64,000 bases of DNA, taken from positions 1-64,000 of the forward strand of contig JAHDQY010000010.1 in the NCBI GenBank assembly GCA_018433595.1, given 5' to 3'. The DNA comes from Synergistales bacterium. Its GTDB lineage: Bacteria; Synergistota; Synergistia; Synergistales; Aminithiophilaceae. The notes beneath the pieces were generated by a model that did not search any database, had not been told where the DNA came from, and saw only the letters and a program-made list of their open reading frames with translations. This document shows positions 1-64,000 of the stretch, piece by piece (the first letter of the stretch is position 1; every line of letters begins with the position of its first letter). The position numbers and the translations under genes are program-made.

Positions 1-558
1 GAGGACGTGGCCCGGTCCGGAGGAGACGACGATCTCCCGGCCCAGGCCGGCCTCCCAGGGATAGCTCCCCCGCCAGGCGGCGAGGCAGATGCCGAGCCGC
101 CCCAGGACGGCGGCGAGAAGGAGGGCCTTGAAGCCCTCCTTGGCCCCGAGGGAGCCGACGAGAGAGGTCCAGAGGCCGAGGGCGACGATGAGGGCGAGGG
201 CCCCGAAGCCGCCGAGGCGGCTGTCCTTCATGACGGCTCTCATGGCCTCCCCCTCTCGGTGGCTTCCCAGGCCGTCGGCGAGATCGGAGAAGCCGTCGAG
301 GTGAAGGCTCCATCCGGAGAGGACGTAGCAGGCCAGGGCGATCCAGGCGGCGGGGAGCCCGCCGACGAAGGGACGGGCCAGGACGTAGGCGGCTCCCGAG
401 AGAGAGGCCGTGAGGGCGCCGACGAGGGGAGCCAGCGGGAGGGCGTCGGGGAGGGAGAGCGGCTCCTTCGGCCAGAGCCTCCGGGGAACGGGGAGGGTCG
501 TCAGAAAGCCCAGAAGGAGGAGGAAGCGCTTGCCCAGGAGGGTCACCTCATCGATCAT
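1..558 (-). CDS. cobS: Adenosylcobinamide-GDP ribazoletransferase (cobalamin synthase), 3' part outside window
   Basis: CobS joins adenosylcobinamide-GDP to alpha-ribazole at the membrane, the penultimate step of cobalamin assembly. The first 186 codons are visible from an ATG at 558; the family is usually about 250 residues, so the C-terminus lies beyond base 1. The visible part is hydrophobic and includes the signature around LHLDGFSDLADGLGS near residues 80-95, an Asp-rich segment typical of CobS. The start overlaps the end of cobU by 11 bases, indicating translational coupling within a cobUS operon. Identification rests on the DGFxDxADG motif and the neighbour. Confidence 0.9.
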   Translation of the reverse strand, partial: MIDEVTLLGKRFLLLLGFLTTLPVPRRLWPKEPLSLPDALPLAPLVGALTASLSGAAYVLARPFVGGLPAAWIALACYVLSGWSLHLDGFSDLADGLGSHREGEAMRAVMKDSRLGGFGALALIVALGLWTSLVGSLGAKEGFKALLLAAVLGRLGICLAAWRGSYPWEAGLGREIVVSSGPGHVL

Positions 559-1117
559 CGTCGAGGTCTCCCTTGAGAAGGAGAGGGAGCCCGGCGACGA
601 CGAGGGCCGCCGTTTCGGCCTTCGAGGCCGCCAGCTGATTGGCCCGGCCCTGGAGATCCCGAAAGCGGCGCCCCATGCGGTTCGTCGGGACGAGGCCCAT
701 GCCGACTTCGTTGGAAACGACGATGAAGCGTTCGGCCTGACGGGCGGCGCCGAAAAGGGCCGAGACGGCATCGAGGATCTTCCTTTCGCTCTCGTGCCAG
801 AGCTCCTCGTCCTCCGATTCCAGGTGGGGATCGGCCAGGAAAAGCCGTGAGAGCCAGACGGTGAGACAGTCCATGAGGGCCACGCCCCGCAGGTTTTCGA
901 CGAAGGAGGGGAGTTCTTCGGGGGCGCCTTCCCAGGTGGTCCAGCCTTGGGGTCGCCCGCGGCGATGGAGGTCGATGCGGCGGGCCATTTCGGCGTCGCA
1001 GATTTCAGCCGTAGCGATGTAGGTGACGTCGGGGCCTCCCCATCGGGAGGCCAGCGACTCTCCGAAACGGCTCTTCCCGCTCCGGGCTCCGCCGAGAAGA
1101 AGGATGCGGTGGGACAC
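548..1117 (-). CDS. cobU: Adenosylcobinamide kinase / adenosylcobinamide-phosphate guanylyltransferase
   Basis: This bifunctional cytosolic enzyme phosphorylates adenosylcobinamide and then transfers GMP from GTP, making the substrate of CobS. The P-loop GGARSGKS lies at residues 9-16 and the family motif VVSNEVGMGLVP near residues 130-141. At 189 residues it matches the usual length of about 180. The start is GTG at 1117. It is the first gene of a leftward cobU-cobS pair, and the downstream cobS start overlaps its stop. A candidate promoter sits about 40-70 bases upstream. Confidence 0.95.
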   Translation of the reverse strand: MSHRILLLGGARSGKSRFGESLASRWGGPDVTYIATAEICDAEMARRIDLHRRGRPQGWTTWEGAPEELPSFVENLRGVALMDCLTVWLSRLFLADPHLESEDEELWHESERKILDAVSALFGAARQAERFIVVSNEVGMGLVPTNRMGRRFRDLQGRANQLAASKAETAALVVAGLPLLLKGDLDDDR

Positions 1118-1155
1118 GGTCGTTCACCTGCTCCCATTGAATTTAATCTTTTCCG

Positions 1156-1184
1156 AGTATAGCTTCCGGGCCTTTGGAGGGCAA
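1156..1184 (-). promoter_or_regulatory. Candidate promoter of cobU-cobS
   Basis: Read leftward, TTGCCC (1184-1179) and TATACT (1161-1156) are separated by 17 bases, a good sigma-70 arrangement. It lies 39 bases upstream of the cobU GTG. In the other direction a TATAAT at 1194-1199 may serve the divergent dehydratase gene, but I found no convincing -35 for it. I saw no cobalamin riboswitch in the short intergenic space. Confidence 0.5.
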
Positions 1185-1238
1185 GGTGTCCTTTATAATC
1201 AGGAAAAGTGAACGAATCCAATCAGGGGAGGTTTTGCC

Positions 1239-2291
1239 ATGGGGTCCTTCGTGGTGCCGACAATCACCGATGTTCTCGAGGCCAGGCGTTTTCTTCGGGG
1301 GCGGGTTCGCCACACTCCGACGGAGCTGTCGCCGTCCTTGAGCGACCGGATGGGGGCGCCGATTTTCATTAAATGGGAAAATCACCAGATCTGCGGTTCC
1401 TTCAAGCTCCGGGGAGCCCTGAACAGGATGTTTTCCCTCTCCGAAGAGGAGCGGAGCCGCGGTGTCGTGACGGCCTCCAGCGGAAACCACGGCCAGGGCG
1501 TTGCCATGGCGGCGTCGATGCTGGAGGTGAAGGCCGTCATCTGTGTCCCCGGGAGCTGCCCCGAGACGAAGAAGGCCGCCATCGGCCGTCTCGGCGGAGA
1601 GTGGGTGGAGCTGCGCGTCGTCGGCCGTCTCTATGACGATGCCGAAAGAGAGGCCCACGAGGCGGCCGAAAGGGAGGGAAGGACCTACATCTCCTCCTTC
1701 GAGGACCGCAGGGTCGTCGCCGGGGCGGGAACGCTCGGTCTCGAGCTGATCCTCGACGAGCCCGATCTCGACCTGATCGTCGTTCCCGCCGGCGGCGGCG
1801 GCCTGATGAACGGGGTGGCCATCGCGACGAAGGCCCTGCGCCCCTCGGTGGAGATCTGGGGTGTCCAGTCCGTCGCCTCTCAGCCCTGGGTCCTCTCCTG
1901 GCCCGGAGGGAAGGTCGTCGAGACGACCTACGACGACTCTCTTGCCGACGGGCTGACGGGCTCGATCCCCCAGAGCCTGCTCACTCTGGCCAAGGAGCGC
2001 GTCTCGGGAATTCTGGCCGTGACGGAAGAGGCTATCGCCGAGGCCATCGCCTTCTGTCACCGGGAACACCACGAGATCGTCGAAGGGGCCGGTGCCGTCG
2101 GCATCGCCGCTCTGCTGAGCGGCAGGATCGATGTGGCCGGCCGGCGGACCGCCGTCGTCATCTCCGGAGGCAACATCGACGAGGAGCGTCTCCTGGAGGT
2201 GCTCAACCGCCACCATGCTGCGGAACGGCCGCCTTCATCGCCTTGCGCAGCGTTTCATCGGTCAAGGTGCGTAAAACGGCCCGACCGATGA
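1239..2291 (+). CDS. Threonine ammonia-lyase (PLP-dependent threonine/serine dehydratase)
   Basis: The enzyme deaminates threonine to 2-oxobutyrate, and often serine to pyruvate. The PLP lysine is K56 in GSFKLRGA, the Gly-rich phosphate loop is PAGGGGL near residue 183, and SGGN occurs near residue 310. It is a single catalytic domain without the C-terminal ACT regulatory domain of biosynthetic IlvA, so a catabolic (TdcB-like) role is more likely. The ATG at 1239 follows GGGGAGG. The last ~30 residues run past the usual family end, and their coding region overlaps the opposite-strand M20 gene by 89 bases; this tail is low complexity and probably not conserved. Confidence 0.88.
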   Translation: MGSFVVPTITDVLEARRFLRGRVRHTPTELSPSLSDRMGAPIFIKWENHQICGSFKLRGALNRMFSLSEEERSRGVVTASSGNHGQGVAMAASMLEVKAVICVPGSCPETKKAAIGRLGGEWVELRVVGRLYDDAEREAHEAAEREGRTYISSFEDRRVVAGAGTLGLELILDEPDLDLIVVPAGGGGLMNGVAIATKALRPSVEIWGVQSVASQPWVLSWPGGKVVETTYDDSLADGLTGSIPQSLLTLAKERVSGILAVTEEAIAEAIAFCHREHHEIVEGAGAVGIAALLSGRIDVAGRRTAVVISGGNIDEERLLEVLNRHHAAERPPSSPCAAFHRSRCVKRPDR

Positions 2292-3381
2292 CCCGTGCGC
2301 CCAGAACCAGGGCCTCGTGAGCCTCCGGCTTGGTGACGGAGGCGGCGAATTCGCGGGTGTGAAGAGGGAAGGGATGGAAAGTGATGGCCAGCATGGGCTG
2401 CAACGCCGGGCATCGTTGGCTGACATTTCCCATGTCCGTCGATCCCGAAGGGACAGGGGGAGGGGAAAAGGGAATGCCCAGCTCATCGAAGATCTCCGCG
2501 ATCATCTGCTCGCCGGCCAGGTTGGGGATCATCTCGTCGAAGCTGGACTCGAACTTTTCCCAGGTGACCTCCGTTCCCGTTGCGAGGGCCGCAGCCCGGG
2601 CGCAGTCGAGGCAGCGCTTGGTGAGGCCATCCAGGTAGGCTCGGGTAGGGGCCCGGAACTCGAAACGGCAGAGGGCCCTTTCCGGAACGATGTTGGGCGC
2701 GACGCCGCCGGCATCGATGACGCCGTGGATTCGGGCTTCCGGACGGACATGCTGCCGCAGCATGTCGAGAGCGTGGAACATCAGCTGCACGGCGTTGAGG
2801 GCGTTTTGCCCCTCCCAGGGGGCCGCGGCGGCGTGGGCTGATTTTCCGCTGAAGATAAAGCGGTAGCCGTCCATGGCCAGGGAGCGGAAAGCGGCTGTGC
2901 TCGAGGCGGGAGAGGAGTGGATCATGACCGCCAGGTCGTAGCCGTCGAAAAAACCCTTCGCGGACATGGCGCATTTGGCTCCGTCCGTCTCTTCCGCCGG
3001 CGTCCCCACGACGTGGAGCGTTCCTCCCGGTTCTACCATGAGGCCGGAGAGGCCCAGACCGGCCAGAACGGACATGGCGCCGTGGACGCAGTGACCGCAG
3101 GCATGGCCCATTTCGGGCAGGGCGTCGCACTCGACGAGGATCGCCGCCTGGGGTCCCGACCCGTCTCCCAGCGTCGCCCTGAAGGCTGTGGCAAGTCCCG
3201 CGTAGGGCTGTTCGATGGAGAATCCCGCCCGGGCCAGGATTTTCGTCATTCGGGCGGTGGCCTCGAACTCTTCGCCCGAAAGTTCGGGATGACGGGCCAT
3301 CCAGTCCGAAAGGGCCACCGCTTCAGCCCGATGGGCTTCTATCGCTTCATCCAGCCTCTGAACGATGAGATCGGAATTCAT
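2203..3381 (-). CDS. M20-family metal-dependent amidohydrolase
   Basis: This is a zinc peptidase/amidohydrolase of the M20D type, which splits N-acyl or amide bonds of amino-acid conjugates such as aminobenzoyl-glutamate. The metal site is visible: the ECDALPEMGHACGH segment near residues 85-98 and the EE pair of GTPAEETDGAK near residue 131. Its 392 residues are normal. It starts 12 bases after the YfcC-type transporter stop, so importer and hydrolase probably form one operon that takes up and cleaves an acylated amino acid or peptide. The exact substrate cannot be read from the sequence. Its 3' end overlaps the convergent dehydratase gene. Confidence 0.85.
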   Translation of the reverse strand: MNSDLIVQRLDEAIEAHRAEAVALSDWMARHPELSGEEFEATARMTKILARAGFSIEQPYAGLATAFRATLGDGSGPQAAILVECDALPEMGHACGHCVHGAMSVLAGLGLSGLMVEPGGTLHVVGTPAEETDGAKCAMSAKGFFDGYDLAVMIHSSPASSTAAFRSLAMDGYRFIFSGKSAHAAAAPWEGQNALNAVQLMFHALDMLRQHVRPEARIHGVIDAGGVAPNIVPERALCRFEFRAPTRAYLDGLTKRCLDCARAAALATGTEVTWEKFESSFDEMIPNLAGEQMIAEIFDELGIPFSPPPVPSGSTDMGNVSQRCPALQPMLAITFHPFPLHTREFAASVTKPEAHEALVLGARVIGRAVLRTLTDETLRKAMKAAVPQHGGG

Positions 3382-3393
3382 GGAATCGGCCCC

Positions 3394-4812
3394 TTAAACG
3401 CCCAGGGCGACGGCCGCCGCGATGAAAACGGCCTGGGCAAGCAGGGCGATCAGGAAGAAGGGGACGAAAAACTTGTACCACTTGTGGAGCGGCACGTGGG
3501 CGATGGCGCACATGATGGGAATCAGAGCCGTCGGCCAGAGCAGGTTCGACAGGCCGTCGCCGAACTGGAAGGCCAGCACGGCCACCTGGCGGCTGATGTT
3601 CAGCACATCCGCAAGGGGGGCCATGATGGGCATGGTGACGACGGCCTGGCCGCTCCCGGAGGGGATGATGAAGTTGATCAGGTTCTGCACCAGCAGCATG
3701 CCTTCCGCCGCCAGCCAGCGCGGCAAAAGCTGCAGCGGGAGCGAGAGGTAATAAACCACGGTGTCGACGATATGCCCCGATTTCATGACCACGAGGATGC
3801 CCCGTGAAAAGCCGATGACCATGCATCCGAAGGCGATGTCCTTGAAGCCTCTCACGAAGGCGTCGGCCATGCGGTTGGGAGAGAAACCTCCCAGAAAGCC
3901 GCAGATCAGACCCATGATCAGAAAGAGCGCCGCCAGCTCGTTGAAGTACCAGCCCCGTTGCGTCACCCCCCAGATCAGGACGGCGATAGAGGCGATCACG
4001 ACGAGACAGACGAGACGGTTTCGCGCCGAGAAGGGCATGCTCACCAGTTCGTCATGGTCGAGCTGAAGGTCGCCCATGTCGAGGCCGTGCATGTGGCTCT
4101 GCGTCGGATCCTCCTTGATCCGCTTGGCGTAGCGCAGGATCCACCAGCAGGCCAGCGTCTCCATGACGACCCAGACGACGATGCGGAAACCCAGCCCCGA
4201 GAGCAGAGGAAGGCCTGCGAAGTTCTGGGCCAGGATGACGGTGAAGGGGTTCATCGCCGCCGCCGTGTAGCCCATGCCGACGGCGATGCCGACCGTTGCC
4301 AGTCCCACAACGGCGTCGTAGCCCATGGCGATGGCCATCCCCACGAAGAGGGGAAGGAAGCCGAAAGTCTCCTCGAACATGCCGAAGATGGAAGCCATCA
4401 GGCCGAAGAGGTAGACGAAGAAGACGAGGATGTACTTGCCCTTTTCCTTGAAGAGGCGCAACAGCCAGCCGATGAGGGCATGCAGTGCTCCCGTCTCGAG
4501 TACCAGGAACCATGAGGCATAGGCCATAAAGACGAAGAAGATGACGCCCGCGGCATCGATGAATCCCTCCTCAATGGCGACAAAGGTAGCGAAGAACCCC
4601 ACGGGCGTCGGGGCGATCCTATGGAACGTCCCGGGAACGACGACGGTGCGGTTGATCGTCTCGTTCGTCACGCGCTCGAATTCGCCCGCCGGCAAGATCC
4701 AGCTTCCCAGCGCCGCGAGAATCGTCAGGGAAACGAGCAGGACGTAGACGTGAGGTACGGCAAGTCTCTTTTTCCGCTGTTCGGGTGCTGCCTGTTCAGA
4801 TGAAAAAGACAA
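3394..4812 (-). CDS. YfcC-family (C4-dicarboxylate anaerobic carrier-like) membrane transporter
   Basis: The 472-residue protein is highly hydrophobic with about 11-13 membrane segments. It begins with the PHVYVLLVSLTILAALGSWILPAGEF segment, characteristic of the YfcC/DcuC superfamily. The conserved loop FIIPSGSGQAVVTMPIMAPL near residue 390 resembles the hairpin substrate site of this fold. Family members carry dicarboxylates, arginine/ornithine or peptides, so the substrate here is open. The start codon is TTG at 4812, ten bases after AAAGGAG. It is co-directional with the M20 hydrolase that follows. Confidence 0.82.
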   Translation of the reverse strand: MSFSSEQAAPEQRKKRLAVPHVYVLLVSLTILAALGSWILPAGEFERVTNETINRTVVVPGTFHRIAPTPVGFFATFVAIEEGFIDAAGVIFFVFMAYASWFLVLETGALHALIGWLLRLFKEKGKYILVFFVYLFGLMASIFGMFEETFGFLPLFVGMAIAMGYDAVVGLATVGIAVGMGYTAAAMNPFTVILAQNFAGLPLLSGLGFRIVVWVVMETLACWWILRYAKRIKEDPTQSHMHGLDMGDLQLDHDELVSMPFSARNRLVCLVVIASIAVLIWGVTQRGWYFNELAALFLIMGLICGFLGGFSPNRMADAFVRGFKDIAFGCMVIGFSRGILVVMKSGHIVDTVVYYLSLPLQLLPRWLAAEGMLLVQNLINFIIPSGSGQAVVTMPIMAPLADVLNISRQVAVLAFQFGDGLSNLLWPTALIPIMCAIAHVPLHKWYKFFVPFFLIALLAQAVFIAAAVALGV

Positions 4813-5319
4813 TGGAAGATCGCTCCTTTATGGAAATGGAATTCGGCTACGCGGAGAAAACCGGTGGTTTCCGCCGTTGTGACGCCCATGGCGGAGGCAG
4901 TCTCACATCGGCGGTGGCGCCGTCGTTGTCCGGAAGCTTTTGTAGAGAGGCCGATAAGGGATTATCGCGGATGTGAGGGCAAAAGAGGGGTTCCGACGGG
5001 GCCTTTCAAAAGCGGCAACGCACTCCTTGCCGGGTTCGGGAGACGGAAGGAAATTCTTTCCGTGGATCGCGGGGAGAGAATCGAGAGTCAGACAACCCCT
5101 CCGTGCCGCATGAATGCCGGTTCGGATTGTAAGGGGACGACTCTCTGCCGTAGCTTTCAACGAGAAGGACCTCCTATGCCGCGAAGCGTCGATGCCCGAC
5201 AGGGGATCTGAAGAGGCGACGCAGCGAGAACGCTTTACCGAGATGCTTCGTGGAGTTGATGCATCATTATACCCCTATCTCGGGAAGCTGCCACGTCTAT
5301 CGCTGGCGGAAAAAGGCCG
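4813..5319. other. Gene-poor spacer upstream of the yfcC-like gene
   Basis: No convincing gene is seen in these 507 bases; the short open frames lack ribosome sites and conserved features. An inverted repeat with 6-base arms, CGATAA-N4-TTATCG, occurs at 4952-4967. It could be an operator for the leftward transporter gene, whose promoter must lie here. The opposite edge holds the end of the tamB-like gene. Confidence 0.5.
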
Positions 5320-8300
5320 CTAGTGGAAAAAGGAGCCGTCTTCGGGGTTTTCCTCGTCGACGCCGAGGATCTGGAGCAGAATCTGGTCGAGGATCTGCTG
5401 GGTGATCTGGGAGCCCATCTCGGAGCCCCCCTTGTCGCTGCCCTCGCCTGTGGGGAATTCGAGGCGGAAGGAGAACTGCTTCTGATCGCCCCGATCCCTG
5501 GGGTCCGCCGCCGTCTGGGGGATGGGCGTCGCTCGGGCGGGGGGCTGCTGGACCTTGACGTCTTTCAGGACCGGGGCCTGCCAGTCTCCGGCCAGGGAGA
5601 AGCTGACCTCGCGGAAGTCGCGGCCCGTGACGCCGCCCAGAAGGCCGCTCAGGAAACCCTGCACCATGGCCTGTGAGGTTTGGGCCATGGCAAGTTTGGA
5701 GATGGCTCCCAGGAGGGCGCCGAAGGCCTGGAGGTTCAGCTCGCCGTAACCGGCGATGTCGAGGCTCTTGCCGGGGGTCAGGCTCCCGTCGAAGGAGAGG
5801 TAGCGGTACAGGCCGTTTCCGGCCGGAGCCGCCGCACGGCTTCCGGGGAGGAGGTAGAGGGTTCTGCCGTCGATGACGTAGTGGACGTTGAGGCTTCGGT
5901 AGGGAATGGGCCCCCCCACCTTGGAAAGGGCCGAGAAGCCCTCCACCTGGCCGTCGGTGACGGTCAGGCTTCCCCTGCCGTCGAGAAGCATGGCCCGGCC
6001 GTAGGTTCCGGAGAGGCTGACCTGGAGGTCCGTCGTTCCCGAAAGGCTTCCCTCGAGATCGAAGCCGTCGGCAAGGGCCTGGGCCAGGTCGAAGCCCTTG
6101 ATGGAAAGGTTGCCCCCCCATCGCTCCTCGTCGATGCCCAGGGACCACTGAGTCAGGATCGTCCCCCCGTAGAAGAGTCCCCGTCCGTCTTCGATGGTGA
6201 GGTAGCGGTCCTGGACGATGAAGGGGGCCTGGAGGCCGTCGATGCGGAGCCCTCCCAGGCGGAGCGAGGGCGACGTGAGGGCGCCCGTGCCGGAGAAGTT
6301 CTCCGGTCCGACCTGAGCGTCGAGGGTGATGTCGAAGAGGCCGCCCGTTTTCTGGGGATCGACGCCGGAGGCGAAGAGGGCTAGGTCCAGCTCTCTTCCG
6401 GCGAGGGAGAAGGTTCCCCTCAGAGGACTGAGGGCGAAGCTCCCCCGCGCTTCGACGGGCGAAGTGCCGATGAGTCCCTGGGCCGTTTCGATTTCGAGGC
6501 GTTCGTCGTCGCCCTTCGCCTTGACGTTGACGTCATCGAGGGAAAAATCGCCCAGCTTGAGGCGGGGTACGGTCAGATCGGCCTCCAGCAGACGCTCCTC
6601 CCGGGAGCAGGAGAGGGCGATCGTGCCGGAGAGCTCCCCCCCCAGGGTGAAGGCGAGCCGGTCCCGTTCCGGAAAGGCGGCGATGTCGAGCTTTGCGAGC
6701 TTCGCCTTGAGGGAGAGGTTTTCCGGGCCTCTGATGGTTCCCTCAAGGGCGGTCTCTCCGCCCAGGAGGGAGAGGGAGGCCTTCTCGATCTGAAGCCCCT
6801 CTCCGTCGAAGGAGCAACGGCCTTCGACGGCCTCGACGGGGACCTCCCAGGCCGTTGCCGTCCCCTCCTTGACGTTGAGCAGCAGGCGAAGTCCCGAAAG
6901 AGGGCCTTCGAGGAGATAGCCGCCCGAGAGGCGGCTGGTGATCGTTCCCGGAGGAAGGGTCTCTCCCAGGGCGGCCTCGGCCAGGGGGAGGTCGTGGAAG
7001 GCTCCGAGGAGTTTCAGCGACGGCGTTTCGTCGAGGAGGAGCTTTCCCTGCCCTTCGACTCGGCCGCCCAGGAAGGGGCCCTTCAGGGAGGAGAGCGTGA
7101 GCGTCCGGCCGTCGTAGCCGGCCTTCACGGAGAAGGTGCCCCCCTTCATTCCGGCGACGGCGACGTCGCTGACGGTGAGGGTCGCCTCGAGGCGGGGTGC
7201 GTCAAGAGGGCCGTCAAGGGCCCAGTCGCCCTTGGCCCGGCCCCTGAGGTCGAGGCCGCCCTGGGGCAGATCGGCCAGGGAGAGGTCACGGACCGTCCCC
7301 GTGACGGCAAGGGTCGTTTGCGAGGGGTTCAGGAGCTTCGCGAGGCGTCCCGTCGCCTTGAGGGAGGCTCCCTGCCAGAGGCCGGAGGCGTCGTCGATGA
7401 GGGCTTCGCCGTCGACGACGGCGAAGCGGGCCTCGAATTTCTCGAGGAGCGTCCTGCGGATGCGGATCCTGTCGGAGCGCAGGTAGCCCCGGTAGGCCGG
7501 GGCCGCCGCCGGGCCCTCGACGGAGAAGGTTCCGGCCAGACTCCCTTCGGGGAGAAGGGGGTCGAGCCAGCCGAAATGAGCCCGAAGCTGATGAAGGGCC
7601 AGGGCGTTCGTGGCGAAGTGAAGGTCCAGGGTTGTGGCTTCGTCGAGGAGGACCGAGCCGGTCACGTCGACGGGGGCCGCCGCCCAGAGCCCCTTGCCGG
7701 CGACGGTGATCGTCTTGTTGCCGTCGAGGAGGAGTTCGGCTTCGAGGCTGTCGGCCTTCTCTCCTCCGATAGTGGCTGAGGCCTCCCGGAAGCGCACCGT
7801 TCCCGCCAGGGCCTCTGTCGGTCCCTCGAGATCGGCGGAAAGGACGTCGATCTCGCCTGCGGCGAAGGAGAGCCAGGGAAAGGCCTTCCACCAGCTCTCG
7901 ACGCGGATCGCCCTTCCCTGAAGGGCCAGATCGAGCCCCAGCGAGTCGCCGTCGAAAAGCAGGCCCAGTTCGCCCTCGACAGGGGAGCCGTTGGCCCGTC
8001 CGGCGATGCCGGAGAGGGAGAAGCGTCGATCTTTCCAGCTCCAGGCCGATCGGAAATCGGAAAGGGCGATGGCGACGGCCTCTCCCTGGTGGAGGCGGAT
8101 CGTCCCATCGAGCTCCGGTGACGCGAGGTCACCGGTGAGAGAGAAGGAAACGTCGGCCTTTCCCGTCAGACCGGCTTCGGCGAGGTCCGGCAGGAGCCGG
8201 GCCAGTTCGCTCAGGTCGAGGGGAAGGGCCTTGGCGGCGAGATCCAGCGTCGGACTGAGGAGGCCCTCCAGCTGGAACAGGGAGCCTCCCAGGCTGAGGC

Positions 8301-8919
8301 TGCTTTTTCGGAGACGAAGCCCCTCTCCGGAGGCGGTGATGCGCAGGCCGGCCGTGAAGGGGAGGCCGCGCAGGAGGCCTTCTCCCTCGACGGCGGCCCG
8401 TCCCTCCAGGATTTCCGCCGTCGCATGGGCGATGTGGACGGTCTCGTCGCCCAGGATCAGCCGCCCGTTGACGAGCTCAAGACGTCTCAGCCCCCGGGGG
8501 AGCTCGGGACAGCCCCCCTTGTCCCTTCCCTGAAGGCAGGAGAGGTCGAGGGAGAAACCCTTGAGGCGGAGAAGGGAGATCGTCGGATTGCCGGAGGCGA
8601 GAGAGCGGAGGGAGAGGTGAAGCTCGACGCTTTCGCCGGAGGCGATGACGCCGTCGTCGTTTTCGATGGAGATCCCGTCGGTCCGGTAGCCGCGGAGAGG
8701 GTTGCCTTTGAGGGTGCCCACGTCGAGGCGCGCACCGAGAAGCTCTTCGAGTTGGGCCTGGGCGGTCTCCCGAAGAGCGTCGCTCCCGAGGTTCGATCGG
8801 GAGACGAAAAAAAGCAGGCCCAAAGGGGCAAGAAGGATAAAAAGTCCCCCCATGAGGAGGGCGCGAACCTTGCGGGAAATCGGTCTTTCCTCCTGTCGCT
8901 CTTGTCTTGACCGGGCCAT
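5320..8919 (-). CDS. TamB/AsmA-like translocation and assembly module protein
   Basis: The ~1,200-residue protein has one N-terminal membrane anchor (near residues 20-37 from the ATG at 8919). A very long run of repetitive beta-strand-rich sequence follows, and the C-terminus ends in a DUF490/TamB-type domain. Such proteins span the periplasm and form a hydrophobic groove that moves phospholipid, or helps assemble outer-membrane proteins, between the two membranes. Its presence argues for a diderm cell. Translation could be extended 22 codons upstream to 8985, but that would run into the larE start region and lacks a membrane-anchor logic, so 8919 is preferred. No tamA/bamA gene is adjacent in the window. 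Confidence 0.85.
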   Translation of the reverse strand: MARSRQERQEERPISRKVRALLMGGLFILLAPLGLLFFVSRSNLGSDALRETAQAQLEELLGARLDVGTLKGNPLRGYRTDGISIENDDGVIASGESVELHLSLRSLASGNPTISLLRLKGFSLDLSCLQGRDKGGCPELPRGLRRLELVNGRLILGDETVHIAHATAEILEGRAAVEGEGLLRGLPFTAGLRITASGEGLRLRKSSLSLGGSLFQLEGLLSPTLDLAAKALPLDLSELARLLPDLAEAGLTGKADVSFSLTGDLASPELDGTIRLHQGEAVAIALSDFRSAWSWKDRRFSLSGIAGRANGSPVEGELGLLFDGDSLGLDLALQGRAIRVESWWKAFPWLSFAAGEIDVLSADLEGPTEALAGTVRFREASATIGGEKADSLEAELLLDGNKTITVAGKGLWAAAPVDVTGSVLLDEATTLDLHFATNALALHQLRAHFGWLDPLLPEGSLAGTFSVEGPAAAPAYRGYLRSDRIRIRRTLLEKFEARFAVVDGEALIDDASGLWQGASLKATGRLAKLLNPSQTTLAVTGTVRDLSLADLPQGGLDLRGRAKGDWALDGPLDAPRLEATLTVSDVAVAGMKGGTFSVKAGYDGRTLTLSSLKGPFLGGRVEGQGKLLLDETPSLKLLGAFHDLPLAEAALGETLPPGTITSRLSGGYLLEGPLSGLRLLLNVKEGTATAWEVPVEAVEGRCSFDGEGLQIEKASLSLLGGETALEGTIRGPENLSLKAKLAKLDIAAFPERDRLAFTLGGELSGTIALSCSREERLLEADLTVPRLKLGDFSLDDVNVKAKGDDERLEIETAQGLIGTSPVEARGSFALSPLRGTFSLAGRELDLALFASGVDPQKTGGLFDITLDAQVGPENFSGTGALTSPSLRLGGLRIDGLQAPFIVQDRYLTIEDGRGLFYGGTILTQWSLGIDEERWGGNLSIKGFDLAQALADGFDLEGSLSGTTDLQVSLSGTYGRAMLLDGRGSLTVTDGQVEGFSALSKVGGPIPYRSLNVHYVIDGRTLYLLPGSRAAAPAGNGLYRYLSFDGSLTPGKSLDIAGYGELNLQAFGALLGAISKLAMAQTSQAMVQGFLSGLLGGVTGRDFREVSFSLAGDWQAPVLKDVKVQQPPARATPIPQTAADPRDRGDQKQFSFRLEFPTGEGSDKGGSEMGSQITQQILDQILLQILGVDEENPEDGSFFH

Positions 8920-8965
8920 GATACCATCATAGGCAGAAGAAGAAAAAACAAAAGGATGTGGCGCC

Positions 8966-9805
8966 ATGGAAGCTCTGGAAGCCAAACGGCGCGGATTGGA
9001 GAGATCGCTGAAGGCGATGGATCATGCCGTGGTCCTCTTTTCCGGCGGAGTCGACAGTTCCCTTGTAGCATATCTGGCCCGCCGTGTCATCGGTGAAAGG
9101 GCTGTGGCCGTCACCGTCCTCTCTCCTCTCTCCCCTGCCGACGAGATATGCCGGGCCCGCGATTTCGCCGCCGAGGCCGGAATCGATCACGTCGAACTCG
9201 AGCTGGACGAGATGGCGATCCCCGGGTTTGCCGACAACGGAAGCGACCGCTGCTACCTCTGCCGGAAGGCGCGCCAGGAACGGGTGCGGCGCTGGACCGG
9301 GGAACGGGGGTTTTCGCTCCTTCTGGACGGCATGAACGTCTCCGACCGTGACGACTATCGCCCCGGCATGAGGGCCGCCGACGAGGACGGCGTTCGCCAT
9401 CCCCTCATCGAGGCGGGATTCGCCAAGGCGGAGGTCCGGGAGCTCTCCCGACGTCTCGGTCTCTCCGGATGGGACCGCCCTGCCCAATCCTGCCTGGCGA
9501 CCCGTTTCCCGCCCGGTTTCGGCCTCACCCGGGAGCGCCTGGAGCGTGTCGCCGAAGCCGAGACTTTCCTGAAAGAGCGGGGGGCAGAGGAACTGCGGGT
9601 CCGCCATTTTCCCTGCCGGACGGCCGTCATCGCCGCGCCGCGGCCCGAAGAGATCGTCGCAAGGCGGGAGGAGATCGTCGCGGCGCTGAAGCAGGCCGGT
9701 TTCGCTTTCGTCGCCGTCGATCTGGAAGGGCTTCTTTCGGGAAGTCTCAACAGGCTTCTGCAACTTCGACCAGAGGAAGGAGGAGGAGATCGTGCTTCTT
9801 TTTGA
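8966..9805 (+). CDS. larE: ATP-dependent sacrificial sulfur transferase LarE
   Basis: LarE adenylates the pyridinium carboxylate made by LarB and donates sulfur from its own cysteine, or via an Fe-S cluster, while building the nickel-pincer nucleotide of lactate racemase and related enzymes. The PP-loop SGGVDSS lies at residues 26-32. The sacrificial cysteine is C176 in PAQSCLATR, the same residue number as in the characterised Lactobacillus enzyme. C96 and C99 form an extra CxxC. The length of 279 is typical. Its stop overlaps the larC start by 14 bases. No larB or larA homologue is visible in the window. Confidence 0.93.
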   Translation: MEALEAKRRGLERSLKAMDHAVVLFSGGVDSSLVAYLARRVIGERAVAVTVLSPLSPADEICRARDFAAEAGIDHVELELDEMAIPGFADNGSDRCYLCRKARQERVRRWTGERGFSLLLDGMNVSDRDDYRPGMRAADEDGVRHPLIEAGFAKAEVRELSRRLGLSGWDRPAQSCLATRFPPGFGLTRERLERVAEAETFLKERGAEELRVRHFPCRTAVIAAPRPEEIVARREEIVAALKQAGFAFVAVDLEGLLSGSLNRLLQLRPEEGGGDRASF

Positions 9806-10922
9806 GCCCCATCTCTCCGGTGCCGACGCTGACATGCTCCTCGGCGCTCTTCTCGACCTGGGGGCCGATTTCTCCCGCATCGCTCCCCTTGCGGGTTTCA
9901 GCGGCCCCGGCGTGGAGCGTGTCGAGCTCCGGCCCGAGAAGGTCACCAGCCGGGGCATCGCCGCGACGCGGCTTGCCGTGCGCCTCGAGGAGAGTCCGTC
10001 TCTTTGTTGCCGTCGCGAGATGGAGCTGCTGCTGGAAAAGGCGGGCCTGCTCCTTAGGGCCTCGCCGTCGACGCTTCAGCAGGCCCGGGAGTCCCTCAGG
10101 CTCCTTTTCGAGGCCGAGGCCGCCGTTTCAGGGACGTCGGCCGAGACGGTCCGCCTCCACGAGGCGGCCTCCTCCTTCGATACCGTCGTCGGCCTCCTGG
10201 GGTTCTTCCATCTCCTCGAGGGGCTCGGCGAGACGGAGATCCTCTCCACGGCGATCGCCGTCGGCGGCGGCACCGTCGTCACCGGCCGGGGCCTCGTCGT
10301 CGTCCCCTCGCCTGTCGTCGTCGAGGCCGCCCGGCTCCGCGAGGTTCCCCTCCGGGGCGGCCCCGTCGAAGGCGAGCTGGCGACGGATGTCGCCGTCGCC
10401 CTCCTGGCCGTGGCGGCCCGCTTCGTGGAGAACCTCCCCTCCTTCGTCCCCCTTCGCGTCGGCTACGGCGCCGGAACGAAGGAGCTGCCTCTGGCCAATG
10501 TCGTCCGGGCGACCCGCGTCAAGGGAGGTTCCCTCGAGGAGGCGACCCTCGTCGAGGCCAGCATCGACGACGCCACGGGCGAGGAGATGGCCCGCTTCCT
10601 CGAAGAGCTCCAGGAGCTGACCCTCGAAACCCACCTGGTCCAGGCCCTCGGCAAGAAGGGGCGTCCCCTCTTCCTGATCCGTGCCTTGGCACGTCCCGAC
10701 CAGCTTGAGGGCGTCCGTGCCTATCTTCTGGAGGAGACGCCGACGCTGGGCCTTCGGTCCTGGCCCGTCAGGAAGGATCAGATGGACCGGCGCTTCGAGA
10801 TCCGCACGGCTGTCGTCGACGGCAAGAGCTATCCCCTGAGGGTCAAGATCTCCCGCATCGGCGATGTGGTGAAAGAAAAACCCGAAGACGAGGACGTAAG
10901 GCGCCTTTCTCTGCGGCGGTGA
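9792..10922 (+). CDS. larC: Nickel insertion protein LarC (nickel-pincer cofactor cyclometallase)
   Basis: LarC inserts nickel into the pincer nucleotide in a CTP-dependent reaction. The GTG start at 9792 follows AGGAGGAGAT inside the end of larE. The N-terminus (FEPHLSGADADMLLGALLDLG) corresponds to the family's FDCFSGISGDMxLGALxDLG but lacks the usual Cys and GISGDM wording. The middle holds the His/Asp-rich region near VRLHEAASSFDTVVG, and the C-terminal half is the LarC2-like domain, fused in one frame rather than produced by frameshifting. Length of 376 is slightly short for the family (about 400). Coupled to larE. Confidence 0.88.
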   Translation: MLLFEPHLSGADADMLLGALLDLGADFSRIAPLAGFSGPGVERVELRPEKVTSRGIAATRLAVRLEESPSLCCRREMELLLEKAGLLLRASPSTLQQARESLRLLFEAEAAVSGTSAETVRLHEAASSFDTVVGLLGFFHLLEGLGETEILSTAIAVGGGTVVTGRGLVVVPSPVVVEAARLREVPLRGGPVEGELATDVAVALLAVAARFVENLPSFVPLRVGYGAGTKELPLANVVRATRVKGGSLEEATLVEASIDDATGEEMARFLEELQELTLETHLVQALGKKGRPLFLIRALARPDQLEGVRAYLLEETPTLGLRSWPVRKDQMDRRFEIRTAVVDGKSYPLRVKISRIGDVVKEKPEDEDVRRLSLRR

Positions 10923-10954
10923 CGGGCCGGATTTGTCGGTTTTCCCGAAGGAGT

Positions 10955-11058
10955 CAGTGTGTGGATAATTTTTTTCATGGGCTCGTGAACGTTGTGGATA
11001 TGTGGATAAGAACGTGGATAACTGGTGGATGGCTCTGTGGAGAGCCGTGGATGGAGAA
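10955..11058. other. DnaA-box cluster (candidate replication origin or DnaA-binding locus)
   Basis: Between the convergent larC and nuclease genes lie repeated boxes in one orientation. Two are perfect TGTGGATAA (10960-10968, 11001-11009), which is the complement of the consensus TTATCCACA. One-mismatch boxes are TGTGGATAT (10993-11001) and CGTGGATAA (11013-11021), with weaker ones at 11036-11044 and 11046-11054. A short AT-rich stretch, ATAATTTTTTT, directly follows the first box. The rsmG-parA-parB-parS genes 2-5 kb away are typical origin neighbours. The dnaA gene is not in the window. Confidence 0.7.
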
Positions 11059-11060
11059 AA

Positions 11061-11855
11061 TCAGGGCCCGAGCTTCACGATTTGCCGCGGGTGGGAGAGG
11101 AAGACTTCGACGCCCTGATAGCCGGCCTCCAGCTTACCGATGACCTCCAGATGTTTCCCCGCCCAGTCGCGGGGATCGGGGAAGCGTTCCTCCTGGGATC
11201 GGTGAAAGGCCAGAACAAGGTGTCTCCCCTCGTCTTCGACGACCCAGCGCGTCGCCGTCTCCCGCACCTGGCCCACGTCGACGGTCAGCCGCAGGAAGCG
11301 CCCTCTCAGGAGCGGAAGGAAGGCCCAGGCCTGGGAGGCCGTGAAGGGGCGTCCCCCACCCAGCCCCCAGAGACCGCGGCGATTCCTTTCCGCATCGGCC
11401 AGGGCCTCGTCGATCTTTTCGGCGTGGCGTCCGTTGGGAGGGAGGATGAGAGGCAGGGCGAGGCCGGCCCGGACCAGCTCGGCGGTGACGAGGAACTCGC
11501 CGCCGGCCGCATCAAGCCAGGGATGAGCCAGCAGGCGCCCATAGCGGTCGCGGTCGACGGCATCCCGCTCCAGCCGTATCCGTCGCCCCAGCACCAGATC
11601 GGCGTTGAGGCGGGCCGCCTCGGCCCCGAGCTCTTCGACGCCCTTCATGGGGTGATGCAGCTCCGGCGTATCGACGAGAAGGTAGCGGACGTTTTCGGTC
11701 CGTCCGTCGTCGAAAACGACGGCCACCGTATCTCCGTCGAAGACCTTTTCCACCGTCGCCGTTTCGGCACAGGCCTCAGAAGCCGCCGGAAGGAGCGGAA
11801 AAGAGGCGATCAGGAGCGCTGAAAACAGGCCGATAAGGCGAAGCCGGCGCTTCAG
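11061..11855 (-). CDS. Secreted thermonuclease-family (SNase-like) protein
   Basis: A staphylococcal-nuclease fold is shown by VFDGDTVAV, YLLVDTPEL with a Glu-rich helix, and DRYGRLLA (Asp-Arg-Tyr-Gly-Arg), the catalytic loop segment. A second domain follows. I place the start at CTG 11855: it overlaps the preceding stop as CTGA, lies nine bases after AAGGAG, and adds a clear signal peptide (KRRLRLIGLFSALLIASF then LPAAS). A GTG at 11753 would delete the signal. Substrate and role are unknown; an exported nuclease or a binding-only SNase domain are both possible. Confidence 0.8.
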   Translation of the reverse strand: MKRRLRLIGLFSALLIASFPLLPAASEACAETATVEKVFDGDTVAVVFDDGRTENVRYLLVDTPELHHPMKGVEELGAEAARLNADLVLGRRIRLERDAVDRDRYGRLLAHPWLDAAGGEFLVTAELVRAGLALPLILPPNGRHAEKIDEALADAERNRRGLWGLGGGRPFTASQAWAFLPLLRGRFLRLTVDVGQVRETATRWVVEDEGRHLVLAFHRSQEERFPDPRDWAGKHLEVIGKLEAGYQGVEVFLSHPRQIVKLGP

Positions 11856-12298
11856 CGCCTGGAGCTCCTTTCGGGGCAGAAGCGGGGAAGCTCATCCGGC
11901 GCCAGGGGCATGCGGTAGAAGGTCATCTCCCGGGGAAGGGCGAAGACGATCTCGCAGGTCTCGTGAACGGTGGCTCGGAAGAGGTGGCCGCCCCAGGCCC
12001 GGTGTTCGCTGTCGCCGAAGGTGGCGTGGGCGTGGAAATAAGGATCGCCGTTGGGCTTGCGGCTTACCGTTCCCGAAAGGCCGAGAATCTCCAGGGGGTC
12101 GTCGAAGGTTTTTTTCAGGTAGTCGCCGCCGCCCCCGTTCCAGCCGATCTCGACGTGACGCATCATCCCCGCCGCCGCGACGAGAACGGCCGTCGTCACG
12201 TCTTCGCCGACGAGAAGGGCCTTGACGGCCGGGAAGAAGTCGGTTCCATCGTCAAGGCGGAAGGCCAGGTAATCATCGGTTCTCGCGAGCTTTCTCAT
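11852..12298 (-). CDS. PPC-domain (DUF296) protein
   Basis: A compact 148-residue single-domain protein with the plants-and-prokaryotes-conserved (PPC/DUF296) fold, which forms trimers. The diagnostic segment DPYFHAHATFGDSEHRAWGGHL carries the conserved His residues that bind a metal in bacterial members. Bacterial PPC proteins are annotated as DNA-binding, but their function is not established. ATG at 12298 is chosen, eleven bases after AAAGGAG; a GTG four codons upstream falls inside the ribosome site. Its stop overlaps the CTG start of the nuclease, so both are co-translated. Confidence 0.8.
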   Translation of the reverse strand: MRKLARTDDYLAFRLDDGTDFFPAVKALLVGEDVTTAVLVAAAGMMRHVEIGWNGGGGDYLKKTFDDPLEILGLSGTVSRKPNGDPYFHAHATFGDSEHRAWGGHLFRATVHETCEIVFALPREMTFYRMPLAPDELPRFCPERSSRR

Positions 12299-12328
12299 TT
12301 GAGAGAACACTCCTTTCGTGGGGGGAGA

Positions 12329-13066
12329 TCATTCGATCCGTCGCAGCTGCCACTCCAGGTCCGGCGATTCCCAGAGCCCTCCGCCGGCGCCGAGGAAGAG
12401 GGCGACGGCACGGGGCTCCCCGACGATGGAGGGTGACAGCAGATGGGTGATTCCCAGCTCCCGGTAGAGGCGGGGCGTCCAGGGCAGTCCGGGGCCGACG
12501 AGGACGGTCCCCTCGCTGCGGCGGAAGTGAGGGGCCAGGGAGAGGATCCGCCGGTCTCGAAGCGCGTCGGAGGAGATGAAGACCCAGGGGGCGCCCTGGA
12601 GGAGATGATTTTCCGTCCAGGAGGGGTAGACGTCCGGCGCCTTGCGGAAATCGTCGAAGATGGACAGCTCCCAGCGCCAGCTGCGGAAAAGAAGGGTCAG
12701 ATCGGGGTCGTAGCCGACGACGGAGGCGCGGCCCTCTCTTGCGAGGGAGCGCAGCGCTTCTGCCGGAAGTCCCGGCGGGGGCGGCAGGAGCGCCTCCGCC
12801 GCGGCTCCGGCGAGGGCGAATTCCTGGGGATAGGGAGAGACGAGAAGCCGCGCCAGCCCGTGGGCCGAGGCGGCGAGAAGATCCGCGGCAGGGTCTCTGG
12901 AGCTTCTTCGGGAAGCCTCTTCCGCCAGAAAGACCCGGGCCAGGCCCGCCCGGCCGTCGTCAAGCAGGACAGCCGCTCCGCGCCATCCCAGAAGGAGCGT
13001 TTCGACGGCGCCGTCGCTCTCGCGCTCCACTTCCTCCACAAGGGCCTCGAAAAGGCGCAACGTCAA
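12329..13066 (-). CDS. DUF364-like (putative heavy-metal chelation domain) protein
   Basis: The 245-residue protein resembles the DUF364/enolase-N-like plus Rossmann-like family. There is an N-terminal region with LLDDGRAGLA, a central ASVVGYDPDL and a C-terminal LVGPGLPWTPRLYRELGITHLL segment where these proteins bind a ligand. Family members occur near metal or cofactor genes and have no proven activity. The start is one of two TTG codons (13066 or 13060); the second has better spacing from the AGGGGGG ribosome site. It leads the leftward trio and diverges from rsmG. Confidence 0.55.
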   Translation of the reverse strand: MTLRLFEALVEEVERESDGAVETLLLGWRGAAVLLDDGRAGLARVFLAEEASRRSSRDPAADLLAASAHGLARLLVSPYPQEFALAGAAAEALLPPPPGLPAEALRSLAREGRASVVGYDPDLTLLFRSWRWELSIFDDFRKAPDVYPSWTENHLLQGAPWVFISSDALRDRRILSLAPHFRRSEGTVLVGPGLPWTPRLYRELGITHLLSPSIVGEPRAVALFLGAGGGLWESPDLEWQLRRIE

Positions 13067-13141
13067 CCCCCCTTTCTCTGGTACGATAAGGATGACACCA
13101 TTTTAGCCCAATCTTCACGGCTGCCGCCAAGGAGGTTCACG

Positions 13142-13849
13142 ATGGATTGCTCCGACAGGACTCCCGATCCGCGCCTTTCTCCGCCCTCGACGGAGGTCGT
13201 CGCTCCCTTCGAAGCCGCTCTTCGGCGCTTCGCGGAGCTTCTGGCGGAGGCCAACGCCCGGGCGCGCCTCACCGGTCCCGGCGATGCGGAGACCCTCTGG
13301 AGGGAGCACATTCTCGACGCCCTCACGGCGCTGTCTCTTCTGCCCGAAAGGGGGTCCGTCGTCGATGTCGGCACCGGCGGCGGTCTGCCGGGCCTCGTCT
13401 GGGCCCTGGCGCGTCCGGAGCTGGAGGTGACCCTCGTCGACAGCGTCGCCAAGAAGTGCCGGGCCCTCGAAGCGATCGTCGCCTCGCTTTCCCCGGCCAA
13501 GGCCCGTGTCCTCTGCTGCCGTTCCGAAGAGCTGGCTTGCCGGGAGCGTGAAACCTTCTCCGTCGCTACGGCTCGGGCCGTCGCTTCGGCCGACGTCGTG
13601 GCCGAACTCCTCTCCCCTCTCGTCTTGCCGGGAGGGAGCCTTCTGGCTTTCAAGGGGCCCCAGGTCCTCGGAGAACTGGAGCTCTGCCGGGGGCGCTGGG
13701 GCGATCTGGGCCTCGGCGATCCCGAGCTTTTCGGCTACAGCCTTGCGGGCAGAGATCTTTATGTCGTGCGATGGATCAAGGAGTCCCCCTGTCCCGCCCG
13801 CTTTCCGCGGCGGGCCGGCATGGCCGGGAAAAGAGCATGGTGGAGGTGA
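13142..13849 (+). CDS. rsmG: 16S rRNA (guanine-527-N7)-methyltransferase RsmG
   Basis: RsmG (GidB) methylates G527 of 16S rRNA using S-adenosylmethionine. The SAM site VVDVGTGGGLPGLVWAL is near residues 76-92 and LVDSVAKKCRALE follows; the LxFKGP-type segment (LLAFKGPQ) lies near residue 180. An AAGGAGG six bases before ATG 13142 fixes the start even though the frame is open far upstream. The C-terminal 20 residues are basic and beyond the usual end. It sits just ahead of parA-parB, the common origin-proximal order. Confidence 0.93.
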   Translation: MDCSDRTPDPRLSPPSTEVVAPFEAALRRFAELLAEANARARLTGPGDAETLWREHILDALTALSLLPERGSVVDVGTGGGLPGLVWALARPELEVTLVDSVAKKCRALEAIVASLSPAKARVLCCRSEELACRERETFSVATARAVASADVVAELLSPLVLPGGSLLAFKGPQVLGELELCRGRWGDLGLGDPELFGYSLAGRDLYVVRWIKESPCPARFPRRAGMAGKRAWWR

Positions 13850-13853
13850 AGGA

Positions 13854-14621
13854 ATGAAAATTGTCGCCGTGGCCAACCAGAAAGGCGGCGTCGGCAAGAC
13901 GACCTGCTGCATCAACCTCGCCGCCGAACTGGGGAGGGCCGGTCATCGCGTCATCCTGGCCGATCTCGACCCTCAGGGGAACAGCACCAGCGGTCTGGGC
14001 ATCGACAGAGGTGCCGTCGGCAGGAGCGTTTACGACCTCCTCCTCGGGGAGGCTCCCATCGCTGACGTCCTGCTGGAGACGGCATGGCCGGGAGTCAGCC
14101 TCCTTCCGGCGACGCTTGATCTCGCCGGGGCGGAAGTGGAGCTTGCCGGGGCGATGAGCCGGGAGACGCGGCTGCGGCGAGGCTTCGAGGGTATCGATGA
14201 CCGAGCCGACATCATCCTCATCGACTGCCCTCCTTCGCTGGGGCTGCTCACGCTCAACGCCTTCGTGGCCGCTTCGAAGCTTCTTGTGCCGATCCAGTGC
14301 GAGTACTTCGCCCTTGAGGGAGTCGGTCAGCTCATGAGGACGCTTGAGCTGGTCCAGAACTATCTCAACGCCGACCTGGAGCTGGCCGGCATCGTGCTGA
14401 CCATGCAGGATCAGCGGACGCGCCTCTCCAGGGAGGTGGGCGACGAGGTGCGCCGCCAGTTCGGCTCCCTCGTCTTCGAGACGGCCATCCCCCGCAACGT
14501 CCGTCTCTCCGAGGCTCCGAGCTACGGCAAGCCCATCGCCTACTACGATGCCTCCTGCCCCGGAGCCGCCGCCTTTTCCGGACTGGCCCAGGAGGTGAAA
14601 CAGCGATGGCTAAGGCCTTAG
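13854..14621 (+). CDS. parA: Chromosome partitioning ATPase ParA (Soj)
   Basis: A deviant Walker-type ATPase that binds DNA in its ATP dimer and moves ParB-parS complexes. The Walker A KGGVGKTT is at residues 10-17, LADLDPQGN near 38 is the A' box and ILIDCPPSLGLLT near 117 the B box. It is 255 residues, typical of chromosomal Soj without an N-terminal repressor domain. The ATG at 13854 follows GGAGGTGAAGG; longer readings upstream only overlap rsmG. It overlaps parB by 16 bases. Confidence 0.96.
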   Translation: MKIVAVANQKGGVGKTTCCINLAAELGRAGHRVILADLDPQGNSTSGLGIDRGAVGRSVYDLLLGEAPIADVLLETAWPGVSLLPATLDLAGAEVELAGAMSRETRLRRGFEGIDDRADIILIDCPPSLGLLTLNAFVAASKLLVPIQCEYFALEGVGQLMRTLELVQNYLNADLELAGIVLTMQDQRTRLSREVGDEVRRQFGSLVFETAIPRNVRLSEAPSYGKPIAYYDASCPGAAAFSGLAQEVKQRWLRP

Positions 14622-15487
14622 GCCGGGGGCTGGGAGCCCTCCTGCCGGGAGCCTCGCCGAGGCCGTCGGCGCCTCCCCCTGTCGTCGAACTTCCCCTGTC
14701 GTCGCTTCGGCCCAACCCTCGCCAGCCTCGGCGGGAGATCTCCCGGGAAGGGCTTGAAAGCCTGGCCCTCTCTCTCGGCAGCCACGGCGTCATCGAGCCG
14801 ATCATCGTTCGCCCCACCGCCGACGGCCATGAAATCGTCGCCGGAGAGAGGCGGTGGCAGGCGGCGAAACTGGCCGGTCTGGAGAGCGTGCCCGTTCGTG
14901 TCCTCGATCTCGATGACGCCCAGATCCTGGAAGTGGCCCTCGTCGAGAACCTTCAGAGAGAGGACCTCTCCCCCCTTGAGATTGCGGGGGCTCTCCAGTC
15001 GCTGCTGGAGACGACGGGAATCACCCAGGACGAGGCGGCAGGCCGTCTCGGATGGAGCCGGACGACGGTGACCAACAAGCTTCGCCTCCTCCAGCTTCCG
15101 CCGGAAATTCAGGGTCTGCTTGCCGGAGGAGAGTTGACGGAGGGGCATTGTCGGGCTCTCCTCGGTCTCGATGACGATCGGGCCCGCATCCTGATGGCCG
15201 AACGGTGTCGGGACGAGGGGTGGTCGGTGCGGGAGCTGGAGCGGGCCGTTCAGGGAGCGGGCCGTCGGAGACCTCGAAGGGCGAAGGACTTCCTTCAGGA
15301 AGTCCACCCCGAGGCGGCACGCCTCAGGGAGCGTTACGGCATCGCGGTGAGCCTCTCCCGTCGGGGTGAGAAACGCTCGATTCGCATCAGCGGCCTCGCC
15401 GAGGAGGAGCTTCAGGCGATCCTGGACCTTCTCGACAGCCAAGGAGAGCGGTTATTTCCCGGGAAATATAAATTGCTTAAAAAATGA
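14606..15487 (+). CDS. parB: Chromosome partitioning protein ParB (Spo0J)
   Basis: ParB is a CTP-dependent clamp that loads at parS and spreads on DNA. The CTP-binding ParB/Srx region shows PNPRQPRR near residue 36, the GERRWQA motif near 75 and VENLQREDLSP near 110. The helix-turn-helix reads TQDEAAGRLGWSRTTVTNKLRLL near 145. A C-terminal dimerisation segment ends the 293-residue protein. Two near-perfect parS sites lie 220 and 410 bases downstream. The stop overlaps the next small gene as ATGA. Confidence 0.96.
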   Translation: MAKALGRGLGALLPGASPRPSAPPPVVELPLSSLRPNPRQPRREISREGLESLALSLGSHGVIEPIIVRPTADGHEIVAGERRWQAAKLAGLESVPVRVLDLDDAQILEVALVENLQREDLSPLEIAGALQSLLETTGITQDEAAGRLGWSRTTVTNKLRLLQLPPEIQGLLAGGELTEGHCRALLGLDDDRARILMAERCRDEGWSVRELERAVQGAGRRRPRRAKDFLQEVHPEAARLRERYGIAVSLSRRGEKRSIRISGLAEEELQAILDLLDSQGERLFPGKYKLLKK

Positions 15488-15702
15488 AAAAACAATTAGA
15501 AGATCTTCTCTCTTTCGGTCGTATCGTCGGTGCAGCCCTTGTCGTCATGGGCTTCGTTCTTCTTGCAGTCTTTCTGGGCAACAAGGCCCGAGACGCAGGT
15601 TATCCCTCGGCCGTCGTCTTCCTGATCTACCTCCTGGGGGCTTTTTTCGCCCTCTGGCAGGGTTGGCTCTCCCTTAAGGTCTTCTGGAAGAAAGAGCCTT
15701 GA
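15484..15702 (+). CDS. Small two-helix membrane protein, unknown function
   Basis: A 72-residue protein whose ATG overlaps the parB stop (ATGA), so it is co-translated. Two hydrophobic helices, roughly residues 14-32 and 43-62, are separated by a charged loop (NKARDAG) and followed by a basic tail. Length and layout recall AtpI/AtpZ-type small membrane proteins, but no diagnostic motif is present and no ATP synthase genes follow. Function is not known. Confidence 0.7.
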   Translation: MKKQLEDLLSFGRIVGAALVVMGFVLLAVFLGNKARDAGYPSAVVFLIYLLGAFFALWQGWLSLKVFWKKEP

Positions 15703-15709
15703 ACGCCGA

Positions 15710-15725
15710 TGTTTCACGTGAAACT
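15710..15725. other. parS centromere site 1
   Basis: TGTTTCACGTGAAACT matches the 16-base ParB target TGTTTCACGTGAAACA at 15 positions. It lies just after the small membrane gene, about 220 bases past parB, and should nucleate ParB loading. Confidence 0.93.
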
Positions 15726-15895
15726 TCGGCGCCGGGCTGAGCGCCTCTCCTTCGGCCCCGGCCTTCCTTCTTCGTGCCTGGCCGCCGGCGGCGCCCGCAA
15801 AAACTCTCTGCCGGAAATCCTCTTTCGCTTCTGTGATGCCCAATCCTCCCCTTCTTTTGCTACGATAAGATGATTCCGCTTTTCGAAGGCCGTCA

Positions 15896-15911
15896 TGTTT
15901 CACGTGAAACC
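15896..15911. other. parS centromere site 2
   Basis: TGTTTCACGTGAAACC matches the ParB target at 15 of 16 positions. It is 186 bases from the first site and lies 30 bases before the HIT gene start, within its 5' leader. Confidence 0.93.
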
Positions 15912-15941
15912 CTGCGGCCCGATTTTCAGGAGGTGATCGGT

Positions 15942-16427
15942 GTGGAAACGCTCTTCGCGCCTTGGCGAATGGCCTACATTGCGACTCCCAAAGACCATCA
16001 GGGCTGCATCTTTTGTGACTTTCCCAAGGAAAACAACGATCAGGAGAGGCTCATTCTGGCGCGAGGGGAACACTGCTTTGTCATTCTTAACGCCTTTCCC
16101 TACAATCCCGGCCATCTCATGGTCGTCCCCTACCGTCACACCTGCTCCTACGGTTCGCTCACGGCCCTTGAGGTGGCGGAGATGCACGCCCTTTCATCGA
16201 AGGCCGTCGCCGTCATGGAAAGGACGACGGCGCCCCAGGGGTTCAACATGGGCATCAATCTCGGCAAGGTCGCCGGTGCCGGAGTGGATGGCCATCTTCA
16301 TCTGCACGTGGTCCCGCGCTGGAACGGAGATGCCAACTTCATGCCGGTCCTCGGCTCGACGCGGGTTCTCCCCGAAGGGCTTGCCGAAACCTACCGCTGG
16401 ATGAAAGAGGCCTGGGAACTTGAGTGA
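15942..16427 (+). CDS. HIT-family nucleotide hydrolase/transferase
   Basis: Histidine-triad protein with the motif HLHLHVVPRW near residues 117-126. The second His of the triad forms the nucleotidyl intermediate in this family. The N-terminal FAPWRMAYI and CIFCDF (CxxC pair, zinc-type) are typical of bacterial HIT proteins related to AP4A phosphorylase/hydrolase. GTG at 15942, seven bases after AGGAGG, is the preferred start; earlier in-frame ATG 15870 would place parS 2 inside the gene. Its end overlaps the YigZ start by eight bases. Confidence 0.88.
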   Translation: METLFAPWRMAYIATPKDHQGCIFCDFPKENNDQERLILARGEHCFVILNAFPYNPGHLMVVPYRHTCSYGSLTALEVAEMHALSSKAVAVMERTTAPQGFNMGINLGKVAGAGVDGHLHLHVVPRWNGDANFMPVLGSTRVLPEGLAETYRWMKEAWELE

Positions 16428-17076
16428 TCGCGATGACGTCTACGTCGAGCCTCTCCGGGAGGGGGCGGCGGAGCTCCAGGTCAGACGATCCCGATTTCTG
16501 GCCCAGGTCCGTGTCATTCCCGATGAGGAGGCTTCCCGTGAGGCGCTGAAGGAAATCTCCAGATCCATGGCCGACGCCAATCATCACTGCTGGGCCCATC
16601 GTCTCGGAGCTCCGATATTCCGCGAATACTACTCCGATGCCGGGGAGCCTTCGGGATCGGCCGGCAAGCCGATCCTGGGAGCCATCCAGCGGGCCGGCGT
16701 GACAAATGCCCTGGTCGTCGTCACGCGTTATTTCGGCGGCATCAAACTGGGTGTCCGGGGGCTCATCGAGGCCTACGGCGCCGTCGCGACGGCGGCCCTG
16801 GAGGCTTCGGGCAGAGCGGAGCGTCACGTGTCGAGCCCGTTGCTGGTGGAGATTCCCTACGAGGCCCAGGGCGTGATCGTCCATCAGCTTCCGGAGATCG
16901 GCGTCGACGGGGAGGCCGTCCGTTTCAGCTACGGCGAGAGGGTGACCTTGGAGATGGATGTTCCCCTCTCCCGCAGCGCCGAGGCGGAGGCCTTCTTCGA
17001 GGGCTACCGCCATCGTGGTTCCGTTTTCCGTTGGGAGTGGCTCAAGGAAGTGCAACGGGTTCAGCGAGAGAGTTGA
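16420..17076 (+). CDS. YigZ/IMPACT-family protein
   Basis: Member of the UPF0029/YigZ family, related to eukaryotic IMPACT. The diagnostic YYSDAGEPSGSAGKPIL near residues 68-84 and VVTRYFGGIKLGVRGL near 101-116 are intact, with a C-terminal DUF1949 domain. The biochemical role is not firmly established; a ribosome- or translation-linked function has been proposed for the family. Translation starts at TTG 16420, overlapping the HIT gene. At 218 residues it has normal size. Confidence 0.88.
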   Translation: MSDRDDVYVEPLREGAAELQVRRSRFLAQVRVIPDEEASREALKEISRSMADANHHCWAHRLGAPIFREYYSDAGEPSGSAGKPILGAIQRAGVTNALVVVTRYFGGIKLGVRGLIEAYGAVATAALEASGRAERHVSSPLLVEIPYEAQGVIVHQLPEIGVDGEAVRFSYGERVTLEMDVPLSRSAEAEAFFEGYRHRGSVFRWEWLKEVQRVQRES

Positions 17077-17109
17077 AGAGAGATCGACGCTTTTGAGGAG
17101 GCGGTATTC

Positions 17110-18618
17110 ATGTTCGAGGAAGAAAGCGGGACCGTGCTTGCGGAAAGACTGAGACACCCCGTCTGCCGAAGCCTTTTGCGGGACGTCACCGATGAGGAGC
17201 TCCGGGCCCTGGCCGCTCATGAGTTGGTCGCGAACAACCAGGGCTCGTCCCTTTACGTGACGCGCATCCGCTCTCGGAGCAAGGAGTTCACCGAGCTGGT
17301 CTACGCCATTGACGAGTCGCACCTGCTTCTGCTGGAGCAGGTCTGGGGCTACTTGCGCTGGCAGCAGATGATCCGCGTCACCTCCCGCATCGGCTCGCCC
17401 GAGGGAGCCCAGATCCGGACAAACCTTTACGTCACCCGCCGCTACGCCCGCATCGCCCAGATGTACAGCTACAATTTCTACCCTCAGGCCGATGAGGATT
17501 TTGCCGACATCGTCACCGTCGTCGTTCCCGAATGGCATCAGCGGAAGATTCTCGTTTTCCCCGAACATCGCGTCACCTACATCCTCGGCAGCGATTATTA
17601 CGGCGAGACCAAGATGGCGACGCTGCGCATGGCCATGCACATCGTCCGCGAGGAGATGAACGGATTGGGGCTCCACGCCGGAAGCAAGCTCGCCCGGGTC
17701 CGTGACGACGGGGGAAATCTGTCGGAAAAGGGCCTGCTCATCTTCGGCCTGTCCGGTACGGGAAAGACGACGATCACCACGGCCGATCACGGCCTGCAGT
17801 CCCCGGAGGGCGTCGAGGTCCTTCAGGACGACATCAATCTTCTTCTTTCCGACGGCTCGTCGCTGGGAACGGAGAGGAATTACTACATCAAGACCGATAA
17901 CGTCTCAAGGCAGGAGCCCCTGCTCCGAGCCGCCCGGGACAGACGGGCCATCCTGGAGAACGTCTGGGTCGACGACGACGGCGAGATCAATTTCGACAAC
18001 CACGCCATCAGCACCAACGGCCGCGGGCTCGTTCCCCGGGAGGCCATTCCCAACACGTCGGACCGGATCGACCTTCCCCGCGTCGACATCCTCCTTTTCA
18101 ACATGCGGCGCAACGACACCCCGCCGGTGGGCCGCCTTGTCTCGCCGGAACAGGCTGCTGCCTATTTCATGCTCGGCGAATCGACGATCACCAGCGCCGA
18201 AGACCCCTCCCGGGTGGGGCAGGCCAAACGCGTCGTCGGCTTCGATCCCTTTATCGTCGACCGCCCCCATACCAACGGAAACCGCCTGCTTCAGATCCTC
18301 CGCGGCAGCCCTCACATCGGCTGCTATGTCCTCAACACGGGGCGCGTCGGCGGCCGTGACGGCCTCAATGTGACTCCTGAGGTGACCTTCCGGTGCATCG
18401 AGGCCCTGCTGCGGGGGAGCCTGACCTGGCGCTACGACGACATCCTGGGTTATGAGATTCCCGAAGCCCTGCCCTTTGAGGGCGGCGAAGCCTACGATCC
18501 CTATCGCCACTACAGCCGCGAAGAATATGCCAAGGCCATCGGAGATCTTCGAAAGGAGCGCCGCGAGTATCTTCGAGGCTTCTCCGGCTTGGCCCGGGAG
18601 GTTCTCGACTCCATCTAG
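17110..18618 (+). CDS. Phosphoenolpyruvate carboxykinase (ATP-type), divergent
   Basis: The enzyme interconverts oxaloacetate plus ATP with phosphoenolpyruvate, CO2 and ADP. The kinase P-loop GLSGTGKT is at residues 213-220, followed by a QDDIN metal-site equivalent and ENVWVDDDGEINFDNHAIS. The protein (502 residues) is shorter than typical ATP-PEPCK (about 530-540) and several family signatures are altered, so it belongs to a divergent branch. An isolated GTP-independent kinase role cannot be excluded. A strong hairpin follows the gene. Confidence 0.75.
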   Translation: MFEEESGTVLAERLRHPVCRSLLRDVTDEELRALAAHELVANNQGSSLYVTRIRSRSKEFTELVYAIDESHLLLLEQVWGYLRWQQMIRVTSRIGSPEGAQIRTNLYVTRRYARIAQMYSYNFYPQADEDFADIVTVVVPEWHQRKILVFPEHRVTYILGSDYYGETKMATLRMAMHIVREEMNGLGLHAGSKLARVRDDGGNLSEKGLLIFGLSGTGKTTITTADHGLQSPEGVEVLQDDINLLLSDGSSLGTERNYYIKTDNVSRQEPLLRAARDRRAILENVWVDDDGEINFDNHAISTNGRGLVPREAIPNTSDRIDLPRVDILLFNMRRNDTPPVGRLVSPEQAAAYFMLGESTITSAEDPSRVGQAKRVVGFDPFIVDRPHTNGNRLLQILRGSPHIGCYVLNTGRVGGRDGLNVTPEVTFRCIEALLRGSLTWRYDDILGYEIPEALPFEGGEAYDPYRHYSREEYAKAIGDLRKERREYLRGFSGLAREVLDSI

Positions 18619-18659
18619 CCCGCATCCCTGCGGCCTGAAGGGTGCCGCTGCCGTTGAGA

Positions 18660-18710
18660 GGACAAGGAAAGCCGGAAAGACGCTTAGCGTCTTTCCGGCT
18701 TTCCTTGTCC
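18660..18710. terminator. Perfect 24-bp hairpin after PEPCK
   Basis: Left arm 18660-18683, loop TTA, right arm 18687-18710, all 24 pairs perfect. There is no long T-run directly after it, so it may act as a strong structural terminator or RNA-stabilising stem. Confidence 0.7.
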
Positions 18711-18999
18711 GGAGCGGCTGTGGGGGAGGGCCGCGCCGGATTTTTCTCTTTTTCCACCGTCGCCTGAAAAGCCGAGGTTCGGAGGCTCCCGTGAGGCCGA
18801 AAGGGGTGCCCCGGAAGGTTCTTCCCCACAAAGATCAGCAAAGATCAAGCCCTAGGCCCTCTTTTACCTCTGAAAAACACCCTTTTGAGGGCTTCGACAC
18901 CGATTCGTTTTAAAAAAGAGCTCTCGATTTCCTGCCTCCGGCGCGCTATAATGCCGAGTGTCAACCGCTTGAATTTATGGATGACTGGAGGTCCTCCCC
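18711..18999. other. Spacer before bioY with candidate -10
   Basis: No gene is seen. TATAAT at 18947-18952, 48 bases before the bioY start, is a likely -10 for bioY, though the -35 is poor. I found no biotin-operon BirA palindrome or riboswitch. Confidence 0.4.
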
Positions 19000-19572
19000 T
19001 TGAATCAGCGTCTTCGCCTCATGATCCTCGCCTCGCTGTTTGCCGTCCTGACCGTCGTCGGCACCTATATCCGGATTCCCTTTCCCGTCGTGCCCCTGAC
19101 GCTGCAGGTCTTCTTCGTCTATCTTGCCGGGGTTCTTCTGGGGGCGAAGGGAGGGCTGCTCTCCCAGCTCCTCTATATCGCCATGGGGCTGTTGGGGTTG
19201 CCGGTCTTTACCGTCGGCGGCGGTCTTCAGGCGATCCTGCGGCCCACCTTCGGCTTCATCGTCGGATTTGCCGCCATGGCCTACGTGACGGGAGCGCTGT
19301 CGGAGCGAAAGGGCGACCCTCGATTTCGCGACTATTTCCTGGCCTGCCTGGCCGGGATGGCCTGTCTCTACGTCGTCGGCGTGACGGGGCTTTACCTCAA
19401 CCTCAACTGGGTTGTCGGCAAGGAGGTCTCCTTGATGGGGGCCGTCAAGATCGGAGCGCTTCCCTTTCTTCCCGGTGACCTTCTGAAGGCCGTCGGAGCG
19501 GCGGCCCTGGCCCTTCGCGTGGGGAGGCCGATCCGGCAGATGCTCCGGGCCGATAGGGCCATCAAAGGGTAA
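19000..19572 (+). CDS. bioY: Biotin transporter BioY (S component)
   Basis: BioY is the membrane substrate-binding subunit for biotin in ECF-type transporters, and some act alone. The 190-residue protein has about six hydrophobic helices. It carries the family segments PLTLQVFFVYLAGVLLG near residues 32-48 and GGGLQAILRPTFGFIVGF near 70-87, followed by PFLPGDLLKA near 164. Starts at TTG 19000 nine bases after GGAGG. No bioM/bioN (EcfA/EcfT) genes are adjacent, so it would rely on a shared ECF module elsewhere. Confidence 0.92.
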   Translation: MNQRLRLMILASLFAVLTVVGTYIRIPFPVVPLTLQVFFVYLAGVLLGAKGGLLSQLLYIAMGLLGLPVFTVGGGLQAILRPTFGFIVGFAAMAYVTGALSERKGDPRFRDYFLACLAGMACLYVVGVTGLYLNLNWVVGKEVSLMGAVKIGALPFLPGDLLKAVGAAALALRVGRPIRQMLRADRAIKG

Positions 19573-19753
19573 GAAAGAGCTGACCAAGACTGACTTAAGG
19601 CGAAAGCTCCCTCCTTGATCGGAGGTCGGCTTTTTCGCGAGAGGCGGGTCTTGTGTCTTTCACGATTTCCGTCGACGGCGGAATGAGGTGCCTTTCTCCC
19701 GTGCCGTTGCTGACTTTTCGGGCTGTCTCTTTGTTTATTTCCGCTCCGGGGTC

Positions 19754-19782
19754 TTGACAGGAGGTCCGAAGCCCCCCATAAT
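19754..19782 (+). promoter_or_regulatory. Promoter of the T-box/lysine operon transcript
   Basis: TTGACA (19754-19759) and CATAAT (19777-19782) are 17 bases apart, the best sigma-70 match in the region. Transcription would begin near 19789 and run through the T-box leader. Confidence 0.75.
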
Positions 19783-19786
19783 GCCT

Positions 19787-20090
19787 CTCAATGAGAGGGA
19801 CGTCCGCTTCGGTTCGGACCGGAAGGCCGTCCTCGGGAAATTGCGATGAAACAGGTGGCTCGAGCGGGCCTACCCGTCTACAGAGAGGGACGTTCACCGG
19901 CTGAAAGACGTCCCGGCGGTGCCGCAAGATGCCCAAGGCCTGTGGAGCAGGCGCCGAAAGCCTCCGGGCGGAGTAGGCGTTCCGGCCGACCCCCGTTATC
20001 GGGTCCTCAAGGTGGAGCCTCAGGGCTCAACCGGGGTGGTACCGCGGGCTCAAGTCCCGTCCCCGACAGGGGGCGGGGCTTTTTTTATTC
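19787..20090 (+). ncRNA. T-box leader, predicted tRNA-Lys specific
   Basis: A T-box senses uncharged tRNA and decides between terminator and antiterminator. The T-box bulge GGGTGGTACCGCGG is at 20034-20047. The terminator (GTCCCGTCCCC pairing GGGGGCGGGGC) ends in seven T at 20080-20086. Stem I shows the k-turn GCGATGAA (19843-19850), lower helix ACAGG/CCTGT, and distal AGAGAGGGACG...GCTGAAAGACGTCC. Above the lower helix on the 3' side is AAG followed by a purine (19935-19938), which I read as a lysine specifier. That fits the lysine genes downstream. Specifier assignment is by hand folding. Confidence 0.85.
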
Positions 20091-20128
20091 TCGAAGGCGC
20101 GCCTGAGGCGCAGAAGGAGGTTTTTTCA

Positions 20129-20299
20129 ATGGCACAGGTGACCTGTGTGGTTTGCGAGGGACAGGTAACGCTTCCCGAGGGAGCGATGGAGGGCGAGATT
20201 CTTCTCTGCGCCGATTGCGGGACCGAGCTGGAGCTGGTGAGCCTTGATCCCCTCACCGTCGAGGAGGCCCCTCAGGTTCAGGAAGACTGGGGCGAGTAG
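20129..20299 (+). CDS. lysW: Amino-group carrier protein LysW
   Basis: LysW is a small zinc protein whose C-terminal glutamate is linked to the amino group of alpha-aminoadipate, shielding it while the side chain is processed. It has 56 residues, zinc ligands C6, C9, C27 and C30 in two CxxC pairs, and the obligatory acidic C-terminus EDWGE. ATG 20129 follows AAGGAGG. First gene behind the T-box; the lysX GTG begins two bases after its stop codon. Confidence 0.96.
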   Translation: MAQVTCVVCEGQVTLPEGAMEGEILLCADCGTELELVSLDPLTVEEAPQVQEDWGE

Positions 20300-20300
20300 G

Positions 20301-21137
20301 GTGCTGCGCATTCTCTTCACCCGTCTGAGGCAGGAGGAGAAGCTTCTCGTCGAAGCGGCCCGACGCCTCGATATCGAGGTCTCCCTCGAAGACGTGAAGG
20401 ATCGGGTCTGGGGCGGTTCGGCTCCGGAGGAGGATGTCTTCCTCTGCCGCTGCATCGGCCACGGCCAGAACCTGGCGCTGGCCCGCCATCTCGAGGGGCG
20501 GGGGCGCCGCGTCGTCAACCCCGCCGCCGTCATGGAACTCTGCGGCGACAAGCTGGCCACGACAGCGGCTCTCGAGGCCGCGTCGATCCCTCAGCCGGCC
20601 TATCGGCTGGCCCTCTCCGAAGAAGGGGCTCTGGCGGCCGTCGAAGAGATCGGCTACCCCGCCGTGCTCAAACCCGTTACGGGAAGCTGGGGGCGGCTGC
20701 TTGCCAAGGTGAACGACCGAGAGGCCGCCGAGGCCGTCGTGGAACACAAGAGTCATCTCGGCGCCCACCACCAGATTTTCTACGTCCAGCAGTACATCGA
20801 GAAGAGCGGTTCCGACGTGAGGGCCTTCATCGTCGGAGGCGAGCCGATCTGTGCCATCCGCCGCGAGAGCGGCCACTGGATCACCAATACGGCCCGGGGC
20901 GGGAAGGCCTGCGCCCAGCCTGTCGAGGGCGAGCTGGACGCCGTTCTTCGCCGCGTCCACAGGGCCATCGGCGGCGACTTTCTGGCCGTCGACCTCTTCG
21001 GAACCGACGGGGGCTGGCTGGTCAACGAAGTCAACGACGGCGCCGAGTTCCGCAACTCCATCGCCCCCACCGGCGTCGATATCCCCGCAGCCGTCGTCCG
21101 CCACTGCGCCGGACTGGGCCGCTTGAGGAGCCGATGA
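20301..21137 (+). CDS. lysX: LysW:alpha-aminoadipate ligase LysX (ATP-grasp)
   Basis: LysX uses ATP to join alpha-aminoadipate to the C-terminal glutamate of LysW. The ATP-grasp fold is visible: CGDKLATTAALE near residue 75, YPAVLKPVTGSWGR near 117-130, VQQYIEK near 159 and the metal-binding WLVNEVNDGAEFRNS near 238-252. A GTG at 20301 is used; the open frame upstream overlaps lysW and has no ribosome site. The Lys-specific T-box favours LysX over the arginine-pathway ArgX, which I cannot separate by motif alone. An intrinsic terminator follows. Confidence 0.9.
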   Translation: MLRILFTRLRQEEKLLVEAARRLDIEVSLEDVKDRVWGGSAPEEDVFLCRCIGHGQNLALARHLEGRGRRVVNPAAVMELCGDKLATTAALEAASIPQPAYRLALSEEGALAAVEEIGYPAVLKPVTGSWGRLLAKVNDREAAEAVVEHKSHLGAHHQIFYVQQYIEKSGSDVRAFIVGGEPICAIRRESGHWITNTARGGKACAQPVEGELDAVLRRVHRAIGGDFLAVDLFGTDGGWLVNEVNDGAEFRNSIAPTGVDIPAAVVRHCAGLGRLRSR

Positions 21138-21280
21138 CCGTGAGAGCCTTTTACGACGACAGAACGAAGGTCAAAGGGACCGTCGCCCGAAAGCGGGGGC
21201 TCAAACGGTCGTGGACCGGTCCGGGAGGTGTTTCTTCGTAGCGCTGATTCGCTGATTTGATGAAGAGACGTTCCGGAAGC

Positions 21281-21313
21281 GGTCCGCATCCCAGGGGGAG
21301 GCGGACCTTTTTT
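21281..21313 (+). terminator. Intrinsic terminator between lysX and lysY
   Basis: GGTCCGC (21281-21287) pairs with GCGGACC (21301-21307), followed by six T (21308-21313). It lies within the lysine gene run, 24 bases before lysY, so it may only partly terminate and set the lysWX to lysYZJK ratio. Confidence 0.75.
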
Positions 21314-21336
21314 ATAGATAGAAGGAGGAAGTTTTC

Positions 21337-22377
21337 ATGATACGAGTCGTCATCTGGGGAGGGACGGGACTGGCGGGAGGGGAGCTGCTGAGACTCCTGG
21401 CCGGCCATGGCGGGATGGAGGTCGTCGCCGTCACGTCGAGACGCAGGGCCGGTCAGCCTCTCTGGACCGTTCACCCTCATCTCCGTCCCGACTATCCCGA
21501 GATGCTGTTCATCTCGCCCGACGAGGCCGAGGCCGTCGAAGCCGATCTGGCCTTTCTGGCTCTCCCTCACGGGTCGGCCTTCCCTGTAGCCTCCCGCTGC
21601 CTCGATCGGGGGCTGAAGGTCGTCGACCTTTCGGCCGATCTGCGTCTTCACGACGGGGCCCTTCGGGCGGCCTGGTACGGCGCCGGCGGAGCTCCCCAGG
21701 AGCTTGTCGACAGGGCCGTCTACGGTCTGCCGGAGCTGCACCGCGACGAGTTGGCCGGTGCTGATCTGGCCTCGGGCGTGGGGTGCAACGCCACGGCTCT
21801 CAACGTGGCCCTCTTTCCCCTGGCCCGGGCCGGCCTGCTGGAGGAGGTGCGGGCCGAGTGCCGCGTCGGCTCCTCCGAAGGCGGGGCGACGCCTTCCGAG
21901 GGAGGTCATCATCCCTTCCGGAGCCGGGCCCTGCGCGTCATCGAGCCCTTCCGCCACCGCCACATGGCCGAGGCCCTTCAGGAGCTGAACCTTGACGCTG
22001 CCCGCCTCACGCTGACGATGACGGCCGTCGAGCTGGTCCGGGGCATCCAGATGGCCGCCCAGATCCGCCTCGCCGAAAAGGTGCGCGAGGCCGATCTCTG
22101 GAAGCTCTACCGTCGGGCTTTCGACGGGGAGTTTTTCCTTCACCTCACCCCGGCTCGGCCCAGCCACCTCCGCTTTCCCGATCCCCGGCTCGTCCTGGGA
22201 AGCAACCGGGCCCTCGTCGGTTTCGCCCTCCACGACGACGGCAGGCGCCTTCTCGTCGTCAGCGCCATCGACAACCTGATCAAGGGGGCGGCGGGGTCGG
22301 CCCTTCAGTCGGCCAATCTCATGACGGGTCTCGACGAGAGAAGGGGCCTCGATCTGCGCCCCTGTTACCCCGCCTGA
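21337..22377 (+). CDS. lysY: [LysW]-aminoadipate 6-phosphate reductase LysY
   Basis: This NADPH-dependent reductase, homologous to ArgC, turns LysW-gamma-alpha-aminoadipyl phosphate into the semialdehyde. The Rossmann start VVIWGGTGLAGGELLRLL is at residues 4-21. The catalytic cysteine is C150 in GVGCNATA, and HRHMAE-type C-terminal residues and NLIKGAAGSA near 315 are conserved. It is 346 residues, normal for the family. ATG 21337 follows GGAGGAAG. Placed after the lysW-lysX terminator and before the kinase. Confidence 0.92.
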   Translation: MIRVVIWGGTGLAGGELLRLLAGHGGMEVVAVTSRRRAGQPLWTVHPHLRPDYPEMLFISPDEAEAVEADLAFLALPHGSAFPVASRCLDRGLKVVDLSADLRLHDGALRAAWYGAGGAPQELVDRAVYGLPELHRDELAGADLASGVGCNATALNVALFPLARAGLLEEVRAECRVGSSEGGATPSEGGHHPFRSRALRVIEPFRHRHMAEALQELNLDAARLTLTMTAVELVRGIQMAAQIRLAEKVREADLWKLYRRAFDGEFFLHLTPARPSHLRFPDPRLVLGSNRALVGFALHDDGRRLLVVSAIDNLIKGAAGSALQSANLMTGLDERRGLDLRPCYPA

Positions 22378-22432
22378 GGGGACTCAAGGCGTGCGTAGGC
22401 TTTGATAAATTCTGACTTTGGAGGTCATGACC

Positions 22433-23281
22433 ATGATCGGCGTCGTCAAGATCGGCGGAGCTTCCGGTAACGACACGCGTTTTCTTCTGGAGGATCTGGC
22501 CCGTCGGGTTCGTTCCGGCGAGCGCTGGGTCCTCGTCCACGGCGCCAGCGGCGTCACCGACGTCCTCTGTGAGGCGGCGGGCGTCGCCTGCCGCTACGTG
22601 ACCAGCCCCAGCGGCTACCGCAGCCGCTACGTCGGCCCCGCCGAGCGGGCCCTCTTCGAGGCGGCGGCTCTCTCCTTTTCCTGCCGCCTCTCGTCGGAAC
22701 TGGCCGCCTGCGGCGTGGCGGCCGCCGTCCTTCGGCCCGACGCGGCCCGGACGGCCCGAGCCGAGCGCAAGGCCGTCCTCCGGGCCGTTGAGGGGAGCCG
22801 GCGCTTCATCCTTCGGGATAACTACAGCGGCACTGTATCGGCCATCGACAGGCTCCCGCTGGAGTCCGCCTGGAAGGCCGGGGCCCTGCCGCTCCTGCCG
22901 CCGCTGGCCTTCGACGACGAGAGCGGCCTCAACCTCAACGTCGACGGCGACCGTCTCGCCGCCGCCGTCGCTGCCTCCATCGGCGCCGACGTGATGGTGA
23001 TTCTGAGCAACGTGCCGGGGCTGATGGAGGATCTCTCCCGCCCCGATAGTCTCGTCCGCAGGGGGAGTCTCGACGGTTGGGAGCGCCTGGAGCGGATGGC
23101 CGAGGGGAACATGAAGAGGAAGCTTCTAGCCTGCCGGGAGGCTCTCGAAGGGGGGCTGGAGAGGGTCGTCCTCTCCGACAGCCGCTGCGAGAGACCGTTG
23201 ACCCATGCCGTCGAGGGAGGAGGGAGTCAGCTTTGGAACAGCCTGTCAGCGCTTCGGAGCTCTATGGCGGTCGCGGGATAA
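22433..23281 (+). CDS. lysZ: [LysW]-aminoadipate kinase LysZ
   Basis: LysZ, an ArgB-like amino-acid kinase, phosphorylates the side-chain carboxyl of LysW-bound aminoadipate. Features are VVKIGGASGND near residue 4-14, WVLVHGASG near 37, and the NLNVDGDRLAAAVAASIGAD region near 165-184, followed by ILSNVPGLM. ATG 22433 lies nine bases after TTTGGAGG and is preferred over the upstream ATG at 22427 and TTG at 22418. The 3' end overlaps the lysJ start by 49 bases. Confidence 0.92.
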   Translation: MIGVVKIGGASGNDTRFLLEDLARRVRSGERWVLVHGASGVTDVLCEAAGVACRYVTSPSGYRSRYVGPAERALFEAAALSFSCRLSSELAACGVAAAVLRPDAARTARAERKAVLRAVEGSRRFILRDNYSGTVSAIDRLPLESAWKAGALPLLPPLAFDDESGLNLNVDGDRLAAAVAASIGADVMVILSNVPGLMEDLSRPDSLVRRGSLDGWERLERMAEGNMKRKLLACREALEGGLERVVLSDSRCERPLTHAVEGGGSQLWNSLSALRSSMAVAG

Positions 23282-24372
23282 GGATCGTCTCCGGCCAGGG
23301 GGTGACGGTCCGCGACGAGGAGGGGAGGGAGTATCTCGACTTCCTCTGCGGCCACGGGGCGGCTTTATTCGGTCACGCCCACCCCGATCTGCGCCAGGCC
23401 CTTGCCGAGGCCTCGGCCTCTCCCTGGACGATCGGCATGGGCCTTGACGCTCCCGCCCGCCGGGGCTTTCTCGATCTTCTGGCGAGCCTCCTCGACGGGG
23501 GAGAGGCCTACCTGGCCAACAGCGGGGCCGAGGCGATCGAGGCGGCCCTCAAGCTGGTTCTTCTTCTCCGCCCGAGGAGGCCGCGGATCCTTGCCGCCCG
23601 AAGGGGCTTTCACGGCCGGACCCTGGGGGCGCTGGCCCTGACCTTCAATCCCCACTACCGCAGGCCCTGGAAGGACGCCCTTCTGCCCGTCGAATTTCAC
23701 GCCGTCGAGGAATTGCCCGGCCAGGTCGACGAGAGGACGGCGGCCGTCTTCATCGAGCCCGTCCAGGGCGAAGGGGGCGTCTTCCCCCTCGACGGCGGCG
23801 TCGGGAGGGAGCTTTCGGCGGCCTGCCGCAAAAGCGGCGCCCTCCTCGTCGCCGACGAGATCCAGTCAGGCTGGGGCCGCTGCGGATCTCTCCTGGCGTC
23901 ATCCCTCGTCGGCCTCGACCCCGACGTGGTGACCCTCGCCAAGGGGATCGCCGGAGGCCTTCCCGCCGGTGCCGTCGTCTGGAAGGCCTGTCACGGCGGC
24001 TTTCCCGCCATGAGCCACGGCTCGACCTACGGGGGAAACCCCCTTGTCTGCGCCGTGGCCCTCAGGGGGCATGAGGTGATTCTTCGGGACGGTCTCCTGG
24101 AAAGGTCAGCAAAGGTCGGTTCTTATCTACGCTCCGGGATCTCCCGATTGGGCCATCCCGGCATCGTCGATGTCCGCGGCATGGGGCTTCTCGTCGGCGT
24201 CGAGGTCCGGGGACGGTCGGCTCCCGTCGTCCGGGCTCTTCAGGAACGGGGGCTTCTGGCCCTGCCCGCCGGACCCCAGGTGGTCCGCTTTCTTCCTCCC
24301 CTGACGGCCGGCGAGGCCGACTGCGACCGGGCCGTCGACATCCTGGCGGCGGCGCTGAACGAGGCCGAATGA
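23233..24372 (+). CDS. lysJ: [LysW]-aminoadipate semialdehyde aminotransferase LysJ
   Basis: A class-III PLP aminotransferase that converts LysW-aminoadipate semialdehyde to LysW-lysine with glutamate as donor. Motifs: YLANSGAEAIEAALKL near residues 93-108, EPVQGEGG near 175, VADEIQSGWGR near 206-216 and the Schiff-base lysine K237 in TLAKGIAGG. TTG 23233 after GGAGGGAG is the likely start, inside the end of lysZ; the long open frame upstream in lysZ is not needed for the fold. It overlaps lysK by four bases. Confidence 0.92.
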   Translation: MEQPVSASELYGGRGIRIVSGQGVTVRDEEGREYLDFLCGHGAALFGHAHPDLRQALAEASASPWTIGMGLDAPARRGFLDLLASLLDGGEAYLANSGAEAIEAALKLVLLLRPRRPRILAARRGFHGRTLGALALTFNPHYRRPWKDALLPVEFHAVEELPGQVDERTAAVFIEPVQGEGGVFPLDGGVGRELSAACRKSGALLVADEIQSGWGRCGSLLASSLVGLDPDVVTLAKGIAGGLPAGAVVWKACHGGFPAMSHGSTYGGNPLVCAVALRGHEVILRDGLLERSAKVGSYLRSGISRLGHPGIVDVRGMGLLVGVEVRGRSAPVVRALQERGLLALPAGPQVVRFLPPLTAGEADCDRAVDILAAALNEAE

Positions 24373-25421
24373 TGACGGCCCCGGAGCGGTTCCTCATCGA
24401 CCTCGTCGCACTGGCCAGCGTCAGCGGCGACGAGGCTCGGGCCGCCGCCTTCCTGGCCCGGCGCCTGACCGATTTCGGCTGGAGCTCCGTCGAGACCGAC
24501 AGGGTCGGGAACGTCATCGGCAGGCGGGGCGAGGGAAAGAGGGAGCTGCTCCTCGTCGGCCACATCGACACCGTCCCCGGAGGTCCTCCCTTCCGCCTTG
24601 ACGGTGACCTCCTCTGGGGACGGGGCGCCGTCGACGCCAAGGGACCCTTGTGCGCTCTCGTCGCGGCGGGAGGGGCCCTTCCCCTTCCCGAGGGGTGGCG
24701 GGTGACCGTCGTCGCCGCCGTCGGCGAGGAGCGCGATTCCCGCGGCATGCGCCACCGCCTGGATTGTCACGCTCCGGCGGGCTGCGTCATCGGCGAGCCT
24801 TCGGGGACGACGGGCGTCACCATCGCCTACCGGGGACGCCTCCTCCTGGCCCTGTCGGCCGCCGACGGCGGCGCCCACCGCAGCGGCGACGCCGGACCCC
24901 TGACGGCGACGCTCCTTTCCGCCGGTTCCGTCATCGACCGCGTCATGGAGCTCGACGATCCGTCGCGGCTCGTCATCGATCGTCCCGCGGCGGCGGTGGC
25001 CGCCATGGCCGGCGAGGAGCGGGAGGGGAGATCGGCCCGGATCGAGATTGACGTCCGTCTCCCCCTCGGGGCGGATGTCGAGGCCTGGCGGGCCGATCTG
25101 AGCTCCCACGTCCGGGAGGGAGTCGCCGTCGATTGCCTCGACGCCGTGGCCGCCCATTCGGTGGGGCGCTCCGACGCCATGGCCAGGGCTCTGGCCGCAG
25201 GGGTGCGGGCCTGCGGCGACAGGCCGGCTTTCCTCGTCAAGGGAGGAACGGCCGACTTCAACCTGGCCGCGGGCTGGGGCTGTCCCCTGGCGGCCTACGG
25301 TCCCGGCGACAGCCGTCTCGACCACACCGACGAGGAACGGCTCTCCCTGGCCGAGTTCGCCCGAAGCGTGGTCGTCCTCCGGGCCGGCCTGGAGCGCTTC
25401 GTCGGCCCGGGGGTTTCGTAA
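24369..25421 (+). CDS. lysK: [LysW]-lysine hydrolase LysK
   Basis: LysK, an M20-type zinc hydrolase, releases lysine from LysW-lysine in the last pathway step. Metal-site segments are LLVGHIDTVPGG near residues 58-69, the WGRGAVDAKG loop near 80-89, and VGEERDSRG near 119-127. The 350-residue length is standard. ATG 24369 overlaps the lysJ stop (ATGA). A 33-bp bidirectional hairpin begins at its last base, closing the operon. Confidence 0.92.
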   Translation: MMTAPERFLIDLVALASVSGDEARAAAFLARRLTDFGWSSVETDRVGNVIGRRGEGKRELLLVGHIDTVPGGPPFRLDGDLLWGRGAVDAKGPLCALVAAGGALPLPEGWRVTVVAAVGEERDSRGMRHRLDCHAPAGCVIGEPSGTTGVTIAYRGRLLLALSAADGGAHRSGDAGPLTATLLSAGSVIDRVMELDDPSRLVIDRPAAAVAAMAGEEREGRSARIEIDVRLPLGADVEAWRADLSSHVREGVAVDCLDAVAAHSVGRSDAMARALAAGVRACGDRPAFLVKGGTADFNLAAGWGCPLAAYGPGDSRLDHTDEERLSLAEFARSVVVLRAGLERFVGPGVS

Positions 25422-25490
25422 GAAAAGACGCAGAAGACGCGAGCAGGGCCGCCGGAAGGCGGCCCTGCTCGCGTCTTCTGCGTCTTTTCT
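25421..25490. terminator. Perfect 33-bp bidirectional terminator
   Basis: Arms 25421-25453 and 25458-25490 pair perfectly around a GGAA loop. The outer edge has AAAA on one side and TTTT on the other, so it can stop both the lysine operon and the convergent hypothetical gene. Confidence 0.88.
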
Positions 25491-25506
25491 CGGGGCGAAT
25501 GGAAGA

Positions 25507-25968
25507 TCAGATATCCCAGGCCCTCGCCGCGTAAAAGAAGGCCTCGGGGGCGGGTACCGACGGAGGAAGCAACTCCTGGAGAAGAACCATCTCGGCCCAG
25601 TGGCCGCGGTGTTCTTCCCGAATCGACTCTTCGGTGGCGAGAAACTGGTCGACAAGGACGGCCAGGTAGAGGACGTTGATCCCCTCCCGGCGATGAGCGT
25701 CTTCCATGACGCTCCGGATGCGGATGCGGAGCGGGGCCGGGAGGCTTTCCAGAGAGGAGGAGCGTGTCACCTCGGGCGAGAGGCCGAGGATTTCCTCGAA
25801 ATGACGCTGATAGACGGCAGCCCGCTCCTTGCTGAGCGAGCCGAAGAGGGTATGGTCTGGAGCGGGGGGCGGAACGGCTTTCCTTTTCTTGCGAGGGAGC
25901 CGCCCCTTGAGCAGCCGCTCCAGGGGCAACAGGATACGCTTCAAAGAGAAGGACGAGGAGTTTTTCAA
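25507..25968 (-). CDS. Hypothetical protein, 153 residues
   Basis: I do not recognise this family. The start is TTG 25968 behind GGGGAGGTG, a good ribosome site. The N-terminal third is basic with a proline-rich stretch (KKRKAVPPPAP), and the rest is predicted helical with Leu- and Glu-rich segments and no membrane helix, cysteine pair or signal peptide. It stands alone, convergent with lysK and divergent from the kinase gene at 26143. Confidence 0.6.
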   Translation of the reverse strand: MKNSSSFSLKRILLPLERLLKGRLPRKKRKAVPPPAPDHTLFGSLSKERAAVYQRHFEEILGLSPEVTRSSSLESLPAPLRIRIRSVMEDAHRREGINVLYLAVLVDQFLATEESIREEHRGHWAEMVLLQELLPPSVPAPEAFFYAARAWDI

Positions 25969-26142
25969 AGGGGCTCACCTCCCCGGGCAGGATTTGGACG
26001 ATGGTCGACCGTGATTTTAGCATCCTGCGTAAGATGCCGGAGCCCTTCTTGAGCGAATCTTGAGGCACTCGGAGGCCTTCCTTGAGGAAACCTTGACGGC
26101 AAGACGCTACAATGGGCGAAAAAAGCCGGGGAGGTGAAGGCG

Positions 26143-28041
26143 TTGAAGGAGAGGTCCGCCGCCGGTCTCTCGGCGGAGCGGATTCTTGTCTGCCTTGGGC
26201 CGAGTCCCTTCGGAGAGGGCCTGCTTCAGGAGGCCCTGCGGATGGCCCGGTCTTCCGGGGCCGAGCTGTGGGCTCTTTTCGTGGATGTTCCGACGGCTCG
26301 CCTCGATGCCCTTTCCAAGGCCGCTCTCGAAGGCAACCTTCGCCTCGCCGAGGAGCTGGGCGTCAAACTCTTCATCCGCTCCGGCGAGGACATCGCCGTG
26401 ACCGTCGTCGATTTCTCCCGTCGTCACGGCGTGACCCGCATCGTCGTCGGAAAGCCTCTTGCCCCGCGCTGGAAGTCCCTTTTCGGAGGGACTCTTGTGG
26501 ACCGCATGATCCGTCTCAGCGGTCCCATCGATGTCGTCGCACTGAGCCGCGCCGATGAGGAGAGGCTCTCCCGTCCCCTGACGGAAGGGAGGAAAAAAGT
26601 CCCATGGCCTTATCTGGAAGGAGCGGCCCTTGTCGCCGTCGCCACCATCGCCGGCCTTCCCTTCAGTCGCGTCATGTCTCCGACGAACATCGTCATGGTC
26701 TATCTTGCCGCCGTCCTCGTGGCGGCGCTTTTCCTGGGACAGGGGCCTTCGATCCTGACGGCCGTCCTGGGCGTTCTCGCCTTCGACGTCTTCATGGTCC
26801 CCCCCTATTACACCCTCGTCGTCACCGACTCCCAGTACCTCGTCACCTTCGCCGGGTTTCTCGGCGTCGGTCTCGTCGTCAGCGGCCTGGCCTCCCGGGC
26901 CAGGGAACAGGCCCGGGAGGCCAGGCGACGGGAGGAGGAGACCTTGGCTCTCTACGCCTTCAGCCGCGATCTGGCCTCGGCGGCCGGACGGAACGAGCTG
27001 GTCCGGGCCGTTACGGATCACCTCTCCCGGACGCTGGGCTGGGATTCGGCTCTCTTCCTTGCCGACGAGGGAGGCGGTGTCATCCCCCTTTCCGGAGGCC
27101 CGACCTTTCTCCCGGAGCCGATCGTCGAGGCTGTCGGTGACGTCTTCCGTCACGGCCGGTCCCGAGAATTGGAGGGAGGCCTTCTCTGTCTCCCCCTCAA
27201 GGTGAAAGGCCGCAAGGTGGGCGTCCTCGCCCTGGCACCGAAGGAGAAAGGCCGCTCGGGAAGGCTGAGGGACGCCTTCGTCCTCCAGGTGGCCCAGGCC
27301 CTGGAGCGGATAGCCCTCGACGAGCGGGCCCTTGCCGCGGAACGGGTCCAGGTCCGCGAAAAGATCCAGGCGGCCCTGCTCAACTCCATTTCCCACGAGA
27401 TCCGGACGCCTCTTTCTTCGATCACCGGCGTCCTGAGCTCTCTCAGGAGAGGCGAGGAGGCCTTCGTCGTCGACGGCGAAGCCCGTTCCGCCCTGATCGA
27501 AACGGCCTGGTCGGAGGCGCAGCGCCTCAACAGCCTTGTCGGCAATCTGCTGAACATGAGCCGTCTGGAAAGCGGGGGACTTCAGACCGCTCCGGAACCC
27601 TGCGATCCCGCCGAAATCGTCGCCCACGCCCTGGCTCTGATGGGAGAACGTCTCGAAGGGCGTCCCGTCGAGACGGAGCTTCCCGACGAGACCTGTCTTG
27701 TCAGCGTCGATTTTGCCCTCTTCTCCCTCGTTCTCGTCAACCTCCTCGACAACGCCCTCAAGTACGGGCCGCCCCAGTCGCCGTTGGTCCTTCGGGTCCG
27801 CCGCGAAGGCGAGGCACTCCTTTTCGAGGTCCTCGACCGCGGTCCGGGGATTCCCGAGCCTTTTCGGGAAAAGGTCTTCGAGAAGTTTTTCCGCCTCCCC
27901 TCCGCAAGCGGCGGCACGGGCCTGGGTTTGACCATCTGTCGGGGCATCGTCGAGGCGCACGGGGGGACGATCGAGGCCGTGCCCCGTCAGGGAGGGGGCA
28001 CGGCCATGACGATCCGCCTGCCGGGAGTGATCGAACCGTGA
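26143..28041 (+). CDS. KdpD-like sensor histidine kinase lacking the N-terminal KdpD domain
   Basis: Order of domains: a universal-stress-protein-like nucleotide-binding domain (about residues 10-140), a DUF4118 membrane region with four helices (about 150-260), a GAF-like linker, HisKA with phospho-site H418 in SISHEIRTP, and an HATPase domain (NALKYG, DRGPGIP, GTGLGLTI). Classical KdpD has an additional ~200-residue ATP-binding domain first, absent here. TTG 26143 is better spaced from GGGGAGG than GTG 26134. It forms a two-component pair with the next gene (GTGA overlap). No kdpFABC genes are in the window, so its target is unknown. Confidence 0.85.
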   Translation: MKERSAAGLSAERILVCLGPSPFGEGLLQEALRMARSSGAELWALFVDVPTARLDALSKAALEGNLRLAEELGVKLFIRSGEDIAVTVVDFSRRHGVTRIVVGKPLAPRWKSLFGGTLVDRMIRLSGPIDVVALSRADEERLSRPLTEGRKKVPWPYLEGAALVAVATIAGLPFSRVMSPTNIVMVYLAAVLVAALFLGQGPSILTAVLGVLAFDVFMVPPYYTLVVTDSQYLVTFAGFLGVGLVVSGLASRAREQAREARRREEETLALYAFSRDLASAAGRNELVRAVTDHLSRTLGWDSALFLADEGGGVIPLSGGPTFLPEPIVEAVGDVFRHGRSRELEGGLLCLPLKVKGRKVGVLALAPKEKGRSGRLRDAFVLQVAQALERIALDERALAAERVQVREKIQAALLNSISHEIRTPLSSITGVLSSLRRGEEAFVVDGEARSALIETAWSEAQRLNSLVGNLLNMSRLESGGLQTAPEPCDPAEIVAHALALMGERLEGRPVETELPDETCLVSVDFALFSLVLVNLLDNALKYGPPQSPLVLRVRREGEALLFEVLDRGPGIPEPFREKVFEKFFRLPSASGGTGLGLTICRGIVEAHGGTIEAVPRQGGGTAMTIRLPGVIEP

Positions 28042-28730
28042 AGGTCGAAGGCGTCCGCGTCCTCGTCGTCGACGACGAAAGGGCGATCCGCCGTTTCCTG
28101 ACCCTCTCCCTTCAGTCCCAGAGTTACGAGGTTTTCGAGGCCTCTTCGGCCGGCGAGGGACTCGCCCGGATGCTGGAGATCCGGCCCGACCTGATCATCC
28201 TCGATCTGGGCCTTCCCGACCGCGACGGCAGGGAGTTCATCGAAGAGATCCGGAGCTGGTCCCAGGTCCCCCTCATCGTTCTCTCCGTCCGGGACAGGGA
28301 GGGAGAGAAGGTCGCCGCCCTCGACGCCGGAGCCAACGACTACGTCACCAAACCCTTCGGCATCGGCGAACTGCTGGCGAGGATGAGGGCCGTCCTCCGA
28401 CAGATCCTTCCCGGCCAGGAAGAGCCCGTCTTCCGCGTCGGTGCCCTCGAAGTCGACCTGCCCCGCCGCCGCGTCCTTCTTGCGGGAAGGGAGCTCTCGC
28501 TGACGCCGACGGAGTACGACATTCTCAAAACCCTCATCCGCCACCGCGGCAAGGTCGTCACTCACGGTCAGCTGTTGCAGCAGGTCTGGAGCGATGCCTA
28601 TCGGGACGAAAGGCACCTTCTCCAGGTCAACATGAGCAACCTGAGGAGAAAAATCGAGCCCGACCCCTCGAGACCGCGCTACCTCCTCACCGAACCGGGC
28701 GTGGGCTACCGCCTGCGCGACGAAGAATGA
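28038..28730 (+). CDS. OmpR/KdpE-family response regulator
   Basis: Receiver domain with acidic pair VVDDE at residues 10-14, phospho-acceptor D56 in LDLGLPDRDG and the conserved Lys in YVTKPFG near 106. The C-terminal winged helix contains LSLTPTEYDIL and ends VGYRLRDEE. The 230-residue length and motif set match KdpE. GTG 28038 overlaps the kinase stop. A terminator hairpin follows immediately. Likely regulates promoters outside the window. Confidence 0.92.
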   Translation: MKVEGVRVLVVDDERAIRRFLTLSLQSQSYEVFEASSAGEGLARMLEIRPDLIILDLGLPDRDGREFIEEIRSWSQVPLIVLSVRDREGEKVAALDAGANDYVTKPFGIGELLARMRAVLRQILPGQEEPVFRVGALEVDLPRRRVLLAGRELSLTPTEYDILKTLIRHRGKVVTHGQLLQQVWSDAYRDERHLLQVNMSNLRRKIEPDPSRPRYLLTEPGVGYRLRDEE

Positions 28731-28738
28731 CACCTCTG

Positions 28739-28765
28739 CCGCCCCGGCGCTCCTGGCCGGGGCGG
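28739..28765 (+). terminator. Hairpin after the KdpE-like gene
   Basis: CCGCCCCGGC (28739-28748) pairs with GCCGGGGCGG (28756-28765) across a seven-base loop. It ends the two-component transcript and faces the azlD end. Confidence 0.65.
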
Positions 28766-28793
28766 TCTCGTCAGCGGGAAGAAAGGCCCCGGT

Positions 28794-29111
28794 TCAGCCG
28801 ATGACCCGTTGAAGGAGCATCAGCAGGGCCATGCCGGAGACGATGGTGACGACGACGTTGCGGCTGTAGACGGCGATGACCAGGGCTCCCAGACCGGCGA
28901 GGAGGCGGGCCGGCGCGAAGGTGCTGCCCGAGGCCGTCTTGGCATAGACGATGGCTGGAGCGACGAGGGCCGCCAGGGCCGCCGGCGGAATGAAGCGAAG
29001 GATCCGGTCCAGGGCCCGAGGGAGCCTGCCCTGGGGGACGAAGCAGGTGAAGAGCCCCTTGACGACGAGAGAGGCCAGGGAGACGACGAGGGCGACGGCG
29101 AAGAAGCTCAT
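28794..29111 (-). CDS. azlD: Branched-chain amino acid exporter small subunit AzlD
   Basis: A 105-residue protein with four hydrophobic segments, beginning MSFFAVALVVSLASLVVKG and containing the RFIPPAALAALVAP segment typical of the AzlD family. AzlC and AzlD together export branched-chain amino acids or analogues. Its ATG 29111 overlaps the azlC stop (ATGA). The open frame extends upstream over azlC but is not coding there. Confidence 0.9.
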   Translation of the reverse strand: MSFFAVALVVSLASLVVKGLFTCFVPQGRLPRALDRILRFIPPAALAALVAPAIVYAKTASGSTFAPARLLAGLGALVIAVYSRNVVVTIVSGMALLMLLQRVIG

Positions 29112-29845
29112 GCGCCTTCCCTCTTTCCGTCGAGGAGGACGCCGACGACGACGCCTGCGAGCAGGGCGGCGAGGAATCCGAGCTGGAGGGGCATGGTCGG
29201 GACGAGGATCACGGCTGCTGCTGCTGCTGTCAGCGCTGAAGCGATCCGCCCCCGGTCCTTCAGCTGGGGCGCCAGGAGGGCCGTGAAGACGAGGGGAATG
29301 GTGAAATCCAGGGGAAGCGAAGGCGGGATGATGGCGCCGGCATGATAGCCGACGAGAACGGCCGCCGCCCAGGGAAGAAAAACGCCCAGGGAGGCGCCGA
29401 CGAGAAAGCCCGTCATGTCGCCGTTGTCGGGGTTTCTCTCCGCTTCGGCCATGGTGAAGGCGTAGGACTGGTCGGAGATGATGTAGGCGCAGAAAAGCCG
29501 TCTCCACCAGGGCTCCCGCTGGAGGATCGGCACCAGGGAGAGGCTGTACAGGGCGTAGCGCATGTTGATCATGACCGTCGTTGCGACGATGACGAGAAGG
29601 GGCGCCCCGGCCGCGAAGAGATGAACCGTGGCCACCTGGGCCGTCCCGGCGATGAGGGAGAAGGAAAAAAAACCGCTCTCCGCCGACGTCCGGCCCGTCT
29701 GGCGCATGATGAAGCCCAGGACCAGGGCGAAGGGGATGACGCCGACGAGGATGGGCAGGACGGCGCGGGCCCCGCGGAGGGGCTCCGTCCAGCCGCCGCG
29801 GCGACGGCCGGCAGGGGAAGGGACCGAGGGATCGGGAGGGGGCAT
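29108..29845 (-). CDS. azlC: Branched-chain amino acid exporter large subunit AzlC
   Basis: The 245-residue membrane protein has the AzlC signature from GARAVLPILVGVIPFALVLG onward, then MINMRYALYSLSLVP near residue 90 and AYIISDQSYAF near 120. ATG 29845 follows AAAGGAGAG by nine bases; the open frame reaches 30136 but overlaps arsM and is not plausible there. It lies 82 bases after arsM on the same strand, so it may share the arsenic-responsive transcript, or be separately promoted. Confidence 0.9.
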   Translation of the reverse strand: MPPPDPSVPSPAGRRRGGWTEPLRGARAVLPILVGVIPFALVLGFIMRQTGRTSAESGFFSFSLIAGTAQVATVHLFAAGAPLLVIVATTVMINMRYALYSLSLVPILQREPWWRRLFCAYIISDQSYAFTMAEAERNPDNGDMTGFLVGASLGVFLPWAAAVLVGYHAGAIIPPSLPLDFTIPLVFTALLAPQLKDRGRIASALTAAAAAVILVPTMPLQLGFLAALLAGVVVGVLLDGKREGA

Positions 29846-29927
29846 CGTGGCTCTCTCCTTTGGCGGAAAAACCGTTCTCTTCATCGTGACGGATTCCGAT
29901 CTCGTTTCCGCTTTCATGGACATGGTA

Positions 29928-30737
29928 TCAGGAGTTCCCGGACGGCTTCGTCCCTTTTCTGCCGGTGATGAGGGCGCTTGCGGCGGCCCCGTCGACCAGG
30001 GGGCGGTCCTCCGGGGCAAGATCGGGAAAGCGCAGGGCGGCCTCGTCGTCCGTGAAGGTGCGGACCCGTTTGACCTCGATATGGACCTCTTCGAAGCCGG
30101 CACGGAGGGCCTTTTCGCGGAAGACGTCCGCTTCAAGGGCCCCGGCCATGCAGCCCGTCCAGGCCGCCACGCTGGCCCGGACGGCCGGCGGCAGGGGGCG
30201 GAGGAGAACGACGTCGGAAATGGCGATTCGCCCTCCCTTGCGGAGAACGCGGAAGATCTCGCCGAGGACCCGGTCCTTGTCGGGCGAGAGGTTGATCACG
30301 CAGTTGGAGAGGACCAGATCGACGCTTTCGTCGGGAAGAGGGATGGCCTCCATCTGTCCCTTCAGGAAGGAGACGTTCTCCATCCCCATCTTCCGGCGGT
30401 TCGCCTCGGCTTCCGAGAGCATTTCGTCGGTCATGTCGAGGCCGTAGACCTGGCCTGAAGGGCCCACCTTGACGGAAGAGAGAAAGACGTCGAGTCCCGC
30501 GCCGCTTCCGAGGTCGAGCACCGTCTCGCCTTCTCTGATCGCGGCCGCAGCCGTCGGGTTGCCGCAGCCGAAGGAGGCGATCTCGAGGTTGGAGAGGAGT
30601 CCGGCCAGCTCCTGACCGTCATAGTCTCCCATGGCGATGGGATTGCAGCAGCCGCTGTTTCCGCCGCAACAGGAGGCGTCTTTCCCCTCGATGGCCGCGG
30701 CGTATTTTTTGCGCACTTCGTCGCGAATGTCGCTCAT
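29928..30737 (-). CDS. arsM: Arsenite S-adenosylmethionine methyltransferase ArsM
   Basis: ArsM methylates As(III) to mono- and dimethyl forms. SAM motif VLDLGSGAGLDVFLSS is near residues 72-87. Cysteines expected for arsenite binding are present in the N-terminal ASCCGGNSGCCNP, in FGCGNP, in LVLSNCVINLSPDK and in WTGCMAGAL. ATG 30737 follows GGGAGG with ideal spacing. At 269 residues it is the short bacterial type. It sits downstream of a permease and thioredoxin-like protein behind an ArsR-type operator, an arsenic detoxification grouping. Confidence 0.93.
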   Translation of the reverse strand: MSDIRDEVRKKYAAAIEGKDASCCGGNSGCCNPIAMGDYDGQELAGLLSNLEIASFGCGNPTAAAAIREGETVLDLGSGAGLDVFLSSVKVGPSGQVYGLDMTDEMLSEAEANRRKMGMENVSFLKGQMEAIPLPDESVDLVLSNCVINLSPDKDRVLGEIFRVLRKGGRIAISDVVLLRPLPPAVRASVAAWTGCMAGALEADVFREKALRAGFEEVHIEVKRVRTFTDDEAALRFPDLAPEDRPLVDGAAASALITGRKGTKPSGNS

Positions 30738-30841
30738 CTTTTTTCCTCCCGATTCGGGCGTGGCGGTCTGTCGACGGGGTGCCGCACGCCAGGTTTCCAC
30801 CTTCAATGAACAGTGTAGACCCAAGCGCCGGAAAAATCTCC

Positions 30842-32005
30842 CTATCGGACGAAGGCTCCGTAGCTCAGCCCCGCCAGGGCTGACATGACGACGACGAGGG
30901 CGATGAAGGTCAGCGTTTTTTTCGTGCCGAGGACGCTGCGGATGACGAGCATGCTCGGCAGCGATAGGGCCGGACCGGCCAGCAGGAGGGCCAGGGCGGG
31001 CCCCTCTCCCATGCCCGCCCCCAGGAGCCCTTGGAGGATGGGGACCTCGGTGAGGGTGGCGAAGTACATGAGAGCGCCGGCCAGGGAGGCGAAGACGTTG
31101 GCTCCCACCGAGTTGCCGCCCACGAAGGCCGCCACCCAGGACGAAGGAAGGAGGGCGTCGTGGCCGGGCCGACCGAGGAGGAAACCGGCGACGAGGACAC
31201 CGCCGAAGAGGAGGGGTATGACCTGGAGGGCGTAGCCCAGCGTCGACGCGCCCCACTCCTGACGCTCTTCAGCGGAGAACCAGCGCCGCGTCGTGAAAAG
31301 GACGGAAAGCAGGGCTGCCCCCGCCATGGGCCACTTGACGGAGTGGAGGGCCGTCCAGAGGCCGCCGTCGCTGCGGGGGGCGGCGAAGTTGGCGAAGACG
31401 AGAAAAACGACGAGGCCGGCCATGTGCCAGGCCGTCTTCCAGAGGGGCCGCCCCGCCTCCTCGGGAAGCTCGGCGAAGCCCTGCTGGCGCTCGGCCTCTT
31501 CATGGCGGAAGAGGAGAGCCATGGCCAGGCCGATGAGGATACTGAAGGCTACGGCCCCGACGGCGCGGGCCAGGCCGAGCCGGAAACCCAGGACCCGGGC
31601 CGTGAGGACAGTGGAAAGAACGTTGATGGCCGGTCCCGAGTAGAGGAAGGCCGAAGCGGGGCCCAACCCCGCTCCCCGCTTGTAGATGCCTGCGAAGAGA
31701 GGGAGGACCGTGCAGGAACAGACGGCCAGGATCGTCCCTGAGACGGCGGCGACGGAATAGGCCACCCACTTCCTGGCGCCGGCGCCGAGGTACTTCATCA
31801 CCGCCTGCCGGCTGACGAAGACCGAGATGGCCCCGGCGATGAAGAAGGCCGGAACGAGACAAAGCAGGACGTGCTCTCGGGCGTACTCGTGAAGCATGGC
31901 CAGGGCCTCGAAAGAGGCCCTGGCCATGCGGGGATCGGCGATGGGCAGGAAATAGGCCGCCAGAAAGGCGACGGCGATCAGAAAGAGTTTTTTTGAGTCC
32001 GTCAT
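30842..32005 (-). CDS. ArsP/DUF318-type permease
   Basis: The 387-residue integral membrane protein has about ten helices. It bears the permease signatures AVCSCTVLPLFAGIYKRGAGLGPA near residues 88-111 and SGPAINVLS near 115-123, the thiol-containing core of the SO_0444/ArsP family. Members export trivalent methylated arsenicals or other soft metals. ATG 32005 follows AAGGAGG. Placement between a redox thioredoxin-like protein and ArsM supports export of methylarsenite, but substrate is inferred. Confidence 0.85.
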   Translation of the reverse strand: MTDSKKLFLIAVAFLAAYFLPIADPRMARASFEALAMLHEYAREHVLLCLVPAFFIAGAISVFVSRQAVMKYLGAGARKWVAYSVAAVSGTILAVCSCTVLPLFAGIYKRGAGLGPASAFLYSGPAINVLSTVLTARVLGFRLGLARAVGAVAFSILIGLAMALLFRHEEAERQQGFAELPEEAGRPLWKTAWHMAGLVVFLVFANFAAPRSDGGLWTALHSVKWPMAGAALLSVLFTTRRWFSAEERQEWGASTLGYALQVIPLLFGGVLVAGFLLGRPGHDALLPSSWVAAFVGGNSVGANVFASLAGALMYFATLTEVPILQGLLGAGMGEGPALALLLAGPALSLPSMLVIRSVLGTKKTLTFIALVVVMSALAGLSYGAFVR

Positions 32006-32090
32006 CAGAGGAACCTCCTTGATGTGGCCGAAAGGCCACCAAGAGCGATGAAGAAAAGCCCCCGGAGAGGGGCTGTCCTCCATTTCGTTT

Positions 32091-32339
32091 CTATCTGCCG
32101 TCTCGCGCCCCCTGCAGAAGCGCTCTGACCTGTTCGACCGTCGGAACCTTTCCGGCTGAAAGCACCTTGCCGTCGATAGCCAGTCCCGGTGTCGCCATGA
32201 CGCCGAAGTCGAGGATGTCACCGATCTCCGTCACCTTGACCAGCTCATAGTCGAGGCCCAGCTCCTTGGCGGCCGTCTCGGCCGTTTCGGCCAGTTTTTT
32301 GCACTTGGCGCAGCCCGTTCCCAGAATCTGTATCTTCAA
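32091..32339 (-). CDS. Small thioredoxin-like protein (redox-active disulfide protein)
   Basis: An 82-residue thioredoxin/glutaredoxin-fold protein with active site GTGCAKCKK (CxxC near residues 9-12) and the cis-Pro segment VMATPGLAIDGK near 50. This small family commonly accompanies DUF318 permeases in arsenic and metal clusters, where it may reduce or hand over metal thiolates. TTG 32339 is chosen because GGAGG lies eight bases upstream; the longer open frame runs into the promoter. First gene of the leftward arsenic group. Confidence 0.85.
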   Translation of the reverse strand: MKIQILGTGCAKCKKLAETAETAAKELGLDYELVKVTEIGDILDFGVMATPGLAIDGKVLSAGKVPTVEQVRALLQGARDGR

Positions 32340-32361
32340 AAGAGCCACCTCCGAGAGAATA

Positions 32362-32396
32362 TGTGGCAATATTACCACACATGAAGACCCTGTCAA
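32362..32396 (-). promoter_or_regulatory. ArsR-type operator overlapping promoter of the arsenic group
   Basis: Leftward promoter: TTGACA (32396-32391), 16-base spacer, TAATAT (32374-32369). The palindrome TGTGGCAATATTACCACA (32362-32379) covers the -10, so a bound repressor would block polymerase. The same motif recurs at 39682-39699 and 41038-41055. Confidence 0.8.
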
Positions 32397-32426
32397 CTGT
32401 CTTTGTGTCTGAAGAGCCTCTCTTTT

Positions 32427-34190
32427 TCAGACGGGCAGGCCTTGAAGGGGTGCGGGGGCCAGGCTCCAACCGAGCGATTCCTGCTGGATCTTCCAGAGCC
32501 TGGCGTAAAGGCCGTCCCGGGCCAGCAGCTCCTCGTGTCGACCCCTTTCGGCAATCCGTCCTTTGTCGAGGACGATGATGGAATCGGCCCGGCAGACCGT
32601 CTTCAGGCGGTGGGCCACGACGATGACCGTCCGTCCTTCGACGAGGCTGTCGACGGCCTTCTGGATCTCCAGCTCGTTTTCCGGGTCGAGGGAGGCCGTG
32701 GCCTCGTCGAGCAGCACCAGGGGCGCATCCTTGAGGAGGGCACGGGCGATGGAGAGACGCTGCTTTTCCCCTCCCGAGAGGGTGCAGCCTCCCTCGCCGA
32801 CGAGGCTGTCGTAGCCCTTGGGCAGCTTCATGATGAAGTCGTGGCATCGGGCCTTCTTCGCCGCGGCGATGACCTCCCCGTCGGTGGCCTCCTCGCGGCC
32901 GAAGCGGATGTTGTTGGCCACCGTATCCTGAAAGAGGTAGACGTCCTGGAAGACCATGGAGATGCGTTCCATGAGGGCCTCGGGGTCGAGCTCCTTCACG
33001 TCCCGGCCGCCGAAGAGGACCTGGCCCGAGTCGGCGTCGTAGAAGCGGGCGATGAGCTTGAGAAGGGTGCTCTTTCCGCTCCCGGAGGGGCCGACGAGGG
33101 CCGTCAGGCTCCCCTGGGGAAAATCGGCCGACAGGTCATGGAGGACGGGGACGTCGCCGTAGCCGAAGGAAAGGTCCCTGACGGCGACGGAGGCCGATTC
33201 GGGGGGAATTTCTGTCCCGGCCATGACCGGCTCCCGGCCGAGGCGGAGGATGCGCTCCCCGGCCTGTTCGGCGTAGCGCAGTTCGGCGTAGTTGATCAGG
33301 GCCAGCGTCAGGGGGTCGAAGACGCGGGAGCCGACGACGAGGAAGGTGACGAAGACGAAGGGGTCGAGTCGACCGCCCAGGAGACGGTGAACGCCGACGA
33401 GGACCATCACCGTCAGCCCCGTCCGAAGGAGCGCCACGGCGGTCATGGCGAAGGGGCCGATCGTCCCCTCAAGGCGGATGCTTTCGTTCATGAGGTCCCG
33501 AAAGGACCTTTCCAGGCGCCGGAAGCGGCTCCCCGTCAGGTTGAAGGCCTTGACGACGCGAATGCCGTAAAGATATTCCTGAAGGCGGTTGGCCGCCCCG
33601 ATCTTGGCCTTCATGTGACGCCGTCCCAGGACGCGGAGGAGCTTCGTGGCCGCCGCCATGACGGCGGCGGCCAGGGGGAGGGCGAAGAACATGGCCAGGG
33701 CCATGATCGGGTCGAGGAAGGAAAGGCCGACGAGGGCCAGAAGGGGCATGATGAGCGCTCCGGCCAGCTGGGGGACGAAGTGGGAGAGGGCCTGCTCCAG
33801 AAGGGCGAAGTCGCCCATGATCATGTTGGCCATGTCTCCGGGATCGCGGCTGGAGAGATAGCCCAGGGGAAGCCTGCGCAGGTGTTCGGCCAGAGTGGCC
33901 CGTCCCTCGGCCGCCACGAGGTAGGCGCCGCGGTAGTTGGCACGGTAGGCCGGCAGCTCGGCCAGAAAGATGAGGATCATGTAGGCGGCCAGTCCGGCGC
34001 AGAGCCAGGTCAGGCCCGCCAGGTCCATCGTCCCCTCGGGACCCGAAAAGCCCCGGAAGAGGAGCTGGATGCCTCGGAGGATCAGCACGAAGGGGCCGAT
34101 GTTGACCAGGTTGGACAGGAGGGTCAGGAGGACGGGTCCGAAGATCCGTCGGGGATTTCCCGCCGTGATGTTTCTCAGAAAAGTCGTCAT
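32427..34190 (-). CDS. ABC exporter, fused permease-ATPase (second half-transporter)
   Basis: The 587-residue half-transporter has six N-terminal membrane helices (about residues 15-310). Its ATPase domain carries Walker A GPSGSGKST near 378, signature LSGGEKQRLSIARAL near 478 and Walker B LVLLDEATASLD near 500. It pairs with the upstream half-transporter, whose stop overlaps this ATG (ATGA), suggesting a heterodimeric exporter. Resemblance to IrtAB/YbtPQ-type transporters and a linked methyltransferase hint at export or import of a small secondary metabolite. Cargo unknown. Confidence 0.88.
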   Translation of the reverse strand: MTTFLRNITAGNPRRIFGPVLLTLLSNLVNIGPFVLILRGIQLLFRGFSGPEGTMDLAGLTWLCAGLAAYMILIFLAELPAYRANYRGAYLVAAEGRATLAEHLRRLPLGYLSSRDPGDMANMIMGDFALLEQALSHFVPQLAGALIMPLLALVGLSFLDPIMALAMFFALPLAAAVMAAATKLLRVLGRRHMKAKIGAANRLQEYLYGIRVVKAFNLTGSRFRRLERSFRDLMNESIRLEGTIGPFAMTAVALLRTGLTVMVLVGVHRLLGGRLDPFVFVTFLVVGSRVFDPLTLALINYAELRYAEQAGERILRLGREPVMAGTEIPPESASVAVRDLSFGYGDVPVLHDLSADFPQGSLTALVGPSGSGKSTLLKLIARFYDADSGQVLFGGRDVKELDPEALMERISMVFQDVYLFQDTVANNIRFGREEATDGEVIAAAKKARCHDFIMKLPKGYDSLVGEGGCTLSGGEKQRLSIARALLKDAPLVLLDEATASLDPENELEIQKAVDSLVEGRTVIVVAHRLKTVCRADSIIVLDKGRIAERGRHEELLARDGLYARLWKIQQESLGWSLAPAPLQGLPV

Positions 34191-35995
34191 CGCCCTTCTC
34201 CTTTCGCCAGACTCCAGGCTCCGGCATTGCAGTGGGCCTCCCACATGGAGGCGTAGAGTCCCCCTCGGGCCAGCAGGGCCTCGTGGCGCCCTTCCTCGAC
34301 CTTCCTGCCTCCATCGAGGACGACGATGGAGGCGGCCGCCCTGATGGTGGAAAGGCGGTGGGCGATGATGATGACCGTCTTGTCCCGGATCAGCTCTTTC
34401 AACGCCTGCTGCATCCGCTCCTCGTTCTCGGGATCGGCGAAGGCCGTCGCCTCGTCGAGGACGAGGACGGGAGCTCCCTTCAGGATGGCCCGGGCCACGG
34501 CCACCCGCTGCTCCTCCCCTCCGGAGAGGTAGACGCCTCCCTCGCCGATGAGCGTGCCGTATCCCTGGGGCAGCTTCTCGATGAAGGCGTGGCACTGGGC
34601 CGCCCTGGCCGCCGCGTAGACCTCCTCGGGGCCGGCGTCGGGCCTGCCGACGAGGATATTGTTGTAGAGCGTGTCGAAAAAGAGGAAGGTGTCCTGGAAG
34701 ACGAAGGAGACGGTCTCCATGAGGTCTTCCGTTCTCATTTTCCTGATGTCGACGGCGCCGATGAAAATGGCCCCTCCGTCGACGTCCCAGAAGCGGGGGA
34801 TCAGATTGGCTGCCGTCGACTTGCCTGATCCCGAGGGGCCGACGAGGGCCGTGACGGCTCCCTGACGGGCCCGGAAGGAGAGGTGCGAAAGGGCCTCGAC
34901 GCGGGAGCCCTCTTCGGAGGCGCCGTAAGAGCCGTAGGAGAAGGAGACGTCGTCGAAGACGACGTCGTAGGCCGTCGGGACGGTCGGCTCCGCCGGCTCG
35001 GCCAGGGCCGGCTGGGCGAAGAGGGCGTCGATCCGCTCCACCCCCTCGGAAATGTCGCGGAGCGTCGAGGAGAAGTACATGACCTTGTAGAGGGGGGATG
35101 CCAGGCCCGGAACCATGACGAGGAAGAAAAGAAGCGTCAGCCCCAGCGAGAGATCCTGCGGACGGCGGCTCAGAAGGAGGACGCCGACGGGGAGGACGAA
35201 GGCCAGAAGGGAGGTCAGGAGGGTCCTGAAAAGGATGAATCCGTTCTGGAAGATATCGCTGAAGCGCGTCGCCAGGCGGCTGTAGTCCACCATGTCCTGG
35301 TGGAAGCGGCGGAAGGAGCGTACGGTGCGGCCGAAGAGCTTGACGGCGGCCATGCCCCGGACGTACTGGATGGCCGAGGCGTTGATCCTTTCCAGGGCGT
35401 CGTAGTAACCCTTCGTCAGCGTCTTTCCCCGGTCGCCCGCCATGGGGCGGAGGAGGACGAGGAAGCCCAGGGCCACGGCGGCCAGACAGGCCAGAGTGAT
35501 GGCCGGGCTGAGGGAGACCATCGCCGAGGCCATGATGGCGATCGTCGCCGTCACCCCCACCAGATCGGGGATCTTGTGGGCCACGAAATTCTCGATCTTC
35601 TCCACGTTCTGCTCCAGCGTCTTCTTCACGGCTCCCGTCGACGTCCGCGAGAGGTAGCCCAGGGGGAGGCGGCCGACGTGCTCGGCCAGCCTCACCCTCA
35701 GCCCGTAGAGGATGCGGAAGGCGGCGACGTGGGCGGCCATGGAGCCGGCGTAGAGGAAGAAAAGAGAGGCGGCGAGACCGGCGAGGGCGACAAAGGCCCA
35801 GTGCGTCATGAGAGGGCCGTCGATCCGGCTTGGATCCTCTGCCTTGGCCAGCAGTTCGGCCAGAATGTGGTAGACCGACAGATAGGGAGTCAGGGCGCAG
35901 GCGGCGCTGAGGGCCGCCAATCCGCCGGAGAGGACGAGAAGCTCCCTTTTCTCCCCGGCGATCTCCAGGAGTCTGCCGATGCCCTGTTTCTTCAT
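34187..35995 (-). CDS. ABC exporter, fused permease-ATPase (first half-transporter)
   Basis: 602 residues with an N-terminal six-helix membrane domain. The ATPase domain contains Walker A GPSGSGKST, signature YLSGGEEQRVAVARAI (with EEQ in place of the usual QRQ-type wording) and Walker B VLVLDEATAFAD. In Walker B the residue after the catalytic Glu is the family norm, so ATP hydrolysis appears possible. ATG 35995 overlaps the stop of the methyltransferase gene. Four genes, TetR-methyltransferase-ABC-ABC, lie on one strand with overlaps. Confidence 0.88.
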   Translation of the reverse strand: MKKQGIGRLLEIAGEKRELLVLSGGLAALSAACALTPYLSVYHILAELLAKAEDPSRIDGPLMTHWAFVALAGLAASLFFLYAGSMAAHVAAFRILYGLRVRLAEHVGRLPLGYLSRTSTGAVKKTLEQNVEKIENFVAHKIPDLVGVTATIAIMASAMVSLSPAITLACLAAVALGFLVLLRPMAGDRGKTLTKGYYDALERINASAIQYVRGMAAVKLFGRTVRSFRRFHQDMVDYSRLATRFSDIFQNGFILFRTLLTSLLAFVLPVGVLLLSRRPQDLSLGLTLLFFLVMVPGLASPLYKVMYFSSTLRDISEGVERIDALFAQPALAEPAEPTVPTAYDVVFDDVSFSYGSYGASEEGSRVEALSHLSFRARQGAVTALVGPSGSGKSTAANLIPRFWDVDGGAIFIGAVDIRKMRTEDLMETVSFVFQDTFLFFDTLYNNILVGRPDAGPEEVYAAARAAQCHAFIEKLPQGYGTLIGEGGVYLSGGEEQRVAVARAILKGAPVLVLDEATAFADPENEERMQQALKELIRDKTVIIIAHRLSTIRAAASIVVLDGGRKVEEGRHEALLARGGLYASMWEAHCNAGAWSLAKGEGR

Positions 35996-36837
35996 GGTCT
36001 GTTCCCCTCTTTTCGGGAAAGATCGTTGAAGTCGATGTGGACGATGTGGCTCGACATGGCCCGCCTTAAGGCCGGGATGTGGCGGAAGAGCCTCATCCAG
36101 CGCCATCGCGGAACGGCATAGTCGTAGTAGTTCCATTTTCCGAGGAAACGGATGGCCTCGGACCAGTCGGCGACCGACTCGGGGTTATCGGGTCCCCAGA
36201 GGAACTCCAGGCCTTTGCCGACCTTGGAGAGGGAGTCGTGCCATCGCGCCTTGCCGACGACGAAGGGGGCCGTCGTCTCGAAGAGCATCTCGCCTTTCGG
36301 GAAGCGTCGCGCCAGCTCGACGAAGAGGGAACGGACCTGCTCCTCGGGGAAATACATGAGGAGCCCTTCCGCGATGAAAAGCAGGGGTTTTTCTGCGGCG
36401 CCGATCTCGTCCATCCAGGAGAAGTCGAAGACCGACCTGGCGATGAAACGTCGCCTCTCGGTCTCGCGGAAGAACCGTCGCCGCCTCGCGATCCCCTCGG
36501 GAAGGTCCAGGTCGTACCAGTCGATCGCCTCGGCGCCGAGCCTCTCCATGCGGGTGTCCAGCCCGGCGCCGAGGTTGACGACGGCTCCGTCGGGATGGGC
36601 GTCGATGAAGCGTTTCGTCTCGCCGTCGAGAATCATCGAACGGACGGCCACGCCCAGCTGCGACTTCCAGCAGGGCTGGAAGACCGAGAAATCGTAGTCG
36701 ATCTGCCTGACGATCTCGACGGCCCTGGAATCCCTGAAGAGCCCGTCCTCTCGGGCCGTCTCGGCGGCCTTGGCCCAGAGGGTGATGAGCATCGTCTCCG
36801 GCATTCCCTCCGTCGGGGGCGCTCCGTCCTTGTTCAT
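35992..36837 (-). CDS. TcmP/LCM-family O-methyltransferase
   Basis: A class-I SAM methyltransferase of the leucine carboxyl methyltransferase (PPM/TcmP) family. It shows VVNLGAGLDTRMERLG near residues 87-102, WYDLDLPEGI near 108, and LFIAEGLLMYFPEEQVRSLF near 152-171. These enzymes O-methylate carboxyl groups of small molecules such as polyketides. Its location between a TetR regulator and an ABC exporter suggests that it modifies a compound to be exported. Start at ATG 36837, three bases after the TetR stop codon. Confidence 0.85.
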   Translation of the reverse strand: MNKDGAPPTEGMPETMLITLWAKAAETAREDGLFRDSRAVEIVRQIDYDFSVFQPCWKSQLGVAVRSMILDGETKRFIDAHPDGAVVNLGAGLDTRMERLGAEAIDWYDLDLPEGIARRRRFFRETERRRFIARSVFDFSWMDEIGAAEKPLLFIAEGLLMYFPEEQVRSLFVELARRFPKGEMLFETTAPFVVGKARWHDSLSKVGKGLEFLWGPDNPESVADWSEAIRFLGKWNYYDYAVPRWRWMRLFRHIPALRRAMSSHIVHIDFNDLSRKEGNRP

Positions 36838-36840
36838 GGC

Positions 36841-37467
36841 TCAGGCCTCCTTCTCTTCCGATCCCTCCCGGGGGGCGAGCCCTCTCCTGATGACCGACGT
36901 GATCTGGTCCAGATAGGCGTCGTCGGAGATCGGATCGTAACTTCCCTGCCGGACATGTTCCTCCATGTGGCCTCGAAACTCCCACCAGACGTGGACGGCG
37001 CCGCTGATCAGGGCCGTTATGGCCAGCGGGGAGATGTCGTCCCGGATCTCTTGCCGTCTCTGGGCCTCGACGAGGGAGGCGCGGTACCAGCGGTGGATCT
37101 CCTCTTCGCCGCCCCAGGGGGCGTCGTCGCCTGCCAGGCGTCCCCAGTTGGCGATCCTGACCATCGTCGGATTGTCGTGGTAGAAGGCGAAGGCCGCTTC
37201 GATCATGGTCTCGACGAAGGCTCCGGCCGCACCCTTCGGAACGAAGGTCCCGCCCAGGTCGGCCTGCCAGCGTCTCACGATGGCGTCTTTGACGGCCTCG
37301 CAGAGCCCCTCCTTGCTCTGAAAGTGAAAGAGAATCAGCGGTCCCGACAGGCCGCTCCGCTCGGCCACCTCCCGAATCGTCGTCCCGTCGAAGCCCTTTT
37401 CGGCGAAAAGCTCCTCAGCCGCGCTGAGAATCCTCCTCTTCGTTTCCTCTCCGTCTCGCGCCGCCAT
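36841..37467 (-). CDS. TetR-family transcriptional regulator
   Basis: N-terminal helix-turn-helix: RILSAAEELFAEKGFDGTTIREVAERSGLSGPLILFHFQSK over residues 12-52, the TetR hallmark. The C-terminal ligand domain is unlike common subfamilies. 208 residues. It heads the methyltransferase-ABC group and probably represses its own promoter, where a palindrome is found 34-49 bases upstream. The ligand is probably the exported or methylated compound. Confidence 0.92.
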   Translation of the reverse strand: MAARDGEETKRRILSAAEELFAEKGFDGTTIREVAERSGLSGPLILFHFQSKEGLCEAVKDAIVRRWQADLGGTFVPKGAAGAFVETMIEAAFAFYHDNPTMVRIANWGRLAGDDAPWGGEEEIHRWYRASLVEAQRRQEIRDDISPLAITALISGAVHVWWEFRGHMEEHVRQGSYDPISDDAYLDQITSVIRRGLAPREGSEEKEA

Positions 37468-37500
37468 GACCTCCCTCCTTCGTGATCCCTGGTCCGGGCA

Positions 37501-37544
37501 TACTGATCACTCAGTAAGTTTGACACATAAAACAAAGTTGTCAA
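37501..37544 (-). promoter_or_regulatory. TetR operator and promoter
   Basis: TACTGATCACTCAGTA (37501-37516) has perfect six-base arms, TACTGA and TCAGTA. Leftward, a -35 TTGACA lies at 37544-37539, and the palindrome falls just downstream where the -10/start should be. Between here and 37745 only hairpin-forming GC-rich sequence is seen, near 37577-37618. Confidence 0.65.
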
Positions 37545-37745
37545 CCCCCCACGGCTTCCCCAAATCGACAGGCTCGTGCATCACGCCGCAGGTGTGATGC
37601 GGTGGCGGGTTTTTTGGCCCCGCCGTCGCGTCACGGTGGCGCCCAAGGGGAGCCGTTACCGTTTCGTGCTTATTTGAAGGGGACTTCTTGAAGAGGAGGA
37701 TGGTATCATAAGAAAATATAAAGAGAATAAGAGGGAGTGATTCCG

Positions 37746-38900
37746 TTGGCGATCTACCTCAACAACGCCGCTACGACCTGGCCCAAGCCGGAACCGGTGG
37801 CGAAGGCGATGTACGACTTCCTTCTCTCCGGAGGGGCCAACCTGGCTCGGGGCTCGGCCTCGCGTCGCGACCTTCAGACGCTGGACCTCGTCGGCGACGT
37901 CCGGGAGCGGCTGGCCCGCTTTCTCGGCGGCCACGAAAAGGCCGACCCCCGCTACGTCACCTTCGCTCTCAACGTGACGGAGGCCCTTAACGTCATCTTC
38001 AAGGGATTTCTGAGACCGGGGATGAAGGTCGTCACCACGTCGATGGAGCATAACGCCGTCATCCGCCCCCTGCGCCGCCTTGAAGCGGAAGGGGTGGAGC
38101 TGACGATCCTTCCCTGCGACAAGACGGGCCGCCTCGAACCCCGCCTCTTGCAGGAACGTCTCCGGGAGCCTGCCGACCTTTTCGTCCTTTCCCACGCCAG
38201 CAATCTCTGCGGAACCGTCCAGGATCTGGAGTCTCTGGCGGAGGTCTGCCGCCGTCACGGCGTGCCCCTCGTCGTCGACGCGGCTCAGACGGCCGGGCTG
38301 CTTCCCCTCGATGTCGCCTCGCTCGATGTGGCGGCTCTCTGTTTCACCGGCCACAAGGGGCTCCTGGGGCCTCAGGGGACGGGAGGCATCGTCTGGCGCC
38401 CCGATTTCGCGCAGAAGTGCCGCCCCCTCGTCGAAGGAGGGACGGGAAGCCGCTCCCACGAGGAGAGGCAGCCGGAGATGCTGCCCGACAAGTTCGAGTC
38501 GGGAACGCCCAATCTCCCCGGCCTGGCCGGCTTGCGGGCGGCCCTGGTCTGGCTTGAAGAGGAGGGGATCGAAGCGGTGCGGCTCCGCGAGGAACGCCTC
38601 GGCTCACGCCTTCTCGACGGGCTCAAGGCCCTCCCGGGAGTGACGCTCTACGGCCTTGCCGGAATGGAGGGGCGTCTTCCCGTCTTCGCTCTCAATCTGA
38701 AATCCCTCGACAACGGAACCCTGGCCGGCGAGCTGGCCGAGCGCTGGGGGATCGAAACCCGTCCCGGCCTGCACTGCGCCCCTCTGGCCCACAGAACCGT
38801 GGGCAGCTTCCCCGAAGGAGCCCTCCGTCTCTCTCCGGGCTGCTTCAACGCCGAGGAAGAGATCGATCTCTGCCTGGAGGCGCTGAAAAAGCTGGCCTGA
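37746..38900 (+). CDS. Cysteine desulfurase-family protein, copy 1 (TIGR01977-like)
   Basis: Class-V PLP enzyme that takes sulfur from cysteine, or selenium from selenocysteine. The PLP lysine is K204 in FTGHKGLLGPQG, the catalytic loop cysteine is C344 in GLHCAPLAH, and VDAAQTAG plus DKFESGTPNLPGLAGL are family marks. TTG 37746 is chosen because it aligns with the start of copy 2 and follows GGGAG by eight bases. The 384 residues are full length. Its paralogue at 39815 is clearly similar throughout. Members of this branch often neighbour selenium and DUF3343 genes, as here. Confidence 0.88.
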   Translation: MAIYLNNAATTWPKPEPVAKAMYDFLLSGGANLARGSASRRDLQTLDLVGDVRERLARFLGGHEKADPRYVTFALNVTEALNVIFKGFLRPGMKVVTTSMEHNAVIRPLRRLEAEGVELTILPCDKTGRLEPRLLQERLREPADLFVLSHASNLCGTVQDLESLAEVCRRHGVPLVVDAAQTAGLLPLDVASLDVAALCFTGHKGLLGPQGTGGIVWRPDFAQKCRPLVEGGTGSRSHEERQPEMLPDKFESGTPNLPGLAGLRAALVWLEEEGIEAVRLREERLGSRLLDGLKALPGVTLYGLAGMEGRLPVFALNLKSLDNGTLAGELAERWGIETRPGLHCAPLAHRTVGSFPEGALRLSPGCFNAEEEIDLCLEALKKLA

Positions 38901-38920
38901 ACCTCGCAGGCGGAGGCGGC

Positions 38921-39232
38921 TTAGAGGAAGCGGAAGCGGTACCGTCCCAGCCCCTCGACGTGGAAGAGGTAATCGCCCTTGTCGGTGGGCGTCTTTTTCA
39001 GGTTTTCCAGGACTTCCCTGGAGATCCAGCAGGTCATGGCCTCGACTCCTTCGACGCGAAAGGCTTCGAAATCGGCCGTCTCCTGCATTTCAGGCTTGCC
39101 TCGAAGGCCCGACGGGCCTTTGAAGGCCGTTCATCACCCGGCGATGATCGTCGCCCAGACGATTCGGAAATCGCCGCCCTGTCTTGTCACCTCTTCGATC
39201 CAGTAAGGCGAAGTGATGCGGATGCTCTTCAT
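38921..39232 (-). CDS. Candidate selenoprotein with adjacent Sec-Sec (HesB-like / CC/Se-motif family)
   Basis: Reading from ATG 39232 (after GGAGGTG) gives MKSIRITSPYWIEEV, then after IIAG two consecutive TGA codons (39136-39134 and 39133-39131, residues 33 and 34). The same frame then runs uninterrupted for 69 more codons (GKPEMQETADFEAF, GVEAMTCW) to TAA at 38921. If TGA is read as selenocysteine the product is 103 residues. Its layout, a beta-rich start, a UU pair, GKP, then an FxVxGV strand, fits small IscA/HesB-like (seleno)proteins in which CC is replaced by Sec. A hairpin with a GUC loop lies 10 bases past the second TGA. Sec machinery lies outside the window, so decoding is inferred. 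Confidence 0.72.
39104..39120 (-). promoter_or_regulatory. SECIS-like hairpin following the double TGA
   Basis: On the coding strand AAGGCCC-GUC-GGGCCUU forms a perfect 7-bp stem with a three-base loop starting in G. It begins 10 bases after the second UGA, placing the loop 17 and 20 bases after the two UGAs. This agrees with the general bacterial SECIS rules as I know them (stem, small loop with early G, about 16-37 bases away). Competing pairings of GGCCUU exist nearby. Confidence 0.55.
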
Positions 39233-39330
39233 AGGAGGCACCTCCATGATGACTATGTGGTCAGCAAGGCACATAAAGCCTGACAAAAAAAGGACCCGAC
39301 GGCAAGAGCGGCGAGGGAGGCCCCGACTTA

Positions 39331-39648
39331 TTAGGAGCCCTCCAGCTGCCGCAGGTTTTCGAGGGTGTCCTGGCGGATGGCTCCGTTGAGGCAGGTGAGG
39401 AGCCGTCCCAGGCAGCTGAGGACGAGGGAGTAGTAGACGTTGAGGCCTTCCTTTCGGTCGGAGATGACGCCGGCGTTGCGCAGGACGGCCAGGTGCTTGC
39501 TGATCGTCGTCCTGTCGCAGGGGAACCACTGGGCGATCTCACAGACGCAGCGTTCCCCCTCCATGAGCCGTTCGGCGATGGTCAGTCGCACGGGGTGGGA
39601 GAGGGCCTTGAAGATGGTCACCTTGCGTTCCAGCAGATAGTCGCTCAA
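39331..39648 (-). CDS. ArsR/SmtB-family metalloid-responsive repressor
   Basis: A 105-residue winged-helix repressor. The metal site of the ArsR type is present as ERCVCEI with C34 and C36. The recognition region reads RTTISKHLAVLRNAGVISDRKEG. As(III) or Sb(III) binding to such cysteines releases DNA. TTG 39648 follows GGAGG by eight bases. A palindrome lies upstream in its promoter, and an identical-type palindrome precedes the arsenic group at 32.4 kb, so this protein probably controls both. It is followed by the selenoprotein candidate on the same strand, 98 bases away. Confidence 0.9.
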   Translation of the reverse strand: MSDYLLERKVTIFKALSHPVRLTIAERLMEGERCVCEIAQWFPCDRTTISKHLAVLRNAGVISDRKEGLNVYYSLVLSCLGRLLTCLNGAIRQDTLENLRQLEGS

Positions 39649-39681
39649 GGACAGAACCTCCTTTTCGATTCAGTTGACGAC

Positions 39682-39699
39682 TGTGACCATATTACCACA
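39682..39699. promoter_or_regulatory. ArsR-type operator in the arsR/desulfurase-2 divergent region
   Basis: TGTGACCATATTACCACA; the right half-site is identical to that at 32362-32379 and the left half differs at three bases. It includes a leftward TAATAT usable as the arsR -10. It lies 116 bases before desulfurase copy 2 and may influence it as well; that gene has a candidate -10 TATGAT at 39762-39767. Confidence 0.7.
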
Positions 39700-39814
39700 G
39701 TGGATCGACACTTCCTGCTTCAGCTTCTCTGTCGAGGCGTCACAATTTTCAATGAAAGTGCTATGATCAACCGAACCCATCTTAAGGTGTTAAAAGTTAA
39801 AGGGAGGCGGTCTT

Positions 39815-41002
39815 TTGGCTATTTATCTCAACAACGCTGCCACGACGTGGCCCAAGCCGGAGCCTGTAGCAAGGGCGATGTACGATTTTCTTATCTCCGG
39901 GGGAGCAAACCTGGCCCGAGGTTCGGCGGCACGGCGTGATCTCAAGACATTTAATCTTGTCGGGGATCTTCGAGAGAGAGTCGCGACCCTCTTCGGCGGG
40001 TACGAGGGTGGCGACCCCCGCTACGTAACCTTTACCTCCGGCGTGACGGAGGCCCTCAATATTGTCCTCAAAGGCTACCTCAGGCCCGGCATGCGCGCCG
40101 TTACGACATCCATGGAACACAACTCCGTCATCCGCCCCCTCCGGCGTCTTGAGGCTCAAGGCATGGAGCTGACGATTCTCCGCTGCGACGGAAAGGGGCG
40201 CCTTGATCCTCTTGTCCTTAAACGACGTCTCGAAGAGCCTGCCGACCTTTTCGTTCTTGCCGGCGCCAGCAATCTCTGCGGCGCCATTCAGGATCTGGAA
40301 GCCGTAGCCGAGATTTGCCGGGAACGAAAGGTGCCCCTTGTGGTCGACGCGGCTCAGACGGCGGGGCTTCTCCCTCATGATGCCGAGTCGCTGAATTTGG
40401 CGGCTCTGTGCTTCACGGGCCACAAGGCGCTTCAGGGGCCTCAGGGGACGGGAGGCATCGTCTGGCGGCCTGATTTCGCCCAAAAATGTCTTCCCCTCGT
40501 TGAAGGAGGCACGGGAAGCCGCTCCCACGAGGAACATCAGCCCGACGTGCTGCCGGACAAATTTGAGTCGGGGACGCCGAACCTCCCTGGTTTGGCCGGA
40601 CTCGGGGCGGCTCTGGAGTGGCTTGAAACCGAAGGGATCGACAAGGTGCGCCGTCGGGAGGAATCCCTCGGCGAACGCCTCCTCGAGGGACTTAAGGAGC
40701 TGCCGGGGGTGAGTCTTTACGGTTCGTCGGAGATGGAAGGCCGTCTTCCCGTCTTTACCCTTAATCTGAAGAACTTCGATAACGATGCCCTTGCCTGCGA
40801 GCTGGCCCGGCGCTGGGGGATTGAGACACGCCCCGGCATTCACTGTGCCCCCCTGGCTCACCAGACCTTGGGGAGCTTTCCGCAGGGTGCGTTGCGCCTC
40901 TCGCCGGGCTACTTCAACACGGAGGAGGAAATCGAGGTCTGCCTGGAGGCCCTGAGAGAGCTGGCAAGCCCAAAGACGGCCACCTTGCGTTCCGGCAGAT
41001 AG
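39815..41002 (+). CDS. Cysteine desulfurase-family protein, copy 2
   Basis: Full-length paralogue of the gene at 37746, with the same K204 and C344 positions and nearly the same motif set (VDAAQTAGLLP, FTGHKALQGPQG, GIHCAPLAHQT). Starts at TTG 39815 behind GGGAGG. Its last 11 residues (SPKTATLRSGR) are absent from copy 1 and are encoded by antisense of an arsR remnant, showing that the 3' end was joined to foreign sequence. Probably active as a sulfur or selenium donor for the neighbouring genes; divergent from arsR. Confidence 0.88.
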   Translation: MAIYLNNAATTWPKPEPVARAMYDFLISGGANLARGSAARRDLKTFNLVGDLRERVATLFGGYEGGDPRYVTFTSGVTEALNIVLKGYLRPGMRAVTTSMEHNSVIRPLRRLEAQGMELTILRCDGKGRLDPLVLKRRLEEPADLFVLAGASNLCGAIQDLEAVAEICRERKVPLVVDAAQTAGLLPHDAESLNLAALCFTGHKALQGPQGTGGIVWRPDFAQKCLPLVEGGTGSRSHEEHQPDVLPDKFESGTPNLPGLAGLGAALEWLETEGIDKVRRREESLGERLLEGLKELPGVSLYGSSEMEGRLPVFTLNLKNFDNDALACELARRWGIETRPGIHCAPLAHQTLGSFPQGALRLSPGYFNTEEEIEVCLEALRELASPKTATLRSGR

Positions 41003-41060
41003 TCGCTCAGAGATCTCATCTCCTTCTGAGTGGAAACTGTGACCATTTTGCCACATTTGC
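40974..41060 (-). pseudogene. arsR 5' remnant with its operator
   Basis: The leftward sequence matches the intact arsR start region: coding for LSDYLPERKV (intact gene: MSDYLLERKV), its ribosome site and the operator TGTGACCATTTTGCCACA (41038-41055). Similarity stops inside desulfurase copy 2. It is the footprint of a second arsR copy removed by deletion or recombination; the operator may still bind ArsR. Confidence 0.75.
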
Positions 41061-41092
41061 AGAAAAAAAGACATCTCTTCTCCGGAGGTGTT

Positions 41093-41129
41093 CCTCCCGA
41101 GGAATCCCTTGGCGGGGCTTCTCGGGAGG
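41093..41129. terminator. Hairpin between desulfurase 2 and DUF3343 gene
   Basis: CCTCCCGAG (41093-41101) pairs with CTCGGGAGG (41121-41129) over a 19-base loop, between convergent genes. No clear T-run, so moderate confidence. Confidence 0.45.
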
Positions 41130-41146
41130 AGACGATCCGGGCCCTC

Positions 41147-41416
41147 TCAGGAGGAGGGAGTTCCTGCCTCTTTCGGAGTCCTCTCCCGGACGAAAGAGGC
41201 ATTGACGGAGACGGAGCGGGCCGCCTCGCGGACGGCCTCCTCCTCTATCGAGGGGAACCGGAGGGCCAGGCCGCAGCTTTTCGAGAGATGGCGCGGCGTG
41301 GGGCAGAGGGAGTGGCCGACGTCGAGCCGTCTCAGGGCGCCGGAGAGGCGCATGCCGTCCGAGGTCGTTTCGAAGAGGGCGTAGACCCAAAAAGAGGGGG
41401 AAGCTTCTTCGGTCAT
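41147..41416 (-). CDS. DUF3343 protein, putative Se/S carrier
   Basis: An 89-residue protein with the DUF3343 pattern: an N-terminal strand (VYALFETTSDGMRLSGALRRL), then CPTPRHLSKSCGLALRF near residues 37-53 with two cysteines. The family is annotated as a putative selenium/sulfur carrier because it resembles YedF/TusA and travels with cysteine desulfurases. ATG 41416 overlaps the reductase stop (ATGA), so the two are co-translated. With the desulfurase pair and candidate selenoprotein next door, a chalcogen-relay role is likely but unproven. Confidence 0.85.
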   Translation of the reverse strand: MTEEASPSFWVYALFETTSDGMRLSGALRRLDVGHSLCPTPRHLSKSCGLALRFPSIEEEAVREAARSVSVNASFVRERTPKEAGTPSS

Positions 41417-42699
41417 CGGTGACGGCGGAGACTTTCTCCGAAGGCCTCGACGCGCGTTTTGAGCTGGCCTTCGTCGCCCGGCGTGTAGTCCGTTTCGAGG
41501 GAGAGGAAGGGAATGCCTTCTGCGGCCAGGCGCCGACGCAGTTTTTCCTCTTCGATCTGGTAGGTGGTGCAGAAGCTGAGGGAGAGATGGACCACGCCGT
41601 CGGCGCCGTATTCCCGGGCGAGGCGGACGATGTCGTCGAGACGTCCCTCGTTGGGCGAGAAGCAGGCGCAGTGGATGCCGTCGAAATAGCGATGGGCCAG
41701 ACTGTCGAGAAGAGAGGCCAGATCCTTCTTTTCGGGGAGGGAGACTTTTTGCTCGAAGTAGCGCGTGCCCGTGCAGTTTTCCTCGACGACGACGGCCAGA
41801 TTGCTCGTCTCGGCGATGGCGTGGAATTTCCAGTTGGGGACGACGATGGGCGTTCCCGTCACGAGGAGGCGCGGCGTTCCCTTGGGGAAGACGCCCTGTC
41901 CCCGGGCGACCCGCTCCTCGCATTCGGTCGCCAGGGCCTCTGTCTGGGCGATGAAACGCTCCGGGTCGTCGTAGAAGGCGATCTGACTGACGAGGAGGGC
42001 GTCCCGACCCGACAGGGGAAGGGGATCGGCTTTGCGGAGAGCATAGAGGCGATCAAGGGCCCTTCGCTTTCTGTCGACGCGTTCGCAGCCCTTGAGAAGG
42101 TTTTCCGCCGTCAGGGTCTTTCCCGTCAGTTCTTCGAGACGTCTCACCAGGGCCTCCATCTCCTGGCGGAAGAGGGCGAAGCCGGCAGGGCTCTTTTTGT
42201 TGGGCATGTCCATGACGTAGAGGGGCGCTTCGTCGGCAAGAATGTCCCAGGCCTTCTTCTTCCCGTCGCAGGTGTTTTCGCCCACGATGAGGTCGACGGA
42301 CTGGAAATAGGGGCAGGTGCGGGATATGCGGGCACCCATTCCGGCCTTGACGAGGGCGCAGAGATTGCGAGGCAGAAGGGTCTCGCCCGCCGGAACCCAG
42401 AACTGGGATCCGGCGCAGAGTCCAACGAGAAGGCCGTCCAGAGCGAGGACGATCTCCTCCGGGACGTAGATGCAGAAGGAGCCGACCACCGTGCCTCCCC
42501 TCTCCTTGTGGGCCAGGAGTTCCTTGATCCTCAGGCCGTGGACTTCCGCGATGACCATGTTGAAGTAGTCCATGGCCGCCGGGCGGTCCTTCTGATCGAG
42601 AAATGTCTCTCCGAAAAGGACAGGAAGGGCGTCGCAAAGCTTGTCGTGCGTCTCCAGATCAATGCCCAGACCGTTCCACATGTCACGATAATCGGCCAT
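41413..42699 (-). CDS. Double-cubane-cluster anaerobic reductase (HgdB/DCCP family)
   Basis: A 428-residue member of the 2-hydroxyacyl-CoA dehydratase D-component family, close to YjiM and the double-cubane cluster protein. Conserved cysteines occur in LVGLCAGSQFWVPAGE, ARISRTCPYFQSVD, VGENTCDGKKK and IHCACFSPNEG, with GTPIVVPNWK near 285. Such proteins perform ATP-driven low-potential reductions of small molecules when paired with an activase (HgdC-like), which is not adjacent here. ATG 42699 is preferred to an upstream TTG at 42732. Co-translated with DUF3343, suggesting reduction of a sulfur or selenium compound. Confidence 0.87.
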   Translation of the reverse strand: MADYRDMWNGLGIDLETHDKLCDALPVLFGETFLDQKDRPAAMDYFNMVIAEVHGLRIKELLAHKERGGTVVGSFCIYVPEEIVLALDGLLVGLCAGSQFWVPAGETLLPRNLCALVKAGMGARISRTCPYFQSVDLIVGENTCDGKKKAWDILADEAPLYVMDMPNKKSPAGFALFRQEMEALVRRLEELTGKTLTAENLLKGCERVDRKRRALDRLYALRKADPLPLSGRDALLVSQIAFYDDPERFIAQTEALATECEERVARGQGVFPKGTPRLLVTGTPIVVPNWKFHAIAETSNLAVVVEENCTGTRYFEQKVSLPEKKDLASLLDSLAHRYFDGIHCACFSPNEGRLDDIVRLAREYGADGVVHLSLSFCTTYQIEEEKLRRRLAAEGIPFLSLETDYTPGDEGQLKTRVEAFGESLRRHR

Positions 42700-42829
42700 A
42701 CCCGTTGGTCCCCCTTTGTTTTGAAATAACACTTATGACATAAAATAATTATTCATGCCGAGTTTACACGATCTTTCACGGAGGTGCAACGGATCGGAAT
42801 TCCCGAAGGGAAAAAGAGGGCCTCCAAAA

Positions 42830-42865
42830 GGGGGGAGGAAGGACCTTCCGGCCCTTCCTCCCCCC
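42830..42865. terminator. 13-bp hairpin terminator
   Basis: GGGGGGAGGAAGG (42830-42842) pairs with CCTTCCTCCCCCC (42853-42865) across ten bases. It lies just after the leftward chemoreceptor gene and upstream of the reductase. Confidence 0.8.
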
Positions 42866-42884
42866 GATGTCCGCTTCAGGAGCG

Positions 42885-45023
42885 TCAGTCCTTGAGGGCC
42901 AGGAGTCCCTTCTTTTCGTCCCTTTCCAGGGTGTAGGTCCTGACGGCTTCGGCCAGGTCATCGACGACCCGACGTTGCTCGTCGCGGATGTTCTTCAGGT
43001 CGTCGAGGCGGCTCACGACATGGCGAGCCGAGGTTTCGACGTTTTCCGCCGCCGTCTGGCCGTTGCCGACCTCCTTGAGGATGCTGTCCATGGCCGAGGC
43101 GATCTCCTCGCTTCCCGCCGACTGTTCCTGGGCGGCGGCGGCGATGGAGCGTATGCCGTCAGTCATCACGTGGACCCGTTCCAGGATGCCCTCGATCTTG
43201 CGGGCTGTCTCCTGGGTGCTGCCGGAGGCTCCCTCGATGAGGCGCACCGTTTCGGCCGTATCCTTGTGGGCCGCCTGGGACCGGTTCTGCACCTCTTCGA
43301 TGACGCGGCCCACCTCTCCGGCCGCCTCGTTGGACTGCTCGGCCAGCTTGCGGACCTCTTCGGCGACGACGGCGAACCCCCGTCCCGCCTCTCCGGCCCG
43401 GGCCGCCTCGATGGCGGCGTTCAAGGCGAGCAGGTTCGTCTGGTCGGCGATGCCCGTGATGGTGGCGACGAAGGAGGAGATCTTCTCCACCGAGGCCTGG
43501 AGGGAGGCCACCGAGTCCTGGATGCCGCGGCTGGCCCGGTCGATATCGCCCATGTCGTCGGCGACGCCCTTGAGGGCCTTCTGTCCCTGGGCGATCTCGC
43601 TCTCCATGGCCTGGGCCTCGCCGTTGAGCTCCGATGAGGTCTTGGCCGTCTTCTGGGCCCCCTGGGCGACCTCTTCGATGCCGGCGCTCGTCTCCTCGGC
43701 TCCCGAGGAGACGGAGGAGACGACCTGGACCATCCCTCCCGCCTCGGCCAGGGTCCCTTCCATGTTCCGGCCGATGTCTTCGCTGATGTGGTGAATCTCC
43801 TCGCCCTTTTCGAGGAGCAGGCTGCCGATGCCCTGGATCTGGACGACGAGCCCCCGGTAGGCGTCGACGATTCTGTCGAAGGCGGCCATGACCTGGAGGG
43901 TTTCGTCTCGGCTGGCGGCGTCGCCCTCGACATGGACCGTCAGGTCGCCCGAGGCGATGCGGCCCGCCGTCTCGACGACCCGTCCGAGCGGCGCCAGGAG
44001 GCGGCTGGAGAGAAACCAGATGAGGCCGAGCCCGACGAGAAGGGCCGGGAGGCCCCAGAGAAGCATCTGGTTTCTCATGGAGACGACGGGGGCCAGGATC
44101 TCCGCTTCGGGCATCGTCAGGACCAGGTTCCAGCCCAACTCGTCGATGGAGGCCAGAAATCCGATCTTTTTGGCCCCGCGGAAGGTGTAGGAGAAATGAT
44201 CCTTGCCGGCCTGGGCCGCTTCGGAACAGGCCTTCCAGAAGTCGGGCTCCTCCGTCTTCAGGTCGCTGCCGGCTGTGAGGCTGCCATGGCCGACGACCGC
44301 TCCGGCGTCGCTGAAGAGGAAGGCGCCGCCCTCCCTTCCGAAACGGGTTTCCAGGATATGGCTGATGATGGGCTCCAGGGAGACGCCGGCGTAAGCGACG
44401 ATGAAGTGCTCCTGTTCGGCGCTTTTGATCCGCTGGTAGGCGCCGTAGTAGGGGGTCCCGGCGATGACCGCCAGCCCCTCGTAGCGCTTGCCCGCCTCCT
44501 TGACGGCGGCGTAGAGCTCGGGATAGTCGGCCTGGTCCATGACGTCTCCGAGCGGCCTGTTCCCGGCGGCGTCGACGATGTTCGTCGCGACGCGGACGAG
44601 ATTGCCCGACGGGTCGCCCTGGAGCAGGGAGAAAGATCCGCCCATCTGCTGACCCCAGTGGTCGACTAGGCTGTTGTCGTTGGTGATCTGTTTGAAGCCG
44701 CCTTTCATGACGAAAAGAATGGGAAGCGTCGTCTTGCCGACGGCGGCGGTGTTGTTGGAGGCCATGATGTTGCCCCCCTCCATGTCGCCGACGACGACGG
44801 CCAGGGCCGTTTCAAGGGATCCCCGGATCAGGTTCAGCTCGCCGGTGACGGCCTGTTTCAGCGAGACGGTGAAGCCCTGCCCCTGACTGACAATCGTCTC
44901 CTCGAGCCGCACTTTCGCCGTCAGGTAGCTGACGGTAAGGGCCACGGAGAGGATGGCCACGATGACGACGGCGCTGGCCAAGGCGATCTTGGCCTTGAGA
45001 GAGGTCCCGTGTTTGGCTTCCAT
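42885..45023 (-). CDS. Methyl-accepting chemotaxis protein with Cache sensor (receptor 1)
   Basis: 712 residues: membrane helix about 12-32, a large periplasmic double-Cache-like domain to about 300, second helix near 310-330, HAMP, and the signalling hairpin with tip [18 protein letters not shown] and [28 protein letters not shown]. The sensor region includes YYGAYQR, commonly part of an amine or amino-acid-type ligand pocket, but the ligand is not assigned. ATG 45023 follows AAAGGAGG. Alone, divergent from clpB; a terminator follows. Confidence 0.93.
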
Positions 45024-45139
45024 GAGATATCCTCCTTTGAAATGAACAGAAACAGGTCGTCAAGTTAAATTATATTGTGGGCATACAAGGTCAGTGTAGC
45101 ATGATTTGTGAGAGGCGTCACGGAGAGAGACGAAGGGGC

Positions 45140-45180
45140 TTGCCTGATCTTCCCTGACCTATATAATAGGGGTTAGGTCA
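45140..45180 (+). promoter_or_regulatory. clpB promoter with flanking inverted repeat
   Basis: TTGCCT (45140-45145), 16 bases, then TATAAT (45162-45167). The repeat TGACCTA (45155-45161) and TAGGTCA (45174-45180) brackets the -10, an arrangement expected of a repressor operator. It is not the CIRCE or HAIR sequence. Confidence 0.7.
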
Positions 45181-45205
45181 ATAAAGATCAGAAGAGGTGA
45201 GGCTC

Positions 45206-47806
45206 ATGGATCCCAACAAGTGGACAAAAAAGACTCAGGAGGCGTTGGCTGCGGCCCAGGAAGAGGCGCTCCGGCGCGGCCAGGTCGAGGCCGACGGGGA
45301 GCACCTCCTCCTGGCCCTCCTGGAGCAGCAGGAAGGGCTCATTCCGAGGCTGCTGGAGAAGATGAACGTCAATCTCTCCCTCGTCGTCAAGGCGGCGAAG
45401 GAGGAGGCGGGCCGCAAGCCCAGGGTGAGCGGCCCCGGCGTCACGCCGGGCCAGATCTACGTCTCCCAGCGCCTCTCGCGCCTGCTGGCCGAGGGGGCCG
45501 AGCGGGCCCGGGCCATGGGTGACGACTACCTTTCGGTGGAGCACCTTTTCCTCGGCCTCATCGGAGAGGGGCGCAAGACGGCCTCAGGAAGGCTCCTGGC
45601 CGATTCTGGCATCACCGAGGAGTCCTTCCTGGCCGCCCTCGAATCGGTGCGCGGCAACCGCCGCGTCACCAGCGACGCCCCCGAGGCGACCTACGAGGCG
45701 CTGGACAAGTTCGGCCGCGATCTCGTCGCCCTCGCCCGGGAGGGGAAGCTCGATCCCGTCCTGGGGCGGGACGAGGAGATCCGCCGCGTCATCCGCATCC
45801 TGAGCCGGAAGACGAAGAACAACCCCGTTCTCATCGGCGAGCCCGGCGTGGGCAAGACGGCCATCGTCGAGGGGCTGGCCCAGCGCATCGTCCGCGGCGA
45901 CGTCCCCGAGGGGCTGAAGGACCGGACCGTCATCGCCCTCGACATGGGGGCCCTGCTGGCGGGGGCCAAGTACCGCGGCGAGTTCGAGGAGCGCCTCAAG
46001 GCCGTCCTGGACGAGGTGAAAGCGAGCGACGGGACGGTTCTGCTCTTCATCGACGAGCTTCACACCATCGTCGGGGCCGGCAAGGCCGAGGGGGCCATCG
46101 ACGCCGGCAACATGCTCAAGCCCATGCTGGCCCGGGGAGAGCTTCACTGCATCGGGGCGACGACGACGGACGAATACCGCAAACAGATCGAGAAGGACAA
46201 GGCCTTGGAGCGGCGGTTCCAGCCCGTCCTCGTCGAGCCGCCGTCGACGGAGGAGACCGTCTCCATCCTGCGGGGGCTGAAGGAGCGCTTCGAAGTCTTC
46301 CACGGAGTCAGGATCCAGGACAACGCCCTCGTCGCGGCGGCTTCCCTTTCGTCGCGCTACATCGCCGACCGCTTCCTCCCCGACAAGGCCATCGACCTCG
46401 TCGACGAGGCCTGCGCCACGGTGCGCACCGAGATCGACTCCATGCCGGCCGAGCTCGATTCCGCCTCAAGGCGGGTCATGCAGCTCGAGATCGAAGAGGC
46501 GGCCCTCAAGAAGGAGACGGACCCGGCGAGCGCCGCCCGACTCGAACAGGTCCGGGAGGAGCTGGCCGCCGCCAGGGAGCGGACGGCCACGCTGCGGGCC
46601 CAGTACGACAGGGAGAAGGAGGAGATCGGCAAGGCCCAGTCCCTGAAGGAGCGCATCGAGCAGACCAAACGGGAGATCGAGCGGGCCGAGCGGGATTACG
46701 ACCTCAACCGCGTCGCCGAACTGCGCCACGGCGTCCTCCCCGAACTGGAAAGGAGCTACCGCGACGAGGAGGAACGGCTCCGCGCCCGAGGGGGCGACCG
46801 TCTTCTCCGGCAGGAGGTGACGGAGGAAGAGGTTTCGGCCATCGTCTCCCGCTGGACGGGAATCCCCGTCTCCCGGCTTCTCGAGGGCGAGCGCCACAAG
46901 CTGCTCGCCCTCGAGGAAATCCTTCACGATCGCGTCGTCGGCCAGGACGAGGCCGTCGCCCTCGTCGCCGACGCCGTTTTGCGGGCCCGGGCGGGCATCA
47001 AGGACCCCCGCCGTCCCATCGGCAGCTTCATCTTTCTGGGCCCCACCGGCGTGGGCAAGACGGAGCTGGCCAAGGCGCTCTCCCAGGCCCTCTTCGACAG
47101 CGAAGAGAACCTCGTCCGCATCGACATGTCGGAATACATGGAGCGTCACGCCGTCTCCCGCCTCATCGGCGCCCCTCCCGGCTACGTCGGCTACGAGGAG
47201 GGGGGGCAGCTCACCGAGGCCGTCCGCCGTCATCCCTACTCGGTGGTCCTCTTCGACGAGATCGAGAAGGCCCATCAGGAGGTCTTCAACGTCCTCCTCC
47301 AGATTCTCGACGACGGACGGGTCACCGACAGCCAGGGCCGGACGGTGGATTTCAAGAACACCGTTCTCATCATGACGAGCAACCTCGGCGCCCGCCATCT
47401 CGTCGAAGGCCTTGAGGAGGGAGAGATACCCGAGAGATCCCGCCAGGCTGTCATGGAGGAGCTGCGGGGCCGTTTTCGGCCCGAGTTCCTCAACCGCATC
47501 GATGAGGTGATCCTCTTCAAGCCCCTGAGGCGGGAGGAGATGGTCCGCATCGTCGGCCTCCTGGCCCGCGACCTGACGAGCCGTCTCTCCGATCGGGGCA
47601 TCGATCTTGATATCGACGACGGGGCCGCCGCCCTTCTGGCCGCTCAGGGGTACGATCCCGTCTACGGTGCCCGGCCTCTCAAGCGCCTTCTGGTGCGCAG
47701 ACTGGAGACGCCCCTGGCCAAGAAGATCATCGCCGGCGAAATTGCGGCGGGCTCGAAAGTCCGCGTGACGTCCGAAGACGGGGAGCTGATCTTTTCCGTC
47801 CGCTGA
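45206..47806 (+). CDS. clpB: Protein disaggregase ClpB (Hsp100)
   Basis: ClpB extracts polypeptides from aggregates with DnaK. Clp_N repeats cover residues 1-150. AAA1 has GEPGVGKT near 210 and [14 protein letters not shown] near 280. A coiled-coil middle domain with heptad-like Leu/Glu/Arg content lies about 400-525, and AAA2 has GPTGVGKTE near 613 and [11 protein letters not shown] near 680. A middle domain and absence of a ClpP-binding loop motif identify ClpB rather than ClpA/C. Start at ATG 45206 (AGAGGTGAG upstream). 866 residues, full length. Confidence 0.95.
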
Positions 47807-47872
47807 GAGCGGAAGACCCCCAATCCGGATCGCCCTCCGGGGCGGTCTTCGGCCCCCAGGACGAGGACTCCA

Positions 47873-47915
47873 TAAAGCTCCGGGCGGAAGCGACTCGCTT
47901 CCGCCCGGAGCTTTA
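47873..47915. terminator. Perfect 20-bp bidirectional hairpin
   Basis: Arms 47873-47892 and 47896-47915 pair perfectly around ACT, between convergent clpB and nhaC genes. The ends are TAAAG/CTTTA, so it can act for both strands. Confidence 0.82.
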
Positions 47916-47944
47916 CTAAAGAGAGGTCCGTGGACTCAATCAGG

Positions 47945-49366
47945 CTACACGCGTCCCATCTCCGCCAGGGTCTGTCTCTCCTCTTCGGTCATGTAGGCGA
48001 TGCCCTTGCCCATGAAGGCCATGGCCAGCACGACAAGAGGCATGGAGAGATTGAAGACGCACCACTTCCAGTACTGCGCCGTCGCCACGCCCAGGGCGGC
48101 GGTCAGGAAGACGCCGCAGGTGTTCCATGGGATCAGGGCGCTGGTGACGGTGCCTGCCCCCTCCAGGGCGTTGGAGAGGGTTTTCGGGTGGATGCCCTTT
48201 TCCTGGTAGGTTTTAGCGTACATTCTCCCCGGGATGACGACGGAAATGTACTGCTCCGGCATGGTCATGTTGCTGAAGATGCAGGTCAGCTCCGTGGCGA
48301 ACACGAGGCCTGCGGCGCTTCTGAAGGCGCCCATGATCTTGTTGACGATGACTTCGAGCTGGCCCGTCTCTTCCACGATGCCTCCGAACATCATGGCGAT
48401 GATCGTCAGGGAGATGGAGAACATCATCCCCATGAGCCCGCCTTTCGTGAGGAGCTCGTCGATGACGGCCGTACCCGTGTCGCTGACGTATCCGTCGAAG
48501 GCGCAGGCAAAAAGATCGCCGAGGGTCGCCTGCTGGAAGAGAGGGGCCATGACGGCGGCCGACAGGATTCCCAGGGTGATTCCCGGTATGGCCGGCATTT
48601 TTCTGGCGATGGCGGCGATGACGATGATCGGAGGGATCAGAAGGAGGGGGCTCACCTTGAACTGGGCCAGAATGCCGTCCTGGATGAGCTTGACGCTTTC
48701 AAGGCTCGCGCCGGAGCTGCCGTAGCGGCTGCCCACGATGCCGAAAACGGCCAGAGAGACGGCATAAGCGATGGCCGTCGAGGGCATCATGAACTTGACG
48801 TGGGTGAAGACATCCGTGCCGGCCATGGCGGGAGCCAGATTGGTCGTGTCGGAAAGGGGGCTCATCTTGTCGCCGAAATAGGCGCCGGAGATGATGGCCC
48901 CGGCGGCGATTTCCAGGGGGATGCCCAGGCCGTGGGCGATGCCGATGAGGGCGACGCCCATGGTGCCCGCCGTCCCCCATGAGGTTCCCGTCGCCAATGA
49001 GGTGATGGAACAGATGAGCAGGGCGGCGGGCAGGAAGATCTTGGGAGAGAGAATGTTAAGGCCGTAGTGGATCATGGAGGGCACGACGCCTGAAACCATC
49101 CAGACGCCGATCAGGACTCCGATGATGGCCAGGATGATGACGGATTGCAGGGCCTGGGTGATGCCTTTGATCATGGCCCTCTCCAGGGCCTCCCACTTGT
49201 AGCCGATGAACAGGCCCATGACGGCGGCTGCGATGACGCCGCAGAACATCGGGATGTGGGGATCGACCTCGAAGCGTATGATGCCGACGGCCATGACGAC
49301 GATCAGTATCGCAAAGGTGATGAAGGCTTCCGTGAGAGTTGCCTTTCTGGGTTCCGAACGCGCCAT
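47945..49366 (-). CDS. nhaC: Na+/H+ antiporter NhaC-family protein
   Basis: 473 residues with about 11-12 membrane helices. The NhaC signature SLATGTSWGTAGTMGVALIGIAHGLGIP near residues 124-151 and FGDKMSPLSDTTNLAPA near 163-179 are intact; the latter Asp-rich stretch is thought to be the ion path. Members exchange Na+ for H+ or carry malate/lactate with Na+/H+. ATG 49366 follows a GAGGAGGAAA site. Preceded by a possible six-codon leader peptide. Confidence 0.92.
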   Translation of the reverse strand: MARSEPRKATLTEAFITFAILIVVMAVGIIRFEVDPHIPMFCGVIAAAVMGLFIGYKWEALERAMIKGITQALQSVIILAIIGVLIGVWMVSGVVPSMIHYGLNILSPKIFLPAALLICSITSLATGTSWGTAGTMGVALIGIAHGLGIPLEIAAGAIISGAYFGDKMSPLSDTTNLAPAMAGTDVFTHVKFMMPSTAIAYAVSLAVFGIVGSRYGSSGASLESVKLIQDGILAQFKVSPLLLIPPIIVIAAIARKMPAIPGITLGILSAAVMAPLFQQATLGDLFACAFDGYVSDTGTAVIDELLTKGGLMGMMFSISLTIIAMMFGGIVEETGQLEVIVNKIMGAFRSAAGLVFATELTCIFSNMTMPEQYISVVIPGRMYAKTYQEKGIHPKTLSNALEGAGTVTSALIPWNTCGVFLTAALGVATAQYWKWCVFNLSMPLVVLAMAFMGKGIAYMTEEERQTLAEMGRV

Positions 49367-49426
49367 TTTTCCTCCTCCTCAACAATCACTAAGATGACTG
49401 GATGGACTTTGACGGCAGGGGTGGGG

Positions 49427-49447
49427 TTAGCCGGTGGACTTGTCCAT
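49427..49447 (-). CDS. Possible six-residue leader peptide upstream of nhaC
   Basis: ATG at 49447 sits behind a strong AAAGGAGGGG site and encodes MDKSTG then TAA, 60 bases before the nhaC start. A leader peptide affecting nhaC translation is possible; chance is also possible. No attenuator structure was recognised. Confidence 0.25.
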   Translation of the reverse strand: MDKSTG

Positions 49448-49699
49448 TGGGAGCCCCTCCTTTCGCAGAGCAACGGAGGACAAACAGTCCGAACCCGCAG
49501 TTCCTGAGGGGAAACGGGTCCCTGTGATCGGATGCCTGGGCTGTTTGAACGTATCGCCTAGGGAGAAGTGGAAGGGGATGAAGAAGGAATCGGTTCTTTT
49601 GAAGGAACTCGGAAGTCCCTTCACGCAGGCTTTAGGGGCGATATCCCGAGAATCGCAAAAAAACCTCCATGTCGGACGTCTTGCCATCCGTAGTTCTCT

Positions 49700-50060
49700 G
49701 CAATGATTGCAACAGAAGGAAAGTCCGAAAGGCCTGTTTCAGGCCAAGACAAAGTCATCTTTATTTAGCAGGACTCAAAAATTTTTCTTATATCAAGATA
49801 AGTGTATCACGAAATTGATCTGAGACAACCTGAAAATAACCGTAAACGAAAGTTACTGCAATGAGTTTAAAATAACGCGTTGTTTTTTGGATTTTAAGAA
49901 CAAACACAATAAACAAGAAAGAATAGTAGTGCAAACCCAAAAACAACGGCAGTTTGCGTTGTTGAGGATGTTTTTTTAGAATCTTACGCTTTCGGTGGGA
50001 GGCGTACACGTGAAAAAACAGAGGTGTCACCTGTGGAAGAAGGCCAGCGAGGGGGCTCGG
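49700..50060. other. AT-rich island without a convincing gene
   Basis: Base composition falls sharply compared with both sides, with tracts such as AAAAATTTTTC and TTTTTTAG. An 80-codon leftward frame (49788-50030, from GTG) is Phe/Tyr/Lys-rich and has no ribosome site, so I do not call it a gene. The region sits at the left edge of the duplicated regulator locus, and could be imported DNA. Confidence 0.5.
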
Positions 50061-50065
50061 CCCGG

Positions 50066-50104
50066 TTTATGGAGCGGATGACGTTGCGTCCGGCCTGCGT
50101 CTCG
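50066..50104 (-). pseudogene. Chemoreceptor gene scrap
   Basis: On the minus strand this encodes ETQAGRNVIRSIN, matching [13 protein letters not shown] of the intact receptor (53805-53843); about 33 of 39 bases agree. It is in the same orientation and on the same side relative to the regulator as in the intact locus, so it is a leftover of a duplicated receptor gene. Confidence 0.7.
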
Positions 50105-50109
50105 GGAAG

Positions 50110-50183
50110 CAAGGCGAACAATATGAACAAAACAGGGAGAGCCAGGGGAACATTGAAAAAAGATTCTTACGGAAAGGTATAAT
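50110..50183 (+). promoter_or_regulatory. Promoter/control region of the regulator-GAF gene
   Basis: The direct repeat GAACA-ATAT-GAACA (50116-50129) is shared with the intact locus. TATAAT lies at 50178-50183 with a TTGAAA at 50153-50158 (19-base spacing). The repeat may bind one of the two regulators. Confidence 0.5.
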
Positions 50184-50260
50184 TGGAACACAGTGATTTA
50201 CAACTATTAAAGAGAGGGACTCTCTCGGGCCGTTCCGGTTCGCAAGGTAGTGTTGCCTCT

Positions 50261-51451
50261 ATGTCCGATCGTCCCGTCAAAATCGTTCTCGTTGAAAAGG
50301 ATCCGCTGACGGCGCAACGAGTCGACCGCATCGTCCGTTCCTGTTCCGGTTTTCTCCAGGTCGCGTCTTTTTGCGACAGTGCGGAATTATCGCTTTATCT
50401 GGGGCGCTGTAAAGCAGATCTTCTCCTTTTTGGTTTTGACCTCCCCTGCTCTGATGTTTTCGAGAGCCTTTTTTCTCTCCGCTGTCATGATTACAACGTC
50501 GACTGTATCGTTTTCTCCTCCGATAACAGCCCGTCGACGATTCAGAAGGCCTTTCGCCTGGGGGTTTTCGATTTTCTTGTCAAGCCTTTCGGCGTCGATC
50601 GGTTTCGGCGTTCGCTCGTCGCGTACCGGCGCTACCGGAGGGCCTTCGAGGACTATCAGGACGGGCTCAGTCAGAGCGATCTGGATGAAAATCGCTTCGT
50701 TGAATCTCTCGGCGCCTCTTTACCCAAGGGACTTCACCGCTCTACGCTGAAAGCGGTGGAAGACTGCCTTTCCGATGCCTCCTGCGGTCTCTCCGCCTCT
50801 GACATCGCCGGGATCCTGGGCCTCTCGCGGGTGACGGTCCGTCGATACCTGGAGTTTCTCCGAGAGCGGGGCCATGTCGAACTCTGTCTTGATCGCAGCA
50901 GAGGGGGACGGCCGGGCCATCTCTTCTCGGCTTGCCCCGGGGAGGGAAACCGAACGGCGGAAGGAGAGACGAAGCGGCGCTGGAAAGCCGTGATCGACCT
51001 GGTCCGATTGGGTCAGATCGCGAGGGGCGAGACCGACCTTCTCGGCCGGGCCCTCGATCTCGTGTCGGACCGCCTGGCCCTCGACGCCGGGTCGGCCTGG
51101 ACCTTTGAGGCGGCGGCGGGGCGCTTTTCCTTGAGGGCGAGCCGGAACCTCACCGGAGACCGTACCGCTCCCGTTTTCGCAGATCCCCTCCTCTCCTTGA
51201 AAGGCCCTGTCGTCGCAGCCCCCGATTCCCTCTCGGGGATCCGGTCGGCCCGATTGGGATTCCCCTTCCTTCTGGGAGTTCCCTTTTGCCGGGGCGGGAA
51301 TCTTCTTGGCTTTCTCGAACTGGGTGCCCTCACCTTCCGGAAGCTGACCGAAGAGGATCTTCTGTTCCTGGAGACGCTCGGATTGGAACTGGGCAATGCC
51401 GTGACGCATTTCAGGGCCGAAGAGGCTCTCCGTCGCAGAGAGAGTCGCTGA
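50261..51451 (+). CDS. Response regulator-like protein fused to GAF domain, phospho-acceptor missing
   Basis: Residues 1-220 align with the response regulator at 54350 and residues 230-396 align with the N-terminal GAF domain of the kinase at 55045, ending at the point (RRRESR) where that kinase enters its PAS domains. The receiver has VEKDP for the paralogue's VEDDP, and the phospho-acceptor Asp is replaced by Gly (LLLFGFDLP versus LILLDLYLP). The Lys of FLVKPFG and the helix-turn-helix VTVRRYLEFLRERG are kept. So it may bind DNA and a GAF ligand without phosphorylation. ATG 50261 aligns with the paralogue start; an upstream in-frame TTG at 50183 also exists. Confidence 0.82.
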   Translation: MSDRPVKIVLVEKDPLTAQRVDRIVRSCSGFLQVASFCDSAELSLYLGRCKADLLLFGFDLPCSDVFESLFSLRCHDYNVDCIVFSSDNSPSTIQKAFRLGVFDFLVKPFGVDRFRRSLVAYRRYRRAFEDYQDGLSQSDLDENRFVESLGASLPKGLHRSTLKAVEDCLSDASCGLSASDIAGILGLSRVTVRRYLEFLRERGHVELCLDRSRGGRPGHLFSACPGEGNRTAEGETKRRWKAVIDLVRLGQIARGETDLLGRALDLVSDRLALDAGSAWTFEAAAGRFSLRASRNLTGDRTAPVFADPLLSLKGPVVAAPDSLSGIRSARLGFPFLLGVPFCRGGNLLGFLELGALTFRKLTEEDLLFLETLGLELGNAVTHFRAEEALRRRESR

Positions 51452-51463
51452 GGCGCCGTCTCC

Positions 51464-51503
51464 GACGAAGGAAGCCCGCATGGACGTGCGGGCCTCCTTC
51501 GTC
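51464..51503. terminator. 17-bp bidirectional hairpin
   Basis: Arms 51464-51480 and 51487-51503 pair with one mismatch. It separates the rightward regulator-GAF gene from the leftward cheW gene. Confidence 0.78.
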
Positions 51504-51524
51504 GCCTGTTTTGGAGGCTTGGGG

Positions 51525-51998
51525 CTACTCGGGGATGGAGTCCTCCAGGCGTTGCCGCTCCTTTTCCGAGAGGACCCGGGCCAGGTCGAGGAGGACGACG
51601 AGCCGTTCATCGACCTTGGCGACGCCGACGATCTGGTTCTCGTCGACGCTGCTTTCCATGAAGGCCAGCTCCTCGACGGGGCGGATCTCCTCTTCGGCGA
51701 CGCGGAGGATTTCGCTGACGCCGTCGACGACGATGCCGATCTGTCTGGCTCCCTGCTGGACGATGACGACCTTGCGCTGGTCGTCGGCTATCGACGAGGG
51801 AGCCATGGAAAATCGCGTCGCCAGGTCGACGAGGGTGACCAGCTCGCCCCGGAGGTTGATAATGCCCCGGATGAAGGCGGGGGCTCCGGGAAGGTTGCGG
51901 CACCCTTCGAAGCGGACGATCTCCCGGACGCCCGCGATATCGACGCCGAAGTACTCGCTGCCGAGGCTGAAGACGACGATCTGACTTTCCGCCGACAT
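51525..51998 (-). CDS. cheW: CheW chemotaxis coupling protein
   Basis: CheW links chemoreceptors to the kinase CheA. The 157-residue protein has the CheW fold: VVFSLGSEYFGVDIAGVREIV at the start, GIINLRGELVTLVDLATRF near 50-68 and VDERLVVLLDLARVL near the end. ATG 51998 has GGGAG nine bases upstream; an ATG at 52016 overlapping the receptor stop (ATGA) is an alternative. Coupled to the receptor gene before it, but no cheA or cheR is in the window. Confidence 0.9.
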   Translation of the reverse strand: MSAESQIVVFSLGSEYFGVDIAGVREIVRFEGCRNLPGAPAFIRGIINLRGELVTLVDLATRFSMAPSSIADDQRKVVIVQQGARQIGIVVDGVSEILRVAEEEIRPVEELAFMESSVDENQIVGVAKVDERLVVLLDLARVLSEKERQRLEDSIPE

Positions 51999-52012
51999 GG
52001 CCGCGGTCTCCC

Positions 52013-54037
52013 TCATCGCTTCTGGACCGGGACGAGGCCGGCCCTGTCGTTGCCGAGGCGGAAGAAGGCCATGCGCTGCAGCAGATCCTCGCTGGCCTGG
52101 GCGAGCTCCTCCGCTCCCAGGGCGATGCGTTCGCCGGCCTGTCCCACTTCGGTCGTCTGGTCCTTGAGGTTTTTGGCCAGGGCGCTCGATTCGTTGACCT
52201 TGTTCGCCATGTCCTGGATGGCCGAGGCGATCTCCTCGCTGGAGGCGGCCTGTTCCTCGCTCACGGCGGCCACGTCCTGCGTCGAGCCGGCGATTTTCTC
52301 CAGTGCCTCCAGGATGAGGGTGATCTTGTCGGAGACGTCGTGGACGAGGTCCTTGACGTCGAGGGAGCCCTTTTGGTTGCGCTCCGCCCCTTCTTTGACG
52401 GCGGCCAGATCGGAGGCGATGGAGGCGGCCAGATCGGCGATGTTCCGGGCGGCTTCGTTGGATTCTTCGGCGAGCTTGCGGACCTCTTCGGCGACGACGG
52501 CGAACCCGCGGCCGTGTTCTCCGGCCCGGGCCGCCTCGATGGCGGCGTTCAAGGCGAGCAGGTTCGTCTGGTCGGCGATGCCCGAAATGGTGCCGACGAT
52601 CTTCTGGATGTGGGCCGCCTTGCCGGCCAGCCCCGTGACGGCCTGGGCCGACGCCTCGATCTCCTGGGCCGAGGCGCTGACGGTTACCACCGCCTTTTTG
52701 GCAGCCTCCATGCCCGTCTCTCCGGCCTTGCGGGCCCCTTCGACCTCTTCGGAGACCTCGCTGCTCCGCGTCGCCGCCGTTGTGGCTCCGGAGGCCACCT
52801 CTTCGACGGAGGCGTTCAGCTCCTGGCCGATGGCGGCGAGGTTTTCCATGGCGGCTCCCGCCGCTTCGGTGCTGGATTGAGCCTCTTCGATGCCGGCGTG
52901 GGTCTCCTCGGCGAGGGCGGCGAACTCCTGGGCCTTCTGAGTCAGCTCGTCGGCGATGGCGTTGACGGCGGAGAAGGATTCGGAGAGATGGGCTCGGCTC
53001 TTCTCCAGCGAGAGGCTTAGGTCCTTCACCTCGGCGATGGAGCTTCTGACCTCGACGGGGCTGGCCAGATCCCCTTCGGCGAGGGCCTCCATACGGTTTT
53101 TGATGATCGTTACGGGGCGGGAGATGGCGCCGGCGAAGAAGAAGGAGACGGCGATGACGACGAGAGCCACCATCGCCGAGGCGATGAGGATCATGTTGCG
53201 CAAGGCGCGCACCGGGGTCAGGAACTCCTCTTCGGGCGTCGTGATCGCCACCAGCCACTTCGTGAAGGGGACGGGGGCGTAGGCGTTCACCTGTTTCTGC
53301 CCGTTGAAACGGTAGGCCACTCTGCCCACCTGACCCGTGAGACCGTCGCGCATGGCCTTGGCCAGTTCGGAGGGGACGCTGTCGCTTTCGACGGTGGCGT
53401 TGAGCTTGCCCAGGAGATCGGCCTTGGGGTGAGCGACAAGGACGCCCTTCCTGTCGAGGAGATAGCCGTAGCCCGTCTGCCCCCATCGGATGGAGGCCAC
53501 CTCCTCGGCGATCGACTCCAGCGTGATCGATCCGACGAGGACGCCGACGACGCCCTCAGCAGGCCGAAGGATGGGCGAGGCGACATAAAAGGTCAGCGCC
53601 CCCGTCGCGCGGTCGACGAGGGGGTCGGAGACGACGGTCTTTTGGTCCCTCACGGCGCCGATGAAGTAGTCCCTGTCCTTGATGTTGACGTTCTGGACGT
53701 CCCGGTTGACGATGCGGACCGCGCCGTCGGGGTCGGCGACGAAGATCTCCGAGAAATCGTAGGCGGCGTAAAGGGGGGCCAGCGACGGCTCCGCCGCGGC
53801 CCAGTTCATGGCTCGGACGACGTTGCGCTCGGCCTGCGTCTCGATGATCATGGCCCGCTCCCGCAGGTAGGAGTCCACCTGGATCGCAAGGGCCTCCGCC
53901 AGGGCGTCCCCCTCCTTCCAGGACGCGTCGAGAACGGCTTTCTGAGAGCGGTTCATGGAGACGAAGCCGACTATGGCCATGGCCGAAAGGGCGACGAGAA
54001 GAAAGGTCGTGATCAGGATTCCGCGAAGAGATTTCAT
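52013..54037 (-). CDS. Methyl-accepting chemotaxis protein with Cache sensor (receptor 2)
   Basis: 674 residues: N-terminal helix about 8-28, dCache_1-type sensor to about 280 (with [23 protein letters not shown], a typical Cache signature), second helix near 285-305, HAMP, then the signalling domain with [38 protein letters not shown] 54037 lies eight bases after GGAGGTG. In operon with cheW; divergent from the regulator-kinase pair, suggesting that receptor and two-component system sense related cues. A scrap of a paralogous receptor remains at 50066. Confidence 0.93.
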
Positions 54038-54199
54038 CGATGGCACCTCCAGTGTCGATTCAGGAATGGATTAGAGAGTGATTGAAAAAATGAAAAACAG
54101 CCGATATTCCCTCGCTTCACGCTCTGACGGTTTTTCCCGCCGAAGGATCTGCCGCCGACGGGTGGAAAGAGATTAACAGGGAGAGGGCGCCCCTCCCAG

Positions 54200-54349
54200 A
54201 GGCAATGACGAACAGTATGAACAAAAGGTGGCCGGGTCGGAGCGAAGAAGAACTTCGGGGCAAGGTGCAATAAGGTAAAATCATGAGAGATAAGGGCGGA
54301 GGGGTCTTGTCGGACCGTTCGTCCCGGTTTGGAAGGTGGTGCTGCACTC
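54200..54349 (+). promoter_or_regulatory. Control region of the regulator-kinase operon
   Basis: The direct repeat GAACA-GTAT-GAACA (54210-54223) matches that before the paralogous gene. A -10 TAAAAT lies at 54276-54281, aligning with the paralogue's TATAAT. The rest of the 312-base gap to the receptor gene shows no gene. Confidence 0.5.
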
Positions 54350-55044
54350 ATGTCCGACGGTCTCATCGACGTCGTTTTCGTCGAAGACGATCCGCTGGCC
54401 GCACAGATCAACGGCCACGCCGTCCGATGCTGCCCCGGCTTCCGCCTGGCCGCCTCCTTTTGTGACGGCGGCGAGCTTCTGGCCTATCTCGATCGCCATA
54501 AGGCCGATCTGATTCTTCTTGACCTCTACCTTCCCCACGTCGACGGTCTCGAGGCCGTCTCGGCCCTTCGTCGGCGCCGTGTCGGCGTCGACTATATCGT
54601 CCTCTCCTCCGACAACGATCCGTCGACGATCCGGGAGGCCCTTCGTCTGGGGGCCTTCGACTACCTGGTCAAGCCCTGCAGCGCCGAACGGCTCCGTCGC
54701 TCCCTCCAGTCCTACCGGCGCTACCGGGAGACCCTCGAAGAGCGCCCGGCGGGACTCAGTCAGAAGGACCTCGACGGTCTTCGCTCCAGCGAGTCCCTTG
54801 GCGAGACCCTCCCCAAGGGGCTGCACTCCCTCACCCTGAAGGCCGTTGAAGACTGCCTTGCCGGGGCCTCATTCCCCCTTTCTGCCTCCGATGTCGCCGA
54901 AGCCCTGGCCCTCTCGCGGGTGACGGCCCGGCGCTACCTGGAGTTCCTCCAGCGGGAGGGCCGGGCCGAGCTCCGCCTCGATCGCAGCGGCGGCGGGCGC
55001 CCGGCCCATCTCTTCGTGGCCCGGACGGAAAGGAAGTCCGAGCC

Positions 55045-55048
<4 letters not shown>
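54350..55048 (+). CDS. Response regulator with C-terminal helix-turn-helix (CitB/DcuR-like)
   Basis: Receiver domain with VEDDP acidic residues near 9-13, phospho-acceptor D58 in LLDLYLPHVDG and the Lys of YLVKPCS near 108. The C-terminal output region (LSASDVAEALALSRVTARRYLEFLQREG) is a helix-turn-helix of the type seen in CitB, DpiA and DcuR regulators of organic acid use. 232 residues. GTGA overlap with the hybrid kinase gene indicates a cognate pair. Target promoters are not known, though the shared direct repeat upstream suggests autoregulation. Confidence 0.9.
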
Positions 55049-57792
<2,744 letters not shown>

Positions 57793-57893
57793 CGGTGCCT
57801 TCCGTTGAATCTACTCTTGGAGGGGTCTTGAGATTCTTCAGTTTCGGCAAGAGGACGGTTAAGCTGTCGTCGACCCCACGAGGGAGGTGGCCC

Positions 57894-59207
57894 ATGTTTT
57901 CACTGAAGGAGTTTTTGCGCAGAGAGGTCCGGCCCGCCCTGGGCTGTACCGAGCCCGGAGCCGTCGCGCTGGCGGCGGCCCGGGCCGCCGAAGAGCTTTC
58001 GAGGCGTTCTGCCGTTGAGGCTGTCGAGATTCGAGTCAGCGCCAGCCTTTTCAAGAATGGCGTCGATGTCGCTGTCCCCGGGGGTCAGGGGGCGAGGGGG
58101 ATCCCTTTGGCCGCCGCCCTGGGGGTGCTCTGCGGCCGTTCCGCCCGGGGGCTGGAGGCGCTGGGCGAATGCCGAAGCGATCACCTGGAGCAGGCCCGAC
58201 TCTGGCTCGACAGGGGGCTCATCTCTCTCTGCTGTGACGAGGCCCATTCGGGCGTCTATGCCGAGGTGCGCCTTGTCGGACCGGACGAGGAGGCCCGCTG
58301 CGTCATCGAAGGGGGGCACAGCCGGATCGCCCTCGTCGAACGCAACGGAGAGGAGGTCTTCCGCGAGGTTCCTGCGGGAAGCGATGGAGGCCCCGACTGC
58401 CAGGCCCTGCTGGGGTCCGGCTCCTTCGAGGCCCTCTTTGACCTCGTCGACGGACTCGACGACGAGGACGAGGCCTTCCTCCTCCAGGGGGCGGCCCTCA
58501 ACGGGGCCGTCGCCGAGGCCGGGCTGGACGAGCGGCTTCCTTCCCGCCTCGGGCTGACCCGGAGCCTGAAGGCGCTTCTGGACGAAGAGGTCCTTCCCGA
58601 CGATCTGGGAACCCGAATCCGCCTGACCTGCTGCGCCGCCGCCGAGGCCCGCATGTGTGGCGTGCCTCTGGCCGTCATGAGCAGCGCCGGGAGCGGCAAT
58701 CACGGCATCACGGCCATTCTGCCCGTGGCGCTGCTGGCCCGGTCGCTGGGGGCGACGTCCCGCGAGACGGCCCGTGCCCTGGCCCTGAGCCATCTGGCGA
58801 CGAGCTTCGTCAAGGGAAACACGGGGCGCCTCACGCCTGTCTGCGGCTGCGCCGTGGCCGCAGGGGCGGGGGCGGCCGTCGGGATGACCTGGCTGCTGAC
58901 GGAGGACCGTCAGTCCTGTGCCGTCGCCGTCAAGACCCTTCTGGCCGACCTGGCGGGACTGGTCTGCGACGGCGCCAAGGAGAGCTGCGCCCTCAAGGTG
59001 GCCACGGCGGCACATGAGGCCTACCTGGCGGCCCTGCTGGCCCGGAGGGGAAGCGGCGTCACCTCCCCCCAGGGACTTGCCGACGAGTCCGTCGCCGTCA
59101 CGGCGGCCAACATGGGCCGGCTCAATCGGGAGGGAATGGCCGGCGCCGATGCCGTCATCCTCGACATCCTCGACGAGAGAATGAAACGGGACCGTTCCTC
59201 CTGCTGA
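57894..59207 (+). CDS. L-cysteine desulfidase-like protein (UPF0597/YhaM, CyuA family)
   Basis: Family members break L-cysteine to pyruvate, ammonia and sulfide with an Fe-S centre; some act as serine dehydratases. The 437-residue protein carries the whole signature: PALGCTEPGAVALAAA near 14-29, SSAGSGNHGI near 262, PVCGCAVAAGAGAAVG near 320 and CDGAKESCALKV near 362, giving the Cys ligands. ATG 57894 after GGGAGGTGG is preferred to the distant frame start. It may supply energy and sulfide from cysteine, matching an amino-acid fermenter. Followed by ptsI. Confidence 0.88.
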   Translation: MFSLKEFLRREVRPALGCTEPGAVALAAARAAEELSRRSAVEAVEIRVSASLFKNGVDVAVPGGQGARGIPLAAALGVLCGRSARGLEALGECRSDHLEQARLWLDRGLISLCCDEAHSGVYAEVRLVGPDEEARCVIEGGHSRIALVERNGEEVFREVPAGSDGGPDCQALLGSGSFEALFDLVDGLDDEDEAFLLQGAALNGAVAEAGLDERLPSRLGLTRSLKALLDEEVLPDDLGTRIRLTCCAAAEARMCGVPLAVMSSAGSGNHGITAILPVALLARSLGATSRETARALALSHLATSFVKGNTGRLTPVCGCAVAAGAGAAVGMTWLLTEDRQSCAVAVKTLLADLAGLVCDGAKESCALKVATAAHEAYLAALLARRGSGVTSPQGLADESVAVTAANMGRLNREGMAGADAVILDILDERMKRDRSSC

Positions 59208-59261
59208 TCACGAGAGGCCGAAGATCGCTATCCGCTATCCGTTAAACGAAAGGTGAGAAAG

Positions 59262-60998
59262 ATGTCCCAATTCTTCCATGGCGTTGCCCTGTCTCCGGGA
59301 ATCGGCATCGGATCCGTCGTCCTTCTTGCCCCCATGGCCTTCGAGGAGGAGGGGCGGGAGGTCCCCGACGCGGGACGCTCCGCCGAGCTGGAGCGCCTCG
59401 AAAGGGCCTTGGATGTCTCCGAGGCGGCTCTGATCCGCCTCGAAGAGGAGGCAACGGAGCGTCTCGGTCCTGACAAGGCGGCTCTTTTCGGGGCTCATCG
59501 TCTGATGCTCCGCGATCCCATGCTCGTCGATGCCCTTCGGGAGGCCGTTTCCGAAGGGAAAGACGCCGCCGACGCCGTCGTCGCCAAGACGGCCGAGATC
59601 AGGGCTCTTTTCGAGGGGCTTCCCGATCCCTACCTGAGGGAGCGAGGTGCCGACGTGGAAGACGTGGGGCGGCGCCTTTTCCGGGCCCTCAAGGGACTGC
59701 CCGATCCGGCCGAGCTCTCCGGCGGCGAGGGGGCTCCCTTTGTCGTCGTCGCCCGGGACCTGGCCCCTTCCGATACGGCCCTTCTCGATCCGGCCGCCGT
59801 GGCGGCCCTTGTCACCGAACAGGGGGGGCCGACGAGCCATACGGCCATCATCGCCCAGTCTATGGCCATTCCGGCCGTGTCGGCCGTCGAAGGCGCCCTG
59901 GAACGCTTTCCCCAGGGAGCTTGCGCCGTTGTCGACGGCCTGAGGGGGGCCGTCGTCGTCGACCCCGACGAGACGGAGCTGGCGGAATTCCGGCGGGCCC
60001 GGGAGCGATTCTTCCTCGAGCGCGACGAGGCCGAGATCTTGAAGGATCTTCCGGCGGTGACGGCCGACGGCGTCGGCCTGGGGCTCTGGGGGAACATCGC
60101 CGGACCCGGCGAGGCCCGGGAGGTGCCGGCCCGAGGCGGCACCGGCGTCGGGCTCTTCCGGACGGAATTTCTCTACATGGGGCGCGGCGAACCGCCGACG
60201 GAGGAAGAGCAGCTTGGGGCTTACCGGGAGGCCCTGGAGGCTCTGGCCCCCCATCCTGTCACGATCCGGACCCTCGATGCCGGAGGAGACAAGAAGATTC
60301 CCTACCTGGCCTCTCTCGTCGGGCCGGAGGCCAATCCCTTTCTGGGCTATCGGGCCATCCGGATCTGCCTCGACCACCCCGAAATCTTCAAACCCCAGCT
60401 TCGGGCCCTGCTGAGGGCGGCTGTGTCCGGCAACCTCTGGCTCATGTTTCCCATGATCGTCGATCTCGACGAGTTGCAGGCGGCCAAGGCCCAGCTCGAC
60501 GCCTGCGCTGCCGAGCTGGCGGCCGAGGGGCTCCCCTGGGCGCGGCCCGCCAAGGTCGGCGTCATGATCGAGACGCCGGGGGCCGTCTTGCTCGCCGAGG
60601 AGCTGGCCCGAGAGGTCGACTTTTTCTCCGTAGGCACCAACGATCTCACCCAGTATCTTCTCGCGGCCGACAGGATGAATCCCAAACTGAAGCGGCTTCA
60701 GGACCCCCTGCACCCCTCTCTGATCCGGGCGCTCGCCGCTGTCGCCGGGGCGGCGTCGAGCGCCCGGATCGAACTGGGCATGTGCGGCGAGATGGCCGGC
60801 GATCCCCGGGCCCTGCCTCTTCTGGTCGCCTTGGGCTTTCGGGAGCTTTCGATGACGCCGTCCCGGATTCCATGGGTCAAGAAGGCCCTGAGGGAGCTTG
60901 AGGCCCGCAACCTTGAAGGGCTTGCCGACGTGGCTCTCAAGGCATCGACGGCACAAAAGCTGCAACGCTGTCTGTCGGAACTGGCCGGGCGGCGATGA
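59262..60998 (+). CDS. ptsI: Phosphoenolpyruvate-protein phosphotransferase (PTS enzyme I)
   Basis: Enzyme I passes phosphate from PEP to HPr. The N-terminal HPr-binding domain leads to the phosphohistidine H193 in GGPTSHTAIIAQS. The PEP-binding barrel has GVGLFRTEFLYMG near 290-302, TLDAGGDKKIPYL near 340, GVMIETPGAV near 430 and the C-terminal cysteine in LGMCGEMAGD near 505. Start at ATG 59262, six bases after AAAGGTGAGA. 578 residues, full. No HPr or enzyme II genes are next to it. The stop overlaps the following broken gene (ATGA). Confidence 0.95.
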   Translation: MSQFFHGVALSPGIGIGSVVLLAPMAFEEEGREVPDAGRSAELERLERALDVSEAALIRLEEEATERLGPDKAALFGAHRLMLRDPMLVDALREAVSEGKDAADAVVAKTAEIRALFEGLPDPYLRERGADVEDVGRRLFRALKGLPDPAELSGGEGAPFVVVARDLAPSDTALLDPAAVAALVTEQGGPTSHTAIIAQSMAIPAVSAVEGALERFPQGACAVVDGLRGAVVVDPDETELAEFRRARERFFLERDEAEILKDLPAVTADGVGLGLWGNIAGPGEAREVPARGGTGVGLFRTEFLYMGRGEPPTEEEQLGAYREALEALAPHPVTIRTLDAGGDKKIPYLASLVGPEANPFLGYRAIRICLDHPEIFKPQLRALLRAAVSGNLWLMFPMIVDLDELQAAKAQLDACAAELAAEGLPWARPAKVGVMIETPGAVLLAEELAREVDFFSVGTNDLTQYLLAADRMNPKLKRLQDPLHPSLIRALAAVAGAASSARIELGMCGEMAGDPRALPLLVALGFRELSMTPSRIPWVKKALRELEARNLEGLADVALKASTAQKLQRCLSELAGRR

Positions 60999-61780
60999 AG
61001 CTTTCTGTCGCGAGGATCCTGCCCTCTGCGGGCCTCCTCCTGGGCGCCGCCCTTGTCCTGCGTTTCTTCGCGTCCCCTCCCGAGGTGACGGTGGGCGTTC
61101 TCTACTGCGACTGTCCACCCTACCTTGCGACGGAGGTCGACATGCTTTCGACGGCCCAGGCCTACGTCGACTGGTACAACGGCAAGGGTGGCCCGATCCG
61201 GCTCCGGCTCGGAGCTGGCGGAAGCGGCGGCTTCCCATGCCGAACGGCTCCGCATTCCCCTAATGAGCCCGACGGCCCAGACCGAAAAACTTCAGGGGAG
61301 GGACGACTGGTTTTTCCGCGTGCAGAAGCCTTTGAGCCGGACGGTGGAGCGGACCGCGGCCCTTCTGTGCTTCCTTGAGGCCGATCGGGTCATCGCCTTC
61401 GTCTCCGACAACAACGAGGCCTACGCCCTGGAGACGGTCCGTCGCACCCGGGAGGCCGCCGGCCTGGCTGTGGAGATCGTCGATGCCGACGGCGACTTTG
61501 CCTCCCGCTGGACCTGGATGGCTTCCATTCCGGCGCCTCCTGCGGTCTGGATCGTCGCCGCTCCGGAGACGAGCTTCTGGATCTGCCGGCAGGTCCACGA
61601 GCTCTGGCCCGAATCGGCGCTAATCCTCTCCATCTGGTCCCTTTCCAGCGGGCATTGGCGCCCCGATCCATCGCCGGGGCGGGCTGGTCCGTCGCGCTCG
61701 ACGCCTGGGGCGATCCCCAGGGCAGTCCGCGCGTTTTCCGGCGGGACTCTCGGGGCGTCGAGGAGGTCTTCCTGCCGTGA
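60995..61780 (+). pseudogene. Broken periplasmic solute-binding protein gene
   Basis: Starting at ATG 60995 (overlapping ptsI) is a signal-anchor and then VTVGVLYCDCPPYL, like the first lobe of a Leu/Ile/Val-type binding protein. Near 61205 the reading shifts by one base with loss of roughly a few dozen codons; the frame then reads ELAEAAASHAERLRIPLMSPTAQTEKL and continues to about 61650. There a missing G in a G-run shifts back to the first frame, which ends VEEVFLP at TGA 61778-61780. Two lesions, one a deletion, indicate decay rather than a sequencing slip. Confidence 0.75.
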
Positions 61781-63900
61781 TGACCCTCGCCTCCTTCAAC
61801 CGTCGCCTTCTGGGCACGGTCCTGCTGGCTCTCTTCCTCCTCTCCTCTCTCTTCGTTCTCTGGCGCCGCGACCAGGTCCGCTGGGAACGGGAGCAGCTTC
61901 TCGAACGACGCCTTGCCGCGATGGGGAGGGAGATTCTGAGCGTTGTCGACTCCCACCGCCGCCTTCTCCGGGGCATGGCCTTCATCGATTCCCGCCATCG
62001 GGCTGCCGCTGCGGCCGTCTCCTCCTCGCTGATGCCCTTTCTGGCCCTCGTCGACGCCAGGGGGGTCGTGCTGGAGAGCTACCGGGGCTGGCTCGGCGAG
62101 GGGGCCCTCATCCCCGGGAAGCTGCTCTCGACGGGTCTTTCCGTGACGCCTCTCTTATCGCCCGACGGCAGTCCCCTCGTCGTTCTTGCCCAGCCTTCCG
62201 GCGTCAGGGAGTGGCTTGTCGGGGGATTTTCCCCCTTCCATCTCTTCAGCCGCCGCGATCTGCTCGGCGACGAGGAGTGGGCCCTTCTCCTGTCTCAGGA
62301 GGGACAGGTCCTCGTCTCCCTGGGCAGAACCCGGCTCTTCCCCTTCGGAACGGCGATACCGACGGAGCTGATGGCGTCGTCCTCGATGACGAAATCCTGG
62401 GCCGGCGTGAAGCAGCGCTTTTTCTTCCTCCCCCTCCCGGAACAGTCCCTTACCGTGGCCGTCGGCTATCCCGACGGGCTGCTCTGGCGCGAGGCCATCG
62501 GGAAGGGGCTCGCCGCGGGCGGGGCCGTCCTTCTGGGGGCTCTGCTGGTGCTGGGGCTGGTCTTCCCGCTTTTTTCCTCGCTTCTGAAATCCCTCTCCTC
62601 TCTTTCGGCGTCCCTGGTCCGCTCGGAAAATCTTCTTGCACGGGCCGCCGATCCCGTCGAGGCCATGGAGGTCCTTCGGGAACTCGGGCGGGAAAGTCCC
62701 GCGACAATGCGCTTTGCCGAGCTGCACGCCATCGAGGCGGCCTTCGGGAGGCTCCTTGATACGGCGGCCCGTGAGGGAGAGGAGCTGGCCGGCCTTTACG
62801 AGGAATCCTCGGCCATGGAGGAGGAGATCTCCGACTCCAACCGCCGGTTGAGGCGTGTCATGGACCGCCTCAACGTTCTCCTTCAGCTTTCCCAGGGGAC
62901 CCAGGTCGCCGGAGACCTCGACGGCGCCGTCGATACCGTGGCCCGGGAGCTCTGCCGTCTCTTCGACAGCCCCTTCTCGGCCGTCGTCGCCTTCCAGGAC
63001 GGGGAGCCCCTCCTATGGAGCTGGTCGGGGCGATCGGACCTGAAGGAGACCTTCTTCGGTTCCCTCCGGGGCCTCTGTCCCGGAGAGTTCTTCTCCGGGA
63101 CCGTCTCCTTTCCCTGGGAGGGACTTCGGCTCTTCCGTTTTCCCGCCCGGACGCTGCAGCATCTTGTGGGGGGCGTCGTGATCGCTCTCCCTCCCGAGGG
63201 AGACGGGGAGAGTCTCGAAGGGGTTATGGAACCCTTTCTCTCCCATCTGGCGGGGCTGCTTCACTCCCGGGAGATGCTTGCCGAGATCAAGGCGGCCTAT
63301 CACGACGTCGCCCTGCGGATGCAGAGCCTGACCGAGATCTACCACGAGGAGACGGGAGCCCACCTGGGGCGGATCGGCGAGTATGCCGCTCTCTTCGGCC
63401 ACGAGCTGGGGCTGGACAGGGAAACCGTCTCCGACCTGAGGGCCTTCAGCCAGCTCCACGATCTGGGCAAGCTGAAGGTTCCCCGGGAGATCCTCTCAAA
63501 ACCGTCGGCCCTGACGGAAGAGGAGTTCGCCGTCGTCAGGAAACACACCCTCTGGGGGGCGGAAATCCTCGCTCATTCGCCTCGGTTCGCCATGGCCCGC
63601 AACATCTGTCTCTACCACCACGAACGCTGGTGCGGCGGAGGCTACCCCGAAGGGCTCGCCGGCGAGGCCATCCCCCTGGAGGGGCGGATCGTGGCCGTCT
63701 GCGATGTCTATGACGCGCTCCGTTCGAAGCGGAGCTACAAGCCCTCCTTCAGCCACGAGAGGGCCCTGGAGATTCTCCTGGAAGGCGACGGCCGCGTCGG
63801 GCCGGAGCATTTCGATCCCCGCCTTCTCGAGATCCTCCGCCGACGGGGCGACGAGCTCGCCTCCATATTTGGCCGTTTCCCCGAGCGGGAGACCGGCTGA
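61780..63900 (+). CDS. Membrane HD-GYP domain protein (cyclic-di-GMP phosphodiesterase-like)
   Basis: 706 residues. Membrane helices near 11-29 and 240-270 enclose a periplasmic sensor region; a coiled-coil/HAMP-like linker (EESSAMEEEISDSNRRL) and a GAF-like part lead to the C-terminal HD-GYP domain. Its metal site is LHDLGKLKVP near 560, HTLWGAEIL, and YHHERWCGGGYPEGLAG. The GYP motif proper reads GYPEGL, so c-di-GMP hydrolysis is plausible. ATG 61780 or GTG 61777 both follow GAGGAGG; the start overlaps the end of the decayed binding-protein gene, suggesting that protein once supplied its signal. Confidence 0.88.
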   Translation: MTLASFNRRLLGTVLLALFLLSSLFVLWRRDQVRWEREQLLERRLAAMGREILSVVDSHRRLLRGMAFIDSRHRAAAAAVSSSLMPFLALVDARGVVLESYRGWLGEGALIPGKLLSTGLSVTPLLSPDGSPLVVLAQPSGVREWLVGGFSPFHLFSRRDLLGDEEWALLLSQEGQVLVSLGRTRLFPFGTAIPTELMASSSMTKSWAGVKQRFFFLPLPEQSLTVAVGYPDGLLWREAIGKGLAAGGAVLLGALLVLGLVFPLFSSLLKSLSSLSASLVRSENLLARAADPVEAMEVLRELGRESPATMRFAELHAIEAAFGRLLDTAAREGEELAGLYEESSAMEEEISDSNRRLRRVMDRLNVLLQLSQGTQVAGDLDGAVDTVARELCRLFDSPFSAVVAFQDGEPLLWSWSGRSDLKETFFGSLRGLCPGEFFSGTVSFPWEGLRLFRFPARTLQHLVGGVVIALPPEGDGESLEGVMEPFLSHLAGLLHSREMLAEIKAAYHDVALRMQSLTEIYHEETGAHLGRIGEYAALFGHELGLDRETVSDLRAFSQLHDLGKLKVPREILSKPSALTEEEFAVVRKHTLWGAEILAHSPRFAMARNICLYHHERWCGGGYPEGLAGEAIPLEGRIVAVCDVYDALRSKRSYKPSFSHERALEILLEGDGRVGPEHFDPRLLEILRRRGDELASIFGRFPERETG

Positions 63901-63935
63901 GGCCCTGCGAGGCGGCCAGATCCGAGAAAAGCGGT

Positions 63936-63967
63936 GAGAAGGGGGAGCCTCAAGGCTCCTCCTTCTC
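63936..63967 (+). terminator. Hairpin after the HD-GYP gene
   Basis: GAGAAGGGGGAGCC (63936-63949) pairs with GGCTCCTCCTTCTC (63954-63967) around TCAA with one G-T pair. Ends the ptsI to HD-GYP transcript. Confidence 0.75.
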
Positions 63968-64000
63968 GTTTGCGACGGTCGGCTTCAGCTTCTTTTTCCG

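Follow-up and report, generated by a model that had tools for sequence, protein, structure and literature searches.

The window analysed here (the whole stretch of 64,000 nucleotides, comprising positions 1-64,000 of contig JAHDQY010000010.1 in assembly GCA_018433595.1, from a Synergistales bacterium of the Aminithiophilaceae) contains a small gene in which two consecutive TGA codons are almost certainly both decoded as selenocysteine (Sec), and on comparative sequence grounds the identification of its product as a Sec-Sec selenoprotein is complete in all but biochemical proof. The best explanation for the role of this protein, which we consider probable, is that it captures a metalloid of the As(III) type by means of its vicinal selenols, in an ArsD-like manner and under ArsR-type control. 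We class the Sec-Sec proteins (referred to below as UU proteins, for their residues U33 and U34) as a new subfamily which has two Sec residues and is related to the CC/Se motif proteins. A sequence-only reading of this DNA had pointed to the paired TGA codons; the ArsR gene, the operator palindrome and the arsenic-type context are additions beyond it. The coordinates of the different features are given in Table 1.

Table 1. Coordinates of the Sec-Sec gene and of associated features within the window
Feature	Position	Strand	Remarks
Sec-Sec protein CDS, 103 residues (U33, U34)	38921..39232	-	Open if TGA is read as a residue; homologues found in 30 Synergistota genomes and beyond this phylum
TGATGA, two consecutive Sec codons (residues 33, 34)	39131..39136	-	In all 31 Synergistota UU copies; aligns with TGY TGY (Cys-Cys) of paralogues
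SECIS-like hairpin, 7-bp stem, loop GUC starting 17 nt after second TGA	39104..39120	-	Wobble constraint in codons 39-42; covariation; fold z -2.6
Shine-Dalgarno GGAGGT, 7 nt 5' of ATG	39240..39245	-	Read directly
Operator-like box TATGTG-N10-CACATA, TATGTGGTCAGCAAGGCACATA, between arsR and UU gene, 22 bp upstream of ATG	39254..39275	.	Perfect match
ArsR/SmtB metalloregulator, immediately upstream of UU gene	39331..39648	-	NF033788 90.9 bits (cut-off 55); PF01022
Cysteine desulfurase family protein (TIGR01977, EF2568-like), convergent neighbour	37737..38900	+	398.5 bits (cut-off 377)
Second TIGR01977 cysteine desulfurase family protein	39815..41002	+	391.1 bits (cut-off 377)
DUF3343 / Se_S_carrier protein, start overlapping stop of 41413..42732 gene	41147..41416	-	PF11823 51 bits
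Double-cubane-cluster-containing anaerobic reductase	41413..42732	-	NF040772 445 bits (cut-off 350)
Second operator-like box, 21 bp upstream of Trx-ArsP operon	32360..32381	.	1 mismatch
MTH895/ArsE family thioredoxin-like protein	32091..32339	-	TIGR00412 102 bits (cut-off 62)
ArsP-type permease, related to SaoE and SO_0444 efflux proteins	30842..32005	-	PF03773 247 bits; NCBIfam relatives below cut-offs

Conservation of the two TGA codons in Synergistota

The sequence-only reading had described a single frame of 103 codons extending from the ATG at 39232 to the TAA at 38921, with TGATGA at 39136-39131 as its sole break, and translation of the sequence confirmed this. It had also stated that standard annotation would shorten the gene, and under translation table 11 only 32 codons, or a 55-residue fragment from 39088, are indeed obtained. 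The coding character noted 3' of the TGA codons is likewise borne out, as dN was lower than dS in 5 of the 6 genome pairs tested (in the sixth pair dS was saturated); in the comparison of the window with L005, the segment after the TGAs gave a dN of 0.28 and a dS of 0.99. A genome-wide reassignment of TGA is ruled out, because this codon is the normal stop in 8 of the 14 window genes that were checked and because homologues of the protein carry Cys. As a separate observation, the Shine-Dalgarno sequence constitutes half of a near-perfect palindrome, GGAGGTGCCTCC (39234-39245), and a hairpin at this place could conceal the ribosome site of the UU gene.

Homologues were searched for first in 100 relatives and then in the whole phylum (188 Synergistota genomes), and they were found in 32 of these 188 genomes. 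Exactly two TGAs are present at the site in 30 genomes (31 copies, G065 having two), six copies in Synergistota are free of stops, and a copy with a single TGA was not found among the homologues from the 188 genomes searched. Due to this distribution, the conservation of TGATGA is far beyond that expected by chance, and since no copy contains only one TGA, the pair behaves as a unit. In five copies (from G001, G002, G003 and G025, and from G008, where the copy is truncated), GUUx is replaced by GCCS, and the genomes containing these Cys-Cys copies all hold a UU copy as well; the copy in G017 reads GFCE at this site and the match in G010 is a fragment lacking it. The Cys-Cys homologues for which the sequence-only reading had suggested looking are thus present (L032, L034 and L036), with Cys at both TGA positions. 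The UU gene is also found in a cultured species, Acetomicrobium hydrogeniformans ATCC BAA-1850 (L120).

Homologues in other phyla

A DNA pattern corresponding to G-U-U-x-[AV]-[FY]-x-G-P-x-G-L (TGATGA plus the GPxGL codons) was run over 84,980 species, and in addition to Synergistota it identified clear homologues in contigs filed under Chloroflexi (L097, L117, L118), Deltaproteobacteria (L099), Acidobacteriota (L114), Eisenbacteria (L116) and Planctomycetota (L107). Because the pattern demanded UU, these matches should not be interpreted as indicating how frequent UC, CU or CC are outside Synergistota, on which they carry no information. Two other matches (L108 and L109) were chance occurrences without a homologous protein. 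The sequence filed under Planctomycetota is on a contig of 3.4 kb that is very similar to Synergistota, where the UU gene lies beside an ArsC-like gene, and its MAG is without a proper selA; for these reasons it is likely to represent contamination, the alternative being transfer. G32, U33, U34, G39 and G96 do not vary in a 24-row alignment of the family, save that the two CC rows have C in place of U. No plasmid or viral homologues of the Sec-Sec protein were found.

Decoding of the two UGA codons

The G-first-loop hairpin that the sequence-only reading had placed at SECIS distance from the TGA codons is conserved, and it is supported by both covariation and constraint on wobble bases. Its layout is TGATGA, 10 nt, a stem of 7 bp and a loop GNN, and the protein sequence encoded in this region is K/R-G-P-x-G-L. 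In the stem columns (17-23 against 27-33, numbered from the initial T of TGATGA) the paired cells amount to 93.5%, and the covariation of 0.232, compared with 0.159 in shuffles, was reached in 0 of 500 shuffles (which ignore kinship) and is also higher than that of slid versions of the stem. In a set of 26 Synergistota UU genes freed of redundancy, the residue at codon 41 may be V, S, A, E, M or L, but the codon terminates in G in 26/26, and the wobble base is C for Gly39 in 23/26, G for Pro40 in 24/26 and C for Gly42 in 24/25; at other conserved glycines three or four wobble bases are used. In L028, where Ala replaces Gly42, the stem shows a compensatory G-C swap, and in the CC and FC copies the stem is lost, with GAAAY or SLLGL encoded at the hairpin site. 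Exceptions to the G-first loop are L006 and L007, in which the loop is CAU. In L114, L117 and L118 an alternative stem with a GGUC loop is present slightly downstream (CCCAUCA-GGUC-UGAUGGG in both L117 and L118), and it is the predicted fold in L114 and L117; its tip, CA-GGUC-UG, in our view resembles the SECIS of E. coli fdhF. A clear hairpin was not found after TGATGA in L097, and there was no match to Rfam anywhere within the window.

The genes for Sec synthesis and insertion, which the sequence-only reading had proposed to look for, are all encoded by the window genome, viz. selA (547 bits), selB (359 bits summed over pieces), selC (tRNA-Sec, 78 bits) and selD. As its selD gene (G000:C58:171256-172185, L080) carries one in-frame TGA, SelD is probably itself a selenoprotein in this genome. 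Matches to selA are present in 139 of the 188 Synergistota genomes, including every genome bearing a homologue, although in G019 only a fragment below the cut-off was seen at a contig end; for 32 of 32 homologue-bearing genomes with selA, the naive hypergeometric chance is 2e-5 when kinship is ignored. In the genomes reached via the pattern loci, selA was above the cut-off in 7 of 8. Neither of the genomic findings that the sequence-only reading had named as speaking against it, i.e. a lack of any homologue with CC, CU or UU and an absence of selA, selB and selC, was encountered. It is thus very improbable that the TGAs are simply stops and the gene a pseudogene or the source of a 32-residue peptide: although such an interpretation matches the conventional annotation, it is opposed by the conserved TGATGA, the CC paralogues, the selection downstream, the constrained hairpin and the sel genes. 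Our interpretation of decoding is that SelB and tRNA-Sec would read both UGAs as Sec, with the one hairpin inside the coding sequence presumably serving both of them. If both UGAs are read, two questions become open to experiment, viz. by what means SelB decodes UGAs in succession with a single hairpin, and for what reason the cell bears the cost of two adjacent selenols. UU genes are truncated or missed by ordinary annotation.

Predicted fold and relationship to HesB/IscA-like proteins

AlphaFold2 models were obtained both for the 33-row family (pLDDT 94) and from a Chloroflexi-led alignment (pLDDT 88), and for both of them the best PDB matches by Foldseek were HesB/IscA-family chains (the first five for one model and the first ten for the other), with weak scores (E about 0.009, TM about 0.4). 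The matches were to IscA, SufA, AQ_1857 and YneR and, for the second model, also to DsrR and HI1723; we take YneR, DsrR and HI1723 to be members of the HesB/IscA family. By hhalign, the UU proteins match the single-Sec NF041239-type proteins of Synergistota at 95.2%, with U33 placed on their Sec, and the latter proteins in turn match IscA/SufA/ErpA at 64%, with the Sec on Cys35. As the direct hhalign of the UU family against IscA/SufA/ErpA is not significant (1.4%), the link to IscA rests on the fold search and on the NF041239 intermediate. Prediction thus supports a HesB/IscA-like beta fold in which U33 would be at the place of Cys35 of IscA with U34 beside it, and in the model UU is located in a tight turn joining two long strands.

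The assignment of the protein by the sequence-only reading to small HesB/IscA-like (seleno)proteins with a CC/Se motif is supported, with a correction as to the family. The CC homologues and the kinship with NF041239 with Sec in register are in accordance with it, but TIGR01911, the model suggested there, matched neither the protein nor the genome. The CC/Se-motif model NF041239 (curated cut-off 40 bits), which was also to be searched, is a sub-threshold relative: the window protein does not match it, the Synergistota UU members are far below the cut-off, and the best UU relative, a Chloroflexi member, scores 39.8 bits. No model in Pfam and NCBIfam (June 2026), PF01521 (HesB/IscA) included, matched the window protein. 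In a PDB sequence search the only match of the window protein was dismissed as chance, and a viral fold search added nothing. In terms of the known families, NF041239 (Moor_selen_rel) is similar in that its members are small, HesB-like and carry Sec where the window family has U33; however, they have one Sec (PMC13188914 lists a single Sec, and most Synergistota copies with better scores show one TGA), whereas the window family has two, and several Synergistota genomes carry NF041239-type and UU genes separately. With TIGR01911 and PF01521 the UU family would share the fold and the placement of U33, if the prediction is right; however, neither model matches, and all members of the UU family lack the C-terminal CxC, which supplies cluster ligands that canonical A-type Fe-S carriers require. 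A canonical IscA/HesB protein (PF01521) was found in none of the 31 Synergistota genomes searched, the window genome among them. In the NF041239-type genes of Synergistota (L085-L094), an inverted repeat (GCTCTCGTTGAGAGC or similar, encoding A-L-V-E-S-G) is conserved just after the TGA.

Gene neighbourhood and the operator-like palindrome

In the window, arsR and the UU gene have a TIGR01977 gene on either side; these two genes are paralogous, and G002 (L034) shows the same duplication. The overlap of the DUF3343 gene with the stop of the double-cubane reductase gene (41147-42732) suggests that these two genes are translationally coupled. The sequence-only reading had regarded desulfurase and DUF3343 neighbours as typical of selenium loci; the two TIGR01977 genes and DUF3343 are there, but among the loci examined this Se/S gene set adjoins the UU gene in the window's own genus only, and ars genes recur elsewhere. 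In other families and phyla the genes near UU are those for ArsR, ACR3, ArsP-type permeases, MTH895/ArsE thioredoxin, ArsC-like phosphatase, ArsM, BFD-like and Trx/DsbD-like proteins; ArsP, ArsC, ArsM and Trx genes are close to it in the majority of families. ACR3 is located within 1.4 kb of the UU gene in eight genomes (G009, G012, G026, G028, G033, G035, G041 and G065), and in the remaining UU genomes with ACR3 the two genes are on different contigs. It lies directly downstream of the UU gene in two of the Chloroflexi loci (L097, L117), ArsP and ArsR are near it in the third (L118), and an arsenite-methyltransferase-like (ArsM-like) gene is 5 kb from it in the deltaproteobacterial locus (L099). 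None of the arsenic markers sought were seen near the UU gene in L043, L046, L098, L114 and L116, some of these contigs being short, and ACR3 is absent from the window genome. Because ars-type genes recur across families and phyla whereas the Se/S set is genus-specific, the recurrent context points to metalloid handling and not to selenium supply.

The same evidence bears on the possibility that the protein is an IscA-like carrier of Se, S or Fe-S, which is fed Se or S by the cysteine desulfurases on either side and has DUF3343 and the double-cubane reductase as partners. The flanking TIGR01977 genes and the nearby DUF3343 and NF040772 genes of the window genus agree with this, as does the predicted IscA-like fold; DUF3343 and Sec lyase have been proposed to act as a set in Se trafficking (PMC5322559), and in view of the negative PF01521 searches an A-type carrier might be missing from these genomes. 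However, among the loci examined this neighbourhood is replaced by ars genes in other families, the C-terminal CxC is lacking and a protein that itself requires two Sec residues would be an odd supplier for Sec synthesis, and we regard a carrier function as quite unlikely.

Metalloid handling is also indicated by the operator-like box that lies between arsR and the UU gene. In the window there are only two boxes with at most one mismatch, where 0 are expected in shuffles, and none occurs in three control stretches of the window genome. In three congeneric genomes, boxes are present 20-23 bp before the UU gene and also before the Trx-ArsP operon and the operon of the CC paralogue. For the half-site TATGTG, 21 boxes were found in 14 of 19 loci at 11/12 or more matches, whereas 59 permuted half-sites averaged 0.36 boxes and never gave more than 2. 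Throughout Synergistota, ars-type operons are marked by a shared palindrome with the consensus TATGTGGTAATATTACCACATA (the window boxes; L032, L034-L038, L047 and L051). The palindrome is probably an ArsR operator, to which we infer that the ArsR protein binds, and the inclusion of the UU gene and the Trx-ArsP operon in one ArsR-type regulon is supported by prediction and statistics.

Proposed function of the Sec-Sec proteins

Based on these considerations, the UU gene would be controlled jointly with the ArsP/thioredoxin operon through the ArsR-type operator, and the selenols of U33 and U34, possibly joined by Cys68 or another third ligand, would capture a soft metalloid, viz. As(III) or an organoarsenical. 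Cys68 is conserved within Synergistota (25 of 26 UU copies and all non-Sec copies) and is not conserved outside this phylum. The bound metalloid would then be handed to efflux, reduction or methylation, or else be buffered, a role similar to that of ArsD but on an unrelated fold. The identity of the metal and its hand-off are inferred steps, and the cargo may also be Hg or Sb, as these ArsP-type permeases may have other substrates. More tentatively, and with somewhat less than even confidence, the Sec-Sec proteins can be viewed as a selenoprotein family not described before and extending across several phyla, in which an obligatory Sec-Sec dipeptide would be decoded with one SECIS and would form a vicinal diselenolate site for As(III) or other metalloids on an IscA-like scaffold in ArsR regulons. 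The ars context offers an answer to the question of the cost of two selenols, viz. that a soft metalloid would be tightly bound by the pair, and the UU protein is a candidate for a selenium-dependent component added to the arsenic-type resistance of anaerobes.

An unlikely alternative, to which we nonetheless give more weight than to a carrier function, is that the protein is a redox enzyme, in which Sec-Sec cycles between diselenide and diselenol and reduces a metalloid or organoarsenical with electrons from the adjacent thioredoxin, BFD-like or DsbD-like proteins, instead of keeping the metalloid bound. Genes for Trx, a DsbD-like permease and BFD-like 2Fe-2S proteins do adjoin the UU gene in several families, and uncharacterised selenoproteins probably serve mostly redox functions (review PMC13188914). 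However, these partner genes are not constant, and CxxU, UxxC and the thioredoxin fold are all absent. Further, neighbouring residues joined as a diselenide close into an eight-membered ring that is strained, which is unusual for fast redox cycling.

For metalloid capture by the UU protein, the nearest functional analogue is ArsD, a small protein which is encoded in ars operons and carries two vicinal Cys residues plus a third one. ArsD, however, has Cys-Cys where the UU protein has Sec-Sec, no ArsA was seen, and the fold of ArsD presumably differs from that predicted for the UU protein. No member of the UU family matched the ArsD models in Pfam or NCBIfam. The As(III) site of ArsD is formed by Cys12, Cys13 and Cys18 (PMC4562236).

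Among the 119 families of prokaryotic selenoproteins inventoried in 2026, no adjacent Sec-Sec motif is named (PMC13188914), and an earlier mention, e.g. in the Haft papers (PMC12013261, PMC9879109), is possible. The arsenite methyltransferase selenoproteins NF041536 and NF041537 and the SAO system are similar in that they are assigned to the handling of metalloids or organometals and some contain 2-3 Sec (PMC13188914); however, they are unrelated proteins whose motifs are listed as UxxG or CxxU (PMC13188914), and the 'UU' in NCBIfam short names need not mean that the residues are adjacent. The inventory also notes that selenoproteins discovered of late include a group linked for the most part to resistance against mercury and arsenic (PMC13188914).
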